This document shows positions 1 to 64,000 of a stretch of DNA of 64,000 nt, in pieces. This DNA is from Geothrix sp. (GTDB taxonomy: Bacteria; Acidobacteriota; Holophagae; Holophagales; Holophagaceae). Position numbers and translations under genes: made by a program. Position 1 is the stretch's first letter, and every line of letters begins with the position of its first letter. The notes beneath the pieces were generated by a model. The model saw only the letters and a program-made list of their open reading frames with translations, ran no database searches and was not told the DNA's origin. The stretch lies in contig NZ_CP126625.1 of NCBI RefSeq assembly GCF_030219325.1, forward strand, positions 3,522,857-3,586,856, read 5' to 3'.

Positions 1-198
<198 letters not shown>

Positions 199-521
199 CA
201 TTCTGAACTCTCATCCCAAATCCTTAGACTTGGAAAAAATGCTCTGGTCGAAAAATTGTTCTGAATTCTGATCGACATCCTTAGACGCCAACCAAAACCC
301 TCAAAGGCTTCCTATCTTCTATCCGGTTTTCAAAGACGCTCGCCATGCTCTCCGCATGACTCCGAACAGCCTCTCAGCCATCCTCGCACCCCACAGCCTC
401 AACTGCGCAGGACATTCAGACTAACACCAGGGCCCCCAGATGCAAGAGAAAAATTTACGCAAGGGGCACCAATCCTTCATCGGGGGCCATCCTTCGGCCA
501 TCATGGGCCATCGGAGAGGCC
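199..521 (-). promoter_or_regulatory. rRNA operon leader and shared upstream region of 16S and galU
   Basis: This 323-base stretch holds no convincing gene. It is less GC-rich than the rest and lies upstream of the leftward 16S gene. On the minus strand, TCTTTGAAAACC at 336-325 resembles a boxA antitermination element, as expected in an rRNA leader. Several T-rich tracts follow toward the 16S start. The rRNA promoter and the galU promoter should both lie here, but I could not place either confidently. Confidence 0.55.
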
Positions 522-1394
522 ATGAAGACGCTACGCAAAGCCGTCATTCCCGTCGCGGGCCTGGGCACCCGCTTCCTGCCCGCGACCAAGGCCCAACCCA
601 AGGAAATGCTGCCTTTGGTGGACACGCCCGTCATCCAGTACGTCGTGGAAGAGGCCATCCGGGCCGGGGTTGAGAGCCTGGTGCTGGTCACTGGGCGAGG
701 CAAGGCCGCCATCGAGAACCATTTCGACGTCGCCTTCGAACTGGAGGACACCTTGCGCCGCCGCGGCAAGCAGGAGGAACTCGCGGTGGTACAGGGCATC
801 AGTCATCTCGCCCATTTCGCGTATGTGCGCCAGGGTGAGCCGCTGGGGCTCGGCCACGCCGTGCTTTGCGCCCGCTACGCGGTCGGTGATGAACCCTTCG
901 CCCTGCTTCTTGGCGATGACGTCTTCGACGAGCGGGATTCGGCCCTGGACGCCCTGATCGCCGCATACGGTTCATCCGGAAAGTCCGTCGTCGGCGTCCA
1001 GGAAGTGCCACCCGAACACGTTTCCCGGTACGGCATCGTCAACGCCCCCGGCAGCCAGCGAGATGTTTGGGATGTGACAACTATTGTCGAAAAGCCATCT
1101 CCCAAGGATGCTCCCAGCCGCTGGGCCGTCGTGGGCCGCTACGTGCTGGAGCCGCGCGTTTTCGATCACCTCGCGGCCCTGGAGCCAGGCGTGGGCGGGG
1201 AGTACCAGCTCACCGACGCGTTGGCGGCCCTCGCCCGGGAAGGCCGGCTGGTCGCCGCACCGATCCCCGCCAAGCGCTATGACACCGGCAACAAGCTCGA
1301 CTACCTGAAGGCCAACGTGGAGTTCGCCCTCAAGCGGGAAGATCTTCGCGAGGACTTCACCACCTACCTGAAAGAGCTGTCCTGCGGCCTCTAG
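522..1394 (+). CDS. galU: UTP-glucose-1-phosphate uridylyltransferase
   Basis: A 290-residue cytoplasmic enzyme that makes UDP-glucose from UTP and glucose-1-phosphate, feeding surface polysaccharide and glycolipid synthesis. The N-terminal nucleotide-binding signature [20 protein letters not shown] is at about residues 9-28, followed by the [16 protein letters not shown] block typical of GalU. The central LGDDVF segment and a late TGNKLDY motif also match the family. Length is normal for bacterial GalU. The ATG at 522 has a close purine-rich GGAGAGG upstream. It is divergent from the rRNA leader and its end overlaps copA (opposite strand) by four bases. Confidence 0.93.
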
Positions 1395-3496
1395 CGCCGC
1401 AGCCTCAGCGCGTTCAGCACCACCGTCAGCGAACTGAGGCCCATGGCCGCGCCAGCCAGCATGGGCCCGCCGAAGCGCTCGAGCTGTCCGAAGGCCGCCA
1501 GGGGCACCAGCAGCAGGTTGTAGCCAAGCGCCCAACCGAGGTTCTGCTTGATCACGCGCTGCGTACGCAGGGCGAGGCGCCTGGCCGTCAGAACCGGTTC
1601 CAGTCCGGCCCGCAGCAGCACCAGCGGTGCCGCCGCCATCGCCGCCCCGGTGCCCTGCCCGCCCGCGCCCGAACCCATGGCGATCCCGCAATCCGCCTGG
1701 GCCAGCGCCGGGGCATCGTTGACGCCGTCGCCCACGAAGCCGACCACCGCCCCACTCGCTTGCATCCCCCTGAGGTGGGACAGCTTCCCCTCAGGCCGGA
1801 CCTCAGCGGTCACGCGCGTGATCCCCGCGGCCCTGGCCATGAGCCCAGCGGGCCCACTCCGGTCACCCGTCAGGAGGTGGAGCTTCAGCCCCTGGCGCTC
1901 CAGGTCCGCCACCACGCTGGGTGCCTCTGCCCGCAATCGGTCGCCCAGAATGAAGACCCCCTGGAGCCCCGCCTCGTTTGCCAACCCCACCGCGATCCCA
2001 TCCGGATCCACGGCCGGGAAGGGCGTCCCCAGGAAGGACTCACTGCCGAGGCGCCAGGACGCACCATCCAAGGTCCCCGATATCCCCCCTCCGGGGTGCG
2101 CCCTGAAACCTTGGACGACTTGCAGGTCACCGGCAAAGGCGGCACGAAGCCCCCGGGCGATCGGGTGCTCCGAATCGCGTTCCAGGTTGGCCGCCACTCG
2201 GAGGAGCTCGGATTCAGGCTGATCACCGGAAGCCAGCACCCGCCTAAGCGTCGGCTGCCCCTCCGTCAGGGTGCCCGTCTTGTCGAACACCAGGTCCGTG
2301 GCCCGGCCCAGCGCCTCCAGGGCCGCGGCGTCACGCACCAGCACACCCCTTTTCGCCGCCGCGCCGATGCCGACGGTCACCGCCACCGGCGTGGCCAGGC
2401 CCAGGGCGCAGGGGCAGGCGATCACCAGGAGGGTCACGGCCGGGCGCCAGGCCTGGGCGAATCCATCACCCCAGATCCACCAGCCCGCAAACGTCGCCAG
2501 GGCCAGGACCAGAATGGCCGGCACGAAGACGGCGCTGATGCGATCGGCGAGTTCCTGGGCCGGGGCCCTGGAGCCCTGGGCCTCGGCGACCATGGCCGCC
2601 ATGCGCGCCAGCTGGGTCGCCGCGCCAACCGCGCTGACCTCCATTTCCAGGGCCGATCCATGCACCACGGTTCCCGCCACCAGGGAATCCCCGGATCCCT
2701 TCGCCACGGGCAGGGGTTCCCCCGTGAGCATGGACTCGTCCACCTCGGCCTGCCCGGAGCTGACCCGCCCATCCGCAGGGACGGTCTGGCCCGGGAGCAC
2801 CCGCACCCTGTCTCCGGGGGCCAGCATCGCCACGGGAACCTCAAGCACGGATCCGTCCGCCTCCAGCCGGAGGGCCGTCGGCGGGGCCAGCGTGAGTAGT
2901 GCCTTGAGCGCGTCGGTGGCGCGGGTCTTCGCCCGGGCTTCGAGGTACTTCCCCGTCAGCAGGAAGGCCACCAAGGCGGCGGCCGTTTCGAAGCTGAGCT
3001 CGTGGACGCCCCGCTGCCATTCGACGACGGCGAAGGTCCAGGCGGTGCCGGAGCCGAGGGCGATGAGGGCATCCATGGAGACCTGCCCATGGAGGGCCTG
3101 GCGCACAGCCCGCTGGAAGAACCCGAGGCCGGCCCCGAACACGACCGGCGTGGCCAGGAGGGCCTGGATCCAGCCGGGCAGATGCCCGTGCCAGCCCGGC
3201 AGCATCGAGATCAGCAGGGGCGCGGTGAAGGCCAGCGCAAACACCATGCGATGGCGGGCCGGTTCCAGATCCTCGACCGGAGGCGCGTCCGGCTGGACCT
3301 TCGCCAGGCCATAGCCCGCATCCTCGACCCGAAGGGCCAGCGCCTCAAAAGTCGCCGCCCCTTCCACTCGCGCCGTTCCCGTGGCGAGATTCACCACGGC
3401 CGCGGTCACGCCCGGCGTATCCGCCAAGGCCCTCTCCACGTGCCGGACGCAGGAAGCACAGGTCATCCCCGAGACGGCAAAAGTCTGTTGATCCAC
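1391..3496 (-). CDS. copA: Copper-exporting P1B-type ATPase
   Basis: A 701-residue inner-membrane pump expected to expel Cu(I) from the cytoplasm at the cost of ATP. It has one N-terminal heavy-metal-associated domain (GMTCASC near residue 10), then transmembrane helices. The intramembrane metal site is [10 protein letters not shown], the phosphorylation site DKTGTLTEG, an SEHPIA ATP-binding motif, and the hinge [10 protein letters not shown]. The CPC motif supports a Cu(I)/Ag(I) class. It starts at GTG 3496 behind a G-rich ribosome site; the nearby ATG is out of frame. It is the last gene of a MerR regulator-CopZ-CopA operon. Confidence 0.93.
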
Positions 3497-3535
3497 CGCC
3501 CATCCCCCCTGTTCAGCTGAGGCGACGAACCGGCC

Positions 3536-3742
3536 TCAGGCCAGCCCGACCAGTTCGTAGCCTGCTTTCGCCACTTTCTCGGCCAGGACCTCGAAGGGCG
3601 CTTCACCCACCACCTTCGCCGTTCCGCCTGGAACATCCATGTCCACCTGGACAATGCCCTCGACGGACCGCAGTGCCTTTTCCACATGCTTCGCGCAGCC
3701 GCCGCAGGTCATGCCCTTGACTTTGAAAACCCTGGTATCCAT
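3536..3742 (-). CDS. copZ: CopZ-like copper chaperone (HMA domain)
   Basis: A 68-residue single heavy-metal-associated domain with the metal-binding loop KGMTCGGCAKHVEKAL near the N-terminus. Proteins of this size deliver Cu(I) to CopA and to copper sensors in the cytoplasm. The ATG at 3742 was chosen because GGAGG lies six bases upstream; an in-frame GTG sits one codon earlier. It lies 18 bases after the MerR regulator and 39 bases before copA, consistent with co-transcription. The C-terminal half is short but complete for the fold. Confidence 0.9.
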   Translation of the reverse strand: MDTRVFKVKGMTCGGCAKHVEKALRSVEGIVQVDMDVPGGTAKVVGEAPFEVLAEKVAKAGYELVGLA

Positions 3743-3763
3743 CACATGCCTCCAGTGGCGGGG

Positions 3764-4246
3764 TCAGGCCCTGTGTTCGGCGAACGAGGGCAGCCGGGCC
3801 GCCTCGAGCAGCAGGGTTTCCATCAGGTTGCACCCCAGTTCGCTGCTCTGGCCGTCCGGCGTACCGAGGGTGATCCGCAGGATGTCCACCAGGAGCCTGA
3901 TCTCCGTCAGCTTGACCTCCAGGGCCTGGAGTTTCCCTCCCAGTGCCTCACGGACGTGGGCGCAGGGGGCGCTGTCCTGGCGGAGGGCCCGCAACAGTTC
4001 CTGGACCTCCTCGAGGCTGAACCCGGCGGCCTGGGCGGCCCTGAGGATCCGGACCCAGTGGATGGCCTCCGCCGGAAAGAGCCGGTAGCCCTTTGGCGAG
4101 CGGGGCAGGTCGCCGAACACACCGGCATCCGCATAGAACCGGAGATTGCGGGCCGTGATGCCCGAACGCGAGGCCAGCTGGCCGATCTTCAGCATCCGGT
4201 TCGAGGAACCAGCTTGAGCAGCGTGGGTGTCTGACGCGATCGCCAT
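3764..4246 (-). CDS. MerR-family metal-responsive regulator (CueR-like)
   Basis: A 160-residue regulator. The N-terminal winged helix (LKIGQLASRSGITARNLRFY) and the LPRSPKGYRLF segment define a MerR-family DNA-binding domain, followed by the dimerisation helix. Two cysteines, in CAHVREALGGKL and near ELGCNLMET, could take part in metal binding, but the spacing is not a clear CueR CxnC loop, so metal specificity comes from the operon context. The ATG at 4246 has GGGAGGT four bases upstream. It is first in the operon with copZ and copA and sits behind a promoter with the long spacer used by MerR proteins. Confidence 0.88.
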   Translation of the reverse strand: MAIASDTHAAQAGSSNRMLKIGQLASRSGITARNLRFYADAGVFGDLPRSPKGYRLFPAEAIHWVRILRAAQAAGFSLEEVQELLRALRQDSAPCAHVREALGGKLQALEVKLTEIRLLVDILRITLGTPDGQSSELGCNLMETLLLEAARLPSFAEHRA

Positions 4247-4274
4247 GGGGACCTCCCGTGAAGCGGACTCCCCA

Positions 4275-4305
4275 AGGGTAAGGTTCCAGTTACATGGAGG
4301 CTCAA
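4275..4305 (-). promoter_or_regulatory. MerR-type promoter/operator of the copper operon
   Basis: On the minus strand TTGAGC (4305-4300) and TACCCT (4280-4275) are separated by exactly 19 bases. This is the overlong spacer that MerR-family activators correct by DNA distortion. The spacer carries an imperfect dyad, GCCTCCA-N6-TGGAACC. The start codon of the regulator is 28 bases downstream. The arrangement implies autoregulated control of the regulator, copZ and copA from one promoter. Confidence 0.75.
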
Positions 4306-4325
4306 GGATAAAAATCACACTTCAA

Positions 4326-6209
4326 CTATATGCTCCGAGCGCGATGAAGATGCAGGTGGAGCAGCGTGACGGCGGCGGGGGTGATGCCGGGGATGCGGCT
4401 GGCCTGACCGAGGGTTTCCGGCCGATGCAACGACAGCTTCTCCAACACTTCCCTTGAGATGCCGTGCAGATGCTCGATCCGGAAATCGGCGGGGATCCGG
4501 ACCTGGTCCCAGCCCCGATGGCCCTCCAGGAGCTTGGCTTCCCGGTCCCGGTAGGGGGCGTAGCGGAGGTCGAAGAGCAACAGGTCCCGCTCTGTGGCCG
4601 GATTCCAGCCGGGTTGCTCCTGCCCCCAGCCGTCCAGCAGCGTCAGACAGGCATCGGCCTCGGCAGGGCCGATGTGCTGCCGTCGGAACAGGTCCGACAG
4701 GCTCAGGCCCGCATCCAGCCGGAGGCCGGCGGCGGTTGCGATGGCGCCGAAGGGACTGGTCTGGGTCACCCAGGCGGCCTCGCACTGCCCCCTCAGAGCC
4801 TCCCGGCGGAGCACCTTGGCTTCGACCTTGGCCAGGTCCTCCGACTCCAGGGCCCCCACCTCTCGGGCCACGGCCAGCAGCCGGGCATCCGCCAGATCGC
4901 AGGCCAGGCCCAGCCGGTGCTCCGCCCGGGCCGTCAGCATGCGGTAGGGCTCGTCCGTCCCCTTGGTGACGAGGTCATCGACCATCACGCCCAGGTAGGC
5001 CTGCTCGCGGCCGAGGACGATGGGCTCCTGCTCCCGCAGCCAGCGCACGGCATTGATGCCCGCCAGCAGACCCTGGCCCGCCGCCTCCTCGTAGCCCGTG
5101 GTGCCGTTGATCTGGCCCGCGAACCACACGCCCTCCAGGCCTTCGACCGAGAGATCCCGGTGGAGCTGCAGCGGATCGAAGCTGTCGTACTCGATGGCGT
5201 AGCCGGGCCGCAGGATCTCGGCGGCCTCGAAGCCCGGGAGGCTGCGCACCATCCGCAGCTGCACGTCCGGGGGCATGGAGGTGGACAGGCCCGCCAAGTA
5301 GATCTCCTCCGTCTCGAGGCTCTCCGGTTCCACGAAGATCTGATGGCGGCCCTTGTCCGGGAACTTCACGAACTTGTCCTCGATGGAGGGGCAGTAGCGG
5401 GGCCCGACCCCCTCGATGTGCCCCCCGTAGAGGCTGGACTGCGGCAGGTTCTCCCGCACGATGGCCTCGGTCTGGGCCGTGGTGTGGACGATGTGGCAGG
5501 GCACCTGGGGCTGCGGAATGCCGGGGCTGCAGAAGCTGAAGGGCCTCGGTGGGTCGTCACCGGGCTGGACCTGCAGTCGCGTGAAGTCGATGCTGGCCCG
5601 GGCGAGGCGGGGGCTGGTGCCCGTCTTGAGGCGCCGGTGCCGCAGGCCCAGGGCCCGCAGCTGCTCGGCCAGGTGGGTGCTGGCCGGCTCCCCGGCGCGC
5701 CCGGCCTCGAGGCGTCGCGCTCCGATGAGGATGCGGCCGTTGAGGAAGGTGCCGCTGGTCACCACCACGGCATCGCAGGGGAGGATCGATCCATCCAGCA
5801 GCTCGACCCCCCGGAGGCCCCGGGTGCCTTCCCGCCAGACCAGGGCCGCCGCCGTGCCCTGCCGCAGCTTCAGGTGCTCCAGATGCTCCAGGAGTCGCCG
5901 GGCCGCGATGCGGTACTTCACCTTGTCCGCCTGGGCCCGGGGGCCCCGCACGGCCACGCCGCGGCTTTCGTTGAGGATGCGGAAGTGGATGCCCGTGGCG
6001 TCGATGAGGCGCCCCATGGCGCCCCCCAGGGCGTCCAGCTCCCGCACCATGTGTCCCTTGCCGACGCCGCCGATGCTGGGATTGCAGCTCATCTGGCCGA
6101 TCTGGTCGAGGTTCATGGTGAGCAGGGTCGTGGTCAGGCCCATCCTCGCGGCGATGTGGGCCGCCTCGATCCCAGCATGTCCACCGCCGATCACCACCAG
6201 ATGCTTCAA
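4326..6209 (-). CDS. mnmG: tRNA uridine-5-carboxymethylaminomethyl modification enzyme, FAD subunit
   Basis: A 627-residue FAD enzyme that works with MnmE to install (carboxymethyl)aminomethyl groups on U34 of certain tRNAs. The N-terminal dinucleotide fold has GGGHAGIEAAHIAARMG, followed by the family signature SCNPSIGGVGKGHMVRELD. A second signature, AGQINGTTGYEEAAGQGL, lies near the middle. Full length. The apparent start is TTG at 6209, with GGAGG seven bases upstream. No mnmE is in the window. It is separated from divergent pssA by about 80 bases. Confidence 0.95.
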   Translation of the reverse strand: MKHLVVIGGGHAGIEAAHIAARMGLTTTLLTMNLDQIGQMSCNPSIGGVGKGHMVRELDALGGAMGRLIDATGIHFRILNESRGVAVRGPRAQADKVKYRIAARRLLEHLEHLKLRQGTAAALVWREGTRGLRGVELLDGSILPCDAVVVTSGTFLNGRILIGARRLEAGRAGEPASTHLAEQLRALGLRHRRLKTGTSPRLARASIDFTRLQVQPGDDPPRPFSFCSPGIPQPQVPCHIVHTTAQTEAIVRENLPQSSLYGGHIEGVGPRYCPSIEDKFVKFPDKGRHQIFVEPESLETEEIYLAGLSTSMPPDVQLRMVRSLPGFEAAEILRPGYAIEYDSFDPLQLHRDLSVEGLEGVWFAGQINGTTGYEEAAGQGLLAGINAVRWLREQEPIVLGREQAYLGVMVDDLVTKGTDEPYRMLTARAEHRLGLACDLADARLLAVAREVGALESEDLAKVEAKVLRREALRGQCEAAWVTQTSPFGAIATAAGLRLDAGLSLSDLFRRQHIGPAEADACLTLLDGWGQEQPGWNPATERDLLLFDLRYAPYRDREAKLLEGHRGWDQVRIPADFRIEHLHGISREVLEKLSLHRPETLGQASRIPGITPAAVTLLHLHLHRARSI

Positions 6210-6290
6210 CCTCTATCCTCCGAAGGAAGCCAGCATACCCTCGCCCGCCGACTCCAGCCTCCCCCGCCCCAGATGTGAGAAACTGTCCCC

Positions 6291-7130
6291 ATGCGACCCC
6301 GTCTGAGTCCCGAGGAACGCCGTGCCCGGCGCCAGCGCGCCATGCGCCGGTCCATGTTCGTGCTGCCCTCCAGCATCACCATGGCCTCCGTGTTCTGCGG
6401 CTTCTCCAGCGTGGTGATGTCCATCAACGCCGCCGGCGCCACCCCAGAGCGCTATTTCCTGTGGGCCGCCGGCCTGCTGGTGCTGGCAGGGGTCTTCGAT
6501 GGACTGGACGGACGCGTGGCCCGCGCCACCAACACCGCCACCGATTTCGGCGTCCAGCTGGACAGCCTGGCGGACGTGGTCAGCTTCGGCATGGCCCCGG
6601 CCATCCTGGCCTACCGCTACGCCTTCTTCCAGTTGGGCATCCACGACTCCCACCTGCGGGCGGCCGGCTGGGCCGCCTGTTTCGTCTTCACCGCCTGCGG
6701 CGCCCTCCGCCTGGCCCGCTTCAACGTGCAGGTGGGCGCGGTGGACTCCCGCTACTTCGTGGGACTACCCATCCCCGCCGGGGCCGCCTGCGTGGCCTCC
6801 GTCATCATCTGGCACCCCACCCCGCCCGGCACGACCGCCCTGGCCTATTCCTTCGCCGCGGGGCTCTTCCTCGTGGGCCTGCTGATGGTCTCCACCATCC
6901 GCTTTTCCAGCTTCAAGAAGAAGGCGACCTCGCTGCGCTCGGTCATGGTCACCTACCTCAGCGTGACGATCCTCCTGGCCCTCCTGGTCCTCTTCCAGCA
7001 GCGCTTCTTCGTGGGCTTCTTCGCGGCCTACATCACCCTGACGCTGCTCATGAACCTGGCCTGGAAGGCCGGCTGGCGGGGCGTGGAGCCCCCCCATGAC
7101 GGCCCCGAGGATCCGGAGACCGTGCACTAG
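6291..7130 (+). CDS. pssA: CDP-diacylglycerol-serine O-phosphatidyltransferase
   Basis: A 279-residue integral membrane enzyme that joins serine to CDP-diacylglycerol to form phosphatidylserine, the precursor of phosphatidylethanolamine. The CDP-alcohol phosphatidyltransferase signature DG-x2-AR-x8-G-x3-D-x3-D is intact (DGLDGRVARATN through DSLAD, about residues 72-96). Several hydrophobic helices follow. The basic N-terminal tail of about 20 residues is probably cytoplasmic. A -10-like GAAACT ends exactly six bases before the ATG, with no clear ribosome site, suggesting a leaderless message. No phosphatidylserine decarboxylase is adjacent. Confidence 0.92.
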   Translation: MRPRLSPEERRARRQRAMRRSMFVLPSSITMASVFCGFSSVVMSINAAGATPERYFLWAAGLLVLAGVFDGLDGRVARATNTATDFGVQLDSLADVVSFGMAPAILAYRYAFFQLGIHDSHLRAAGWAACFVFTACGALRLARFNVQVGAVDSRYFVGLPIPAGAACVASVIIWHPTPPGTTALAYSFAAGLFLVGLLMVSTIRFSSFKKKATSLRSVMVTYLSVTILLALLVLFQQRFFVGFFAAYITLTLLMNLAWKAGWRGVEPPHDGPEDPETVH

Positions 7131-7153
7131 TCCAAGTCGTCTGGCTCTCGTTC

Positions 7154-7654
7154 CTACAGCTGTGTGGCGCCGGCAGGCACGGCCACGCCGGCCACGGCAG
7201 CCACCTTGGCGTTGGACATCAGCTTGCCGCCGGTCCCTGGACCGATGCCCAGCGCCGCTCCCTGCTTGACCCCGGCCTCCGTGGTCGCGGCCGTCGGGAT
7301 CTTGATGCCCGCCATGCGCTGGATCAGGAAGCTGGCCGCGGAGGAGCCATCCCCCGCCACGTGGTCCCCGGCCAGCAGGACGATGGCATCCGGCTTGCGC
7401 CCGCTCAGGGTTCCGATGGCCTTGCCCATGTCCTGGGGACCCTTCACATCCACGACGATGACCTTCAGTCCGGCGGCCGCGCCCGTGAGGGCGGCCAGGG
7501 AAGCCTTGCTGCCATTGGCATCGCAGACCACCGCCACCGTCTCGCACTGTGGCCAGGATTTCTTCATCGCACTGAACATCGCGTCGTAGTCGCCAGCCAC
7601 CAGGGCCGGAGCGGCCAGGGCCAGGAAGACGAACGCAGGTCGCAGCATCGACAT
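7154..7654 (-). CDS. Secreted protein of unknown function, periplasmic-binding-like fold
   Basis: A 166-residue protein with a clear signal peptide (MSMLRPAFVFLALAAPALVA). The mature part alternates strands and helices. The segments VAVVCDANGSKASLAAL, GLKVIVVDVKGPQDM and PDAIVLLAGDHVAGDG resemble half of a type-1 periplasmic-binding fold, as in ABC-transporter substrate-binding proteins of the PF04392 kind, but it is much shorter than that family. Its ligand is unknown. GGAGGTGG lies upstream of the ATG. It follows nupC on the same strand after 78 bases that contain the 13-base palindrome TCTGAAGTTCAGA. Confidence 0.7.
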   Translation of the reverse strand: MSMLRPAFVFLALAAPALVAGDYDAMFSAMKKSWPQCETVAVVCDANGSKASLAALTGAAAGLKVIVVDVKGPQDMGKAIGTLSGRKPDAIVLLAGDHVAGDGSSAASFLIQRMAGIKIPTAATTEAGVKQGAALGIGPGTGGKLMSNAKVAAVAGVAVPAGATQL

Positions 7655-7732
7655 GGAACCACCTCCAGAGGATGCTTCATCGGCAATCCGGCCGGTTGTC
7701 TGAACTTCAGATCAGGTGTGGGTTTTTTCCTG

Positions 7733-9106
7733 CTAAGTCAGGATGCCGGCGATGCAGGCACTGAGGAAGTTGGCCAGAGTGCCCGCCAGCATGGCCCGGA
7801 CGCCCAGGCGGGCCAGGTCGCCCCGCCGCTCCGGCACCAGGGCGCCGATGCCCCCCACCTGGATGGCGATGCTGCTGAAGTTGGCGAAGCCGCACAGGGC
7901 GAAGGTGGAGATGAGCCTGGCCTTGGCGGAGAGCCCCGTCATGTTCCCCAGGTCGAGGAAGGCCACGAACTCGTTCACCACCATGCGCTTGCCCAGCAGC
8001 CCACCCACCTGGCCGGCTTCGCCCCAGGGCACGCCCATGAGGAAGGCCGGGATCTTGAAGACCCAGCCCAGCACCAGCTCGAGGCTGAACCCGGGATGGA
8101 TGGCCTTCATCAGCCCGTTGAGCAGGTAGATGAGGGCGATGAAGGCGATGAGCATGACCGCCACGTTGAAGGCCAGCTGCCCGCCTTCGAAGGCACCTCG
8201 CGCCGCGGCGTCCAGCACGTTGGCATCGTGGTTGGGGATGTCCACCTTGATCTCGCCGGAGGTCTCGGGCGTTTCCGTCTCCGGTTCGAGCAGCTTGGCC
8301 ATCATCACCGCGCCGGGCGCCGTCATGATCACGGCGGTGAGCAGGTGCACGATGTCCACGTGCGCCACCTGCACGTAGGCCACCATGATGCTGCCGGATA
8401 CGTGCGCCATGCCCGCCGTCATGATCACCATGAGCTCGCTGCGGGTCATCTTCGCCAGGAAGGGCCGGATGGTGAGCGGCGCTTCGGTCTGGCCCATGAG
8501 GATGCTGGCGGCCACGCTCACGCTTTCGGCGCCGGAGACCTTGAGGAAGCGGCCCATGGCCCGGGCGGCAGCGCCCACCACCCACTGCATGACGCCCAAG
8601 TAGTAGAGCACCGCGAAGATCGACGCCACGAAGATGATGGTCGGCAGTACCGCGAAGGCGAAGACCATCCCCACCTTGCCGGCGGGACCATCGGACAGGG
8701 ACCCGAACACGAAGCTCGCCCCCTCGTGGGCATAAGCCATGAGGTGCTCGACCACGATCCGCATCCGGTCGAAGGAGGAACCCACCAGGTTCCCCCGCAG
8801 CAGGCCCAGCACGATGACGCCGAAGAGGCTCCAGTTGAGGGTCTTGTTTTCATAGGAGGCGAAACGGCGCAGCAGCATGGGCGTGAACATCAGCGCCAGC
8901 ACCACCCAGCCTGCGCCCCTCGGGAAGGGCAGGAAGGACAGCAGACCGGAGATCAGCGTCCCCTTGAGCACGATCAGGGCGAAGATCCACTGGAGCCCCA
9001 GGCCCCAGGCGATGGTCTTCCAGTGGATGGCACTCCGCTTGTGCGAAAGCACGTACGCAAGGGCCACAAAGGCCACGATTCCGGCCAAGCCGATCAACCG
9101 TTCCAT
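7733..9106 (-). CDS. Concentrative nucleoside transporter (CNT/NupC family)
   Basis: A 457-residue inner-membrane protein with about ten hydrophobic segments, belonging to the NupC/CNT family of cation-coupled nucleoside importers. Family landmarks include GQTEAPLTIRPFLAKMTRSE in the central region and NEFVAFLDL and GFANFSSIAIQ near the C-terminus. The N-terminal nucleoside-recognition and Gate-type segments are also present. It lies 10 bases after a roadblock/LC7 gene on the same strand, so the two may be co-transcribed. The exact substrate range and the coupling ion cannot be read from sequence. Confidence 0.9.
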   Translation of the reverse strand: MERLIGLAGIVAFVALAYVLSHKRSAIHWKTIAWGLGLQWIFALIVLKGTLISGLLSFLPFPRGAGWVVLALMFTPMLLRRFASYENKTLNWSLFGVIVLGLLRGNLVGSSFDRMRIVVEHLMAYAHEGASFVFGSLSDGPAGKVGMVFAFAVLPTIIFVASIFAVLYYLGVMQWVVGAAARAMGRFLKVSGAESVSVAASILMGQTEAPLTIRPFLAKMTRSELMVIMTAGMAHVSGSIMVAYVQVAHVDIVHLLTAVIMTAPGAVMMAKLLEPETETPETSGEIKVDIPNHDANVLDAAARGAFEGGQLAFNVAVMLIAFIALIYLLNGLMKAIHPGFSLELVLGWVFKIPAFLMGVPWGEAGQVGGLLGKRMVVNEFVAFLDLGNMTGLSAKARLISTFALCGFANFSSIAIQVGGIGALVPERRGDLARLGVRAMLAGTLANFLSACIAGILT

Positions 9107-9116
9107 CAGGAACTCC

Positions 9117-9473
9117 CTACAGTTCGTGGTTCAGGGCCTCGATGGCCTGCTCCATGTGGAAACGGGCCCGGCCCAGGATGCCCTCCCGCTGCATGACCAG
9201 CACCAGGGTGCACTGCTCCCGGGCCCCAATCATGAGGATCCAGTGCTGGTCCGTCGCGAAGGCCACCTGCTTCACCTCGCCGCGGTCGAACTCCTCGACC
9301 GCCTGCTGGAGGTGGCGCTTCACCACGTGCTGGTACGCCCCCAGAAGTTGAAGTCCCTCGTTGGACACCTGGATGGTGCGCGAGCAGATGGGGTCCCCGT
9401 CCCGGTCGTTGAAGGTCGCGGCCAGGGCCTCGGGCACTCGTTCGATGAGCTGATCCAGGATTTGCTGGAACAT
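9117..9473 (-). CDS. Roadblock/LC7-domain protein
   Basis: A 118-residue soluble protein with the alpha-beta layout of bacterial roadblock/LC7 (MglB-like) domains, seen in the start MFQQILDQLIERVPEALAAT and the segment RGEVKQVAFATDQHWILMIG. Family members act as small dimeric modulators or scaffolds for Ras-like GTPases such as MglA, which steer polarity and motility. No mglA homologue is in this window. The in-frame region upstream of 9473 lacks family similarity, so I start at that ATG. It precedes nupC by 10 bases; a functional link is unproven. Confidence 0.72.
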   Translation of the reverse strand: MFQQILDQLIERVPEALAATFNDRDGDPICSRTIQVSNEGLQLLGAYQHVVKRHLQQAVEEFDRGEVKQVAFATDQHWILMIGAREQCTLVLVMQREGILGRARFHMEQAIEALNHEL

Positions 9474-9582
9474 GGCGGGACTCCGGTGATGCGTGCCCAA
9501 AGCATGACCGGAGTCCCGCCGGATGCAAAACGACCCTTTAGTCTCCCCGACGATGCGGCGATGGGAGGTCTTGTCAGGAGCG

Positions 9583-9957
9583 CTAAATTCCCCGCACTGC
9601 CTGGAGGGCCCATGTGCCCAGCAGCAGCGCCCAGACGGACAGGCGCAGGACCCGTGAATCCGGGAGCCCGGGGTAGGGATCGCCCCGCCACGCCCGGCGG
9701 AGGTCCCAGACCGCAAGAAGCGGCAGCAGCGCGGCTGCGCCCGCAGCGACCGGATGCCAGTGGAAGGCCCCGGCCCAGTCCCATCGGCCCAGGGCCAGGA
9801 CGCAGCGGGTCAGACCGCAGGTGGCGCAGGCGAACCCCGTCAGGCGCTTGAAGGCGCAGCCCGGGAGCAGGGCCGACACGGGCTGCAGGAACCCCGAGGC
9901 CCAGGTTCCTAGGGCCGCCAGCAGGGCACCCAGCGCCACCCAGGGGACGCGCCTCAT
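9583..9957 (-). CDS. DUF2752 small membrane protein
   Basis: A 124-residue protein with three hydrophobic helices. It has the DUF2752 signature: a CAFKRLTGFACATCGLTRCV block with three spaced cysteines near residue 35, then GRWDWAGAFHWHPVA. The cysteine pattern is conserved in the family but no biochemical role is established. The ATG at 9957 overlaps the stop of the upstream membrane gene (ATGA), so translation is likely coupled. It is the last of three co-directional overlapping genes (10637-11320, 9954-10637 and this one). Confidence 0.8.
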   Translation of the reverse strand: MRRVPWVALGALLAALGTWASGFLQPVSALLPGCAFKRLTGFACATCGLTRCVLALGRWDWAGAFHWHPVAAGAAALLPLLAVWDLRRAWRGDPYPGLPDSRVLRLSVWALLLGTWALQAVRGI

Positions 9958-10637
9958 GCGGCCATCCGGAGCATGAGCAGCATCAGGATGGAGAGCCCCA
10001 GGGCGAAACAGCCCAGCAGGACCAGGTGAACCACCGTGGCCGCCACGCCCCGCCAAGGCTCACAGCCGTGCCGGGCCGCCAGGGCGAATCCCCGGAACAG
10101 CCAGAGGTAGCCGTCCACCACCAGGAGGGGCAGCGCCAAGAGCGGCCCCAGGATGGGCAGGAAGCCCGCCAGCCCCAGCAGGGTCCCCAGGGCCGTGATG
10201 CGAAGCGCCTCGGCTTCGGCGAGGAGGCTGGTCCGGAAGCCACGCTTCTGCTTCAGGCCACCCAGCAGCCAGAGGCCCGTGTGGTCCCAGACCGCGTGGT
10301 GGAGCCAGGTTCCCAGCACCCCGATGGGCACGACCAGCAGCAGCCAGGGCCAGACCTGGCCGAAGGTCGGCGGGACGGGCAGGGTCCGCAGGAAGGCTTG
10401 GAGGTTCTCCGGGTCCAGCCCGAACCAGTCGAACACTCCGGGCGGGAGCGCCCCCTGGCGGAGCGAGGCGTAGGCCTGGAGGGATCGCACCGCCGTCAGG
10501 GCCGAGTTCACGAGGGCCAGCGGCACCCAGACCAGCGCCATGTCCCGGACGGCCCTGCCCAGGGGGGGCGGCGGCCACTGGAACGCGGTGCCGGGGTGCC
10601 GCAGGGCCCGGAAGGAGGTCACGAAGGGGAGGACCAT
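9954..10637 (-). CDS. YIP1-like multi-pass membrane protein
   Basis: A 227-residue protein with about five hydrophobic segments. The layout resembles bacterial Yip1-domain proteins: a basic N-terminal stretch ending ALRHPGTAFQWPPPP, a loop with a conserved Trp/His (WLHHAVWDHTGLWLLGG), and a helical C-terminus. No catalytic motif is visible and the function is unknown. The ATG at 10637 overlaps the previous stop as ATGA; an in-frame GTG lies one codon earlier. It overlaps the DUF2752 gene by four bases, so all three genes look like one operon. Confidence 0.65.
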   Translation of the reverse strand: MVLPFVTSFRALRHPGTAFQWPPPPLGRAVRDMALVWVPLALVNSALTAVRSLQAYASLRQGALPPGVFDWFGLDPENLQAFLRTLPVPPTFGQVWPWLLLVVPIGVLGTWLHHAVWDHTGLWLLGGLKQKRGFRTSLLAEAEALRITALGTLLGLAGFLPILGPLLALPLLVVDGYLWLFRGFALAARHGCEPWRGVAATVVHLVLLGCFALGLSILMLLMLRMAA

Positions 10638-11320
10638 CACCGGCCCAGGAAGATCGCTTCGAATTCGCGCAAGGCGATCGGGTCCCCATCCCGCTTCAGG
10701 GGACCCTGGAAATCCCTGGGGCTCAGGTCGGCGAATTCCCCGAAAGTGGCCACGTTCCCGTTGATGTAGGCGATGAATTCATCCTGGCGGCCCCGGATGT
10801 AGGGACGGAAGGGGCGGGACATGACGCCGAGTACCGCCGAATCCAGGGCCGTCCAGGTGCGGAGGTGGCTTTCGAAGCCGGTCCTGCCCTCCCAGTAGCG
10901 GTACGAGGTGAGCATCTTGGCACCCACCGAAAAAGGCACCACGGGCAGGCGGCCCTTCTCGGCCCGCCCCTCCACCAGGTAGACCCGGTGGCCGGGACGC
11001 TGGTACACCAGCCGCAGCCTCCCCCGGAGGCCCCGCGTATCGTCGATGCTCCAGGCACCGTCCGGATGGACAAAGGCGTAAAAACCCGGCACGAACTGAC
11101 AGTGCCGCCACATGGCCGCGCCCAGTACCGGATGATCGAAGAGCTTCTCCATGGTGGCCACGCGCACGTGCTTCGGCTGGGTCCGGGTTTCGAACACGAA
11201 ATCGGCCCGCTTCACGATGTCCAGGGCCTCAGCCCGGGCCGCCGGCGGCAGCTGGTCCAGGAAGTCGGGAGTCTGGGCCTGAACAACAACGGCCAGGAGG
11301 ATCCAATACAGGGCTTTCAT
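10637..11320 (-). CDS. Secreted protein of unknown function
   Basis: A 227-residue protein with a short signal peptide (MKALYWILLAVVVQAQ). The mature region is rich in aromatic residues and predicted beta structure, for example WRHCQFVPGFYAFVHPDG and RLRLVYQRPGHRVYLVEG. I recognise no family. It is probably periplasmic. The sequence ends with an acidic/aromatic tail, ALREFEAIFLGR. It starts the three-gene operon that continues into the Yip1-like and DUF2752 membrane genes. It is divergent from the HEAT-repeat gene, leaving about 70 bases for both promoters. Confidence 0.65.
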   Translation of the reverse strand: MKALYWILLAVVVQAQTPDFLDQLPPAARAEALDIVKRADFVFETRTQPKHVRVATMEKLFDHPVLGAAMWRHCQFVPGFYAFVHPDGAWSIDDTRGLRGRLRLVYQRPGHRVYLVEGRAEKGRLPVVPFSVGAKMLTSYRYWEGRTGFESHLRTWTALDSAVLGVMSRPFRPYIRGRQDEFIAYINGNVATFGEFADLSPRDFQGPLKRDGDPIALREFEAIFLGR

Positions 11321-11393
11321 GGAAAAACGCTAACACTTCCCCGCCGAAATGGTGGTTCTTCACCCGGGGGCACTCCAAGCCGATGGGATCAGG

Positions 11394-14069
11394 ATGGCCA
11401 CCCCCCTCCGCCACATGCCCATGACCCCGCTGGACGAACTCCGCGCCTGGCTGGGCAGCCCCATGGAGACGGATGCCGGTGCCCAGGTCCGCCTCAGCCA
11501 GTTGCTGCAGCAACTCCGCCAGCTCGCCCTTCCCGAACTCGGAAACCGCCTGGTCAAGCCCTCCACTCCGCCGTCCTTGAAGCGCTTCCTGTTCGGACTC
11601 ACGGCGAAATTCGACTGGCCGGAGTGGGTACCCTGGCTGCACCAGGTCCTGCAGCACGAGCCAGACCTGGGCGTCTTCGACGAAGGCTGCGCCGCCCTGG
11701 GCCGCCTGGAGCTCCGCTCCGCGCGGGAGGCCCTCCAGAAACTGGAGGCCCAGCGCACCGATCCCGATCGCCAGCTGATCCTGCGCCGGGAACTCGGCGC
11801 TGCGGATCCCCAGCAGCCCCTCTCCTTCTACCTGGGCCGGCTCCTCGAAGGCGAGGCGAATCCCCGCCTGGCCCACCAGGGTGCCCGGGGGCTGGCCATG
11901 GTGGCCGAACCCAGGGATCTTCCCGCCCTCTGGGAGGCCATGCCTGGGGCCGACCCCCTCGCCTTCCGCCTCCTGCTCCGGGCCGTGACCGAGCTTCCCG
12001 GAGGTCCTCAGGGGGCCCTGCTGCTGGGGTTGTTCCAGGAGACCCTGCAGATCCTGGAGGATCTCGAAGGTCTGGACACCCTCACGCAGCAGGTCCAGGT
12101 CGGGGCGCGCACCGCGGCCAGGTCGGTCCTGGTCGCGGCCCTGGCGGCCCGCATGGGCGGACAGCACCCGGGCGTCATCCGCACCCTGCAGGAGGCCCTT
12201 GATGCCGGGGAGGAGGGCCATCCCATCCCACAGGTGGAACAGCTGCGGGAACAGGCCAAGGGCCCTTACGAGCGCTTCGTCACGGACTCCCTGATCATCC
12301 TGCTGGAAGGCAAGGTGGCCCGATTCAGCGCCATGGTGACCGAGGCCCAGGACCTGGCCGCCAGGCAGCAGGCCTCCCTGGGCATCACGCTGAACCTGGT
12401 CTGCGAGGCGCTGGTCCATCAGGTGGTGACCATGGGGACCCTCGCCAACGCCCAGGCCGTCCCCGTCCTACAGGAGGCCTTCGACCGCTTTTCGAACAGC
12501 GAGGGTCTGGACCACGCGTTCTGCCGCCTGGTGCCCGCCACGGACGAGGCCGCCCTGGGGCGGGTCCTGGCTGTCACGGATCCGAAGCGCCGCCTGGCCT
12601 GTCTGGACGTGCTCGGCGCCCGCGAGGAGGACGCCCTGATGGCTTTCTTCATGCGGGCCATGCAGGATGGCATCGTCGAAGTCGGGCACCGGGCCATGCA
12701 TCACCTCGGGAAGCTGCCCTCGAGCTTTCCCGCGGTCATGAGCCTCTTCGAGTCCGGCCAGCCCGAGCAGGTCCGCACCGCCCTCCGCATCTTCACCGTC
12801 AACGGCACCCAGGCCGCGGCGGAACCCTTGATGGCCTTCCTGCGGACCGATGTCCGCGATGACCTCGTCCTCGAGGCGGTGGAGGCCCTGGGTGCCACCC
12901 ATTGTCCCAGCGCCAGCACCGTCCTGCTGGACCTCCTCCACGATGGGAAACCGGCCCGCCTCCAGGAGGCCCTGGTGGAGGCCCTGGCGGGGCTCGCGAC
13001 GCCCGAAGCGGGGTTGGGGCTCCTGGCCAAGTCCGCCCATCTCAAGCTGTCCCAGGTGCTCATCCGGGCCCTGGAAGGACTGCTCGCGGCCTTCCCGGGG
13101 TTCGAACGCCCCCTCCCCATGGAGTGCCTGCCGTCCCTGGAGCAGCTCATCACCCGCTGTTGCGATGACCGCGAGGGCGAGGGACAGCGGCTCCGGGCCA
13201 TCCTCGCCACGCAGCATCTCTACTGCTTCGACCAGGGTCTCTACTCCCGCCTGAAGGACACCTTCTCCGATTTCCTCTTCGACCTGCGGACCAAGGGCGA
13301 CTGGGACCGCGACACCAACGACCGGGTCGCGGCCATCGTGAAGGAGCTCGGGCGGCGCAGCGCCAGCCTCGGCCACATCGCGGGCAGCGAAGAGAAGGTG
13401 CGCGCCATGGTGAATGGCCTCCCTCCCCAGGGTCCCGGCCGGGGCACCTCGCTGTTGGCTCTGCGCGAGGCCCTCCAGGATCCCGAGTTCATCCTCCGGA
13501 CCGAGCTGGCCGGGGAGCTGGCCGCCTTCGTCATCCGGGAGATCGCCCGCACGGATCAGGATTGGCGTGAGCTGGCCCGGCTCTGCGAGATCGGGGGGCT
13601 CACCCGGCAGCTCGACCTCGTGGAACCCCTCAAGGACATCTTCAAGGGAGCTTCCGGCCTCGGGTTGCGCAGCGCTGCCAAGGAAGCACTCCTGGCCCTG
13701 GGACTGAACGAGGCCGACATCACCCGGCGGGCCCCCATCACCACGATCCTCCTGCTGGAGCCCAGTGCCTTCTTCCGGAAGCGGCTGATGGCGGCGCTCG
13801 GATCGAAGTGGGAGGTCCGGGAGGTGGGAAGCCGCACCGAAGCCGCGCCCCTGCTCTCCGAGCGCCCCGTCGACCTGCTCATCTCCGAGCAGGCCGATGC
13901 CATGGGGGACCTCCGCCCGTGGCTGAAGATGCAGGTCGAGATGCGACGATGCCGGCAGGTCCTCCTGTCCACGGCGGCCCGGGACACCAGCCCCGGCGAG
14001 CCCTGGCTCATGGGTACGCTCTACAAGCCCTATGCACCCGAGGCGCTTCTGAAGGCGCTGGAGCCCTGA
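11394..14069 (+). CDS. HEAT-repeat protein with C-terminal degenerate receiver domain
   Basis: An 891-residue cytoplasmic protein with no signal peptide. Residues 20 to about 770 are helical repeats of HEAT/armadillo type (for example AAEPLMAFLRTDVRDDLVLE and GLGLLAKSAHLKLSQVLIRA). The last 110 residues form a response-regulator-like fold: TTILLLEPSAFFRKRLMAAL, then VDLLISEQ, VLLSTA and LYKPY. The Lys of the KP motif remains, but the usual phospho-acceptor Asp aligns with Glu (ISEQ), so it may be locked or phospho-independent. I chose ATG 11394; 11349, 11415 and 11421 are alternatives. Its role is unknown; a signalling scaffold is plausible. Confidence 0.72.
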   Translation: MATPLRHMPMTPLDELRAWLGSPMETDAGAQVRLSQLLQQLRQLALPELGNRLVKPSTPPSLKRFLFGLTAKFDWPEWVPWLHQVLQHEPDLGVFDEGCAALGRLELRSAREALQKLEAQRTDPDRQLILRRELGAADPQQPLSFYLGRLLEGEANPRLAHQGARGLAMVAEPRDLPALWEAMPGADPLAFRLLLRAVTELPGGPQGALLLGLFQETLQILEDLEGLDTLTQQVQVGARTAARSVLVAALAARMGGQHPGVIRTLQEALDAGEEGHPIPQVEQLREQAKGPYERFVTDSLIILLEGKVARFSAMVTEAQDLAARQQASLGITLNLVCEALVHQVVTMGTLANAQAVPVLQEAFDRFSNSEGLDHAFCRLVPATDEAALGRVLAVTDPKRRLACLDVLGAREEDALMAFFMRAMQDGIVEVGHRAMHHLGKLPSSFPAVMSLFESGQPEQVRTALRIFTVNGTQAAAEPLMAFLRTDVRDDLVLEAVEALGATHCPSASTVLLDLLHDGKPARLQEALVEALAGLATPEAGLGLLAKSAHLKLSQVLIRALEGLLAAFPGFERPLPMECLPSLEQLITRCCDDREGEGQRLRAILATQHLYCFDQGLYSRLKDTFSDFLFDLRTKGDWDRDTNDRVAAIVKELGRRSASLGHIAGSEEKVRAMVNGLPPQGPGRGTSLLALREALQDPEFILRTELAGELAAFVIREIARTDQDWRELARLCEIGGLTRQLDLVEPLKDIFKGASGLGLRSAAKEALLALGLNEADITRRAPITTILLLEPSAFFRKRLMAALGSKWEVREVGSRTEAAPLLSERPVDLLISEQADAMGDLRPWLKMQVEMRRCRQVLLSTAARDTSPGEPWLMGTLYKPYAPEALLKALEP

Positions 14070-14105
14070 TCGAGCGGATATGCTTTCCCCAGATCCGAGG
14101 CCCTC

Positions 14106-15575
14106 ATGCACGTCCTGTCTCCATGGTTCCGAACCCCGGCCGCGCTGCTCTGCGCGCTGCCGGTCCTGGCCCAGGCCCCGGACGGCGACCTGGCGGAGCG
14201 GTTGTACCGAAGTGGTGAAAGGGCTTACGCATCAAAGGCCTACAAGGAGGCTCTCGACACCTGGGGCCAGCTGCTCCAGACCAGCCCGCAGAGTGAGTTC
14301 GCTCCGAAGGTCCTGCTCCGGCTCGCCCAGCACCAGGTGGACGTCGAGCGGAAGCCCGAGGCGGCCATGCCCCACCTGGATCGCCTCCGCAGCGAATACA
14401 TCAAGTCCCCTGAAGCCGCCGACGGGCTGCTCCTGAGGGGCATCCTGCAGGGGCGGCAGGCCCGCCGCCCCGCGGAACTGAAAGATGCCATGGCGGACTT
14501 CAACCGCGTCCTTGACCTCTTCCCCGACGCCGGGGCCTGCGCCGAGGCCCGCCTCCAGCTGGGCCGGGCCTGGCGGGACCAGGGCCAGTGGGGCAGGGCC
14601 CTCCAGCACTTCGTGGAGGCCTTCCGTCTCCACGCCGGCTCAGCGGTGGCTCCCCGGGCCATGCTCGAGGCCGCCGGCACGATGGACCTTTCCGGCGACC
14701 TCCCCGGCTGCCTCAGGATGTTGCAGCAACTGAGGACCGAGCACCCCCAGACCCCCGAGGCGCAGGAGGCCGCCTGGCGGACCAGCGCCCTGGTGAAACA
14801 CCGCCTCCAGAAGCCCCCGCTCCGCAGCGAAGGGCCCTGGCCCGCGGGCCGGGCGAAGTGGTTGAAGACCCCGACCCTGCTGGCCCTCGCGCCGGACGGG
14901 GAGCTGCTCATCTTCCAGCATGACCTCGACCGGGTCTTCCGCCTGCACGGCGCCGAGCTGGTGCCCCAGGGACCTCCGGCGCCCGGCACCCGGGTCCTGT
15001 GTTCTGGCCCCGGGGGAGCGCTCTGGCAGCTGTCCAAGAACGCCCTGGTCCGGGAGGAGGGCGGCCCCGCCCAGCCCCTGGGCACCCTGGCCGCCATCTC
15101 GGGCGCGGCCCTGGACCGTTGGGGCAACCTCTGGGTGGCGGATGCCAAGACCCCCGCCCTGACCCTGTTCACGCCGGAGGGGGGTTCGCGCACCATGGCC
15201 TCTCCGACCGCAGGCGCCCTCGCGCCGCTCCCCACGGGCGGTCTGGTCATTTCGGCCGATGCAGACCGGAAGCTGCTCTTCCTCGACGCCGATGGCCAGC
15301 CGCGCATCGTCGTCCCCTACGGCAAGGATCTGCCCGCGCCCTTCAAGGCGGTGACGGCCCTGGCCACGGACGGTGTCGGACACGTCGCCGCCCTGGTGGA
15401 TGGCGGTGAATTCGGAGAGGGGGTGGTGATCTTCGGCCCCGATGGCGCCGTGCTGCGATACGCCACCTTCAAGGCCCTGGGCATCAGCGGCCGCATCACC
15501 TCCCTGGTCATGGACCGCTCGGGCGGCCTGATCCTGTGCGACCGCCGCAATGACCTGCTGATCCGGTTGAACTGA
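14106..15575 (+). CDS. Secreted TPR protein with C-terminal beta-propeller
   Basis: A 489-residue exported protein. After a signal peptide ending near VLAQA come TPR-like helical pairs: LYRSGERAYASKAYKEALDT, LRLAQHQVDVERKPEAAMPH and ARLQLGRAWRDQGQWGRALQ. From about residue 250 an NHL/SMP-30-like propeller begins, with LDRWGNLWVADAKTPALTLF and SLVMDRSGGLILCDRRNDLL as blade-like units. No enzyme motif is visible. GAGG lies five bases before the ATG. The next gene starts one base after the stop. This gene, the PEGA protein and the small TM protein look like one operon. Confidence 0.75.
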   Translation: MHVLSPWFRTPAALLCALPVLAQAPDGDLAERLYRSGERAYASKAYKEALDTWGQLLQTSPQSEFAPKVLLRLAQHQVDVERKPEAAMPHLDRLRSEYIKSPEAADGLLLRGILQGRQARRPAELKDAMADFNRVLDLFPDAGACAEARLQLGRAWRDQGQWGRALQHFVEAFRLHAGSAVAPRAMLEAAGTMDLSGDLPGCLRMLQQLRTEHPQTPEAQEAAWRTSALVKHRLQKPPLRSEGPWPAGRAKWLKTPTLLALAPDGELLIFQHDLDRVFRLHGAELVPQGPPAPGTRVLCSGPGGALWQLSKNALVREEGGPAQPLGTLAAISGAALDRWGNLWVADAKTPALTLFTPEGGSRTMASPTAGALAPLPTGGLVISADADRKLLFLDADGQPRIVVPYGKDLPAPFKAVTALATDGVGHVAALVDGGEFGEGVVIFGPDGAVLRYATFKALGISGRITSLVMDRSGGLILCDRRNDLLIRLN

Positions 15576-15576
15576 C

Positions 15577-17604
15577 ATGCGATTCCGACTCCTCCTGTGC
15601 ATCCCCCTGCTCTGCGGCCTGCTGTCGGCCCAGGACGCCGCCCTCAAGGACACGTTCCTGCAGGCCAAGGCCCTCTGGGCCACCCAGGGGGACCGGGAGG
15701 CCGCAACCGCGCGCTTCGACACGGTCGTGGCCGCCCTCGCCCCGAAGGCCGCCGGGCTGGAACCCGAGTGGAACCAGGTGCTGTGCGAAAGCTACAACTG
15801 GCTGGCCGTCCTGGATGATCGCAGCCCCCAGAACAAGGCCCGGGCCCAGGTGCGGCTCCAGGCCCTGATGGATCTCAATCCCGATTTCGAGCTGGACCGG
15901 ACCCTGACCTCCCAGCGCCTCACGGCCCTGTTCGAGCGGATGAAGGGCGAGAAGTTCGCCCTGGTCAAGCTGAGCTACCTGCCCGAGGGGGGCCGCTTGA
16001 CCATCGATGGCCACCCCACGGCCCCCCTGCCGAGGAAGTTCCTCCCCTTCGGAGCCCACAGGCTCAGCTACGCGCGACCCGGCTACGCCACCGCCGAACT
16101 CCCCCTGGAACTCGTTCCCCATGACGCGAAGGCCGCCGACTTCAAGCTGACCCGGACCGCCTCCACCATCACGCTCTACGTCCAACCGAGCGACGTGGAG
16201 GTCCTGCTGGACGGACAGAGCCTCGGCTATGCCATCGGCAAGGCCGGTCCGGATGCCGCCGCCGTCGCCATCCCCCTGGGGCTGCGCCCGGAAGAGCTCT
16301 CCTCCGCCTTCGTCATCCCCGAGCTCCGCCCCGGCAAGCATCGCCTCGAGCTGCGCGCGCCCTGCCTCCGGACCAGGGTCCTCGAGCTCGGCGCGGACCT
16401 GGCGACGCCTGCGGCCGACCACACCCTTGAACCCATCCGCCTGGAACCCTCCCGCGGCTCCCTGTCCGTTTCCTCCCCCTGGCCTGGAGGCGAGCTGTTC
16501 CTCTCAGGCCAGAGCCGGGGACTCCTGCCCCTCGCGAACCTCCCCGTGTGCACCGGGACCTACGACCTGCTGGTGCGATTCCCGACCGGCGGCTATTCCC
16601 AGCGCCTCGTCGTGGAGGACGGCAAGACCGTGAGCCTGGAGGCCCGTCCGAAACCCCGCCTGGCCTTTGCCGGGCTGGAAGGCGGGGACTTCACGGGGCG
16701 CACCCGATTCCTGGCGCAGCTCGAAGCCCTCGGAGATCGGCTGCAGCAGGTGGCCTTCGTGCCCGCCCGCCCGGACGAGCCTCCGGCCGATGCCCTGGCC
16801 CGACTGAAGGCCTCGCGGGAAGCGGAGCTGATCCTGCTGGCCAAGCCGGTTCCCGACAAGGTGATCCACCGGGTCGAGCTGGTGATCGCCACCCTCGATG
16901 GGGAGGAGGAGCACCTCCTGGTGAAGCCCCTGGAGCAGGACCCGCTGGCCTCCTTGGCCACGCGACTGAATGCGGTCCCGAGCCTCCAGCGACCCAGCCT
17001 GGGCGCCACGCTCCTGGATGTCCCGGGCGAGCCTGGTCCGTGGGTGCTGGCCGCCACCGAACCGGCTCTGAAGGCCGGCCTGCAGGTCGGCAAGGCCATC
17101 CTGCAGGCCCAGGGGAAGCCGGTCGCCACCGTCCAGGAGCTCCGTCCGCTGCTGGAAGCCGCCAAGGGCACCCTCCCCCTGAGCCAGGATGCCCCCCCGT
17201 TGACCCTGCCCCTGCAATTGGAGGCGCTGGAGGTCCGCCTGGGCGCGCCGGAGCTCTGCTACCCGGCCGTACTCGCGCAGCTGCGGCTGCTCTACGCAGG
17301 CGCCAAGGGGGACGAGGCCAACCTCATCAAGCTCAACCTGGCCCTCGTCCTGATGCAGTTCAGGAAATACGACAAGGCCATCGAGCTCCTGCGGGACGCA
17401 CGCCTGAGCACGGTCCGGGGCGTCAGCCAGGGCACCCTCGACTATCACACGGGCCTGTGCTTCCTCCACCTGGGCACCAGCTACCAGTCGGAAGCGGGTC
17501 AGGCATTCCGCCAGGCACTGAAGTATCCTCAGTCAACCCTTCTCGGTCCCGATGGTCCCCTGGTCGCCCCCCTGGCAAGACAGGCCCTCGAAGATCTGAA
17601 GTGA
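15577..17604 (+). CDS. Secreted PEGA-domain protein with TPR ends
   Basis: A 675-residue exported protein with a signal peptide (MRFRLLLCIPLLCGLLSAQ). An N-terminal helical region is followed by PEGA-like beta units: GRLTIDGHPTAPLPRKF and later GELFLSGQSRGLLPLANLPV. A short segment near AGLQVGKAILQAQGKPVAT has the look of a PDZ core. The last 120 residues return to TPR pairs (NLALVLMQFRKYDKAIELLR). PEGA domains are common in surface or envelope-associated proteins. The function is unknown. It is translationally coupled to the upstream TPR/propeller gene. Confidence 0.7.
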   Translation: MRFRLLLCIPLLCGLLSAQDAALKDTFLQAKALWATQGDREAATARFDTVVAALAPKAAGLEPEWNQVLCESYNWLAVLDDRSPQNKARAQVRLQALMDLNPDFELDRTLTSQRLTALFERMKGEKFALVKLSYLPEGGRLTIDGHPTAPLPRKFLPFGAHRLSYARPGYATAELPLELVPHDAKAADFKLTRTASTITLYVQPSDVEVLLDGQSLGYAIGKAGPDAAAVAIPLGLRPEELSSAFVIPELRPGKHRLELRAPCLRTRVLELGADLATPAADHTLEPIRLEPSRGSLSVSSPWPGGELFLSGQSRGLLPLANLPVCTGTYDLLVRFPTGGYSQRLVVEDGKTVSLEARPKPRLAFAGLEGGDFTGRTRFLAQLEALGDRLQQVAFVPARPDEPPADALARLKASREAELILLAKPVPDKVIHRVELVIATLDGEEEHLLVKPLEQDPLASLATRLNAVPSLQRPSLGATLLDVPGEPGPWVLAATEPALKAGLQVGKAILQAQGKPVATVQELRPLLEAAKGTLPLSQDAPPLTLPLQLEALEVRLGAPELCYPAVLAQLRLLYAGAKGDEANLIKLNLALVLMQFRKYDKAIELLRDARLSTVRGVSQGTLDYHTGLCFLHLGTSYQSEAGQAFRQALKYPQSTLLGPDGPLVAPLARQALEDLK

Positions 17605-17617
17605 GTGGGAGGAATCC

Positions 17618-18007
17618 ATGCAAGAGCAGCGCGGTGAAGGCAAGATCGGATGCATCGTCTCCATGCTCGTGCTCGGCCTGATCATCGCCGTGGCCATCAA
17701 GGCGGTCCCGATCTACTACGGCAACAGCGAGCTGGTCGATGCCTGCGACTTCATCGCCAGCGGAGGCAGCAAGAAGCCCATCGAGACCCTGGAGCGCGAG
17801 GTCAAGGAGAAGGCCCGCGAGCTGAACGTGATTGAGGCACTGACCGACAAGGGCGCCATCCGCATCACCAAGACCTCGGGCGGAGATGCCGGGACCTGCA
17901 CCATCGTCCTTCGCTACAAGCGCACCATCGACTTCTACGGCGTCTACAAGTTCACCCTGGTGACCGACAAGCGCATCTCCAAGCCCATCTTCGAGAACAT
18001 CAGCTAG
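17618..18007 (+). CDS. Single-pass membrane protein, DUF4845-like
   Basis: A 129-residue protein with a short polar start, one transmembrane helix (IGCIVSMLVLGLIIAVAIKA, about residues 10-29), then an alpha-beta domain facing the periplasm. The layout, including AIKAVPIYYGN just after the helix and a final beta hairpin, resembles DUF4845 proteins. Biochemical role unknown. GGGAGG is five bases upstream of the ATG and the previous stop is only 13 bases away, placing it in the operon with the two TPR/PEGA genes. Confidence 0.65.
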   Translation: MQEQRGEGKIGCIVSMLVLGLIIAVAIKAVPIYYGNSELVDACDFIASGGSKKPIETLEREVKEKARELNVIEALTDKGAIRITKTSGGDAGTCTIVLRYKRTIDFYGVYKFTLVTDKRISKPIFENIS

Positions 18008-18046
18008 GGTCTTGCGGTCCGGAACGCCTCGCGGCACCCTGCCCAC

Positions 18047-19318
18047 ATGCTTCTGTCACTCCCCCAAGACAGGTTCCTGGCGGCCCGTGAGGCCCTGGGG
18101 TCCGTGCGCATCCCGGGTTCGAAGTCCGTCACCAACCGGGCGCTGCTCCTGGCTGCCCTCGCCCCGGGCACCAGCCACCTCCAAGGTGGCCTCGAGGCCG
18201 AGGACACCCGCTGGATGCGGCAGGCCCTGCGGGACCTGGGGATTCCGGTCGTAGAGCAAGGTGGAACATGGGGCATCCAGGGAGGCGGGCGACCCCGGGC
18301 CCAGGGCCCCCTCTGGCTTGGGGCTTCGGGCACCACGCTGCGGTTCCTCCTGCCCTGGCTGGCCCTCTGCGCCGAGGGACCGGTCCGGCTCGAGGGGGAT
18401 CCCCGGCTCTTCGAAAGACCGCTCGGCCCCCTGCTCGGCCCCCTGGAGGCCCTGGGCGCCCAGTGGTCCGCCGATGCCTCCGGGGCCTGGCTCCGACCGA
18501 GCCCAGTGCCGCCCGGACGGCTGGAACTCAAGGTGGATGCGCGCCTCAGCAGCCAGTTCCTGTCCGGTCTGGCCCTGGCGGCGGCGGGCCTGCCCGGGCC
18601 CAGCCTGCTCACCTGGGAGGAGGTGGCCAGCCCCAGCTACCTGACCCTCACCACCCAGTGGCTGCGGCGCTTCAGCTGCGGGGCCATCCTGGAAGCGGGG
18701 CGGTGGCAGATTCCGGGCGGAGCCCTCCAGCCCCGGGATTTGGTCTTGCCCGGAGACTGGAGCGGCGCGGCGGCCTTCCTCGCCGCCGCGGGAGTCACGG
18801 GACGGCGGCTCCAGGTAAGCCCCCTGGATCCCGAGGATGCCCAGGGCGACCGGACCATGGTGGCCCTATTGGAAGCGGCCGGGTGCGCGATCCGCTGGCT
18901 CGACGCCCAGACCCTCGAAGTCCAGGGGCCTCTCCGGCGTGGCCTGGACGCGGACTTGACGGACTGTCCCGACCTGGGTCCCGTGCTGGCGGCCCTCGCG
19001 GCCCTGGCCCCGGGTCCCTCGGAGCTGCGGGGGCTCCACACACTGCCCCTCAAGGAATGCGATCGCCTGGATGCCTCGGCGGAGCTGGTGCGGTGGCTGG
19101 GCGGCCAGGCGGAGGTCATCGGGGACCACACCCTGCGCGTCGCACCAGGGAGGGCTGTGGCCGACCGGAGCCCTTTCAACCCGCGCAACGACCATCGCAT
19201 GGCCTTCGCCGCCGCCCTGGGCGGTCTGCGCTGGGGTGGAGACCTGCTGGATCCCCACTGTGTGGCGAAGACCTTCCCGGACTTCTGGGAGGTTTGGCGG
19301 GGGATGCTCGGATGCTGA
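18047..19318 (+). CDS. aroA: 3-phosphoshikimate 1-carboxyvinyltransferase (EPSP synthase)
   Basis: A 423-residue cytoplasmic enzyme of the shikimate pathway. It transfers the enolpyruvyl group of PEP to shikimate-3-phosphate. Family motifs: VRIPGSKSVTNRALLLAALA near the start, LWLGASGTTLRFLLPWLAL, LKECDRLDASAEL, and the late NDHRMAFAAALGGLR. Length is normal. It has a plausible promoter TTGCGG (18012) -17- CACCCT (18035) that ends six bases before the ATG, so the message may be leaderless. Its end overlaps the next gene by seven bases. Confidence 0.95.
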   Translation: MLLSLPQDRFLAAREALGSVRIPGSKSVTNRALLLAALAPGTSHLQGGLEAEDTRWMRQALRDLGIPVVEQGGTWGIQGGGRPRAQGPLWLGASGTTLRFLLPWLALCAEGPVRLEGDPRLFERPLGPLLGPLEALGAQWSADASGAWLRPSPVPPGRLELKVDARLSSQFLSGLALAAAGLPGPSLLTWEEVASPSYLTLTTQWLRRFSCGAILEAGRWQIPGGALQPRDLVLPGDWSGAAAFLAAAGVTGRRLQVSPLDPEDAQGDRTMVALLEAAGCAIRWLDAQTLEVQGPLRRGLDADLTDCPDLGPVLAALAALAPGPSELRGLHTLPLKECDRLDASAELVRWLGGQAEVIGDHTLRVAPGRAVADRSPFNPRNDHRMAFAAALGGLRWGGDLLDPHCVAKTFPDFWEVWRGMLGC

Positions 19319-22300
19319 GGGCCGCCTGGCTGGGCGACGGGAAGGCCCCCTGGGGCCTGGACCGGGGCCGGCGCTGGGGAGATCCGGCCTGGGCTCTGGC
19401 GGCCATCTCACAGGCCTGGCTGCTGGGGGGCCGGGAAGGCCGCTGGCCCCGCCTGGAACAGGAGGCCCGCCGTCCCCTGGGACCCCGTGTGGTGCGGATT
19501 CCCGCGACCTTCGAAGCGCATCCCGATCCCGCCTGGGTGGCCCTGCTCCGCCATGGCAGCGCCGGCGTGGCCCCCGCCCTGCGGGGGCCTCGGGAGGACG
19601 AGCTGCTGGCCTGGGCCTGGGAGGCCCTCCTGGCTGGAGACGGCACCCCCTGGATGGCCGCGGGTTCGCTTCTGCTGGACCTGCCCCAGCGGCTCCGCTG
19701 GGTGGCCCTGCTCGGCGCCGTGGATGAAGCGGGCACCCTCCACCTTCCCCCTTATCTGGACCTGATCCCGGCCGGATGGCGGTCGCTTCCGCTGGGCTGG
19801 TGGGAGTTCATGCTGAGATCCCAGGATGCCGAGGGCCGCCTGCTGCCGGAGGGGCCCCTCGATCCCGGACTGCCCTGGCCCGCCATCCAGCGCCACGCCG
19901 AGCCGATGCTGCTCTCCGAACTGCCGGAGGACCTGGTCCCCCATCACGACTCCAGTTGGCTGCACCCGGGCCCGGACGGCGCCTGGATGCTGGATCCGCG
20001 GCTCCGGGCCTGGGCCCGGGGCTTCGGCGCCTCGGCTCGGGGCCTGGAACCGCTGGTGCCCCGGAACCTGGGGGCGGGCCGCCCACCGGAGCCCGCGCTC
20101 GCCGGGGTCCTGGCCCTCCAGATGCCCCCGGACCCACCGCCGGGTTGGGCACCCTCACTGGAGGCGGACCTCCAGGAGAAAGTCTCCCGCCCCGAGCCGC
20201 CCCCCGCCTCCAGCCACCCGACCTGGGACCGGCTGCGGATGCGCTGGGGCGGGGCCACGGCCGAATCCACGCCGGGCTATCCAGCCTGGGGGACCCTGGC
20301 CCATCCCTGCGCCGACCCCTTCCACTGGATGGCGCAGGGCCAGGAGGCCTTGCGGGCCTGCGAGCCGGAGGGGGCCCTGCGGGCCTTCACCCTGGCCCAT
20401 GCGCACTTCGTCCGGCTGGGCTCCCCCGGGTGGACCTCCCGGGCCGCCTCCAACGCGGCCTTCATGGCCCTGCAGTGGGCGGACCTGCCCGCCCACCGGC
20501 GCTGGGCGGCCCTGCGGGGACCCCTGCCCCAACCCTGGCATGACCATGAGGCGGCCCAGCTGGCGGAGGTATACCTCGAGCCGCCGGCAGCCCTGGCCCG
20601 CATCCGGAGCCTGGTCGAAACCCACCCGGACTTCGCTCCGGCCTGGGGCCTGCTGGCGGGCCACGGCCTGGATGGAGAGCAGTGGGACCTGGTGCGGGAA
20701 GCCCTGCCCCACATCGGTGGCCATCCCTACGCGCAGTTCCTCCAGGCGGCCCTGGGGCCCCTCGTCGAGGACCCGCCCGGCGATGCCGATCCAGAGACCC
20801 GGGTCAGCTGGGGGGCCCACCGGCTGTTCCGCGGCCACGGTTCGTCTCGGGCGTTCTGGGCGGCCTGGCGGGACTGCCCAGCCCAGGTCATGCGCCTGGA
20901 ACTGGGCCTCCAGGTGCTGGAGCGGGTCCCGGAAGAGCGGTCGGCCCTGCGTCTGCTCGCCCTCCAGGCCATCGCCGACCGGGCGGACTCGAACCGGCAC
21001 CAGCGGCGGCTGGCGGCCCTCTGGCCCCGGCACGACACGGACCAGGATCCGGCCCCCACCCTCCTCTTCAAGGACTGGCTGGCCAAGCGAGAGACGCCCA
21101 CCTGGATCGCCTGGGAGGAGGAAGGGCAGGTCCATTCCCTGGGCACGGGCGAAGCGCCCCCGGACGGGGCGCTCAGCCGCCTCGCCAAGGATGGGACGCT
21201 GCCACCCTTCCTGCACGGTGACTGGGTCTGGCGGGGCCATCCGCTGATCTGGGAGGGGTGCTCCGTGGGCGCGGTGCTGCTGGCCCAGCCGGCAGAACGG
21301 CCGCCCCAACCTCCCCTGGAGCCCCTGCTGATCGCGCCCTGGCTGGCCCGGATCCGCGCGCGGCGGCCCGCGGAATCCATCGTGGAATCCGGGCTCCTGT
21401 GGACGGATGGCAGCGAGCCCATGGCTTCGGTCCTGCGCGAGCTGGATCGTGTGGCGGGCTCGGATCTGCCGGTGCTGATCCTGGGTCCCACGGGTACCGG
21501 CAAGGAGCTGGCGGCCACCGAGGTCCACCGCCGCTCGGGCCGCTCCGGTCAGCTGGTGGCCGTGAACTGCTCGGCCTTCGCTGAGGGGCTGCTGGAATCG
21601 GAGCTCTTCGGACACGTGAAGGGCGCCTTCACCGGGGCCGACCGGGACCGTCGCGGCGCCATCGAGATGGCCCGGGGCGGCACCCTGTTCCTGGATGAAG
21701 TGGCGGATCTGTCCCCGCGCCTCCAGTCCCTGCTGCTCCGGGTGCTTCAGGAGCGGGAGATCCGCCGGGTCGGCTCCGATCACGCCGTGAAGGTGGACGT
21801 CCGCTTCATCGCCGCCACCCACCGCCCCCTGGAGGAGCTGGCCGCGGTCGGCAGCTTCCGGCGCGACCTGCTCTTTCGGCTGCAGGGGGCCGTGCTCCAC
21901 CTACCGCCGCTGCTCGAACGGCGCCACGAGTTCCCCTACCTCCTGCCCCGTCTCGCCATCCGCGCGGCCCAGGCCGCGAGGCGACCCATCCCCGCCCTGG
22001 CCCCCGGCCTGCCCCAGGCCCTGGCGAAGCGCCCCTGGCCCGGCAACGTGCGGGAGCTGCTCCACGCCCTGGAGCGCGCGATCCTGCGCTGCGAGGACGG
22101 CATCCTCAAGCCCGGCCACTTCCCCGAACTCGAAGGCCCGGGTCCGAAGACACGCACCTGGGAGGACGCGACCCGGACCTTTCAGCGGCGCCTCCTCCTC
22201 GATACCCTCCAGGCCTGCGGTTTCCGCGTGGCCGATGCCGCCGAAACCCTGGGTCTCGCCCGCCCGGCCCTCTACGCCACGGCCAAGCGGCTGGGGGTGG

Positions 22301-22335
22301 ACCTGGTGGCGGAGCGGATCGCCCCGTCGTCCTGA
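19312..22335 (+). CDS. Large sigma-54-dependent transcriptional activator
   Basis: A 1007-residue regulator, about twice the usual length. Residues 1 to about 690 form a novel N-terminal region with TPR-like helices in its second half and no recognised sensor domain. The AAA+ core has Walker A GPTGTGKE near residue 724, a canonical GAFTGA loop at 771-776 that contacts sigma-54, Walker B GGTLFLDEVAD, and WPGNVRELLHAL. The C-terminal Fis-type helix-turn-helix includes VADAAETLGLARPALYATAK. There is no receiver domain, so control is probably by binding to the N-terminal region. It overlaps aroA by seven bases; the ATG follows a G-rich stretch. Confidence 0.85.
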   Translation: MLRAAWLGDGKAPWGLDRGRRWGDPAWALAAISQAWLLGGREGRWPRLEQEARRPLGPRVVRIPATFEAHPDPAWVALLRHGSAGVAPALRGPREDELLAWAWEALLAGDGTPWMAAGSLLLDLPQRLRWVALLGAVDEAGTLHLPPYLDLIPAGWRSLPLGWWEFMLRSQDAEGRLLPEGPLDPGLPWPAIQRHAEPMLLSELPEDLVPHHDSSWLHPGPDGAWMLDPRLRAWARGFGASARGLEPLVPRNLGAGRPPEPALAGVLALQMPPDPPPGWAPSLEADLQEKVSRPEPPPASSHPTWDRLRMRWGGATAESTPGYPAWGTLAHPCADPFHWMAQGQEALRACEPEGALRAFTLAHAHFVRLGSPGWTSRAASNAAFMALQWADLPAHRRWAALRGPLPQPWHDHEAAQLAEVYLEPPAALARIRSLVETHPDFAPAWGLLAGHGLDGEQWDLVREALPHIGGHPYAQFLQAALGPLVEDPPGDADPETRVSWGAHRLFRGHGSSRAFWAAWRDCPAQVMRLELGLQVLERVPEERSALRLLALQAIADRADSNRHQRRLAALWPRHDTDQDPAPTLLFKDWLAKRETPTWIAWEEEGQVHSLGTGEAPPDGALSRLAKDGTLPPFLHGDWVWRGHPLIWEGCSVGAVLLAQPAERPPQPPLEPLLIAPWLARIRARRPAESIVESGLLWTDGSEPMASVLRELDRVAGSDLPVLILGPTGTGKELAATEVHRRSGRSGQLVAVNCSAFAEGLLESELFGHVKGAFTGADRDRRGAIEMARGGTLFLDEVADLSPRLQSLLLRVLQEREIRRVGSDHAVKVDVRFIAATHRPLEELAAVGSFRRDLLFRLQGAVLHLPPLLERRHEFPYLLPRLAIRAAQAARRPIPALAPGLPQALAKRPWPGNVRELLHALERAILRCEDGILKPGHFPELEGPGPKTRTWEDATRTFQRRLLLDTLQACGFRVADAAETLGLARPALYATAKRLGVDLVAERIAPSS

Positions 22336-22342
22336 GTCCCGG

Positions 22343-24139
22343 CTAGAGCCGCCGGCCGAAGCTCCGCTCCAGATCCTCCAGCGTGAGTTTCTTGATGATC
22401 GGGCGGCCGTGGGGACACGTGTTGGGCACCTCGCAGGCGAGGAGGTCCTGGATCAGGCGCAGGGCCAGCTCCGGCGGCAGGGCGTGGTGCTTCTTGATGG
22501 CGGCGCGGCAGGCCAGCTCGGCGTTGAGGTCGCGGCGGAAGGCATCGAGATCCACCCGGCCCTCCCGCTCCAGCCGGGCCAGCAGATCCTCCAGCAGGGC
22601 CTGGGGGTCGCGATCCACCAGGAAATCCGGCAGCCCCCGCACCACCAGGGCGTCCGCCCCGAAGGGCTCGGCCTCCACCCCCGCGGCCTCCAGCTCCGCC
22701 AGGAACGGGGTGAGGCGCGCCAGGGCCTCGGGCCCCAGCTGCACCACCCGGGGTGGCAGCAGGGGCTGGATGGCGGGTGTGTGGCGACGCAGGAAGAGCC
22801 GCTCGAAGAGCACCCGCTCGTGGGCCACGTGCTGGTCCACGATCCAGAGCTCGGGCCCCCGCTCCCCATCGACCTCCGCCAGCAGGTAGGTCCGCTGGAA
22901 GGCCCCGAGGTAGCGGAGGCCCGGGCCAAGATCCGGGCCTTCCGCCACGCCGGATGGGGCGGGTTCGTAGGCGTAGGGTGCATCCAGGGGACGCGTCTGG
23001 AACGCATCGGCGAGGGCCTGGTAGGCCCCCAGGGCCCCGCCGGAGTGATCCGACCAGAGCCGCGGATGCTGGGGCACCAGGCGGCGCGAGGGGTCCAGCT
23101 CGAACTCGGCCTCCAGGGGTTTGGGCGGCAGCTCCAGCACCGAAGCCAGGCCGCCCCGCAGCTTGGCCCAGGCCTCCTCGGCCCCGCCGCGCACCCAGGC
23201 GAAGATGCGCTGGGGCTCACGGAACCGCACCTCGGCCTTGGTGGGATGCACGTTCACATCCACGGCTTCGGGCGGCAGCTCCAGAAACAACACCGCTGCG
23301 GGGTACGAGCCCTTGGCGAAGGTACCCGACCAGGCCTCTGACAGCGCCGCCAGCAGCAGGCGGTCCCGCACGGCCCGGCCGTTCACGAAGAGGTAGAGGT
23401 GGTTGCGGTCGCGGAAGCTGAGGTCCGGCGGCGACACGAAACCCCGGATCTGCCAGGGTCGTTCCCCATTCACGAAAGGCACCAGGTGCGCCAGCTTCTC
23501 GCCCAGGAGCGGCCCCAGACGCAGACCCGCATCCTCCACCGGAGGCATTACCAGGGGGGCGCCGCGGTCGGGCCGGATGGTCCAGTGGACGCCCGGTGAG
23601 CTGAGGGCCAGCCTCGCCACGGCGCCCCAGAGCTGGGCGTGCTCCGTGTCCGTGGACTTCAGGAAGCGGCGTCGTGCCGGCAGCTGGGCGAACAGATCAC
23701 GCACCGTCACGGTGGTGCCCCGGCTGCGCGATACCGGCGCCACCTCCTTGATGATGCCGAACTCGCAGCGCAGGCGGTGGCCCGCGCCTTCCGCCTCGGC
23801 ACTGGTGAGGTCGAAGCGGCTCACGCTGGCGATGCTGGGCAGGGCCTCGCCGCGGAACCCGAAGGTGCCCAGGTGCCCCAGGTCTTCGGCCGTGCGCACC
23901 TTGCTGGTGGCGTGGCGCTCCAGGGCGAGGTACAGGTCGTCCCGGGCCATGCCCGAGCCGTCGTCGGCCACCTCCAGCAGGCGCTTGCCGCCCTCCTCCC
24001 AGGCCACCTCGATGCGGCGGGCCCCGGCGTCCAGGGCGTTCTCCGCCAGCTCCTTCAGGACTGAAGAGGGCCGCTCGACGACCTCGCCCGCCGCGATCTG
24101 ATTCGCAACCTGGTCGGGGAGGATTCGAATCTTCGCCAT
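22343..24139 (-). CDS. mutL: DNA mismatch repair protein MutL
   Basis: A 598-residue GHKL ATPase that links MutS mismatch recognition to strand incision. The N-terminal ATPase signatures are intact: IAAGEVVERPSSVLKELAEN, DDGSGM and GTFGFRGEALPSIASVS. The C-terminal part keeps an endonuclease-type metal motif, DQHVAHERVLFE (usual DQHAxxE; V replaces A), plus ACRAAIK and CPHGRP, suggesting an incising MutL. TAGACT ends six bases before the ATG with no ribosome site, so it may be leaderless. Its first 19 codons are duplicated upstream. No mutS is in the window. Confidence 0.94.
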   Translation of the reverse strand: MAKIRILPDQVANQIAAGEVVERPSSVLKELAENALDAGARRIEVAWEEGGKRLLEVADDGSGMARDDLYLALERHATSKVRTAEDLGHLGTFGFRGEALPSIASVSRFDLTSAEAEGAGHRLRCEFGIIKEVAPVSRSRGTTVTVRDLFAQLPARRRFLKSTDTEHAQLWGAVARLALSSPGVHWTIRPDRGAPLVMPPVEDAGLRLGPLLGEKLAHLVPFVNGERPWQIRGFVSPPDLSFRDRNHLYLFVNGRAVRDRLLLAALSEAWSGTFAKGSYPAAVLFLELPPEAVDVNVHPTKAEVRFREPQRIFAWVRGGAEEAWAKLRGGLASVLELPPKPLEAEFELDPSRRLVPQHPRLWSDHSGGALGAYQALADAFQTRPLDAPYAYEPAPSGVAEGPDLGPGLRYLGAFQRTYLLAEVDGERGPELWIVDQHVAHERVLFERLFLRRHTPAIQPLLPPRVVQLGPEALARLTPFLAELEAAGVEAEPFGADALVVRGLPDFLVDRDPQALLEDLLARLEREGRVDLDAFRRDLNAELACRAAIKKHHALPPELALRLIQDLLACEVPNTCPHGRPIIKKLTLEDLERSFGRRL

Positions 24140-24188
24140 GGAATCAGTCTAGATCGTGAATCGGCGGTCGGGTCGTCATCTGGCAGCC
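24082..24188. repeat. Direct duplication, copy 1 (mutL 5' end)
   Basis: 107 bases that include the first 19 codons of mutL, its start and the upstream TAGACT box. It is repeated at 24265-24371 with six mismatches by my hand alignment, about 94 percent identity. This copy belongs to the intact gene. The two copies are separated by 76 bases holding a hairpin-rich insert. Confidence 0.9.
24146..24151 (-). promoter_or_regulatory. mutL -10 box, likely leaderless start
   Basis: TAGACT on the minus strand, exactly six bases before the mutL ATG. If this is the -10 element, transcription would begin at or within a base of the A of the start codon. A matching -35 element is not clear. The same spacing occurs at several other genes in the window. 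Confidence 0.5.
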
Positions 24189-24189
24189 C

Positions 24190-24250
24190 GCGAACGCAGG
24201 CTCCCCTGGAGCCTGCTCCTGCTCACACTGCGCCTCTGGCTTGCGTTCGC
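24190..24250. repeat. Hairpin-rich insert between the two mutL-end copies
   Basis: An outer perfect 9-base inverted repeat, GCGAACGCA at 24190-24198 and TGCGTTCGC at 24242-24250, encloses a perfect inner hairpin AGGCTCC-CCT-GGAGCCT at 24198-24214. It lies between the two direct copies. It resembles small palindromic intergenic elements and could be what was inserted or left when the duplication formed. Nothing codes here. Confidence 0.7.
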
Positions 24251-24264
24251 AGAGCGGGGCCCCC

Positions 24265-24371
24265 CCTCGCCCGCCGCGATCTGATTCGCAACCTGGTCGG
24301 GGAGGATTCGGATCTTGGTCATGGGATCAGTCTAGATCGTGGATCAGCGGTCGGGTCGTCATCTGGCAGCC
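24265..24371 (-). pseudogene. Direct duplication, copy 2: orphan mutL start
   Basis: The second 107-base copy. Read on the minus strand it holds an ATG, codons for MTKIRILPDQVANQIAAGEG, then leaves frame at the copy edge. The -10 box TAGACT is also present, so the copy might still be transcribed into the hairpin insert and then mutL. It is a truncated duplicate, not a functional gene. Confidence 0.82.
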
Positions 24372-24376
24372 ACGGG

Positions 24377-24829
24377 TCAACCCGAGGCGCCCTCGACGGT
24401 GGACTGGACCGAGGGCAGCCATCCCCGCAGGGCCAGGTGTCCCAGATAGGCCAGCAGGAACAGACCCGCGCTGAGGCCGTGTGCCCAGGCCAAGCCGCCG
24501 CGCCAGGCGGGGCTGGCCACCACCTGGAGGCCGTAGCCGCTGAACACCATGGGTGCGATGAGGAAGGCCGCGCCCAGCCCCGTGCGCCGACCTTCCAGGC
24601 TGCGGCCCAGCCTCGGCCAGAGGTGGCCCCGCACCATCACGCCCAGGGTGAAGACCAGGACGGGCGCCACCAGCACGTGCAGGTGCTGGACCAGCCCAAG
24701 CCAGGGGTGGGGCTCGGGGCCGAATTCCCCGGCGCGCTGCCCGAACCATCGCAGCAGGCCATCCAGCACTCCCGTACCCGCGGTCGCAAGGGCCGCCAGG
24801 TGCAGGCTCCAGCGTTCAAGCGGCGTCAC
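24377..24829 (-). CDS. Four-helix membrane protein, possible heme-b electron carrier
   Basis: A 150-residue integral membrane protein with four predicted helices and several histidines at or within helices (for example LVQHLHVLVAPVLVF, AWAHGLSAG and LAYLGHLALR). This is the pattern of small cytochrome b-like or DUF4405-like proteins. Such proteins accompany ApbE and FMN-binding partners in extracytoplasmic flavin electron-transfer systems, and could pass electrons from quinol to the FMN protein; that role is inferred. It starts at GTG 24829, overlapping the FMN-domain stop as GTGA, with AGGAGG five bases upstream. Confidence 0.65.
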   Translation of the reverse strand: MTPLERWSLHLAALATAGTGVLDGLLRWFGQRAGEFGPEPHPWLGLVQHLHVLVAPVLVFTLGVMVRGHLWPRLGRSLEGRRTGLGAAFLIAPMVFSGYGLQVVASPAWRGGLAWAHGLSAGLFLLAYLGHLALRGWLPSVQSTVEGASG

Positions 24830-25344
24830 CGGGCCTCCTGGTAGAGGATCCGGTGCAGGGCCAGGCAGCGCCGCGCGGCATCCGTCATGGCATGGGCCGT
24901 GAGGGTCGCGCCGGCCAGCGGGTGGATGGCCGCCTTGAGGCTCAGCTGCGGATCGAGGCCCCGCCCCTCGAACTGCCGGACCCAGGCCTCTTTCGCCATG
25001 TACTCGGCGGGCTCCCGGAAGGCCACGGCCTCTACGCGGAGGATGCGGCCTTCCGCCGAGATGGCCACCAGCAGGGTCTCGTTCAGCGTGCGGACCCGGT
25101 GGGTGTCGAAGAATCCGACCCCCACCAGGACCCCGTTCCTGCGGGCCTCGTAGGCCACCAGCCAGCTCCCGGGCAGGTCAACCTGGGCCAGGGTCTTGAC
25201 CCGCGCCACCTGGGCCTCGCTCAGCACCTGCTCCTTCCGGGTGAGCTGCGCCCCCGGAAAGGCCAGGGCAAGGGCCTCCTGCGTGGTGGGCAGGGCCGCG
25301 ACCAGGGGCAGGGTCAGGGCGAGGGGGGCCAGGATGCGGATCAT
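24826..25344 (-). CDS. FMN-binding-domain periplasmic protein (ApbE substrate candidate)
   Basis: A 172-residue exported protein with a signal peptide ending near VAALPTTQ. The C-terminal half matches FMN-binding domains of the RnfG/NosR type. It ends in HPLAGATLTAHAM (about 141-153); the GAT core resembles the site where ApbE attaches FMN through a phosphoester to Thr (Thr147 here), though the usual Asp and Ser/Thr of the D-x2-S/T-GA-T motif are replaced by His and Ala. It lies between the porin and the His-rich membrane gene in the apbE operon, which supports flavinylation. Confidence 0.78.
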   Translation of the reverse strand: MIRILAPLALTLPLVAALPTTQEALALAFPGAQLTRKEQVLSEAQVARVKTLAQVDLPGSWLVAYEARRNGVLVGVGFFDTHRVRTLNETLLVAISAEGRILRVEAVAFREPAEYMAKEAWVRQFEGRGLDPQLSLKAAIHPLAGATLTAHAMTDAARRCLALHRILYQEAR

Positions 25345-25352
25345 GTCGAGCC

Positions 25353-26618
25353 TCAGAAGGTGTAGCCCAGCGCGAGGCTGAACTGATCCCGCCCGGTGCG
25401 GGCGCGGTTCTCGTCTCGGGTCCAGTCCGCCTTCACCGCCACCTGGGGAATGGGCTTGAAGGCCACGCCGGTGGTGAGCAGGGTGCGGTCCTGGCCCAGG
25501 TCCTTCGCCACCCCTGCCACCACCGCCTGCTGCGTGTCCAGGCGTTCATAGCGCAGGTAGGGGATGAGGGCCTGCTTCGAGCCCTTCAGGAGGTCGTAGC
25601 CCACTTCCAGGTAGCCGCCCCACTGCCGCGTGCCCACCCCGCGGGCCGGGTCCGTGGAAGCCAGCGCGGCGACCCCGGCTTCGCTGTTGCGGCTGCGGGT
25701 GAAGAGGCCGCGCAACTGCAGGCCGCCGGCCCGGTACTCCGCGTGGGCATCCCACACGGTGGTGGTGAGGGCCTCGCCGGTGCCGGTCTGGTTGCTGTTG
25801 CCACTGAAGAAGCTGGTGCCGAGCAGGACGCCGGGCGTCGGCGTCCAGTCCAGGCGGCCGGTCCAGGCCAGGCTCTGGGCCTTCGCCTTGTTGCCATCCT
25901 GGCGCCCGTCCGCGATGCCGCCGGCGTTGAACCGGCTCCCATCGAGCCCGTTCATCAGGTAGAGGCGGTAGGTCAGATTGGCGGTCAGGTCCCCGTGGAT
26001 GCCCACCCCGAGCTCATGCCAGGTGGTGGGGATGATGACCTGCTCCACCTGCGGACGGCGCGCGCCAAGGAAGGCCGGCGGTTCGTGGATCTCATTGACG
26101 AAGCCCATGGGCACCAGCAGCTGCCCGGCGCGCACGTTGAGCGCCTTGCTGATGAGGAAATCCAGGTAGTAGAACTCGGCGATGGCTTCGCCCTCGGGAT
26201 GCTCGTCGCTGTAGCCGCCGTGCTCGAACTCGATCTCGGAGTTGAACACGATGCGGTCGCTGAACTTGTAGCCGGTGTAGAGCACCATCCTCAGCGCATC
26301 GGCCTGTTTCTCGGCGCCCACATGCGTGCCGTCCTGGAGCCTGGCGGCCCTGCCCTCGTAGAGGAATTCGCCGTAGCCACCCACACTGAGTCCCGACGGC
26401 ACCGAGTAGGCCTTGGCGGCACTGGCGCCCAACCCGAAACGCCCCTCCTCCGGCGCCGTCGGCGTGGCGCTCCCGGTTTTCTGGGCTTCAAGCTCTCGGG
26501 ACATGGCATCCAGGCGACGCTCCAGCTCCGCGATGCGCTTGTCCGCGTCCGGCTTCTCCTGCGCGAAGACGGGACCCGCCAGCAGGGCGCACACAAGGGG
26601 TGAAAGAAAGAACTTCAT
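25353..26618 (-). CDS. Outer-membrane porin with N-terminal coiled coil
   Basis: A 421-residue protein with a signal peptide (MKFFLSPLVCALLAGPVFA), then a coiled-coil segment (RIAELERRLDAMSRELEAQK). The rest alternates in the manner of a beta-barrel and ends FSLALGYTF with a C-terminal aromatic, the usual outer-membrane insertion signal. The layout resembles phosphate-selective porin O/P-type proteins, but substrate cannot be assigned. The start codon overlaps the apbE stop as ATGA, and the FMN-domain gene follows after 8 bases. It may let metal or flavin-type substrates reach the periplasmic redox proteins. Confidence 0.8.
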   Translation of the reverse strand: MKFFLSPLVCALLAGPVFAQEKPDADKRIAELERRLDAMSRELEAQKTGSATPTAPEEGRFGLGASAAKAYSVPSGLSVGGYGEFLYEGRAARLQDGTHVGAEKQADALRMVLYTGYKFSDRIVFNSEIEFEHGGYSDEHPEGEAIAEFYYLDFLISKALNVRAGQLLVPMGFVNEIHEPPAFLGARRPQVEQVIIPTTWHELGVGIHGDLTANLTYRLYLMNGLDGSRFNAGGIADGRQDGNKAKAQSLAWTGRLDWTPTPGVLLGTSFFSGNSNQTGTGEALTTTVWDAHAEYRAGGLQLRGLFTRSRNSEAGVAALASTDPARGVGTRQWGGYLEVGYDLLKGSKQALIPYLRYERLDTQQAVVAGVAKDLGQDRTLLTTGVAFKPIPQVAVKADWTRDENRARTGRDQFSLALGYTF

Positions 26619-27556
26619 CGGGTCTCCTGGGAGATCAGGGTGGGGTGGAGAAGGCGGAAGGCCCGGGACATCCGGACCTCACCGTCGTTCAAGAGGAAGG
26701 CTGCGGCCACGTCGTGGCGCTCCGCCCAGGCCAGCCCCGCTTCGGGGCCCAGCACGTAGAGGGCGGTGGAGAGCACGTCCGCCGTGAGAGCCTCCGCCGT
26801 GACGACCGCGGTGGCGCCCCAGGCCTCGCACCGCTGGCCACTCCGGGGATCGAGGATGTGGCGGCCCCGCTCGGAGGTGCCGCTGCACGAGAGGGAGGCA
26901 TTGCGCAGGTTCAGGGTCATGCGGACCTGGTCCCGGTGCTGCGGGTCAGCCAGGGAGGTGGCGTACGGGGGGCCCCAGGCGAGGATCTGCCCCCCGAAGT
27001 CCAGCCAGCCCGTGCGCACCTTGGCGGCCTTCCGCATGCGGTCCAGGGCGTAGCCCTTGAGGAAGCCACCTTCTTCCAGGCCCGCCCCCGGGTGCCGGAG
27101 GCGGGCCGTGCCCGCTTCGCTGTCCAGTTCCAGCAGGTTGGCGCCGGAAGCGTTGGACGCCTTGACGAGCGCGTCCATCCCGGGGATGCGTCCCCCTTCG
27201 CGCACGCCCCAGGCCCGCATCAAGGCCATGAGGACCGGATCGAAGGCTCCCTCCGTGCAGTGGTTCCAGGCCTTCATCTGGCTCAGCAGGGCGAGCCACT
27301 CCTGGCTCAGGTGCACCGGACGTCCCTCCGCCGCGTTCAGCTGGCTCCAGGCGGATTGCGGATTCCAGGTCGAACACTCGGACTCGATCCGGGCACATTC
27401 GGATAGGGCCGCCTGCGACCCGGCCACCGTGCCCACGCCCTCGAAGTGCAGCCGCAGTTCGGTGCCCATGGCCAGCACCTTGCGGTCCACGACCGGGCCC
27501 CGGACCTGGCCGGTGAGCAGGGATGGGAAGAGGATGGCGAGGATGGGTTTCAACAT
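26615..27556 (-). CDS. apbE: FAD:protein FMN transferase ApbE
   Basis: A 313-residue periplasmic Mg-dependent enzyme that cleaves FAD and links FMN to Thr or Ser of target proteins. Seen: an export signal (MLKPILAILFPSLLTGQ), VLAMGTELRLHFEG, GFLKGYALDRM, and the strong C-terminal signature HILDPRSGQRC followed by AVVTAEALTADVLSTAL. I chose ATG 27556; a GTG at 27574 is possible but would lie inside a palindrome. It is first of four genes with the porin, FMN-domain and membrane proteins. Two Fur-like palindromes lie just upstream. Confidence 0.88.
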   Translation of the reverse strand: MLKPILAILFPSLLTGQVRGPVVDRKVLAMGTELRLHFEGVGTVAGSQAALSECARIESECSTWNPQSAWSQLNAAEGRPVHLSQEWLALLSQMKAWNHCTEGAFDPVLMALMRAWGVREGGRIPGMDALVKASNASGANLLELDSEAGTARLRHPGAGLEEGGFLKGYALDRMRKAAKVRTGWLDFGGQILAWGPPYATSLADPQHRDQVRMTLNLRNASLSCSGTSERGRHILDPRSGQRCEAWGATAVVTAEALTADVLSTALYVLGPEAGLAWAERHDVAAAFLLNDGEVRMSRAFRLLHPTLISQETR

Positions 27557-27559
27557 ATC

Positions 27560-27574
27560 GAGACTGAGTCTCAC
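27560..27574. promoter_or_regulatory. Fur-like palindrome 1 upstream of apbE
   Basis: CGAGACTGAGTCTCA (plus strand), a 15-base 7-1-7 palindrome with GAGACT/AGTCTC arms. It ends four bases before the apbE ATG I chose. Its form, TGAGA-N5-TCTCA with one end base changed, matches the layout of Fur-family boxes. A second copy lies 30 bases away. Confidence 0.55.
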
Positions 27575-27603
27575 TATTTTTCAATTCCATTTCAAGAACT
27601 TTT

Positions 27604-27618
27604 TGAGAACAAATCTCA
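27604..27618. promoter_or_regulatory. Fur-like palindrome 2 between apbE and the divergent peptidase gene
   Basis: TGAGAACAAATCTCA, a TGAGA-N5-TCTCA palindrome with the same arms as palindrome 1. It lies in the AT-rich divergent promoter region between apbE and the 27658 gene. Two matching operators suggest co-operative repression by an iron- or other metal-responsive Fur-family protein. The direction it controls is not settled; apbE is the more likely target. Confidence 0.6.
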
Positions 27619-27657
27619 TAAAGCGACCTGCGTCACAGGGTGGGCACACTTGGAGGC

Positions 27658-30192
27658 ATGTCCTCCCGACACCTCCTGCCCTGTCTCGCGCTCCTGCCCG
27701 CCCTGCTCCAGGCCGCGCCCCGCACCCAGGCCCCCGACGCCGCCTGGATCACCTTCACCACGGCGCACTACCGCATCCACTGCCCCAAAGCCTTCGAGAC
27801 CTTCGGACGGGACGTGGCCGGACGCGTGGAGGGCATCCACGCCCAGTACCTGGCGTTGGTGGGCTTCGCCTACGAGAAGCCCATCGACGTCCTGATCCTG
27901 GATCCCGTCATGGAGGCCAACGGCATGGCCTTCCCGATCCTCCAGCGGCCCCATGTCGTGCTCTGGAAGACCGAGCCCGAGCCGGATTCCGCCATCGGCC
28001 ACCACCACGGCTGGGCGGAGTTGCTGATCACCCACGAGCTCGGGCACATGCACCACCTCCTGCGCCCCGCCCGCAAGCCCAGCCTCTGGCGACGCTGGAC
28101 CGCGGCCCTGGGCCCGCTCGCGGAGAAGTCGCCCCGCTGGGTGACGGAGGGTTACGCCACGCTCATCGAAGGCAAGCTCACGGGCAGCGGCCGGCCCCAC
28201 AGCGCCATCCGAGCCTCGGTCCTGCGCCAGTGGGCCCTGGAGGGCAAGCTGCCCACCTACGAGGCCCTCAGCGGCATGGATGGCTTCCTGGGCGGCAGCA
28301 TGGCCTACCTGGGGGGCAGCGCCTACCTCGAGTGGCTGGAGACGAAATCCGGCGATCCGAAGGTCTTCCAGTCCCTCTGGACCCGCATGGCGGGCAAGCG
28401 CAGCTTCGAGGCCTCCTTCCTGGCCACCTTCGGATTCAGCCCCAAGGATGGCTATCAGCGCTTCTGCGCCGAACTCACCCACACCGCCCTGGAGCTCGAG
28501 CGCCGTTCGAAGGCCGAAGGGCTGCGTCAAGGCGAGCTCGTCGCCCAGCTGGGCGGCTGGGCCACGGAACTGGCCCTCAGCCCGGACGGGACGAAGCTCC
28601 TGGCCCGCGTGCTGGATCCCAAGAAACCCGGGCTCTACGTCTGGGACCTCAAGGCTCCCAAGGCGCCGAAGGCGGCGGTGAAGGATGCCGGCGAGCCGGC
28701 GGATCACGCGCCGCTGGCACCCGTGCTCCCCCCCACCCGTCGCCTGGGGCGCATCCACGGCGCCCTGCCCTGGAAGCCGGTCTGGACCTCGTCCCAGACC
28801 ATCGCCTACCAGCTGCGCCTGCCGGATGCAGAAGGCGTCCTCCGGCCCCAGCCGCGCCAGTGGCGCCTGGGCCAGACCCCAGGCGCGGCCCCGGCGGCGA
28901 ACGCAGGCACGGCCAACCTGACCTGGAAGGAAGTGGGTGGCATCTGGAACCTGGTGGATGCGGCGGGCCGGCCGCTCACCCGCACCCTGGCCGCGGCCTG
29001 GAACCCCACCGCCACGCCTGACGGCAAGTGGATCTACTACACCCAGCTCAGCGCCTCGGGCCTGCAGATCCGCCGCCTCGACGCCACGCAGCCGCCCCTG
29101 GAAGAGAAGCCCCTTCCCGCGGATCCCGCGCCCCTGGTGAAGGACCTGGTGCTGCCGAAGGCCGACGAGCCCAGCCCCCTGCCGACGCCGGTCCCCGTGG
29201 AGCCCCGGCCCTACCGCGTGGGGCCGAGCCACGATGTCTTCTCACTGGTGGGCTACAGCAGCACGCCCTCGGGCAACAGCTACCAGCTCGGGGCCGGGGG
29301 CAACGACATCCTGGGCCGCCTGAACTGGCAGGTGCTGGCGGGCTTCGGCAATGCCGCGGGGCCCCGCGGAGGCATGCTGGGCATGGCCTGGCGCGGCTGG
29401 AGCTGGGCGCCGTCCCTGCAGGTGTTCTCCGCGCTGGAGCGGCCCTTCTACCAGGACCACCTCGCCACGAAGGGCTTCGACCGGGAGCGCCGCGGCGCCG
29501 AGCTGGCCCTGGAGCACGTCGACCAGGGACGGCCCTGGTTCACCCTGCGTCCCGTGGCGGCCTTCGAGCGCGTCCTCCCCGTCGATGCCGAGGGCTTCCC
29601 CCGGGCACTCGGCGGGCTGGAAGCCACGCTCGGCAGCTTCTGGAGCCGGGATCGCCAGGGGCTGCGCGCCTCCGCCGCGCTCCGCGAATTCGGGGGCCGC
29701 ACGGGCGGCCAGGCCTGGGCCCTCACACGCCTCTCGCTCAGCGCCGGGTGGATCAACCCCTGGGCGCCCATCACGCTGGAGGCCGAGTCGGGCCGCATCG
29801 GCGGAGATCCCTCCGCCTACGACCGCTTCCACCTCGGCGGCGTCCCCACCTCGCTGCTCCCCACCTCCCTGGACGCGAACCGGGTGGTGCAGGCGGCCCT
29901 GCCCGCCTACACCGCCGCCGGCAACCGCCTCCAGCGCCTCCGCGGCGAACTGGGGCTCGGCATCTTCCACGCCTACGTCGAGCACGCCACGATCTGGCAG
30001 GACACGGCGGCCCGGCCCTCCGCCCAGCGGGTGGTGGGCCTCGAGCTGGACAGCCGCGCCCTCGGCCTGCCCATGGACGTGCTCCGGAGGCTGACCGGCA
30101 ACCTCACCTTCACCGTGGGGATCCACCGCCCCCTGGACGGCGTCATGAAGGACCGGACCGTGGGGACCCTCAGCGTGATCGTGCGACCCTAG
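27658..30192 (+). CDS. Secreted gluzincin metalloprotease with propeller and outer-membrane barrel regions
   Basis: An 844-residue exported protein. After a signal peptide (MSSRHLLPCLALLPALLQA) comes a gluzincin-type peptidase (peptidase MA-like): HELGH at residues 126-130 with a third ligand Glu at about 164 in WVTEGYATL. A middle region has WD40/TolB-like blades (TELALSPDGTKLLARVLDPK, TATPDGKWIYYTQL). The last 300 residues look like an outer-membrane beta-barrel of FhaC/BamA-like character. The fusion suggests a surface-anchored protease; its substrate is unknown. ATG 27658 fits the signal peptide; GTG 27640 is an alternative. Confidence 0.75.
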   Translation: MSSRHLLPCLALLPALLQAAPRTQAPDAAWITFTTAHYRIHCPKAFETFGRDVAGRVEGIHAQYLALVGFAYEKPIDVLILDPVMEANGMAFPILQRPHVVLWKTEPEPDSAIGHHHGWAELLITHELGHMHHLLRPARKPSLWRRWTAALGPLAEKSPRWVTEGYATLIEGKLTGSGRPHSAIRASVLRQWALEGKLPTYEALSGMDGFLGGSMAYLGGSAYLEWLETKSGDPKVFQSLWTRMAGKRSFEASFLATFGFSPKDGYQRFCAELTHTALELERRSKAEGLRQGELVAQLGGWATELALSPDGTKLLARVLDPKKPGLYVWDLKAPKAPKAAVKDAGEPADHAPLAPVLPPTRRLGRIHGALPWKPVWTSSQTIAYQLRLPDAEGVLRPQPRQWRLGQTPGAAPAANAGTANLTWKEVGGIWNLVDAAGRPLTRTLAAAWNPTATPDGKWIYYTQLSASGLQIRRLDATQPPLEEKPLPADPAPLVKDLVLPKADEPSPLPTPVPVEPRPYRVGPSHDVFSLVGYSSTPSGNSYQLGAGGNDILGRLNWQVLAGFGNAAGPRGGMLGMAWRGWSWAPSLQVFSALERPFYQDHLATKGFDRERRGAELALEHVDQGRPWFTLRPVAAFERVLPVDAEGFPRALGGLEATLGSFWSRDRQGLRASAALREFGGRTGGQAWALTRLSLSAGWINPWAPITLEAESGRIGGDPSAYDRFHLGGVPTSLLPTSLDANRVVQAALPAYTAAGNRLQRLRGELGLGIFHAYVEHATIWQDTAARPSAQRVVGLELDSRALGLPMDVLRRLTGNLTFTVGIHRPLDGVMKDRTVGTLSVIVRP

Positions 30193-30210
30193 TCCTCCCC
30201 AAGGGGTCGC

Positions 30211-31401
30211 ATGTCCTTCCTCATCGCGCTCGTCATCATCCTCCTGGTCCAGTGGCTGCATTTGCGGCTGCTGCGCCTGGAGATGCCCAGGCGCACCCTG
30301 CCCTGGCTGCCCTGGATCCTGGTGGCCCTGCATCTCCCCCTGATCCTCTTCGCGGTGATGCGCGCCGTAGGCGTCAGCGGGCCCGGCACCCTGCCCCTGC
30401 TGCGCTCCCTGGCCCGGATGGGGTTCTACTTCCAGGCCTTCACCGTCCTGCATCTGATCATCAGCATGGTGGCCGACATGGGCTGGCGGCTCAGCCGCCT
30501 CGGCCGGCCCCAGAACCCGGAGGTCGAGGAGGACACGCCGGAGGACGCTGGGCGCCGGGCCTTCCTGCGCACGGCCGCCCTGACCAGCACCGGAGCCGCC
30601 CTCGCCGTGGGCGTGGCCGGCGCCCGGCAGGCCTACGGGGATCCGGAGATCACGCGGAAGACGCTGGCCTTCCCCGACCTCCCTCCGGGTTTGGAGGGAC
30701 TCAGGATCGCCCACCTGAGCGACCTCCATGCGGGCCCCCTCGTGAGCCTGGGGACGCTGCGCCGCTGGCGGGACCTCACCGAGCGGGAAGGGCCGGAGCT
30801 CCTGCTCTTCACGGGGGATCTCGTGGACAGCCGACCGGAGGAACTGGCGCCGCTACTCGAGGCCTTCGAGGGCTTCCGGCCGCCCCTGGGCCGCTTCGCA
30901 GTGCTGGGCAACCATGACTTCTTCGATGATCCCCGCCCCATCCGGCGGGACCTGGAAGCCGCTGGCATCCGCTGCCTGGAAAACAGGGCGGCCCTGGTCC
31001 AGCGGGGCGGCTCGACCCTGGCCCTGCTGGGTCTGCAGGATCCCATGGCGCGGAACGGACGCTTCCGCCGCCTGGTCTTCGGTCCGGGCCCCCGGCCCGC
31101 CGAGGCGGCGCGGGACCTGCCCGCGGAAGCCTTCCGCATCTGCATGAACCACCGGCCCAGCGAATGGGAGCAGGCCCTGGCCGCCGGGGCGCGGCTCACC
31201 CTCTCCGGCCATACCCACGGTGGCCAGATCAATCCCATCCCGGGCTGGAGCAGCGCAAACCTCATCGGCCCCCGCACCGCCGGCCTCTACCGTGAAGGGG
31301 AGGATCTGCTCTACGTCAGCCGCGGCCTCGGCGTGGTGGGCCTGCCCATCCGCATCGCCGCCGCACCGGAGATCGCAATCTTCACGCTGAAGCGGGGCTA
31401 G
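30211..31401 (+). CDS. Membrane-anchored metallophosphoesterase
   Basis: A 396-residue protein of the calcineurin-like phosphoesterase family with YaeI-like features. The N-terminal 120 residues hold three or four hydrophobic helices plus a Tat-like RRAFLRTAALTSTG segment. The catalytic motifs are complete: LSDLHAG, FTGDLVDS, GNHDFF, NHRP and SGHTHGGQ. The domain is expected to bind two metal ions and face the periplasm. YaeI-type enzymes act on UDP-sugar lipids or phospholipid intermediates, but this substrate is unassigned. It follows the protease gene by 18 bases on the same strand. Its 3' end overlaps the opposite-strand anti-sigma gene. Confidence 0.85.
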   Translation: MSFLIALVIILLVQWLHLRLLRLEMPRRTLPWLPWILVALHLPLILFAVMRAVGVSGPGTLPLLRSLARMGFYFQAFTVLHLIISMVADMGWRLSRLGRPQNPEVEEDTPEDAGRRAFLRTAALTSTGAALAVGVAGARQAYGDPEITRKTLAFPDLPPGLEGLRIAHLSDLHAGPLVSLGTLRRWRDLTEREGPELLLFTGDLVDSRPEELAPLLEAFEGFRPPLGRFAVLGNHDFFDDPRPIRRDLEAAGIRCLENRAALVQRGGSTLALLGLQDPMARNGRFRRLVFGPGPRPAEAARDLPAEAFRICMNHRPSEWEQALAAGARLTLSGHTHGGQINPIPGWSSANLIGPRTAGLYREGEDLLYVSRGLGVVGLPIRIAAAPEIAIFTLKRG

Positions 31402-31646
31402 GGCTTCCGGAGCGTCGCCTGGACCCGGGCCAGGGCCTCGGCGGCCACCTCCGGGGCTGTCGGTGGCGGCGCCAGCGAGGCCTTGGCGAAGCCAGGCAGG
31501 GCTTCCAGGCCCCGCAGGAACCCGGCGCAGACCCGGCACAGCAGCAGGTGGATCCAGATGCCGATCCGGCGCGACAGCGGCAAGGAGCCTTCGGCGTACT
31601 CCGTGAGTTCGGTCTGGACGTCGTGGCAGGTGGGCAGGAGCTTCAT
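31398..31646 (-). CDS. Small zinc-binding anti-sigma factor
   Basis: An 82-residue cytoplasmic protein with no transmembrane segment. The N-terminal part carries the ZAS-type zinc motif IHLLLCRVC (H-x3-C-x2-C) after an earlier TCHD. Proteins of this form sequester ECF sigma factors and often release them on thiol or metal stress. The ATG at 31646 overlaps the sigma stop (ATGA), so expression is coupled to the sigma factor. It is the last gene of the buf-type operon. The longer in-frame reading upstream is out of context and was dropped. Confidence 0.8.
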   Translation of the reverse strand: MKLLPTCHDVQTELTEYAEGSLPLSRRIGIWIHLLLCRVCAGFLRGLEALPGFAKASLAPPPTAPEVAAEALARVQATLRKP

Positions 31647-32260
31647 GGGCGGCCTCCCAGGACGTGGGCACGGAGCCGGGCCTGCAGCAGCACCCGGGAA
31701 CGGTGGAGGCGCTGGCGGACCGTGCCGGGGGTCAGCTGGAGGTGCCGGGCGATGTCGTCCGTCTCCCAGTCCTCCAGGTCCTTCAGCACGAACACGATCC
31801 GGTGCGAGTCCGGCAGCTCGTCCAGGGCCCGGGTCAGGCACTCGCGCATCTCCTGCCGCTCCACCAGCGCGTGGGCCTGGGCCTCCACCTGCCACTCCGG
31901 CAGGCGCTCGGTCTCGGTGTGGTGGCCCCGCTCGTCAAAGGGGCCCAGGGCCAGCGGCTCCGGGCGCTCCATGTCGTGGATGCGCACCCGGCTCCGGCGC
32001 ACCATCAGCGCCGCGTTCAGGCAGACCTTGTAGCCCCAGCTGCTGAACCGGCTGCGTCCTTCGAACTTCGGCAGGTCGCGGTGGATGCTCATGAGGGCGT
32101 CCTGGAGCGCATCCTGGGTGTCGGCCGTGTTGCCCAGGATGCGGCGGATCCCGTTGTGGAAGAGGGACAGGTGGGGCGTGACGAGCGCGCCGAAGGCATC
32201 CGAGTCGCCCGCGGCGGCCCGCTCGATCAGTTCCGATTCCGTGTGGGGAGCTTCCGACAT
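31643..32260 (-). CDS. ECF RNA polymerase sigma factor
   Basis: A 205-residue sigma-70 family factor with region 2 (ALQDALMSIHRDLPKFEGRS, then RFSSWGYKVCLNAALMVRR) and region 4 (EDWETDDIARHLQLTPGTVR) linked directly, as in ECF factors. It is paired with the downstream zinc anti-sigma gene through a four-base overlap. It follows the YceI gene by 41 bases, which include a short CCGCTG/CAGCGG hairpin next to the ATG. The likely target is the bufferin operon itself, but I could not identify its promoter elements. Confidence 0.9.
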   Translation of the reverse strand: MSEAPHTESELIERAAAGDSDAFGALVTPHLSLFHNGIRRILGNTADTQDALQDALMSIHRDLPKFEGRSRFSSWGYKVCLNAALMVRRSRVRIHDMERPEPLALGPFDERGHHTETERLPEWQVEAQAHALVERQEMRECLTRALDELPDSHRIVFVLKDLEDWETDDIARHLQLTPGTVRQRLHRSRVLLQARLRAHVLGGRP

Positions 32261-32301
32261 GCCGCTGCCAGTGTCAGCGGGGCCATCGCCTCCGGCAAGC
32301 G

Positions 32302-32919
32302 CTACTTCTTGCTGGCGGGGGCCTTCTTCGCTGCGGGCGCCTTGGCCGGTGGCGCCTCGAAGAAGCCCACCAGCAGGAGGTCCAGCTCCACCTGGCGCTT
32401 CAGGCTGATCTTGGCGGCCACGCTGTCGGCGCCCACGCCGTAGTCGAGTCGGTCCAGGGGCAGGGTGGCCCGGTAGGACCAGGTGCGGACATCGGCGCCA
32501 TTCATCCCCTCCGCGGCCAGGAAGGGGAGCTCCAGGTCCCGGGTCACGCCGTGCATGGCGAGGGTGCCCCGCACGAGCACGCGGTCACCGTCCCGGCGCA
32601 CCTCCTTCGAGGTGAAGGTGATCTTGGGGTACTTGGCCGCATCGAAGAAGTCGTCGCTCCGCAAGTGCTCGTCGCGCTTGCCGTTGGCGGTGTTGATGGA
32701 GCGGGCGTCGATGTCGAGGCGGATGCTGGCGCCTTCCAGGGTGGCGGGGTCGCCCTGGATGTCGGCCTTGAAGCGCGTGAAGCGGCCCGGCACGTCGAAG
32801 AGCAGGGTCGAGGCCTTGAAGCCGAGCACCGTGTGGTTGTCGTCCACGCGGAAGACCCGGGTCTGGGCCAAGAGGGGAGCCGCCAGCAGCAGGGCCGGCA
32901 GGAGGAAGCGGAAGCGCAT
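32302..32919 (-). CDS. YceI-family periplasmic lipid-binding-like protein
   Basis: A 205-residue exported protein: signal peptide MRFRFLLPALLLAAPLLAQ, then the YceI/lipocalin-like barrel with VDDNHTVLGFKASTL, RSDDFFDAAKYPKITFTSKE and a GTLAMHGVTRDLELP strand. YceI proteins bind isoprenoid quinones or similar lipids. The Ala/Lys-rich tail PPAKAPAAKKAPASKK is unusual. GAGG lies eight bases before the ATG. It stands 25 bases after the DUF2063 gene and just before the ECF sigma factor, so it is probably part of the peptide operon. Confidence 0.85.
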   Translation of the reverse strand: MRFRFLLPALLLAAPLLAQTRVFRVDDNHTVLGFKASTLLFDVPGRFTRFKADIQGDPATLEGASIRLDIDARSINTANGKRDEHLRSDDFFDAAKYPKITFTSKEVRRDGDRVLVRGTLAMHGVTRDLELPFLAAEGMNGADVRTWSYRATLPLDRLDYGVGADSVAAKISLKRQVELDLLLVGFFEAPPAKAPAAKKAPASKK

Positions 32920-32944
32920 GGGGACCTCGGGATCAGGGTTGTTT

Positions 32945-33727
32945 TCAGAGGGGGGTTTGGAAGCCCGCGATGGCGCCATCGCGGCGGAGATCCCGGAGCA
33001 GAGCCAGGACGGGTTCGAGTTCTGGAATGCCCAGGGCGGCGGCGGCCTCAGCCAGGGGCCGGGTCCGGGCCCGCACCAGCAGGGCGGCGGTGGCGGGCGT
33101 CAGCTCCATGAGCCGGGTCTCGCCTTCCGCATTCCGGAAGGCGATGAGGCTCGTGGGCTTCGCCTCGGGGATGGGCGCGGCCTCCGTGGTGCGGTGGACG
33201 GCATGACCATAGGACACGATCTGGGTGGCCGCATCCAGGACGATGACATCCTCCGGCGCGGGCTCTGCGTGGATGCTGCCGGGGGGATCCGAGTCGGGGT
33301 ACCGGGCCACCAGCACTTCGAGAAGCTCGGCATGGGCCAGCTCCAGCAGGAAGGGCCAGCGCTCCTGGCCCCAGCCCGTGGCGGCCAGCCAGCCCAGGAA
33401 GGCCGGGGCGATGTCGCGGTAGTGGCCGCTCCGCACCGTCCGGGCATCCAGGAAGGCCTGCACGCAGGCGTCCCAGCGTTCGGCTGATTCCAGCAGCGCC
33501 TTCAGCACCGGGAACATGGTCTCCAGGGGCTCGAGCAGGCTCATGCGGACCAGCTCGCGGTAGGTGAGCAAGGCTTCGCCCTGCTCGCGGAAGGCGCGCT
33601 GGTCGTCGCCCGGAAGGTCGTGGCGGCGGGCGGCGCGGCCCGGATCCGCCTCGAGGGCGGCCTCGTCGGCATCCAGGACCAGGGTGGCCATGGCCCGCTG
33701 GAGGCGGAGGGTGCGGGACTCAGGCAT
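32945..33727 (-). CDS. DUF2063 partner protein of the MNIO enzyme (BufC/HvfC-like)
   Basis: A 260-residue cytoplasmic protein matching the DUF2063 family, annotated as putative DNA-binding but known as the partner of DUF692 enzymes (BufC, HvfC). Seen: the N-terminal helical RLQRAMATLVLDADEA, LLTYRELVRMSLLEPLETMF, and the middle block GHYRDIAPAFLGWLA. Partners of this type hold the peptide near the MNIO active site. It overlaps the DUF692 gene by eight bases, so the two are translationally coupled. Assignment rests on family and position. Confidence 0.85.
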   Translation of the reverse strand: MPESRTLRLQRAMATLVLDADEAALEADPGRAARRHDLPGDDQRAFREQGEALLTYRELVRMSLLEPLETMFPVLKALLESAERWDACVQAFLDARTVRSGHYRDIAPAFLGWLAATGWGQERWPFLLELAHAELLEVLVARYPDSDPPGSIHAEPAPEDVIVLDAATQIVSYGHAVHRTTEAAPIPEAKPTSLIAFRNAEGETRLMELTPATAALLVRARTRPLAEAAAALGIPELEPVLALLRDLRRDGAIAGFQTPL

Positions 33728-34571
33728 GGCGGGCCCCCATGGTCATCAGGGCCGCGTCATAGGCCCGCTGGAGCCGCGAGCGCTCTGCCAGCAGAAGCTC
33801 GAGGTCGGGGATGTGGTTGTCCCGCTCGAGCAGCACGGGGACGGGACGCCCGAGCCGGGCCAGGGTCCACTGCATGAGCTCGATCACCGGGTCGATGACC
33901 TCCGCCCCGTGGGTATCCACGGTGAGTTCGCCGAACTTCTTGTGCCCGGCGATGTGGATCTGGGCGACGCGATCCAGGGGCATGCGCGCCAGCCAGGCCT
34001 TCGGATCGAAACCGAAGTTGAGCGCGTTGACGTAGACGTTGTTGACGTCCAGCAGCCACCCCGTGTCCGCGCCCTCGAGCACGGCGGTGACGAAGTCGGC
34101 CTCGTCCATCTCCGCGGCACCCAGCTCGGCGTAGTAGGTGATGTTCTCCAGCAGCAGTGGAACGGGCAGGCGGGCCTGCAGATCCCGGGCCCGGGCCACC
34201 GTGTGTCGCACCGACTCCCGCGTGAAGGGCAGGGGCAGCAGCTCGTGGAGGCAGGTGGCGTCGACGCTGGTGAAGCAGAGGTGCTCGGAGTGCCAGGGGG
34301 TGCCGGTGCGCACCAGGAAGTCGCCCAGGTCGCGCAGGTAGACCTCGTCCCACACATCGAAGCCGCCCACGGACATGCTGAGTCCGTGGGTGAGCACGGG
34401 GTCGCGGTCGAGGATGGCGCAGGCCAGCCGGTGGTGCCGTCCTCCATCCCCCACGACATTCTCAGGGCAGGTCTCCCAGAAGGGCACGCCGTGGGCCTCC
34501 ATCCGCGCCACCGCTTCGAGGTGGGGGCGGCGGAGCCCGAGCCCCACGCCGGTGAACCTGTCCTGAGCCAT
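33720..34571 (-). CDS. bufB: DUF692 (MNIO) peptide-modifying enzyme, BufB-like
   Basis: A 283-residue TIM-barrel enzyme of the multinuclear non-heme iron oxidase family (DUF692). Relatives MbnB, TglH and the bufferin BufB modify cysteines of peptide precursors, including forming thiooxazoles. Seen: GVGLGLRRPHLEA, SEHLCFTSVDA, LLLENITYYAEL, LLDVNNVYVNAL and QIHIAGHKKFGEL, which supply the conserved His, Glu, Asn and Asp ligands. GGGAGG sits five bases before the ATG. It follows the Cys-rich precursor by 16 bases and overlaps the DUF2063 partner. Confidence 0.9.
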   Translation of the reverse strand: MAQDRFTGVGLGLRRPHLEAVARMEAHGVPFWETCPENVVGDGGRHHRLACAILDRDPVLTHGLSMSVGGFDVWDEVYLRDLGDFLVRTGTPWHSEHLCFTSVDATCLHELLPLPFTRESVRHTVARARDLQARLPVPLLLENITYYAELGAAEMDEADFVTAVLEGADTGWLLDVNNVYVNALNFGFDPKAWLARMPLDRVAQIHIAGHKKFGELTVDTHGAEVIDPVIELMQWTLARLGRPVPVLLERDNHIPDLELLLAERSRLQRAYDAALMTMGARHA

Positions 34572-34587
34572 GCCGGCCTCCCGTCCG

Positions 34588-34935
34588 CTACTTCTTTTCC
34601 TTGCCGCAGGAACCTTCCTTCTTGTCCTTGCCGCAGGAGCCGTCCTTGGCCTTCTTGTCCTTGCCGCAGGAGCCATCCTTCGCCTTCTTCTCCTTCTTGT
34701 CCTTGCTGCCGCAGGAGCCCTTGCCGCAGGAACCATCCTTGGCCTTGCCGTCCTTCGCCTTGTCGGTGGCCTTGCCCGCCTCCTTGGCGTCCTTGGCGCC
34801 ACATTCGCCCGCCTGCGTGAGGGCGGCTTCGGCCCCGAAGGCCTCCACGGGCGTGGCGCCCACGGTCGCGGACCCGCCGGCCATGAGCGAGCCGGCGGTG
34901 AAGAGGGTGGCGGCACCGATCAACTTCGTGAACAT
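34588..34935 (-). CDS. bufA: Bufferin-like Cys-rich precursor peptide (DUF2282-like)
   Basis: A 115-residue precursor. It has an N-terminal export signal (MFTKLIGAATLFTAGSLMAG) and a Lys-rich tail with six cysteines at 45, 70, 75, 90, 101 and 110. Three are in identical DGSCGK units (67-72, 87-92, 98-103), one in KGSCGS and one in EGSCGK; the first is in GECGAK. Family members carry EGKCG-type motifs that a DUF692 enzyme turns into thiooxazoles that bind Cu(I). It is first of six genes on the minus strand, with a strong GGAGG five bases upstream of the ATG. Confidence 0.85.
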   Translation of the reverse strand: MFTKLIGAATLFTAGSLMAGGSATVGATPVEAFGAEAALTQAGECGAKDAKEAGKATDKAKDGKAKDGSCGKGSCGSKDKKEKKAKDGSCGKDKKAKDGSCGKDKKEGSCGKEKK

Positions 34936-34964
34936 GAATCCTCCGTGCGGACAGGGCCGCATCG

Positions 34965-34983
34965 GGGGCCGCACGGCGGCCCC
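34965..34983 (-). promoter_or_regulatory. Leader hairpin and promoter region of the bufferin operon
   Basis: A perfect 8-base hairpin, GGGGCCGC-ACG-GCGGCCCC, lies 30 bases upstream of the bufA start and 20 bases before its GGAGG (34944-34940). The whole region from 34936 to 35090 holds no gene and includes AT-rich runs. A small GACCC-TGC-GGGTC dyad lies at 35058-35070. A sigma-specific promoter could not be fixed. The hairpin could act as an mRNA stabiliser or as a control element. Confidence 0.5.
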
Positions 34984-35090
34984 GTTGTGGAACAGGACTG
35001 GGTCTTTCCGGACACACCCGATCAGGACCGAAGTGCTGTTGTTAACCTTTTCGGTGCGACCCTGCGGGTCATTGTGACATTTTTTTATTT

Positions 35091-35492
35091 CTATGCCTCG
35101 AAGCGCGGGTCGGAGGGGCCCGGCCGCCAGGCGCAGGCAGTGATCCTCTGTCGCCGCCGGGCCACCCAGTCATAGGCCCCATCCCGCAGGCCCCCCGGAA
35201 GCCAGGCCAGCAGCATCCCGGCCAGACGCCAGCCCGGACCCATCCGGCCCAGGAGGTGGATCAGCGCCCCGGACCGGGACCAGAGCGCCCCGTCCGGCGT
35301 GCGGACCAGGAGGCTGTCCGGGAGGCCGCTGAGCACTGATCCGGGGATCAGGCGGTGGAAAGCCTCGCCGCCCAGGGGCGCGAAGCGGACCCGCCCGGAG
35401 CGATCCCGCCCGGCCACGAAGCGCACCGCCCGCTGGCAGAGACCACAGCCGCCGTCGTAGAAGAGGTGGGTCAGCCCTTGATCAGAACCCAC
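35091..35492 (-). CDS. DCC-family thiol-disulfide-like protein (DUF393)
   Basis: A 133-residue protein of the DUF393/DCC family. The motif LFYDGGCGLCQRAVRFV near the start has the D-x2-C-x2-C signature, followed by FAPLGGEAFHRL and LIHLLGRMGPGWRLAGML. The family is predicted to have a thioredoxin-like fold; its targets are unknown. I start at GTG 35492, which overlaps the upstream UPF0016 stop; the CTG at 35474 is an alternative. No strong ribosome site. It could lie upstream of the bufferin operon in one message, but 155 bases separate them. Confidence 0.72.
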   Translation of the reverse strand: MGSDQGLTHLFYDGGCGLCQRAVRFVAGRDRSGRVRFAPLGGEAFHRLIPGSVLSGLPDSLLVRTPDGALWSRSGALIHLLGRMGPGWRLAGMLLAWLPGGLRDGAYDWVARRRQRITACAWRPGPSDPRFEA

Positions 35493-35740
35493 AATCCCAC
35501 CGCGATGAAGGCGGTCCCTGCCGCCCACTTGATGGCCGCCTCCGGGATGTACTTGAAGAGGATGCCGCCCACGGCCACGCCGATGGCCGTGGCGCACACC
35601 AGGGCTGCGCTGGCGGCCAGGAACACGGTCCAGACCTGCCCGCTGCGCACGGTGGCCGTCATGGCCGCGAGCTGGGTCTTGTCCCCCACCTCGGCGAGGA
35701 AGACGGTGGCGAAGGTGGTCCAGAAGAGTGATCGGTTCAT
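35471..35740 (-). CDS. Half-size UPF0016 (GDT1/MneA-type) cation transporter
   Basis: An 89-residue membrane protein with three hydrophobic helices and one copy of the family motif EVGDKTQ (residues near 16-22). UPF0016 proteins, such as GDT1 and MneA, move Mn2+ or Ca2+ and usually have two such repeats in about 190 residues. A single-repeat protein would need to dimerise, and no partner copy is nearby. It starts at ATG 35740. It overlaps the DCC gene downstream and lies 55 bases from the divergent RNase D-like gene. Confidence 0.82.
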   Translation of the reverse strand: MNRSLFWTTFATVFLAEVGDKTQLAAMTATVRSGQVWTVFLAASAALVCATAIGVAVGGILFKYIPEAAIKWAAGTAFIAVGLWVLIKG

Positions 35741-35795
35741 GTGTCCCCGCAGATCGTGACAGGGGTTCATGGTACCGGACTGGCATACTGGCCGG

Positions 35796-36743
35796 ATGGC
35801 GCTGGATCACTTCGACCTCCCCACGACCTACGTGGACACTCCGGAAAAGCTGCAGGCGGCCCTGCCCCTCTGGCACGCGGCCGGCGTGCTGTCCGTGGAC
35901 ATCGAGTGCAGCCTCACGGGCGTGCACCACTGCGTGCTGGCCCTCATGCAGGTGGCCACCCACGACCAGGCCTGGCTGGTGGATCCCCTGCCCCTGGATC
36001 ACCTCATGCGCCCCGCGCTGCAAGCCATGGCCCAGGTGCCCTGGATCGTCCATGACTTCTCCGGCGACGGCATCGTCTTCAAGCGGCTCTACGATGTGGT
36101 GCCCGACAGCATCTTCGACACCATGTTGCTGTCCCGCGCCCTGGGGTACCCCCAGCCCGGGCTGAAGACCATGGCCAAGCTCAAGCTGGGCCTCGACATC
36201 CCCAAGGAAGAGCAGGACTCCAACTGGATGCTCCGCCCCCTGCGCGATTCCCAGATCAGCTACGCCAGCCGCGACGCGGCCCTGCTTCTGCCCCTGCTCC
36301 GCATCCTGGCCGACGAGTGCGATGCCCACCGGGACCACCCGGAGATCGGCCCCCGCCTGGCCAGCCTGCCCAAGGAGATGCGCCACCTGCTGAAGCGGGT
36401 GCGGGCCTACACGCCCCCCAGGCACGATCCCGTCGTCGAGAAGGTGAAGCACCTGGGGGACCTGGCCGTGGACCGGGCCAAGAAGCTCACGGCGCTGCGC
36501 TGGGCCTGGGGCAACGAAGGCGACGTGGGGGCTGTCATGGAACTGGGCAACCGCTGGCTCATGGCCCGCCTGGCCCATCCACCCGCCACCCGGGAGGCCC
36601 TGGAGCGGACCATTCCGAATCCCCGCTTCCGCCGTAAGCGCCTGGAAGCCCTCTGGGAGGTCTTCGCCGAGGGCGCCCATGAAACTCAGGAAGAGGCAGA
36701 ATCCGCCGATGCACTGATCTGGACCACCTCTGGACAACCATGA
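35796..36743 (+). CDS. RNase D-like 3'-5' exonuclease with HRDC-type tail
   Basis: A 315-residue DEDD-family exonuclease. The catalytic motifs are VDIECSLTG (D and E of Exo I; usual DTE becomes DIE), VHDFSGDG (Exo II) and YASRDAALL (Exo III). The C-terminal part after about residue 200 holds a helical HRDC-like region. RNase D trims tRNA and other stable RNA 3' ends. CATACT ends six bases before the ATG at 35796; an earlier in-frame ATG is at 35769 (near AGGGG). The stop overlaps fliW as ATGA. Confidence 0.85.
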   Translation: MALDHFDLPTTYVDTPEKLQAALPLWHAAGVLSVDIECSLTGVHHCVLALMQVATHDQAWLVDPLPLDHLMRPALQAMAQVPWIVHDFSGDGIVFKRLYDVVPDSIFDTMLLSRALGYPQPGLKTMAKLKLGLDIPKEEQDSNWMLRPLRDSQISYASRDAALLLPLLRILADECDAHRDHPEIGPRLASLPKEMRHLLKRVRAYTPPRHDPVVEKVKHLGDLAVDRAKKLTALRWAWGNEGDVGAVMELGNRWLMARLAHPPATREALERTIPNPRFRRKRLEALWEVFAEGAHETQEEAESADALIWTTSGQP

Positions 36744-37174
36744 CCCCCGAACCCGCCAACCCCCCTGATTTCACCGCCGAATCCCCCGACGGCATCCAGG
36801 TGACCTTCCCCAAGGGGCTCCTGGGCTTCGAAAAGCTCTCCGCCTTCCTCCTCTTCGAGCCCAAGGATGGCTACCCCCTGAAGTTCCTCCAGTCCACCGA
36901 GAACCCGGATGTGTCCTTCATCTGCATCGACCCGGTCACGGTGAAGCGGGACTACCAGGTCCCCCTGACCCAGGAGGAGGCCGAGGCCCTGGGCCTCGAG
37001 GCGCCGGAAGATGCCCTGATCCTCACCCTGGTGGTCGTCCCGGAGAACCCGCAGCACATGACCACGAACCTTGCGGGCCCCATCATCATCAACGTCAGGA
37101 CGCGGAAGGGCCGCCAGATCATCCTCAGCTCGGAGACCTACCCCCTCCGCTGCCCCATCCTCCTTCAAGACTGA
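36740..37174 (+). CDS. fliW: Flagellar assembly factor FliW
   Basis: A 144-residue FliW. FliW binds flagellin and the CsrA protein; when flagellin is exported it frees CsrA to repress flagellin mRNA. Signature parts: FPKGLLGFEKLSAFLLFEP, NPDVSFICIDPV, and the C-terminal GPIIINVRTRKGRQIILS. Its start overlaps the RNase D-like stop by four bases. csrA follows 22 bases downstream, the classic FliW-CsrA pair. No flagellin gene is in the window. Confidence 0.93.
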   Translation: MTPEPANPPDFTAESPDGIQVTFPKGLLGFEKLSAFLLFEPKDGYPLKFLQSTENPDVSFICIDPVTVKRDYQVPLTQEEAEALGLEAPEDALILTLVVVPENPQHMTTNLAGPIIINVRTRKGRQIILSSETYPLRCPILLQD

Positions 37175-37196
37175 CCCGGTCCGAAAGGCTGCGTGG

Positions 37197-37448
37197 ATGC
37201 TCGTCATCACGAGAAAGCCCGAACAATCCATCGTCATTGGCGGCGAGGTCGAGGTCATCGTCCTCGGCATCACCAAGGATGGGGTGCGCCTGGGCATCAA
37301 GGCGCCGCTCACGGTCCAGGTCCACCGGCGGGAGGTCTTCGAAGCCATCGCCGCCGAGAACCGCGCGGCCACGGCCTCCAAGGTCCCGGTCCAGGATGTG
37401 GCAGCCCTGCTCCGGGCCGCTCAAGTCCGCAAGCCCCACACCCGATAA
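37197..37448 (+). CDS. csrA: Carbon storage regulator CsrA
   Basis: An 83-residue homodimeric RNA-binding regulator that binds GGA-containing loops and represses or stabilises target mRNA. The family start MLVITRKPEQSIVIGGEVEV is intact, followed by ITKDGVRLGIKAP and the RREVFEAI helix. The tail beyond residue 60 (KVPVQDVAALLRAAQVRKPHTR) is longer than in the 61-residue E. coli protein. The ATG at 37197 is the family start; an in-frame extension upstream has no similarity and was dropped. fliW lies immediately upstream. Confidence 0.93.
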   Translation: MLVITRKPEQSIVIGGEVEVIVLGITKDGVRLGIKAPLTVQVHRREVFEAIAAENRAATASKVPVQDVAALLRAAQVRKPHTR

Positions 37449-37466
37449 GATCCCTTCGAGGTCATC

Positions 37467-37640
37467 GTGGACATCAGCCCAGCCGGTGCAGCAGCCCAGG
37501 CGCAGCAGTTGCTGCAGCAGCAGGTCGCCGTCGGCGTGCTGAGGAAGAGCCTGGATGCGGACGCCCAGCAGGGGGCCGCCCTGGTGAAGATGCTGAGTCA
37601 GTCGACGGGCCTGGGGCAGGGCATCGACCAGTACGCCTGA
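37467..37640 (+). CDS. Small YjfB-like putative motility protein
   Basis: A 57-residue gene with a GTG start, too short for typical ORF calls. The product begins MDISPAGAAAQAQQLLQQQV and ends GQGIDQYA, an Ala/Gln-rich helical peptide matching the small YjfB-type putative motility protein family. GAGG is six bases before GTG. It lies 18 bases after csrA, so it belongs to the fliW-csrA motility cluster. The exact role is unknown. Confidence 0.75.
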   Translation: MDISPAGAAAQAQQLLQQQVAVGVLRKSLDADAQQGAALVKMLSQSTGLGQGIDQYA

Positions 37641-37694
37641 GGCCGCAGCAGGAGCGGAGGCCCACCGTCGCGCACAGCGCGATGGCCCGAAGGG

Positions 37695-37715
37695 CGCGGC
37701 CCAGGAGGGGCCGCG
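37695..37715. terminator. Strong hairpin between convergent yjfB-like gene and uvrA
   Basis: A perfect 8-base stem CGCGGCCC and GGGCCGCG with loop AGGAG. It sits between the convergent yjfB-like gene and uvrA, where a bidirectional terminator is expected. There is no T-run on either side, so it could be a hairpin-only or Rho-type end. Confidence 0.5.
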
Positions 37716-37751
37716 TGAACATGCCATGGGCCGCCGACTTGGTCCGAACGG

Positions 37752-40583
<2,832 letters not shown>

Positions 40584-40640
40584 GGTCTCCCCAGCTTACG
40601 CCAAATTTTCGCCTTCGGGAATTGCGCTTAGAATCGTGTG

Positions 40641-41552
40641 ATGCATCCAGCTGAGTTGGCGATCCTGCTCCATCGCGCCCTCGAGGTCCGGCTGGCGCGC
40701 CTGCAGGAGCTGCTGGACGCCCCGGACTGGGTCGACGACGACGAGCAGCTGCATCAGGTCCGCGTCTCCGCCCGCCGGCTCGGGGCCGTGCTGGACCTGG
40801 TGGACGCGGAGGTCTACCCGGGCCACAAGGGCCAGCGCCGGGCCCTCAAAGGGCTGGTGGACACCCTGGGGCTGCCCCGGGAGCTGGATGTGCATGCCGG
40901 GCACCTGCGGGCCCACCTCCTCCAGGCGGGGACGCCCGCCCAGGCCGCCGTTCTCGAGCACCTGCTGGAGCAGGTGGACCGCGGCCGCGCCAAGGCCCGC
41001 CGGGCCATGCGGAAGGAGCTTGACCGCCTGCGCCTGCCGGACCTCCGCCGGCTGCTCGACGTGCCATCCCTGCAGGACCCCTTCCAGGCCACCTCCCTGC
41101 AGGAGGCGGCCTGGACCTGTCTGGAGGCCCGCGCCGAGGCGGCCCTGGGCGGCCTGCCCGGCCTCTGCGCCCACGAGGATCCGGCCGCCCTGCACAAGAC
41201 GCGGGTGCGCATCAAGAAGCTGCGCTACGCCGTCGAGGCCCTGGAGGCGGCCTTCGCCGAGCCCCCGGAGGCCCTGCTCAAGGATCTGCGCGCGCTGCAG
41301 ACCGTGCTGGGCGACCACCACGACCTGGCCGCCTTGGAGGCCCTGCTCTGGGAGGCGGAAGCCCAGCTCCGTCTTCGCGAGCGGCAGGTCCTCGGCGCCG
41401 GCGTGCTCGACCTGCTGGGCGGCGTGGCCGAAGCCCGGCGCACCATCTATGGCCGCTTCGTCGAGCTGGCCGGACCCCAGGGCCCCGCCGCCTTCGCCCG
41501 CGCCGTGCGGCCGGCCCTGGGCCTGCCCCCGGTGGACGGGATCCTGGCATGA
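40641..41552 (+). CDS. CHAD-domain protein
   Basis: A 303-residue all-helical CHAD protein. The two hallmark repeats appear: LHQVRVSARRLGAVLDLV near residue 36 and LHKTRVRIKKLRYAVEALEA near 185, with conserved His, Arg and Lys. CHAD domains bind polyphosphate and often sit near CYTH phosphatases, but there is no CYTH domain here. TAGAAT ends six bases before the ATG, a leaderless-like arrangement; an in-frame GTG is one codon earlier. Its stop overlaps the histidine kinase start by four bases (ATGA), so the two are coupled. Confidence 0.85.
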   Translation: MHPAELAILLHRALEVRLARLQELLDAPDWVDDDEQLHQVRVSARRLGAVLDLVDAEVYPGHKGQRRALKGLVDTLGLPRELDVHAGHLRAHLLQAGTPAQAAVLEHLLEQVDRGRAKARRAMRKELDRLRLPDLRRLLDVPSLQDPFQATSLQEAAWTCLEARAEAALGGLPGLCAHEDPAALHKTRVRIKKLRYAVEALEAAFAEPPEALLKDLRALQTVLGDHHDLAALEALLWEAEAQLRLRERQVLGAGVLDLLGGVAEARRTIYGRFVELAGPQGPAAFARAVRPALGLPPVDGILA

Positions 41553-43171
41553 GCTTCTGGCCGGTGCGGCTCCGTCCCCTGGCCTGGCTGCGCAGCCTGC
41601 ACGCCAAGCTCTTCGTCCTGCTGGGCCTCGTCACCAGCGTGCTCACCGTGGCCGTGGCCTACTCCATCGTCCGCAACAGCCGGCGGGAGCTGGAGACCTA
41701 CTCGCGCAACCTCGTGATCGAGGCGGCCGGCACCGTCGAGACGGACATCATCGAACGCGACCCCACCTTCAAGGATCCCGACAAGCTGGACCAGCTGCTG
41801 TCCAGCATCGCCGGACCCGACCGCAGCATCTTCCAGATCGACGTCTTCAGGCGCGTGGGCCGGGGCAACGAGGTGGACCTGGTGCGCTCCTCCGGCGAGG
41901 AGAGCACGGTGGACTGGGGTCCCGAGATCGGGTCGTACCTCACCCTGCCCAAGGCCCAGGCCGAGCTGGTGGACCTCAACACCGGGCGCCAGGCCTGGAA
42001 GGTCTACCTGCCCATCCGCCCCCACAAGCCCGGCCAGCCGCCCATCGGCCTCATCCGCGCCTACTGCGACCTGGAGCGCTGGGAGGTGGTCTGGGACAAC
42101 AACCTCAAGCGGACCCTGCGCACCCTGCCCGGCGTGCTCCTCGGCGAGTTCATCCTGCTGTGGCTCATCCTGCGGGTGCTCATCAGCGATCCCATCGAGG
42201 GCTTGGTGCTCACCATGCAGCGCCTCGAGCAGGGTGAGTCCAGCGCCCGGGCCCCGGTGCGCCGCAGCGACGAACTGGGCCTCATCGCCGCCCGCTTCAA
42301 CGACATGGCCGCCCAGATCCAGCGGGCCGGGGAGGACCGCGAGGCCCTCATCCGCGAGATCCGCGGGCTCAACGCCAACCTGCAGGATCGCATCGATGCC
42401 GCCCTCTCCGAGCTGCAGGCCAAGAACGACGAGCTGGCCGCCCTGGTGGAGCGCAACGCCCTCCTCCGCGAGGAACTCGGCACCCAGGAGCGCCTGGCGG
42501 TGGCCGGCCAGCTGACCGCCACCTTCGCCCATGAGGTGGGCACGCCCCTCAACCTCGTGACGGGCCACCTCCAGCTGCTGGAGAGCCAGAAGGACCTGCC
42601 GGACAAGACCCGCGAGCGCCTGGGTGTCATCGGCGGCCAGATCCAGCGGGTGGGCGACATCGTGCGCCGCCTGCTGGACCTCACCCGGCGTCCCCAGCTG
42701 CACAAGAAGCCCCTGCTCTTCGAGAGCCTGCTGGGGGACCTGGAGCAGCTCTGGTCACCCACCCTGGCGGCCCACGGCGTCACCGTGACGGCCCTGGCCC
42801 CACCGGACTGCTGCCTGGACGTGGACCGCAAGCAGATGGAGCAGCTCTTCATCAACCTCATGAACAACGCCGTGGACGCCATGCCCGAGGGCGGCCAGGT
42901 GGAGCTCAAGGCCCAGCCCGCCGAGGAGAGCACGCCCGGCGGCCTCTGGTGGGAGCTGCACTTCCACGACTCCGGCCAGGGCATCCCCGCCGAGCTGCTG
43001 GGCCAGGTCTTCCGCCCCATGTTCACCACCAAACCCGAAGGCAAGGGCACCGGCCTGGGCCTCAGCATCTGCCGCGAGATCGTGCGCAACCACGGTGGCG
43101 AGATCCGCATCGAGAGCACCGAAGGCAAGGGCACCTGCGTGGTGTTCACCTTGCCCGGGGCGCTGGTCTAG
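41549..43171 (+). CDS. Membrane sensor histidine kinase
   Basis: A 540-residue sensor kinase. TM1 is about residues 22-42 (AKLFVLLGLVTSVLTVAVAY). A periplasmic region runs to about 195. TM2 lies near LLGEFILLWLILRVLI, followed by a HAMP segment (DELGLIAARFNDMAAQI) and a coiled coil. The dimerisation/phosphorylation box FAHEVGTPLNL puts the phospho-His at residue 328. The ATPase has NLMNNAVDAM (N box), HDSGQGIP and GTGLGLSI. No response regulator is adjacent on this strand; the leftward sigma-54 activator at 44984 lacks a receiver domain. CHAD overlap suggests linked control. Confidence 0.9.
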   Translation: MSFWPVRLRPLAWLRSLHAKLFVLLGLVTSVLTVAVAYSIVRNSRRELETYSRNLVIEAAGTVETDIIERDPTFKDPDKLDQLLSSIAGPDRSIFQIDVFRRVGRGNEVDLVRSSGEESTVDWGPEIGSYLTLPKAQAELVDLNTGRQAWKVYLPIRPHKPGQPPIGLIRAYCDLERWEVVWDNNLKRTLRTLPGVLLGEFILLWLILRVLISDPIEGLVLTMQRLEQGESSARAPVRRSDELGLIAARFNDMAAQIQRAGEDREALIREIRGLNANLQDRIDAALSELQAKNDELAALVERNALLREELGTQERLAVAGQLTATFAHEVGTPLNLVTGHLQLLESQKDLPDKTRERLGVIGGQIQRVGDIVRRLLDLTRRPQLHKKPLLFESLLGDLEQLWSPTLAAHGVTVTALAPPDCCLDVDRKQMEQLFINLMNNAVDAMPEGGQVELKAQPAEESTPGGLWWELHFHDSGQGIPAELLGQVFRPMFTTKPEGKGTGLGLSICREIVRNHGGEIRIESTEGKGTCVVFTLPGALV

Positions 43172-43959
43172 ATTTCGACCACTTCCACATCCCCAAGTTC
43201 TTCTTCCAGGAACCGGCTGCCCACTTCCTTCAGCCGGGTGCTGGCGTCGGTGAGCTGGACGCGGAGGGTGCCGCGGGCGCTGGTGGTGCGGTAGCCGAGG
43301 CTGCCCTGCAGGAGGCGGTCCACGGCCTTGGCGGTGACGCGGCCGCTGTCGATCCAGCGGGTGCCGGGGCGGCAGCGCTCCAGGCTGGGCAACAGGGTGG
43401 GGTAGTGGGTGCAGCCCAGCACCACGGTCTTCACCTCGAAGGGCAGCTGGTTCAGGTAGCGGCGGCAGATGCTGTCGGTGACGGGGTCGTCGAACCAGCC
43501 CTCCTCCGCCAGGGGCACCAGCAGCGGACAGGCCACGCTGTGGATGACCTTGGCGGGGTCGCGGCGGCGGATGGCCGTGTCGTAGGCGGCGCTGCCGATG
43601 GTGGCCAGGGTGCCGATGATGCCCACGGGGCCCGCATGCTCGGCGGCGGCCTCGGCGCCGGGCTCGATGACGCCGATGACCGGGCAGGGGCTCACGGCCT
43701 GCAGGGCCGGCAAGCCGTGGGCGCTGGCGGTGTTGCAGGCGATGACGATGAGCTTGGGTTCGGCGCGCTGCAGCAGCTCGCCCATCTGCAGGGTGTAGCG
43801 CTCGATGGTTCGGTGGCTCTTGCTGCCGTAGGGCAGGCGGGCGGTGTCGCCCAGGTAGAGCAGGTCCTCCTGGGGCAGCAGCTGGCGCAGCGCGTGCAGC
43901 ACCGTGAGCCCGCCGATGCCCGAGTCGAAGATGCCGATGGGGCGGTCGGATCGGCTCAT
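43168..43959 (-). CDS. murI: Glutamate racemase
   Basis: A 263-residue enzyme that makes D-glutamate for peptidoglycan from L-glutamate. Motifs: IGIFDSGIGGLTVLHAL at the start, YLGDTARLPYGSK, the first catalytic Cys in VIACNTASA, and the second in VLGCTHYPTL. Length is normal. The ATG at 43959 overlaps the prmA stop as ATGA, so the two are coupled. The C-terminal end overlaps the opposite-strand kinase by four bases. Confidence 0.93.
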   Translation of the reverse strand: MSRSDRPIGIFDSGIGGLTVLHALRQLLPQEDLLYLGDTARLPYGSKSHRTIERYTLQMGELLQRAEPKLIVIACNTASAHGLPALQAVSPCPVIGVIEPGAEAAAEHAGPVGIIGTLATIGSAAYDTAIRRRDPAKVIHSVACPLLVPLAEEGWFDDPVTDSICRRYLNQLPFEVKTVVLGCTHYPTLLPSLERCRPGTRWIDSGRVTAKAVDRLLQGSLGYRTTSARGTLRVQLTDASTRLKEVGSRFLEEELGDVEVVEI

Positions 43960-44825
43960 GCGGAAACCCGCGTGGCCAAGATGGCGATCCACTCGCCCTC
44001 CTGCCGCACCTGCTCGGGCCTGAAGCCGTGGGTCACGAGGCTCACCAGGGCCTCGTCGGTGCGCTCGGCCAGGATGCCGCTGGCGATGAGCCAGCCGCCG
44101 GGCGCGGCCACCTCGGCCATGCGCGGCAGCAGCTCCTGGATGGTGATCAGCAGGATGTTGGCCAGCAGGCCCGCGAAGGGGCCGTTGGCCTTGGGATGAT
44201 CCAGGGTGCCCACGAAGCTGTCGTAGGGTTTGGCCCCCTGCAGCAGGTGGGCGTTGAGCTCGATGAGCTCCGCCATGGCCGGCCCGCAGTCGGGGTCGAT
44301 GTCGAAGGCCGTGAGGTTCCGCCCCCCCAGCAGGTGGGCCGCCAGGGAGAGGATGCCCGTGCCCGCGCCGATGTCGAGGATGGGGCCCCGCAGGCGGTCC
44401 GCCTGGGCCAGCTCCTCCAGCAGCTCCATGCAGAGCCGGGTGGTCTCATGGCCGCCGGTGCCGAAGGCCAGGCCGGGGTTCACCACCAGGTCCAGGCGAC
44501 CGGCGGGGCCCGGGGTCTCCTCCCAGAGGGGCCGCACGTGGAAGCGGGTGCCCACCTCGAAGGCGCCGAAGCCCTCACGGCTCTTGGCCAGCCAGTCCTC
44601 ATCCCCGAAGGCCTCGGCCTCCAGCAGGCGAACCCCGGGGAAGGCCGCCAGGCCTATCGCTTCGGGAGGGGCTTGGTCCGGCGGGAAGTAGGCGTAGCAG
44701 GCCCGGGGGGGATCGGCCTCCCGGTAGAAGGCGGAGGAGCCCTCCCCCTCCAGCCAGACGCAGAGCGCCTCCTCCTGGGGATCCGGAACTTCCAGTTTCC
44801 ACCTCAGATGCGTCGCCTGTGCCAT
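43956..44825 (-). CDS. prmA: Ribosomal protein L11 methyltransferase
   Basis: A 289-residue SAM-dependent methyltransferase that trimethylates ribosomal protein L11. The N-terminal recognition domain is followed by the SAM-binding core: LAFGTGGHETTRLCMELL, ILDIGAGTGILSLAA and AFDIDPDC. The NPPY-type site is LLANILLITIQELL. TAATCT ends six bases before the ATG at 44825, again leaderless-like. It is followed directly by murI with a four-base overlap. Confidence 0.92.
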   Translation of the reverse strand: MAQATHLRWKLEVPDPQEEALCVWLEGEGSSAFYREADPPRACYAYFPPDQAPPEAIGLAAFPGVRLLEAEAFGDEDWLAKSREGFGAFEVGTRFHVRPLWEETPGPAGRLDLVVNPGLAFGTGGHETTRLCMELLEELAQADRLRGPILDIGAGTGILSLAAHLLGGRNLTAFDIDPDCGPAMAELIELNAHLLQGAKPYDSFVGTLDHPKANGPFAGLLANILLITIQELLPRMAEVAAPGGWLIASGILAERTDEALVSLVTHGFRPEQVRQEGEWIAILATRVSA

Positions 44826-44935
44826 CCGCCAAGATTAGCAGGCACCCCTGGGAACCATTGGTTCCCGAACTGCACTCAAAGGGTGCGGCCGGTCAGTGGG
44901 CCGTGGTGAGTGAGCGAGTCGTGGGGGGAGAACGG

Positions 44936-44961
44936 CAAGGGGGGACAGGCGTCCCCCCTTG
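44936..44961 (-). terminator. Terminator after the 44984-46420 sigma-54 activator
   Basis: A perfect 11-base stem CAAGGGGGGAC and GTCCCCCCTTG around loop AGGC. It lies 22 bases downstream of the sigma-54 activator stop and upstream of prmA. The T-run on the minus strand is weak, so efficiency is uncertain. It would separate the two transcription units. Confidence 0.65.
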
Positions 44962-44983
44962 TTCGTTTCGGGCCCAGCGCACC

Positions 44984-46420
<1,437 letters not shown>

Positions 46421-46439
46421 GGGCTCCTTGGATGAAACC

Positions 46440-46467
46440 AGCCTAGAGGCAGGGGTCTGAGGGTCAA
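46440..46467 (-). promoter_or_regulatory. Sigma-70-type promoter of the sigma-54 activator gene
   Basis: On the minus strand TTGACC (46467-46462) and TAGGCT (46445-46440) are spaced by 16 bases. The start codon lies 19 bases after the -10 box, leaving room for the AAGGAG ribosome site. TTGACC is close to the consensus TTGACA, and TAGGCT resembles other -10 boxes in this window. Confidence 0.6.
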
Positions 46468-46580
46468 GTCAAAAAAATGACTGAGAAAAAGTTCGCAGGG
46501 AACGCCGGAATTCCCGAATGGCCGCAACCGCTCCGACTTGCCGCGCGGCGTACGATGGAAGGAGCACTCCGGAGGTCCCC

Positions 46581-47129
46581 ATGTCGCTCATGGAATCCAC
46601 CATGGTCCCGCTGGGTACGGCCTGTCCCGACTTCACCCTGCCCGGCGTGGACGGCCGCCTCTGGTCGCTGCGCGACTTCCACTGCCCGGCCCTGCTGGTG
46701 GTGGTCATGTGCAACCACTGCCCCTACGTGCAGGCCATTGACGATCGCCTTGACGCCCTGGCCCGGGCCTATGCCGGCCGCTGCGCCGTGGTGGGCATCA
46801 ACGCCAACGACGCCGTGACCTACCCCGATGACAGCTTCGAGGCCATGCGGATGCGCGCCAGGGCCAAGGGCTACGCCTTCCCCTACCTCTGGGACGAGGA
46901 GCAGACGATGGCACGGGCCCTCAACGCTGCCTGCACGCCGGACTTCTTCCTCTACGACTCCCACCGCCGCCTGATGTACCGGGGCCGCCTGGATGACAAC
47001 TGGAAGGACGCGAACCGCGTCACCCGCCAGGAGCTGCAGGAGGCCATCGAGGGCGTCCTGGCCGGCCGGGAACCCCTCGAAGTCCAGCAGCCCAGCATGG
47101 GCTGCAGCATCAAGTGGAGGTCCCGGTGA
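46581..47129 (+). CDS. Thioredoxin-fold peroxiredoxin-like protein, CxxC
   Basis: A 182-residue AhpC/TSA-type protein. After a short start come the redox motif VVMCNHCPYVQAIDDRL (CxxC) and the NANDAVTYPDD segment. The C-terminal TPDFFLYDSHRRLMYRGRLD is characteristic of this redoxin group, which includes short cytoplasmic thiol reductases. No signal peptide. GGAGG lies five bases before the ATG at 46581. Its stop overlaps the start of a similar exported gene. Confidence 0.85.
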   Translation: MSLMESTMVPLGTACPDFTLPGVDGRLWSLRDFHCPALLVVVMCNHCPYVQAIDDRLDALARAYAGRCAVVGINANDAVTYPDDSFEAMRMRARAKGYAFPYLWDEEQTMARALNAACTPDFFLYDSHRRLMYRGRLDDNWKDANRVTRQELQEAIEGVLAGREPLEVQQPSMGCSIKWRSR

Positions 47130-47710
47130 TCCGCGCCGCCGCTCCGTTCCTCGTCGCTGCGGCCCTGGTGGCCCAGGCGCCGAACCTGAATCCGGGCCTG
47201 AAACTCGGCGAGGCCTGCCCGCCCTTCAGCCTGCCGGGCACCGATGGGAAGGCCCACGGGCCCGCCTCGCCCCTGCCCCTGATGGTGGTGTTCCTCAGCA
47301 CCGAGTGCCCCTACGTGATGGCCACCCAGGCCCGCATCAACGCCTATGCGAAGCAGTACGAGGGCAGGGTCACGGTGCTCGCCATCAACGCCAACGACGT
47401 GGACACCCACGCCAAGGAGTCCCTGGCGGACATGACCGCACAGGCCAAGGGCCAGGGCTTCGTCTTCCCTTATCTGAAGGACGCGCCCCAGGCCGTGACG
47501 CGAACCTTCGGCGCCGCGTGCACGCCGGACTTCTTCCTCTTCGACCGCACGCGGAAGCTCGTCTACCGCGGCCGCATGGATGACAGCTGGCGCGACGCCA
47601 CCCAGGTCAAGGTGCGCGACCTCGATGCGGCCACCGAGGCGGTGCTGGCGGGCCGGCCGGTGTCCACCGAGCAACCGCCCAGCCGCGGCTGCAGCATCAA
47701 GTGGAAATGA
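47126..47710 (+). CDS. Exported one-Cys paralogue of the preceding redoxin
   Basis: A 194-residue protein with a signal peptide (MIRAAAPFLVAAALVAQA). It shares the same fold and many residues with the upstream gene, for example INANDVDTHAKESLADM and TPDFFLFDRTRKLVYRGRMD. The motif at the redox site is FLSTECPYV, where the first Cys of CxxC is Ser. It starts at GTG 47126, which overlaps the previous stop, with GGAGG upstream like its neighbour. It looks like a tandem duplicate that moved to the periplasm and lost one Cys. Confidence 0.8.
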   Translation: MIRAAAPFLVAAALVAQAPNLNPGLKLGEACPPFSLPGTDGKAHGPASPLPLMVVFLSTECPYVMATQARINAYAKQYEGRVTVLAINANDVDTHAKESLADMTAQAKGQGFVFPYLKDAPQAVTRTFGAACTPDFFLFDRTRKLVYRGRMDDSWRDATQVKVRDLDAATEAVLAGRPVSTEQPPSRGCSIKWK

Positions 47711-47773
47711 ACCCGCACCCGCACGGTCGCGCCACAGGCTGAGGGTATGATCGGAAGTCCCGCCGGAGCTCCG

Positions 47774-48415
47774 ATGCGCCTCGCCCTTCTGCCCGTCTGC
47801 CTCGTGGCGCTGCCCCTCAGCGCCCAGTGGGACCTGCGCCTGGAGCTGCCCCGCCCCAGCGGCCAGAGCCTGCCGCAGACCCTCCTCAGCGGCACCGGCC
47901 AGCTGGCCTCCGGAGACCTGGACCAGGGCCGCGGCTTCATCGCCTCGGCGAACCGGCGCCTCTTCCAGCTGGGCCCCCTGCTGAAGCTGGAGGGCGGCAT
48001 GGAGGTCTCCCAGTTCACGGCGGACGGCAGCCTCAGCCAGGGCAGCACCACCCAGGCCACCAGGCTCAAGCAGCAGGGCCTCGGCGTGGGTATCAACGCC
48101 CAGCTCTGGGTGCCCTTCGTGGGGATCGCCGGGGAATTCGGCCTCATCCAGCGCCTGCAGCACTACCGCTTCGATACCGCCGGCGCCTCGTCCACCAAGG
48201 ACCTCAGCCGCACCTGGCTGCGGGTGGGCGCCCGCTGGCGCGTCCCCTCCGTGGTGGTGCATCCCTACCTGGCGGCCAGCTACCAGCAGCCCGTCACCAA
48301 GGACCGCCCCGTGAAGCTCAGCAGCTCCTCGGATCTTGCGGCCTACTTCTCCGCCCAGGGCAGCGGGCAGGAATTCGAGCGCATGTGGACCTTCGGCGTG
48401 GGAGTGACCTTCTGA
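47774..48415 (+). CDS. Outer-membrane beta-barrel protein
   Basis: A 213-residue exported protein with a signal peptide (MRLALLPVCLVALPLSAQ) and beta-rich mature region. It ends WTFGVGVTF, an aromatic C-terminus typical of outer-membrane barrels. The strands alternate (RRLFQLGPLLKLEGGMEV, GVGINAQLWVPFVGIAG). No function is assigned. GGAG precedes the ATG at 47774. It overlaps the phosphatase gene downstream by one base (TGATG), so they are coupled. Confidence 0.75.
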   Translation: MRLALLPVCLVALPLSAQWDLRLELPRPSGQSLPQTLLSGTGQLASGDLDQGRGFIASANRRLFQLGPLLKLEGGMEVSQFTADGSLSQGSTTQATRLKQQGLGVGINAQLWVPFVGIAGEFGLIQRLQHYRFDTAGASSTKDLSRTWLRVGARWRVPSVVVHPYLAASYQQPVTKDRPVKLSSSSDLAAYFSAQGSGQEFERMWTFGVGVTF

Positions 48416-50055
48416 TGATCCGATCCGCGCTGGTCGCCCTCGTCCCCGCCCTGATCGCCGCGCCGGCCCCCAAGTCGGCGGCCTCGGCCCGCCCCAGGCT
48501 GGTGGTCGTCATCTCCGTCGACCAGTTCTCCGCTGAGCTGATGCAGACCTACGGGCCCGAGCTCAGCGGCGGTCTCGCCCGCCTGCGCCGCGAGGGCGTC
48601 TTCTTCACCGAGGCCTACCACGACCACGGGTTCACGGAGACCGGGCCCGGCCACTCCGTGCTGCTCTCGGGCCGCTTCCCCGCGCACACCGGCATCGTCG
48701 AGAACCGCTGGATCGACCGCGCCACGGGCAAGCTGGTCTACTGCGTCGAGGACGCCACCGCCAAGGCGCTCCACGCGCCGGCGCAGGCCAGCGCCTCCAA
48801 CGCGCGCTTCCTGGGAGATGGCCTGGGCGACTGGCTGCAGGCCCAGGTGCCGGGCAGCCGCGTTTTCGCCGTGTCGGGCAAGGACCGCGCCGCCATCCTC
48901 CTGGCCGGGCGCAGGCCCACGGCCGCCTACTGGTTCACGGGCCCCGCCGGGTTCACCAGCTCCACCGCCTATGGGGACCATCTGCCGGACTGGCTGCTGC
49001 GCTACGACCACAGCCTCTCCGAGCGCCTCGCCACGGACAGCTGGCTCTGGTCGAAGGATCCCGGTACGCCCGAGGGCCGGACGGCCCAGTGGACCTTCGG
49101 TGGCACGGTGGTGCGCAACGGCGCCCTGCCCCGCCTCGTCCAGGGCGCGGGCATGCCCCTGGACAAGGGCTTCGAAACCCGGTTCCGGCGCTCCCCCTTC
49201 CTCGACACAGTCACGCTGGAGGCCGCCGAGGCCCTCCTGAACGGCGAGAAGCTGGGGCACGGCCCCAGCACGGACCTGCTGGCCATCAGCTTCTCGGCCA
49301 CGGACTACATCGGCCACACCTACGGCAGCCTGGGCACCGAGATGCGGGACCAGATGCACCGCCTCGACCGGGTACTGGGGCGCCTGCTGGACCGCATCCA
49401 GAAGCAGCACCCCGGTGCCTGGGTGGTGCTGTGCGCCGACCATGGCGGCGTGGACGCGCCGGAAGCCCTCGCCGACCAGGGCTTCCCTGCCCGCCGCCTC
49501 CTCATCGAGCCCTTCATGGCCGCCTTCCAGGCCGACCTCCGTGCCGCGTTCAAGGTGGACAGGGACCTGCTGCTCCACACGCCGGAACCCAACGACATCT
49601 ACCTGGATGACGCGGTGGTGAAGGCCGCGAACCTGGACCGCGGCGACATCCTCCGCTGGGCCCAGGCCTGGCTGAAGGCCCGGCCCGAAGTGGCCGACGC
49701 CTTTACGGCCGAGGAGCTGAAGGCCACGGATCCCGCCGCCACGGGCAGTCCCCGGGACAGCAGCCTGCGCGTGCTCCTGCGCCGCAGCTTCCACCCCGAG
49801 CGCAGCGGCGACCTCCTCATGGCCGTGAAACCCTTCGTGGTGATTGGCACCCCGCCCGCCGACTACCTCACCAACCACGGCACCCCCAACGCCTATGACC
49901 GCCGCGTGCCCATGATCTTCTGGGGCCCCTGGAAGGGCGGCGAGCGCCGCGAGCCCGTGCGCACCGTGGACCTGGCCCCCACCCTGGCCCGCGAGCTGGG
50001 CCTGAAGCCCGGCGCCGTGGACGGGAAGGCGCTGGACCTGGGCCCCCGGAAGTAG
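48415..50055 (+). CDS. PafA-like alkaline phosphatase / phosphodiesterase
   Basis: A 546-residue exported hydrolase of the alkaline phosphatase superfamily (type I phosphodiesterase/PafA branch). Signal peptide [18 protein letters not shown]. The metal ligand VDQFSAEL is followed by the nucleophile site [16 protein letters not shown], with Thr76 the likely nucleophile. Further metal motifs are [13 protein letters not shown] and [11 protein letters not shown]. Members hydrolyse phosphate monoesters or diesters in the periplasm without added cofactor beyond two zinc ions. It is coupled to the barrel gene upstream and followed by a sirtuin 7 bases later. Confidence 0.88.
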
Positions 50056-50062
50056 CTCCGCC

Positions 50063-50767
50063 ATGGCGCTCCCCCCCGACGCCTCCATCGTGATCCTCAC
50101 CGGCGCAGGCATCTCCGCGGAGAGCGGCCTGCGCACCTTCCGCGACGCGAACGGTCTCTGGGAGGATCACCGCGTCGAGGAGGTGGCCACGCCCGAGGCC
50201 TTCCGCCGCGACCCGGCCCTGGTCCACCGCTTCTACAACGAGCGGCGGCGCAGCCTCGCCAGCGTCCAGCCCAACGCCGCGCATCGGGCCCTGGCGCGGC
50301 TGGAGCGTGCATGGAACGGGCCGTTCCTGCTGGTCACCCAGAACGTGGACGACCTCCACGACCGCGCCGGATCCACGCAGCTCCTGCACATGCACGGCGA
50401 GCTGCTGAAGGGCCGCTGCCTCGGCTGCGGCGCCATCCATCCCTGGCCCGGGGACCTGGACCAGGCCAGCCGCTGCCCGGCCTGCGGGGCGGGACGGGTG
50501 CGCCCCCACATCGTCTGGTTCGGCGAGCTGCCCCTGGACATGGACCGCATCTACGACGCCGTGGAGCGCTGCGACCTCTTCGTGGCCATCGGCACCAGCG
50601 GCCACGTGTACCCCGCCGCGGGCCTCGTGCAGGCCGCGCCTCCCGGTGCGCGCACCGTCGAGCTGAACCTGGAGCCCAGCCGCGTGGCCAGCGCCTTCCA
50701 GGAGGCCCGCACCGGCCGCGCCACGGACCTGGTGCCCGCCCTCGTGGACGAGCTGCTGGGCGGCTAG
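50063..50767 (+). CDS. cobB: NAD-dependent protein deacylase (sirtuin)
   Basis: A 234-residue class III sirtuin that removes acyl groups from lysines using NAD. Motifs: [32 protein letters not shown], the catalytic His in [12 protein letters not shown], zinc-binding Cys pairs CLGCG and CPACG, and [22 protein letters not shown] completes the fold. It follows the PafA-like gene by 7 bases. The downstream stretch is filled by repeat copies, with the first one beginning right after its stop. Confidence 0.93.
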
Positions 50768-50769
50768 GG

Positions 50770-50866
50770 ATTTTTGGCCGGTGATGGACGGTGATAAAGC
50801 AAGGCGAGGCCGTACCCGCATGGGCCCGCCGCCGCGCGCGAAAGGCACGGCAAGGGAGACCCACGG
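50770..50866. repeat. MITE-like repeat copy A (truncated)
   Basis: A partial copy: left TIR-like GGCCGGTGATGGACGGTGAT, then the family motif AAGCAAGGCGAGGCCGT and CCCGCATGGGCCCGCCG, but the internal hairpins and right end are missing. It begins directly after the sirtuin stop. Confidence 0.7.
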
Positions 50867-50894
50867 GCACTGGATTCAGCCGCGGATGAAGCTG

Positions 50895-51158
50895 GAAAGG
50901 GCTTTTTTAGCCGGTGATGAACGGAGATAAACGGTGATAAAGCAGGGCGAGGCCGTACCCGCATGGGCCCGCCGCAGGCGGCTTCCGGCTTGGCCGGAAG
51001 TCACCCAGGGGCACCTCGGCCGCGCCCCCCAAGGCACGGCAAGGGTGCCCCTGGGTAGAGCCCATGCTCGAGCCCGAACGGCCCCATCACCGTCCATCAC
51101 CGTTCATCGCCGTCCATCACCGTCCATCACCGTTCATCACCGGCTGAATGTCTTTTGA
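50895..51158. repeat. MITE-like repeat copy B (full)
   Basis: The longest copy, 264 bases. Left end includes TAGCCGGTGATGAACGGAGA, right end the inverse CCGTTCATCACCGGCTGAAT. Inside are a CTTCCGGC/GCCGGAAG hairpin and an ACCCAGGGGCACC/GGTGCCCCTGGGT inverted pair. An extra tandem of CCGTCCATCACC units lies near the right end. Reading frames in it are repeated in the other copies and look non-coding. Confidence 0.8.
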
Positions 51159-51166
51159 AAACGGGT

Positions 51167-51230
51167 TACAGCCCCAGCCGCACCTGGTTGCCGCGCTCCT
51201 CGAACCAGAGGGCGTCGGCGATGGCGGCCA
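51167..51230 (-). pseudogene. Fragment of the murU-like gene 3' end
   Basis: Read on the minus strand this codes ALWFEERGNQVRLGL and a stop. The 51 bases 51167-51217 match the 3' end of the murU-like gene at 59813-59863 with two mismatches by hand alignment. The upstream part of the gene is absent. It is sandwiched between repeat copies B and C, which suggests a repeat-mediated copy event. Confidence 0.85.
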
Positions 51231-51318
51231 TGGTGCCCCTGGGTAGAGCTCATGCTCGGGCCCGAACGGCCCCATCACCGTCCATCACCGTTCATCACCG
51301 GCTGAATGCAGTTCTGCT
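51231..51318. repeat. MITE-like repeat copy C (right half)
   Basis: The right half only: GGTGCCCCTGGGTAGAGC, CCCGAACGGCCCCATCACCG and the right TIR ending GGCTGAATGCAGTTCT. It begins right after the murU fragment. Its right TIR matches that of copy E exactly at GCAGTTCT. The stretch from 50768 to 51326 holds only these repeat pieces and the gene fragment, with no other gene. Confidence 0.75.
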
Positions 51319-51326
51319 TTTACTCC

Positions 51327-51734
51327 TCAGGCCCCTCCGCGCCGCTGCAGCTCCCGCAGCACCGCCAGGGCCCGCGCGGCCTCGTCCACGGGCACGAAGA
51401 GGTGGTCGTGGCAGGCCCCGGCGATCACGTTGCAGCTGATGCGGGCCTCGGCGAGGGCCTGGGAGAAGGCCGCCGTGAGGCCCACGGCCTGCAGGTCCGA
51501 GTGGACCCGCAGCGTGATCCAGGCGGCGCGGAAGAGCACCGGTACCTGGCGGGCCAGGGCGGTTTCCTCCCTCAGCACCACCGTGAGCCCCTCGTCCTCC
51601 TGGAAGGTGGCCAGCGGCTCCAGGTCCCGCAGATCCGCCCCGGCCGTCAGGCAGGCGAAGGCGTACACCCCCTCGTGCAGCACCGGATCCAGGGTGTGGA
51701 GCAGGTGGTTGAGGTCGGATATCGGCGTGCTCAC
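51327..51734 (-). CDS. ACT-domain protein (ACT_3 type)
   Basis: A 135-residue soluble protein with two ACT-like units: EGVYAFACLTAGADL and a LFRAAWITLRVHSDLQAVGL segment, ending ALAVLRELQRRGG. ACT domains bind amino acids or other small ligands; this stand-alone type has no enzymatic partner here. It starts at GTG 51734, overlapping the CocE-family stop as GTGA, so it is translationally coupled to that hydrolase. Ligand unknown. Confidence 0.8.
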   Translation of the reverse strand: MSTPISDLNHLLHTLDPVLHEGVYAFACLTAGADLRDLEPLATFQEDEGLTVVLREETALARQVPVLFRAAWITLRVHSDLQAVGLTAAFSQALAEARISCNVIAGACHDHLFVPVDEAARALAVLRELQRRGGA

Positions 51735-53662
51735 TTCACCACCGGCAGCTCCACGCAGCTGGCCTGGCCGGGGGCATGGTGGATGCGCTGGGTGGCGGGG
51801 CGGTAGTCGCCGGGCTTCGCGAAGAAGATGTTGGGCACGAAGGTCTGGGGGTTGCGGTCGTAGAGGGGGAACCAGCTGGACTGCACCTGCACCATGACGC
51901 GGTGGCCCGGCAGGAAGACGTGGTTCGCCGTGGGCAGGGTGAAGCGGTACACCAGCGGCGCGTCGGGCTTGAGGGCCTTCGGCATCTCCAGGCTCTCGCG
52001 GTAGCGGCCCCGGAAGATGTCCGCCGACACCATGAGCTGGAAGCCGCCCATCTGGGGCTGGCTGGCCACCTCGTCGGGGTACACGTCGATCACCTTCACC
52101 ACCCAGTCGCTGTCGGTGCCGCTGGTGGCGGCCACCAGGTTCGCCACCGGTTCGCCGCTGAGGCGCAGGGGCTCCTTGAGGGGTTCCGAAACATAGGCCA
52201 GCACGTCCGTACGGCCCGAGGCCTCGCGCTGGTCGTCCGTGAGCCACTGGGGCCAGGTCATGCCCTTGTCGTAGCCCACGGGCTGGATGGGCCGCGCGCG
52301 GAAGGGCACGGGCTTGGCGGGGTCGGACACGTAGGTGTCGAAGGGCGCCTCGTCCGCCTTTGGCGCGGCCGTGGACACCGCCAGCCCCGCGTGGAGGTAG
52401 AAGGGCGTGGCCTTCACGGTCGAGCCCTCCCCCGCCAGGGGCCAGGCCGGGAGCTTCTTCCAGGTGTTGGTGCCCGTCTCGAAGGCGCTCACGGGCGGCA
52501 GGTCCGCCTTGGGCCCGCCCTTCAGGTGCTGGTCCAGGAAGGGCTTCAGGATGCTCTGGCGGAACTGCAGGGCCGTGTCCTGGCTGAACTTCAGGGGGCC
52601 CAGGCTGCTGCCCTCGCCGATCTCGCCACCGTGGTTCCAGGGGCCCATGGCCAGGTACAGCAGATTCGAGCTGTCCTTCGGCTTCAGGGCTCGCCACACG
52701 GCCGGGGCGCCGTAGATGTCCTCGGCGTCGTAGAGGCTGTGCACCAGCATCGTGGGCACCGTGAGGGGGCGAGCCGCCAGCACGCGGTCCATGGCCTGCT
52801 GCTGCCAGAAGCTGTCGTACGAGGGATGCTCCGCGATCTTGCGCCAGAAGCCCAGCTGGTCCATGCCGCGGCGCTTCGCCAGGGCGCCGGTGGAGCCGGC
52901 CTGCAGGAACATGTCGTAGTCGTCGAAGTGGCTGGTCCACCACTTCAGGTCGCCCGTGCGGGTGGCCTGCTGGTCATAGATGTAGCTGAGGTTCTGGGCG
53001 CGGAAGGCGCCGTTATGGAACCAGTCGTCGCCGCGCCAGCCGTCCACCATGGGGTTCATGGGCACGGCGGCCTTCAGGGCCGGGTGCGGATCCACCAGGG
53101 CCATGAGGGGCAGGAAGCCGTCGTACGAAATGCCCAGGATGCCCACGCGGCCGTTGCTCTCCGGCAGGTGCTTCACCAGCCAGTCGATGGTGTCCCAGGT
53201 GTCGGTGCTGTGGTCGACTGGGGTGGCGTTGAGGGGCCCGCGCAGGGGCCGGTTCATGACGTAGTCGCCTTCGGAGCCGTGCTTGCCGCGCACGTCCTGC
53301 ACCACGCGGATGTAGCCGCCGTCCACGATGAGGTCCGTGGCGTTGTCGTAGCCCTGGAGGATGGGCCCCAGGTGGGCGCTGTGGGCGTGGCTGGTGAGTT
53401 CCACGGCGTTGTAGGGCGTGCGCGTCAGCAGGATGGGCGCCTGTTTGGCCCCTTTCGGCACCAGGATGATGGTGTGCAGCTTCACCCCATCGCGCATGGG
53501 GATCATCTCCACGCGGCGGGTGTAGTCCCAGTCCCCGGTGGCCACCTGGAACTCGGCGGGCATCTCGCTGGGCAGGGCGCCGGCTTTCGGCGCCTGGGCC
53601 AGCAGGGCGGTGCCCAGCAGCAGGGCCAGCAGGGAGGGCGGAACGGGACGGGCCTGGGGCAT
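51731..53662 (-). CDS. CocE/NonD-family serine hydrolase (X-Pro dipeptidyl-peptidase-like)
   Basis: A 643-residue exported alpha/beta hydrolase with a C-terminal jelly-roll (PepX_C). The signal peptide ends near LLAQAPKAG. Active site: GISYDGFLPLMALV has the nucleophile Ser within G-x-S-Y-D-G; the Asp is near SLYDAEDIYG and the His near GPWNHGG. Members hydrolyse esters or X-Pro peptides, including glutaryl acylase-type enzymes; the substrate is not assignable. Its promoter region closely resembles that of the next upstream gene (53745-54209). Confidence 0.88.
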   Translation of the reverse strand: MPQARPVPPSLLALLLGTALLAQAPKAGALPSEMPAEFQVATGDWDYTRRVEMIPMRDGVKLHTIILVPKGAKQAPILLTRTPYNAVELTSHAHSAHLGPILQGYDNATDLIVDGGYIRVVQDVRGKHGSEGDYVMNRPLRGPLNATPVDHSTDTWDTIDWLVKHLPESNGRVGILGISYDGFLPLMALVDPHPALKAAVPMNPMVDGWRGDDWFHNGAFRAQNLSYIYDQQATRTGDLKWWTSHFDDYDMFLQAGSTGALAKRRGMDQLGFWRKIAEHPSYDSFWQQQAMDRVLAARPLTVPTMLVHSLYDAEDIYGAPAVWRALKPKDSSNLLYLAMGPWNHGGEIGEGSSLGPLKFSQDTALQFRQSILKPFLDQHLKGGPKADLPPVSAFETGTNTWKKLPAWPLAGEGSTVKATPFYLHAGLAVSTAAPKADEAPFDTYVSDPAKPVPFRARPIQPVGYDKGMTWPQWLTDDQREASGRTDVLAYVSEPLKEPLRLSGEPVANLVAATSGTDSDWVVKVIDVYPDEVASQPQMGGFQLMVSADIFRGRYRESLEMPKALKPDAPLVYRFTLPTANHVFLPGHRVMVQVQSSWFPLYDRNPQTFVPNIFFAKPGDYRPATQRIHHAPGQASCVELPVVK

Positions 53663-53711
53663 GGAACCTCCGGGGCGGGGCTATGGGCGGAATGGGGGGT
53701 TCGCCAGTCTA
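53663..53711 (-). promoter_or_regulatory. Upstream region of the CocE-family gene (twin promoter 1)
   Basis: A -10-like TAGACT (53711-53706) and a leader ending with CCGGAGG five bases before the ATG. The whole stretch, about 60 bases, is near-identical to that of 54210-54259. TAGACT recurs as -10 at other genes in the window. Confidence 0.6.
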
Positions 53712-53744
53712 GCCTGGGCCGGGGTGCAGGGGTTCCGTTCCGCC

Positions 53745-54209
53745 CTACTCGGGCATGGCCGTGATCTGGACGCTGCAGACCCGCCAGCGGCCGTCCTGGC
53801 GCACGTAGGTGTCGATGTAGCGGTAGTGCGACTTGAAAGGCCGGCCCTGATAGGTGCCGGTCATGCGGGTGCGGCCGCAAAGCAGGGCGCAGTCGCCGTA
53901 GATGCGCACGTCGAAGTCCTCCACCGTGTAGGGGTGGATGACCAGGTCCGGCGACAGCAGGTCCTTCAGGAAGGCGGCCCGGTCGGCCATGTCCCCGGTC
54001 TTGGCGATGTGGCGGAAATCCGCGCTCACGTTGTCGGCGATGGCCTGGGCATCCTTGCGGAGGATGGCCTGGTCCCAGGCCTCGGCCTGGGCCTTCAGCT
54101 GGGCCGCCAGGGCGCGGTCCGAGCCGGCCGTCTGGGGCCCGCAGGCCATGGCCAGGGCCAGCAGCGCCGCAGCGACTGCCACAGGCATCCGACGCAGGGG
54201 GTTGGGCAT
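53745..54209 (-). CDS. Lipoprotein with SnoaL-like / DUF4440 fold
   Basis: A 154-residue lipoprotein. The signal ends with a lipobox-like ALAMAC, so it is likely anchored to a membrane. The mature domain has the cone-shaped SnoaL/NTF2-like layout: AQAEAWDQAILRKDAQAIAD, MADRAAFLKDLLSPDL, and the ending RYIDTYVRQDGRWRVCSVQI. Such proteins are often small-molecule binding or enzyme-like, function unassigned. ATG 54209 has CCGGAGG close by. The leader matches that of its neighbour at 53662. Confidence 0.82.
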   Translation of the reverse strand: MPNPLRRMPVAVAAALLALAMACGPQTAGSDRALAAQLKAQAEAWDQAILRKDAQAIADNVSADFRHIAKTGDMADRAAFLKDLLSPDLVIHPYTVEDFDVRIYGDCALLCGRTRMTGTYQGRPFKSHYRYIDTYVRQDGRWRVCSVQITAMPE

Positions 54210-54259
54210 GGGGCCTCCGGGGTCGGGGCTATGGGTGGTTGGGGGAATCCGCCAGTCTA
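54210..54259 (-). promoter_or_regulatory. Upstream region of the SnoaL-like lipoprotein gene (twin promoter 2)
   Basis: TAGACT at 54259-54254, and a leader with CCGGAGG before the ATG. It matches the 53662 gene leader over about 60 bases. The distance from -10 box to ATG (44-45 bases) is the same in both. The wider gap 54210-54917 then holds the unassigned 54260-54369 and 54591-54708, plus repeat copies D and E. Confidence 0.6.
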
Positions 54260-54369
54260 GCCTGGGCTGGCTCCGCTCAGGAATCATGGGAAACGGTGGA
54301 TCGAGTGGCGGGGAAGACCCGGACCCTGCACGGGCCATGGGCACGGGATGTCAGCCGCGGATGAACATG

Positions 54370-54590
54370 GAAACTGCTTTTGGCCGGAGATGAACGGAGA
54401 TAAACGGTGATAAAGCAGGGTTGAGGCTGTGTCCGCATGGGCCCGCCGTAGGCGGCTTCCGGCCTGGCCGGAAGTCACCCAGGGGCACCGCGGCCGCGCT
54501 CCCAAAGGCACGGCAAGGGCGCCCCTGGGTAGAGCCCATGCTCGAATACAAACGGCCCCATCTCCGTTCATCACCGGCTGAATGTCTTTT
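54370..54590. repeat. MITE-like repeat copy D (full)
   Basis: A full 221-base copy with left end AAACTGCTTTTGGCCGGAGA and right end CCGTTCATCACCGGCTGAAT. It has the CTTCCGGCCTGGCCGGAAG hairpin and the ACCCAGGGGCACC/GCGCCCCTGGGT pair. The outer TCAGCCGCGG at 54354 belongs to the longer left border. Confidence 0.8.
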
Positions 54591-54708
54591 GGAACCGGGC
54601 CACTGCGGCATCCGCACGCGTGACTGCGGGAGCGAGTCGGCCAGGACTCATCAGGAACGGCGGCCTAAGTGACACTGAAACACCGGACTTCAGCCGTGCA
54701 TGAACCTA

Positions 54709-54938
54709 GGAACTGCTTTTGGCCGGAGATGAACGGAGATAAACGGCGATAAAGCAGGGTGAGGCTGTGTCCGCACGGGCCCGCCGGAGGCGGCTTCCGG
54801 CCTGGCCGGAAGTCACCCAGGGGCACCGCGGCCGCGCTCCCAGAGGCACGGCAAGGGCGCCCCTGGGTAGAGCCCATGCTCGAGCACGAACGGCCCATCT
54901 CCGTCCATCTCCGTTCATCACCGGCTGAATGCAGTTCT
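54709..54938. repeat. MITE-like repeat copy E (full)
   Basis: A 230-base copy with left end GGAACTGCTTTTGGCCGGAG and right end ATCACCGGCTGAATGCAGTT. These ends are inverted repeats of each other over about 30 bases. The internal hairpins match copies B and D. The right end forms the last codons and stop of the GNAT gene. Confidence 0.82.
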
Positions 54939-55466
54939 CTCCTGGGCGAGGCGGTGGCGGAAGCCGAAGACCGGCAGGCCCTGCTGGGAGAAGTCCAGGT
55001 CCTCGGAGCGCTGGAAGCCCAGGCGCTCGTAGAGGCCCCAGGCGATGCGCATGGCCTCGGTGGTGTGCAGGATGACCTGGGCGTGGCCCTGCTCCCGGGC
55101 GAGGTCGATGCAGGCCAGGGTCAGGGCCCGGCCCACGCCCTGGCCCCGGAAGGCGGGATCGACGCCCAGCAGGCGGATGCCCGAGGCGTTCCGTTCCGCC
55201 GTGGCCGTGCCGCCGGAGCCGTACTGGGCCATGTCGCCGAAGTACACCACCCCGCCGGCCAGGGCCCCGCCCTCTGTGAGGGCCACCAGCACCCGGGCCC
55301 CGGGCCGCTCCGCGAAGCGCCCGATGTCCGCCAGCAGCGCGTAGTACTGGGGCTGCTCCGCCGGCGTGGGGAAGCCCTCCAGCTGCGAGTACACCCCCAC
55401 CATGAGCTGACCCAGGGCGGCGGCTTCCTCGGGGCGCAGGTCACGGATGGCAATGGGTGCGGTCAT
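54918..55466 (-). CDS. GNAT-family N-acetyltransferase
   Basis: A 182-residue acetyl-CoA-dependent acetyltransferase. The fold shows IAIRDLRPEEAAALGQLMVG, then RLLGVDPAFRGQGVGRALTL, whose R-x2-G-x-G/A acetyl-CoA loop is intact, and AWGLYERLGFQRSEDLDF. The substrate is unknown. The final codons (RTAFSR) and stop lie in the right terminal repeat of MITE-like copy E, so the element has set the end of this gene. GAGGA precedes the ATG at 55466. Confidence 0.85.
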   Translation of the reverse strand: MTAPIAIRDLRPEEAAALGQLMVGVYSQLEGFPTPAEQPQYYALLADIGRFAERPGARVLVALTEGGALAGGVVYFGDMAQYGSGGTATAERNASGIRLLGVDPAFRGQGVGRALTLACIDLAREQGHAQVILHTTEAMRIAWGLYERLGFQRSEDLDFSQQGLPVFGFRHRLAQERTAFSR

Positions 55467-55507
55467 GGGCGGTTCCTCGGAGAAGCGGATGTGGGGCTGG
55501 GCCGCCC

Positions 55508-55861
55508 TCACTGGAGGGCGATGGAACCCTTCTGCGCCGCGACGACTTTGCCGCCCTGGCTGTAGGTCACGGTGTAGGTGCCCGAGGTGCCGGCCTCGTT
55601 CATGGCCACCTCGAAGCTGGTGCTGCCGCGGGTGTCCCCGATGTTCGCCCGGCCCTTGGAGCCCTTGCGGAACACCACCTTGGGCGCTGCGACCACGCGG
55701 TCTGTGGCCAGATCCTTGATCTCGGCCTCGCAGATGCAGTCCGTGGGAAAGGCCTTTACCGACGAGAAGGCCACCGTGACCGAGAGACCTGGAGCGTCTG
55801 AGGCGAGGGCAGGCAGGGCTGAAACGCAGGAGGCCAGGAGAAAGAGATGGGCGAAGCGCAT
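55508..55861 (-). CDS. Secreted protein of unknown function, beta-sandwich-like
   Basis: A 117-residue exported protein with a signal peptide (MRFAHLFLLASCVSALPALA). The mature part is beta-rich with a close CIC pair (TDCICEAEIKDL) and a final TVTYSQGGKVVAAQKGSIAL. No family is recognised. It is divergent from nothing nearby and lies between the GNAT gene and the small membrane gene. Possibly periplasmic. Confidence 0.6.
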   Translation of the reverse strand: MRFAHLFLLASCVSALPALASDAPGLSVTVAFSSVKAFPTDCICEAEIKDLATDRVVAAPKVVFRKGSKGRANIGDTRGSTSFEVAMNEAGTSGTYTVTYSQGGKVVAAQKGSIALQ

Positions 55862-55915
55862 GGGGCTCCTAATGAAACCGGCACTCGATCGTGTGGACGA
55901 AAGCTTAACGGGGAA

Positions 55916-56110
55916 TCAGGTCGGAAGCCCACTGTGTCTGGTTTTGCGGTAGAGGAACCAGCTGCCAATCAACCCCGCAAGGATGAGGAAGCCGACGACA
56001 GGATGGGTCAGGACGAAATACTGGATGGGCGTGAAGAACGTTCCGAACGCAGACAGGGCGACCACCGCAATCAGGACCTGCTTCCAGCTGAGGCTCTGGT
56101 GGATGTCCAT
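55916..56110 (-). CDS. Small two-helix membrane protein
   Basis: A 64-residue protein with two hydrophobic helices (QVLIAVVALSAFGTFF and VGFLILAGLIGSWFLY), then a basic tail RKTRHSGLPT. It starts at ATG 56110, ten bases after the stop of the larger membrane-anchored gene, so the two may share one message. Function unknown. Confidence 0.55.
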   Translation of the reverse strand: MDIHQSLSWKQVLIAVVALSAFGTFFTPIQYFVLTHPVVGFLILAGLIGSWFLYRKTRHSGLPT

Positions 56111-56120
56111 GGGCTCCGAC

Positions 56121-56924
56121 CTACTGGGCCAGGGAGTATCGCAGCACCGCACCTGCCCGTGGTTCCTGCAGGGCGAAGATGCCGTCGTAGTAGGCGAGGA
56201 GTGTGCGGAGCGTTTCCGCGTGATCGAGATCCGGGCGCTCCAGCTTGGAGAAGATGCTGATGTCGCAGCGGTCTCTGATCCCGGTGAGCACGTCGATCAT
56301 GATAGGCTGGATCTCGGTTTCCGTGGGTATGGGGCGCTGCTGCTTGAACGAGCTGACCAGCACGCCATTGAGGGCCCCCAGCTGCCGTTCCAGCCGCTCT
56401 TTGGGGAGATCGGCCAGGAAGGGGAGCTTGTACTGGACCCGGTCCGGGAAGAGGTAGGCGAAGGCCTGATCGTGGCTGCGCGAATCCAGGTAGCGCGTGA
56501 TCTCGATCGTCGAGCGCATGTACTCGATGATGGCCCGGTCGTCGGCATGGGGGATGCGGCTCAATACCAGCTTGGTGCAGTACTTCGCCGTGATGGGCGT
56601 GAGGCTCGCCTTGCGGTCCCTGCGAAGCGCTTCGACGGAGCGCTGGAGGATCTCCTGGAAGAGCTTCGGCTCCTGTTCCTTGATCGTCCTGAACACGTCC
56701 ACTTGGAGTAGCGCCGATTCCGTGCGGGCGGGCAGCTGGAAGGCCTCCCAAGCGGCCGTGACCATGGGTTCGAACAGCCTTCCGGCCGCGATCACCACCA
56801 GGACTCCCACCCAATGGGGAACCTTCCCGACGTTCCGTTTGATGGCCGGGATGTTGATGATCCCGAAGTAGATCAGACCCATCAGGGCGCCGACCGCGCC
56901 TGCAATCAGAATTCTTGTGAGCAT
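56121..56924 (-). CDS. Membrane-anchored protein of unknown function, possible cassette gene
   Basis: A 267-residue protein with two N-terminal hydrophobic helices (LIAGAVGALMGLIYFGII and HWVGVLVVIAAGRLF), then a soluble helical domain of about 210 residues. No motif is recognised. It starts at ATG 56924. It lies directly after an attC-like site on the minus strand, so it could be a third cassette gene, though its base composition is nearer to the host than the TIR-like gene. Confidence 0.6.
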   Translation of the reverse strand: MLTRILIAGAVGALMGLIYFGIINIPAIKRNVGKVPHWVGVLVVIAAGRLFEPMVTAAWEAFQLPARTESALLQVDVFRTIKEQEPKLFQEILQRSVEALRRDRKASLTPITAKYCTKLVLSRIPHADDRAIIEYMRSTIEITRYLDSRSHDQAFAYLFPDRVQYKLPFLADLPKERLERQLGALNGVLVSSFKQQRPIPTETEIQPIMIDVLTGIRDRCDISIFSKLERPDLDHAETLRTLLAYYDGIFALQEPRAGAVLRYSLAQ

Positions 56925-56940
56925 GGTGGCCTTTTCGGAT

Positions 56941-57096
56941 GTAACTAACCGGCACAACAGCCAGTCGGGCGATTGGGGGAGACGAGCTAACCGGCCCAGC
57001 CGCGGCTGAAACGCTCAGCGAAGACGATGTGAAGGAACAGCCAGGGAAAGGACTTAGTCGCTTGTGGCCGGATCCGAGTTGAGCGCAGGGTTAGGC
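56941..57096 (-). other. attC-like site 2
   Basis: On the minus strand it begins GCCTAACCCTGCGCTCAACT (R''/L''-like) directly at the end of the 57054-57407 gene. The other side has GGCCGGTTAGCTCG (L'-like) at about 56992-56984 and GGTTAGTTAC at 56950-56941. The right core is degenerate versus GTTRRRY. The middle is less palindromic than an ideal attC. It overlaps the last codons of the cassette gene, a common feature of integron cassettes. Confidence 0.5.
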
Positions 57097-57407
57097 ACAA
57101 CCTCGTCAAGTTCCTTAACGAGCAAGGTCAGAGGTCGGAATTGGCTGAAAAGCCAAAGGCCGAATGCCATGCTGCAGCCAAGAAACATGGTGAAGATGAG
57201 CGCGATGAATGCACCGATGAAAGGGGAAGCAATAAGACCTGCAACCCCGGTAATGGCCTGCTGATTCCAGGTGACCGTCGAAGCACCGAATAAAGCACCA
57301 AACCCCATAAGGATTGAAAAGGGGATCAGAGTTGTGAATAACCCAATGGCCGACAGCTTGAAGAGAGACCCAGCGGACAGCCTTTGGATGGTGATTTCTC
57401 GAAACAT
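57054..57407 (-). CDS. Integron-cassette-like membrane protein
   Basis: A 117-residue protein with two or three hydrophobic helices (LSAIGLFTTLIPFSILMGFG and FIGAFIALIFTMFLGCSMAF) and a tail PNPALNSDPATSD. This ending arises from translation into an attC-like site and is common among cassette products. It has no recognised function. GGAG precedes the ATG by five bases. It is flanked by attC-like sites on both sides. Confidence 0.65.
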   Translation of the reverse strand: MFREITIQRLSAGSLFKLSAIGLFTTLIPFSILMGFGALFGASTVTWNQQAITGVAGLIASPFIGAFIALIFTMFLGCSMAFGLWLFSQFRPLTLLVKELDEVVPNPALNSDPATSD

Positions 57408-57421
57408 GGATTCTCCTTTGT

Positions 57422-57545
57422 GCCTGACGAAGGAAGCTAAGCGGCCACGCCCGCACCGAAGCGATGAACGGAGCTGAGATAGCGAAATGTTGAGAGAGAG
57501 CGGAAGGCAATGCAGGCGGGGTCCGACTTGAGCGGAGGGTTAGGG
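57422..57545 (-). other. attC-like site 1
   Basis: On the minus strand it begins CCTAACCCTCCGCTCAAGTC (R''/L''-like) and ends GGCCGCTTAGCTTCC (L'-like) and CGTCAGGC (R'-like, with one base off from GTTAGGC). The 124-base length and the near-complementary GGACCCCGCC/GGGCGTGGCC-type halves fit the attC layout. It lies between the AT-rich cassette and the membrane cassette. Confidence 0.6.
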
Positions 57546-57581
57546 GATTTGGGTAAAAACTGAATATGCTAGATATCTAGT

Positions 57582-58331
57582 TCATTTGTTTCCGATGTTG
57601 TTCTTCTTAATCGCCTCAAGCATTAATGATGAAACGGTAGTCGGTCTGCTTACCTTCGTTTCGAAGAGCCTAGCCCGTCGTAGTGCTTTCTCTGCCTCAA
57701 GCATACTTGTTGCAAGATCTTGCGTAGTTAAGGACTTGTTTTCTAATGCATTTTGCTGTTGCTTAATAAAATTCAATTCATCAAGAATTAGGTTGAGTTT
57801 GTCATCAGGTGTAGCTGGTTCGGAATTGAGTTGGCTCGAGGCAGAAATTCCAAAATATTTCCATAAGGCATTAGAACCTGAGGATTTATCGATGGAGTTA
57901 GCTATATGAATGGCGAGTGAATCGATTTGATTGTTAATAGACCATACATCTAAAGAGCTTTCATAAGTGTGTCTATTGATCAAGTGAATATCGAACGGAA
58001 TATTTGGTGTTTTTTCGTCAGCGACAATGACCACAGGTAAATTTAAAGCTGTTCGAATTCCAAATTCAAAAAAAACGTTGGCGTTCAGGGAGGAAAGATC
58101 ACATAGGACAAGGTCTGCTTCGGCGAGATTTTTGATTATTCCAGCTTGAATTACTTCTGAGCCGCTCGCGGCAGGAGAGGTGGGCGACAAACCCGCCTTT
58201 ATAATTGCCGGGCAAAACAAATGTTCATAAACATGCTCGAAGTGTTTCGAGTCTTCTCGATAATCGCTCAAACGCTGTGAAGGCGTTGTGATCGGCATTA
58301 TTACAAAGCATGTCTTGGTGGGTTCAGGCAT
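57582..58331 (-). CDS. AT-rich TIR-like / deoxyribosyltransferase-like cassette gene
   Basis: A 249-residue soluble protein. The core has CFVIMPI (8-14), ADLVLCDLSSLNANVFFEFG (72-91) with a candidate catalytic Glu in FFEFG, and IPFDI at about 111-115. These are landmarks of TIR-like and nucleoside 2-deoxyribosyltransferase-like domains, many of which act as NAD-cleaving defence effectors. The tail is a helical, Lys/Asn-rich region. Base composition is markedly AT-rich compared with all neighbours, implying recent transfer. It sits next to attC-like site 1. Function as an effector is inferred. Confidence 0.72.
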   Translation of the reverse strand: MPEPTKTCFVIMPITTPSQRLSDYREDSKHFEHVYEHLFCPAIIKAGLSPTSPAASGSEVIQAGIIKNLAEADLVLCDLSSLNANVFFEFGIRTALNLPVVIVADEKTPNIPFDIHLINRHTYESSLDVWSINNQIDSLAIHIANSIDKSSGSNALWKYFGISASSQLNSEPATPDDKLNLILDELNFIKQQQNALENKSLTTQDLATSMLEAEKALRRARLFETKVSRPTTVSSLMLEAIKKNNIGNK

Positions 58332-58464
58332 CTGGGAAATCTCCTAATTCTGCATTAGGCGAACCAAGACCTAGCGCCCTCGGCTGCCCTACGGGATTGG
58401 ACCCGCCCATCCTACGCCCGCGTCTCACGAATCGAGGGTCGCTTGTGACGGACGTCGCCTGCCC

Positions 58465-59448
58465 CTACCCCTTCAATAACCGCTCTTCCGCCAGCCTCAG
58501 CATGTGCTCGCTGGCGAGGACGCCGTCCTGGTGGTTCATGCGCTGGAAGTGGCCGCGCAGGTGGCGCAGGGTGCGGGGCACGGCGGGGGCGAAGTGGGCC
58601 TTCTTGCGGTGCACGAGCTGGTGGCCGAAGGTGCCCAGGGCCTTGAGGCTGCGCTGCAGGGCGCTGAGGTTCAGCTCTTCCAGCAGGGCCTCGTGGCTCC
58701 AGCCCAGTTCGGCCTGCAGTGGGGCGACCAGGGCGCGGCCTGCCTCCCTGGACCAGTCCCAGTAGGCGTCGTAGCGCAGGCTGGCCAGGTCGTAGGTGGC
58801 AGCGCCCCGGCGGGCATCCTGGAAGTCGATGGCCACCAGCCGGTCGCCGTGGACCATGAGGTTGCGCACGTGGAAGTCGCGGTGGACGAAGAAGTGGGCC
58901 CGGGTCTCCAGGCTGGCGTGGACCTCGTCCATCATGCGCTCCAGCCAGCGGGGCGGATCTTTCTGCAGGAAGTCCTGGAAGAAGTTCTGGCGGCAGTAGT
59001 CCCACTCGAACTGGAACTTGGGCTGGTCGAAGCTGCGGCTCATGAAGAAGGTGTGCCCGGGGGCGCCCAGGGTGAGGGGCCCGGCCAGGGTGGTGAGGAG
59101 CCAGCCCGCCTTCTGGGCCCAGGCCAGCTCCTCCTCGGGATGCTCCATGAGGCGCCGCTCCAGGGTGGTGTCGCCCAGATCCTCCACCAGCAGGCAGCGA
59201 TCGGCGTCATCGCTCGACACGATGGTGGGCACGCGCAGCAGGGGATCCAGGTAGGCCTGCAGGGCCCGGAACTCGAAGTAGCTGTCGTCGGTCTTCCCGG
59301 GCGCGTCCAGGGGGTGCAGCACCACCAGGGCCGTGCCCAGCTGCGGGTGGGCCACCCGGAAGTACTGCCGCGCCCCCGCATCCCCGGCCAGGGCCTGCGG
59401 TCCGGTGAGCTCCCAGCGGTCCAGCGCGCGTTGAAGACGGGGATCCAT
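58465..59448 (-). CDS. amgK: Sugar kinase of the AmgK type (N-acetylmuramate/GlcNAc anomeric kinase)
   Basis: A 327-residue aminoglycoside phosphotransferase-fold kinase. The N-terminal lobe has QYFRVAHPQLGTALVVLHPL and the ATP lid LLVEDLGDTTLE. The catalytic loop is FVHRDFHVRNLMVHGDRLVA followed by IDFQDARRGAATYDLA. This layout matches AmgK, which phosphorylates the anomeric carbon of MurNAc in peptidoglycan recycling. The murU-like partner lies upstream on the same strand, separated by 363 bases of repeat sequence. Assignment rests on both the motifs and the pair. Confidence 0.82.
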   Translation of the reverse strand: MDPRLQRALDRWELTGPQALAGDAGARQYFRVAHPQLGTALVVLHPLDAPGKTDDSYFEFRALQAYLDPLLRVPTIVSSDDADRCLLVEDLGDTTLERRLMEHPEEELAWAQKAGWLLTTLAGPLTLGAPGHTFFMSRSFDQPKFQFEWDYCRQNFFQDFLQKDPPRWLERMMDEVHASLETRAHFFVHRDFHVRNLMVHGDRLVAIDFQDARRGAATYDLASLRYDAYWDWSREAGRALVAPLQAELGWSHEALLEELNLSALQRSLKALGTFGHQLVHRKKAHFAPAVPRTLRHLRGHFQRMNHQDGVLASEHMLRLAEERLLKG

Positions 59449-59494
59449 CCAATCAGGGTACTCCCGGACGGGATTTCAGCCACGGAGGAACCTG

Positions 59495-59531
59495 GAAAGG
59501 GCCTTTTGGCCGGTGATGGGTGGTGATAAAA
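59495..59531. repeat. MITE-like repeat copy F (left end only)
   Basis: Only the left end, AAAGGGCCTTTTGGCCGGTG followed by ATGGGTGGTGATAAAACAG. It ends where the sequence departs from the family. It lies between amgK and murU. The upstream TTTCAGCCACGG at 59474 matches the longer left border. Confidence 0.6.
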
Positions 59532-59583
59532 CAGATCCTGCTTATCGGCCTGCCTCAGCCCATTTCTAAGAGCAGGACTGAAA

Positions 59584-59787
59584 CCGCGAATGACGCGAAT
59601 GGGCGCGAAGGCCCCGGGTATGGGCCGCCTGGGCCTGTGGCCCCCAGCCACGCTGAACTGCGTGGCTGGCCGCTCACGGGGCGGCTCTGCCGTCCTTCAA
59701 GAGCCGGCGGATCCGCCCCGTGAGCGGAGGCGGAAGCACGGCCGCTCGCCATTCGCGCGCCCGAAGGGCGATTCGCGGCATTCGCGG
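59584..59787. repeat. Second palindromic intergenic element
   Basis: A 204-base structured element. The ends are inverted copies CCGCGAATGACGCGAAT (59584-59600) and ATTCGCGGCATTCGCGG (59771-59787), one mismatch. Inside are two perfect hairpins: CAGCCACGC/GCGTGGCTG (59645-59668) and CCGCTCACGGGGCGG/CCGCCCCGTGAGCGG (59670-59727). It is between amgK and the murU-like gene and codes for nothing. With repeat F it fills the 59449-59811 gap. Confidence 0.75.
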
Positions 59788-59811
59788 TTGAAGGCTTTTC
59801 CGGCTGAAGCG

Positions 59812-60654
59812 CTACAGCCCCAGCCGCACCTGGTTCCCGCGCTCCTCGAACCAGAGGGCATCGCTGTCGGCGAAGGAAGGCATCGGCGCGGCGCCGGGGC
59901 CCAGGACGCAGCGGGTGAGGCGGTCGGCGGCTCCTGGTGGCATGAGCGCCGTGGGGTGGACGTAGCAGCCGGGCAGGCGGCCCTCCTGGTCCGGGGCCAG
60001 CTCGGCGGCGACCTGGATGAGGGCGTCCGCCGTGCCCACCTCCCGCCAGGCGAAGGGCTCCACCACCACGCCCAGATGGAAGGGCAACCGGGGCCGCAGG
60101 TCGTTCACCTCGCTGGGCCCCTCGGGCAGCAGAGCCAGGGCCTCGGGGGACCAGGCGGCGGCGCCGGTGAAGTGGAAGGGACCCTTGGGCCCCACCACGT
60201 CCTTGGGCAGCACCCGGTCCTGCTCGTCCATCCAGACGGGATTCCAGGGGCCCCCCGGGTGCGGGATGAGCAGCCAGCTCAGCGTGGCGCGGGCCTGGCG
60301 GTGGGCGGCCCGCAGGCGGCCGAAGGGCACGGCTTCGGCCCACACATCGGCGTTCCAGCTGAGCAGCTCGGTCTCCACTCGGCCCCGGGCGTGGCGCAGG
60401 CCGCCGGCGCTGCCCAGCAGCTCTGGCTCCTCGCAGACCTCGATGCCCTCGGCCACGGCGCGGAGCCGCTCGGGCCACAGGTGCGCGTTGCAGGCCAGCC
60501 GGGTGATGCCCTCACTGCGCATGGCCTCGGTGCCCCACTGCAGCAGGGGCCGGCCCCGCAGGGTCCAGGCGGGCTTGGGCAGGCACTGGCTGAGGGCCCC
60601 CATGCGCAGGCCCATGCCCGCCGCCAGCAGGAAGCCCTCCAGCGGCTCAGGCAT
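59812..60654 (-). CDS. murU: MurU-like nucleotidyltransferase
   Basis: A 280-residue NTP transferase. The N-terminal signature LLAAGMGLRMGALSQCLPKP is intact; LLQWGTEAMRSEGI and LSWNADVWAEAVPF (metal-binding D) follow. MurU joins UTP to N-acetylmuramate-1-phosphate in an anabolic recycling route; AmgK supplies that substrate and its gene lies downstream. Exact sugar specificity is not certain from sequence. The stop lies in the segment duplicated at 51167-51217. It overlaps the CNNM gene by eight bases, so it is translated with it. Confidence 0.82.
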   Translation of the reverse strand: MPEPLEGFLLAAGMGLRMGALSQCLPKPAWTLRGRPLLQWGTEAMRSEGITRLACNAHLWPERLRAVAEGIEVCEEPELLGSAGGLRHARGRVETELLSWNADVWAEAVPFGRLRAAHRQARATLSWLLIPHPGGPWNPVWMDEQDRVLPKDVVGPKGPFHFTGAAAWSPEALALLPEGPSEVNDLRPRLPFHLGVVVEPFAWREVGTADALIQVAAELAPDQEGRLPGCYVHPTALMPPGAADRLTRCVLGPGAAPMPSFADSDALWFEERGNQVRLGL

Positions 60655-61960
60655 TGGGCGTGGCCGCTTCCGGCGGCAGGGGCTTGAGCAGGAACTGGCC
60701 CGGCGCGCGCCCGCGCATGGACAGCACGCGGATGCGCCAGCCCTGCAGGCGCAGCTCGTCCCCGGGGCGCAGCACGCGGCCCAGGTGTTCCTGGAAGAAG
60801 CCGCCCAGGCTCACGGAGCCGGCCTCGGTCTCCAGGCTGAGCTTCAGGTGATCCTCCAGCTGCTCGAGCAGGACGTTGCCCTGGGCCAGCCAGGCGCCGC
60901 CGCGAGTCTTGCGCAGCTGAATGGCCTCGCGGTCGAATTCGTCCTGGATCTCGCCCACCAGTTCCTCGAGGACATCCTCCAGGGTGACCAGGCCATCCAC
61001 GCCGCCGTGCTCGTCCACCACCAGGGCGAGGTGCTGCTTGCGCTGCTGGAACTCCAGCAGCAATCCCTGGATGGGCTTCATCTCGGGCACGAAGAAGGGG
61101 GGCTTGGCCAGCTCGCGCAGGTCCACGTCGCCATCCGTGTCCTGCATGGCCCAGAGCAGCTCCTTGAGGTGGATGACGCCCACCACGCGGTCGAGGTCGC
61201 CCTCCACCAGAGGGATGCGGGTGTGGGGCGTGGTGCGGGCCAGGGCGAGGTTGTCGGCGAGGCTGCGGGTGAGGTCGAAGCAGACCACCCGGGCCCGGGG
61301 CACGGCGATCTCCTTCACCATGCGGCGGCTGAAGTCGAAGAGGTTCTCGATGAGCTCCTTGCGGTCCAGCTCCAGGTGGCCCTGGGCCTGGCTGCGCTCG
61401 AGCATGCGGCGGAACTCGGCCTCGGAGGGCAGCAGGTCCTCGGCGTCTGCCTCGGGATGCACCCCGAAGAGGGCCAGCACCAGGTGGCTCAGCTTCGTCA
61501 GGCACCAGGTGAGGGGCCGCACCAGGCGCGACCAGGCCAGCAGGGGCGCGGCGGTGCGCAGGGCCCAGGGCACGGCGGCGCGGATGGCCAGGCTGCGCGG
61601 CACCAGCTCGGCCAGCACCACGTGGAGGGTGGTCATCACCAGCAGGGCCAGGGCCGTGCTGAGGGGCAGCACCAGCCGGGGCCAGGGCAGGTGGCCGAAG
61701 AGGAGGTGGAAGGCGTGGCTGAACATCCCCTCGCCCACGGCGCCCAGGGCCAGGGCGCAGAGCACGATGCCCGCCTGGATGGCGGACAGGTGGTGGGACA
61801 ACCCCCGGTGGACCTCCAGGGCCCGGTGGGCGCGGGGATCCTCCTCGGCCAGCGATTCCAGCTGCGTCTCGCGGACCCGCACGGCCGCGAACTCGGCCAG
61901 GACGAAGAAGGCGCTGAGGAAGATGAGGGCGGCGCAGATGAGGGCCGCGGCGAGGGTCAC
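60647..61960 (-). CDS. CNNM/CorC-family membrane protein (DUF21-CBS-CorC)
   Basis: A 437-residue protein. The N-terminal DUF21 domain has four hydrophobic helices (TLAAALICAALIFLSAFFVL is the first). Next come two CBS domains (RTTPHTRIPLVEGDLDRVVG and HLALVVDEHGGVDGLVTLED), then the CorC/HlyC C-terminal domain (GGFFQEHLGRVLRPGDEL). The family is linked to Mg2+ or other divalent cation efflux. It starts at GTG 61960 with GAGAGG nearby, and overlaps murU downstream. Confidence 0.88.
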   Translation of the reverse strand: MTLAAALICAALIFLSAFFVLAEFAAVRVRETQLESLAEEDPRAHRALEVHRGLSHHLSAIQAGIVLCALALGAVGEGMFSHAFHLLFGHLPWPRLVLPLSTALALLVMTTLHVVLAELVPRSLAIRAAVPWALRTAAPLLAWSRLVRPLTWCLTKLSHLVLALFGVHPEADAEDLLPSEAEFRRMLERSQAQGHLELDRKELIENLFDFSRRMVKEIAVPRARVVCFDLTRSLADNLALARTTPHTRIPLVEGDLDRVVGVIHLKELLWAMQDTDGDVDLRELAKPPFFVPEMKPIQGLLLEFQQRKQHLALVVDEHGGVDGLVTLEDVLEELVGEIQDEFDREAIQLRKTRGGAWLAQGNVLLEQLEDHLKLSLETEAGSVSLGGFFQEHLGRVLRPGDELRLQGWRIRVLSMRGRAPGQFLLKPLPPEAATPNA

Positions 61961-61965
61961 AGCCG

Positions 61966-63660
61966 TTATCCTCTCGCGAGATCAGACCCGCGGCGCAGCT
62001 TGTCCTGGATCTCCTGGAACAGGCCGTCGAGGTTCTGCAGGCGGTCGCGGTGCTCGGAGAGCTGGCCGTGGACGGCCTGCTTCTCCCGCTCCAGGGCCGC
62101 ATGGGACTCCTGGAGTTCCGTGATCACCTGGTTCAGGCGCATGATCTCGGCTTCCTTCTGATCCAGGCCGTTCATGAGCTCCAGGCGCTGGCCGTCGTGG
62201 AGGATGTTGGTCTCGTCCAGCTCCTGGCGGATCGCGGCCAGCTGGGTGCCGAGGTGGGCGATCTCCTCCTGGTGCTGCTGGAGGATCTCCTGCCGGGCCA
62301 GCAGCTGCTGGTCGCGCTCCAGGACGAGGGCCTGGCTGGCCTCCAGCTCCGTCTCCACCTGGCGCAGCCGGACGCCCAGCTCGGCCAGATCGCGGCCCTG
62401 GCCCCGCATGGTGGCCTCGAGGCCCGCGATCTCCAGCTGGTAGCCGTGGGCCTTCTCCTTGTAGCCCACCACCTCCAGCAGGGTCGCCTGGTGGACGCCC
62501 TCCAGCGTGGTGTGCTGCTCCACCAGCCCTTCGATGGTGGTGTGGAGCTGGCCCTGGGCGAGCTGCGCGGCGTCCAGCTCCTGCTGGCGGGCCGCGAGGG
62601 CGGCCTCCTTCTCGGCCAGGGTGGCCTCCAGCTCCCCGGCCTTGGCCTTGAAGGGCTCCAGGTCGATGGTCTCGTGCAGCAGGCGATCCCGTTCCTTCAG
62701 CAGCTCGATGGCCCGCTGGGCCTTCTCGCCCACCTGCTGGTTGAGGGTCTCCACCTGCTGGATGAGGTCCGTGCGCTCGGTGAGGGCCTCCTTCAGCTGG
62801 GCCTTCAGCGTCTCGGCGCTCTCCCCCTCGCGGCCCCGGGTCTCCTCCAGGGCGCGGAGGGCCGCCTCGGTCTCGGCGAGGCGCGCCTTCAGGGTGTCGG
62901 ATTCGCGGGTGCTGCGCTCCAGCTCATCCAGGTTCAAGGTCACGGAGTTCAGCTGGCGCTGGATCTGCTGGGCCTCGGCCTCGGCGGCCCGGAGCCGCTC
63001 CTCGGCGGCGGCCAGGCGCTGGTCCTTGGCCCGCATCTCCTCGTGGAGGTTGGCGACCTGGTCCTCCAGGAGCCGCACGTGGCGGCTGTCGGGGGGCACT
63101 TCGGTGGACAGGGCGGGGCCGCGGTCCAGGTTGGTGGTCTGGACGGGCGAGGAGGGCCGGACGCCGAAGACCGGCGCGGCGGACAGCTCGGCGGCCGGGC
63201 CGTCGAGGGCGCCCTTCAGGCTGTCCAGCCAGTCATCGCCCAGCTCGGTGTCCACCAGCTCGCCCAGCGGGTTGTCGGGATCCAGGGTGCGGCCGGGCAC
63301 CAGGGGCGCCAGGGCGGCCACCAGGGCGCTGGGCGCCATGGGCTTGTGCAGGTAGAGGTCGGCCCGGCCCTTCAGGCTCTGGTGGCGCCGGTATTCCTCT
63401 TCCGTGGCCTTGGCGCTGATGAGCGCGATCTTCACGCCGTCCAGCTTGGCGTTCTTGCGGATGGAGGAGCAGAGGGCGTAGCCCTTGTTGTCGGACACCT
63501 CGACGCAGATGAAGACGGCGGCGAAGGCGCCGGTCTCCAGCTTGGCCAGTACGCCATCCGGCGAGGCCGCCAGCTCCAGATCGAAGGCCGCTTCGAGGCT
63601 GACCTGGTGCTCCTTGAGGAAGCTCCGGTCGCTGTCCACGAGGAGAAGGCGTTGGCCCAT
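61966..63660 (-). CDS. Pseudo-receiver coiled-coil protein (AglZ/FrzS-like)
   Basis: A 564-residue cytoplasmic protein. Residues 1-120 form a receiver-like fold: LLLVDSDRSFLKEHQ, AAVFICVEVSDNKGYALC, IALISAKA and YLHKPM. The phospho-acceptor Asp is replaced by Cys (FICVEV), as in pseudo-receivers of FrzS, a Myxococcus motility protein. The rest is a long coiled coil (RAKDQRLAAAEERLRAAEAE through REKQAVHGQLSEHRDRLQ). The architecture also matches AglZ. The ATG at 63660 has AAGGA upstream. A motility or polarity role is inferred. Confidence 0.8.
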   Translation of the reverse strand: MGQRLLLVDSDRSFLKEHQVSLEAAFDLELAASPDGVLAKLETGAFAAVFICVEVSDNKGYALCSSIRKNAKLDGVKIALISAKATEEEYRRHQSLKGRADLYLHKPMAPSALVAALAPLVPGRTLDPDNPLGELVDTELGDDWLDSLKGALDGPAAELSAAPVFGVRPSSPVQTTNLDRGPALSTEVPPDSRHVRLLEDQVANLHEEMRAKDQRLAAAEERLRAAEAEAQQIQRQLNSVTLNLDELERSTRESDTLKARLAETEAALRALEETRGREGESAETLKAQLKEALTERTDLIQQVETLNQQVGEKAQRAIELLKERDRLLHETIDLEPFKAKAGELEATLAEKEAALAARQQELDAAQLAQGQLHTTIEGLVEQHTTLEGVHQATLLEVVGYKEKAHGYQLEIAGLEATMRGQGRDLAELGVRLRQVETELEASQALVLERDQQLLARQEILQQHQEEIAHLGTQLAAIRQELDETNILHDGQRLELMNGLDQKEAEIMRLNQVITELQESHAALEREKQAVHGQLSEHRDRLQNLDGLFQEIQDKLRRGSDLARG

Positions 63661-63708
63661 GGTCGATTCCTTAGGCTGGGTTGAACCCACAAGTCTAGCG
63701 GAATGAAA

Positions 63709-63733
63709 GAAGCCCTGGGTGTCCCAGGGCTTC
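63709..63733 (-). terminator. Terminator after the htrA gene
   Basis: A perfect 11-base stem GAAGCCCTGGG and CCCAGGGCTTC with loop TGT. On the minus strand TTTCATT follows. It lies between the htrA stop and the pseudo-receiver gene. A TAGACT box (63697-63692) for the next gene follows. Confidence 0.75.
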
Positions 63734-63765
63734 CTTCATCGGTATCTTCAGGCTGGGGCAACAGC

Positions 63766-64000
63766 TCAGCGGGGGGGAATGGCCAGGGTGATCTTCTGGT
63801 TGCCGTTGGGGGACTGGATGAAGAGGAGCAGGGTGCGGCCCCCGGACTTCTTCACAGCGGCGTTGAACTCGCCCAGGGTGTTCACGGGCTGGCGGCCGAT
63901 CTCGGTGATGATCATGCCCGGGGCCAGGCCGCGGTCCGCGGCGGGGGAGCGGGGATCCACCGAGGTCACCACCACGCCCTTGAGCCGGTTCTTAGGATCG
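63766..64000 (-). CDS. HtrA/DegP-type serine protease, C-terminal PDZ part (partial)
   Basis: The last 77 residues of a protein that continues past the right edge. They form a PDZ domain: GVVVTSVDPRSPAADRGLAP, GMIITEIGRQPVNTLGEFNA, and a final strand QKITLAIPPR. This is typical of the second PDZ of Do/DegP-type periplasmic proteases, which refold or degrade misfolded envelope proteins. The protease domain is outside the window, so the assignment is by PDZ style only. Confidence 0.8.
   Translation of the reverse strand, partial: DPKNRLKGVVVTSVDPRSPAADRGLAPGMIITEIGRQPVNTLGEFNAAVKKSGGRTLLLFIQSPNGNQKITLAIPPR

Follow-up and report, generated by a model that had tools for sequence, protein, structure and literature searches.

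The window analysed here, a 64,000-nucleotide stretch of DNA from the soil bacterium Geothrix sp., contains six genes on the minus strand that encode, in order, a Cys-rich precursor peptide (A), an MNIO enzyme (B), a DUF2063 partner (C), a YceI protein (D), an ECF sigma factor (E), and a ZAS anti-sigma factor (F). A and B are separated by 16 nt, B and C overlap by 8 nt, the C-D and D-E gaps are 25 and 41 nt, and E and F overlap by 4 nt. The first-pass annotation had described a six-gene operon on one strand with overlaps or short gaps, and this layout holds, with all six genes present and gaps of 16-41 nt. Of its stated extent, 31398-34983, the precursor start is better placed at the ATG at 34935, and the unit should also take in the promoter at about 35053-35079. 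The features are as follows:

35053..35079, minus strand: predicted ECF-type promoter TGTCACA-N15-GCACC, preceded by an A-tract (strict spacing in homologous upstream regions)
34936..34986, minus strand: leader with two GC-rich hairpins beside the Shine-Dalgarno sequence, GGGGCCGC/GCGGCCCC and GCGG/CCGC (alignment of 15 loci)
34588..34935, minus strand: A, precursor of 115 aa with six Cys, five GSCG units and one GECG, predicted to be secreted (found by sequence in relatives)
33720..34571, minus strand: B, MNIO (DUF692), putative peptide-modifying enzyme (PF05114, E=9.6e-86)
32945..33727, minus strand: C, DUF2063/HvfC-type partner, PME1 (PF09836, E=1e-12; NGO1945_C, E=1e-9)
32302..32919, minus strand: D, YceI lipocalin-like protein, exported, optional in the operon (PF04264, E=2e-35)
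31643..32260, minus strand: E, ECF sigma factor (Sigma70_r2 and r4_2)
31398..31646, minus strand: F, ZAS anti-sigma factor of 82 aa, soluble, C7-X25-H33-X3-C37-X2-C40 (motif and conservation)

Elsewhere in the window, about 30 kb from the operon, lie genes for a P-type metal ATPase that has an HMA domain (1391-3496) and for a MerR regulator (3764-4318). These are the genes that had been called a copper-export operon; their presence is confirmed, but no tie to the RiPP operon was seen, and we rejected a functional link as one of proximity alone.

The precursor carries three DGSCGK units together with KGSCGS, EGSCGK, and GECG, exactly the motifs named in the first-pass annotation, and each of its six Cys residues is followed by Gly. 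It begins with a Sec-like signal that is likely cleaved near VGA/TP. A search against DUF2282 and BufA models had been suggested; among Pfam and NCBIfam models at E values up to 0.1 the precursor has no match, DUF2282, BufA, and HvfA included, and membership of those families was rejected on this basis. The EGKCG repeat is also absent from the window precursor, which has five GSCG units and one GECG instead. Across 43 distinct Holophagaceae precursors, Gly follows Cys in 222 of 239 cases, and the commonest context is GSCG (119), alongside GGCG, ASCG, HKCG, GTCG, and GKCG. The earlier statement that Ser replaces Lys therefore describes the window precursor but fails as a strict rule, as close relatives use GKCG and HKCG. 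Because this whole range of contexts occurs in Holophagaceae, Ser before Cys is best read as a lineage preference within a continuum. Overall, the precursor most resembles the EGKCG (oxazolin/fontiphorin) group, except that Ser stands in place of Lys, and its closest relatives are found in Geothrix and other Holophagaceae (Acidobacteriota). In a literature search for GSCG/DGSCG motifs, the matches listed were unrelated. In the leader upstream of A, the alignment of 15 loci shows one compensatory change in each of two pairs of the first hairpin, and the GCGG/CCGC hairpin is invariant in the aligned rows. An Rfam search of the leader matched no family, and an Rfam riboswitch was rejected on this basis.

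The two enzymes place the locus among known RiPP systems. B aligns with 3BWW (E=2e-48); its alignments with TglH and MbnB are weaker. The His/Asp/Asn/Glu residues at its metal-site positions do not vary among 16 homologues, and from what is generally known of MNIO structures we take them to be metal ligands. The scores of B fall below the NCBIfam equivalog cut-offs for HvfB (263.6 vs 360 bits) and BufB (247.5 vs 310 bits). Similarly, the HvfC model matches C with 103 bits (E=2e-29), below the NCBIfam cut-off of 142. The predicted model of C matches 3DEE (E=2e-7) and the TglHI chain 8hi7_A (E=2e-5), and the fold matches of the enzymes extend to NGO1945 and TglI. Because both proteins score under the HvfB, BufB, and HvfC equivalog cut-offs, B and C represent a divergent branch. 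The MNIO gene adjoins the gene of its DUF2063 partner and the Cys-rich precursor gene adjoins the enzymes, as in captophorin operons, and by its enzymes we classify the locus as a captophorin (bufferin/oxazolin/fontiphorin) RiPP operon. The term bufferin-type, used in the first-pass annotation, is apt for the enzymes (MNIO, E=1e-85; DUF2063, E=1e-12; HvfC, E=2e-29) but not for the precursor.

The last two genes encode the putative regulators. In E, Pfam finds sigma regions 2 and 4 only, and the region 4.2 sequence GTVRQRLHRSR is shared with relatives. F had been noted as an H-x3-C-x2-C protein; the full motif is C7-X25-H33-X3-C37-X2-C40, its four ligands are invariant in 15 homologues, and it fits the ZAS pattern C/H-X23-26-H-X3-C-X2-C. 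NCBIfam scores for F are under the cut-off (antisigmaE, E=4e-9, 36.1 vs 50 bits; ChrR, E=5e-5), and because the fold matches are weak (top match RslA 3HUG, E=0.8), the ZAS assignment rests on the motif and its conservation. F has no membrane helix, as claimed earlier: the maximum 19-residue hydropathy is 1.48, and the predicted structure is a soluble four-helix protein modelled with confidence. Thiol or metal sensing by F is plausible on the analogy of RsrA and HrsE.

Sequence searches recovered the precursor from 38 of 77 family genomes and the MNIO from 49 of 93 class genomes, and the system is therefore not an accident of one genome. In related Holophagaceae loci, A, B, and C occur together wherever the contig allows reading, while E and F are paired in the window and in 19 further loci, with no case of one next to A-B-C in the absence of the other. 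Several Geothrix loci (L089, L091-L094, L096, L098) have A-B-C only. YceI is absent from L097, L103, and L106, which have E-F, and present in L099-L101, which lack the pair; because the sigma gene is there in the first group without YceI, D is an optional passenger of the operon. The L084 operon lacks D-E-F, and because the same genome has a separate YceI-sigma-anti-sigma set (L149; 60, 52, and 43% identity), D-E-F behaves as a module. In other Acidobacteriota families, our phylum sample with DUF2063 has Cys-Lys precursors (CKGKNxCKG type) next to MNIO and DUF2063. Several of these loci (L204, L205, L209, L213) have an ECF sigma factor followed by a ZAS anti-sigma factor in the same order, with TGT(A/T)AC-type boxes upstream, and L212 has a DoxX-like gene at the YceI position. 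These comparisons indicate that other Acidobacteriota keep the ECF-ZAS pair with a different type of precursor.

With moderate confidence, we propose that this is a captophorin-type (MNIO + DUF2063) RiPP operon controlled by an ECF sigma/ZAS anti-sigma switch of its own, which would work as follows. In the unstressed cell, zinc-loaded F would hold E. Thiol-reactive stress, in the form of an oxidant, disulfide stress, or a soft metal (Cu, Cd, Au, Hg), would strip the zinc or oxidise C7/H33/C37/C40 and free E, which would then start transcription at TGTCACA-N15-GCACC and amplify the whole operon, E and F included. C would present A to B, and B would oxidise the cysteine in every GSCG unit, most likely giving 5-thiooxazoles. 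After export by the Sec pathway, the peptide would bind Cu(I) or a comparable soft metal in the periplasm, where YceI may act as an optional helper. The operon product is most likely a secreted, modified Cys peptide that binds copper-like metals. In this context, Geothrix came to dominate a Cu(II)-medium enrichment from a copper mine (PMC10946571).

It is conceivable, though on balance doubtful, that the operon answers oxidants or oxygen and not metal overload. F would then sense disulfides in the manner of RsrA/HrsE, and the peptide would be a thiol-rich scavenger or redox buffer that binds Cu only incidentally. MNIO reactions need O2, so that the product would form only with oxygen present, as this explanation would have it. 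The same requirement is in tension with the description of G. fermentans as a strict anaerobe, a conflict that would be resolved if the operon were induced when cells meet oxygen or oxidised metal. In the best-studied relative circuit, that of H. influenzae, the ECF factor RpoE2 is held by the ZAS protein HrsE and controls an hvf-type operon under hypochlorite (PMC7907618), and disulfide-stress sensing is known for ZAS proteins, RsrA among them (PMC4960319). However, MNIO-PME1 operons examined to date install 5-thiooxazoles, and their products are generally Cu binders (PMC13097082). In addition, the Caulobacter sigma-F operons answer Cr and Cd and not peroxide or diamide, under an anti-sigma factor of a different type (PMC3511200).

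Our proposal of a dedicated switch draws on a promoter that was absent from the first-pass annotation. The bipartite element (T/C)GTCACA-N15-GCACC lies upstream of the precursor, with an A-rich tract ahead of it and an invariant A three bases past GCACC; both half-sites are nearly invariant and the spacer is not conserved. It occurs in 41 of 43 related upstream regions, against a mean of 0.013 and a maximum of 1 in Markov shuffles, a value that indicates strength and is not a pre-set test, as the element was first spotted by eye in the same 43 regions. A strict scan of same-genus genomes, mostly over the same loci as the upstream-region set, found 28 sites in 26 of 47 genomes. All but two lie at the precursor (26/28); one of the two is divergent from the precursor, before a HAD-type gene (G041), and the other is upstream of a probably secreted protein (G032). 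A relaxed pattern gave four matches in the genome, namely the precursor promoter, two mutually identical sites that we take to be 16S rRNA, and one weak site, and a wider regulon was rejected on this count. With about one copy of the element per genome, this operon seems to be the sole target of the switch. Together with conservation, gene order, and the ZAS residues, this single-copy promoter strengthens the earlier suggestion of a RiPP operon with its own sigma/anti-sigma pair.

We predict the element to be an ECF-type promoter, with E as its probable reader in this operon. The element is kept in loci without a cis E (L089, L091-L094, L096, L098, L112, L116-L119), and where the sigma gene has been lost from the operon a related sigma factor must therefore be able to use it. 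Because the element is also present in genomes without a cis E-F, E is not its sole possible reader, and co-presence of the promoter and the cis sigma gene was rejected as proof of direct control. The first base of the -35 box (T vs C) was likewise rejected as a marker of a cis sigma factor, being confounded by phylogeny. Most family genomes have a further ECF-ZAS pair with about 50% identity to E, and the paralogous ECF shares VRQR(L/V)HRAR in region 4.2, a helix nearly the same as that of E. This near-identity, and the conservation of the element where E and F are missing, are what would be expected if the cis E did not regulate this promoter, the paralogue or another factor read the element, and E-F had other targets. 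We consider this unlikely, as the strict single-site occurrence and the location of E and F within the transcribed unit favour autoregulation, and the element is missing upstream of the paralogue itself.

Modification of DGSCG by B and C is plausible by analogy with the fontiphorin enzyme pair FonBC, because FonBC tolerates A, R, and T before Cys, fully processes DGKCG, and has a preference for small residues on the far side of Cys (PMC13097082). The variants reported in the FonBC text consulted do not include Ser at the position before Cys. The published mass change is about -4 Da per modified site (8 Da for two sites). Since GSCG differs from EGKCG, the precursor is outside all models, and the MNIO superfamily catalyses several chemistries, the Cys residues might be modified otherwise (e.g. 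to oxazolone-thioamide or another MNIO product) or bind metal as free thiols in a metallothionein-like manner, but this is quite improbable given the dedicated, conserved MNIO and PME1 genes and the retention of the Cys-Gly dyad, preferred by FonBC, at 222/239 Cys.

Captophorin/bufferin operons are widespread, but most studies have dealt with Pseudomonadota, and little is known about their induction. The Geothrix locus gathers sensor, sigma factor, target promoter, precursor, and enzymes in a single compact set, which makes inducer, promoter, and product testable together. The GSCG core widens the precursor repertoire, and the sigma/ZAS linkage is seen with non-DUF2282 precursors. Tentatively, the locus may be a one-operon stress device, in which a ZAS redox/metal switch is devoted to a single promoter, the modified cysteines of a Ser-type GSCG core may have a metal preference or chemistry unlike that of EGKCG peptides, and ECF-ZAS pairs have been coupled to both GSCG and Cys-Lys precursors in Acidobacteriota.

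Compared with known systems, the sequences describe a conserved, well-delimited variant of a known RiPP operon type whose precursor falls outside known models. The captophorins fontiphorin, oxazolin (HvfABC), and gonophorin (PMC13097082) share the secreted Cys-rich precursor with xGxCG repeats, the MNIO, and the DUF2063 partner; they use EGKCG, whereas the Acidobacteriota operon described here has GSCG/GECG, no DoxX, and YceI, ECF sigma, and ZAS genes within the operon. Bufferins Buf1 and Buf2 share the enzyme pair, and in the published survey (PMC12452194) sigma and NrsF genes accompany Buf1 (DUF2282) clusters and no Buf2 clusters; here there is no DUF2282 precursor, and a soluble ZAS protein takes the place of NrsF. 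Caulobacter SigF-CC3252 (PMC3511200) likewise places MNIO-type operons under an ECF factor during metal stress, and its -35 GTAACC resembles TGTCAC/TGTAAC, but its anti-sigma factor differs (conserved Cys at 131 and 181), as does its -10 CGAA. The ECF41 promoter TGTCACA-N16-CGTC (PMC3426412) has a -35 identical to that of our element and a different -10, and E lacks the ECF41 C-terminal extension, with Pfam finding sigma domains only. The in-operon ECF-ZAS arrangement appears to be undescribed in the literature searched, supplements aside. RpoE2-HrsE, which acts in trans on an hvf-type operon, is the direct functional precedent: both systems place an ECF sigma factor and a small cytoplasmic ZAS protein over an MNIO-DUF2063 operon, but the H. 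influenzae pair is encoded at another site and controls a broader set of genes (msrAB etc.; PMC7907618), whereas the Geothrix pair lies inside the operon and apparently serves a single promoter.

The Shine-Dalgarno sequence of the precursor gene is directly preceded by two GC-rich hairpins in the leader alignment of 15 loci.

Window 34936-34986, minus strand: two GC-rich hairpins, from the leader alignment.

In the first hairpin, two pairs show a compensatory change, each in one of the 15 loci, which lends this predicted structure slight support. The leader hairpins could influence mRNA stability or translation. In one related locus (L247), the promoter element is also found in a second copy, which precedes a HAD-type hydrolase gene.

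L247 (G041:C235:5416-5445), divergent from the precursor promoter: promoter element, second copy.

Immediately upstream of the operon in the window sit two further ORFs, and several relatives likewise carry DCC-like sequence upstream.

Minus strand of the window, 35091-35750 and 35471-35770: ORFs coding for a DCC1-like domain (thiol-disulfide oxidoreductase) and for a cation antiporter, GDT1.

The first-pass annotation had pointed to a copper-export operon 30 kb away. A metal ATPase and a regulator are indeed present, but distance is all that ties them to the precursor operon.

Minus strand of the window, 1391-3496: HMA-domain metal ATPase of the P type; minus strand, 3764-4318: MerR regulator.

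Other precursor types also occur beside MNIO genes. In three loci (L108, L114, L123), Arg-rich precursors with repeated CGRRCA or CGGRRCAGVPR units, a Cys repeat of another type, lie immediately upstream of the MNIO gene and adjoin related MNIO-DUF2063 genes. The precursor upstream of the MNIO gene in L200 is made up of many tandem ASCKGEK units. In L111 and L120, inspection by eye places a radical-SAM/SPASM-like protein with a Cys-rich C-terminus (e.g. GQCGRCELKANCGGCRVHA) upstream of the MNIO gene, ending at the MNIO start; this arrangement is possibly another RiPP pathway.

The ECF sigma and ZAS anti-sigma genes also occur outside the Geothrix type of operon. The genome of L149 has an MNIO operon without YceI, ECF sigma and ZAS anti-sigma genes, which cluster separately.

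L149, about 1779-3368: YceI, ECF sigma and ZAS anti-sigma cluster, standing apart.

In five loci of other Acidobacteriota (L204, L205, L209, L212, L213), a precursor of the Cys-Lys type (CKGKNxCKG) forms a single operon with MNIO, DUF2063, ECF sigma and ZAS anti-sigma genes. L212 differs from the Geothrix operon in that a DoxX-like gene occupies the position held by YceI in Geothrix.
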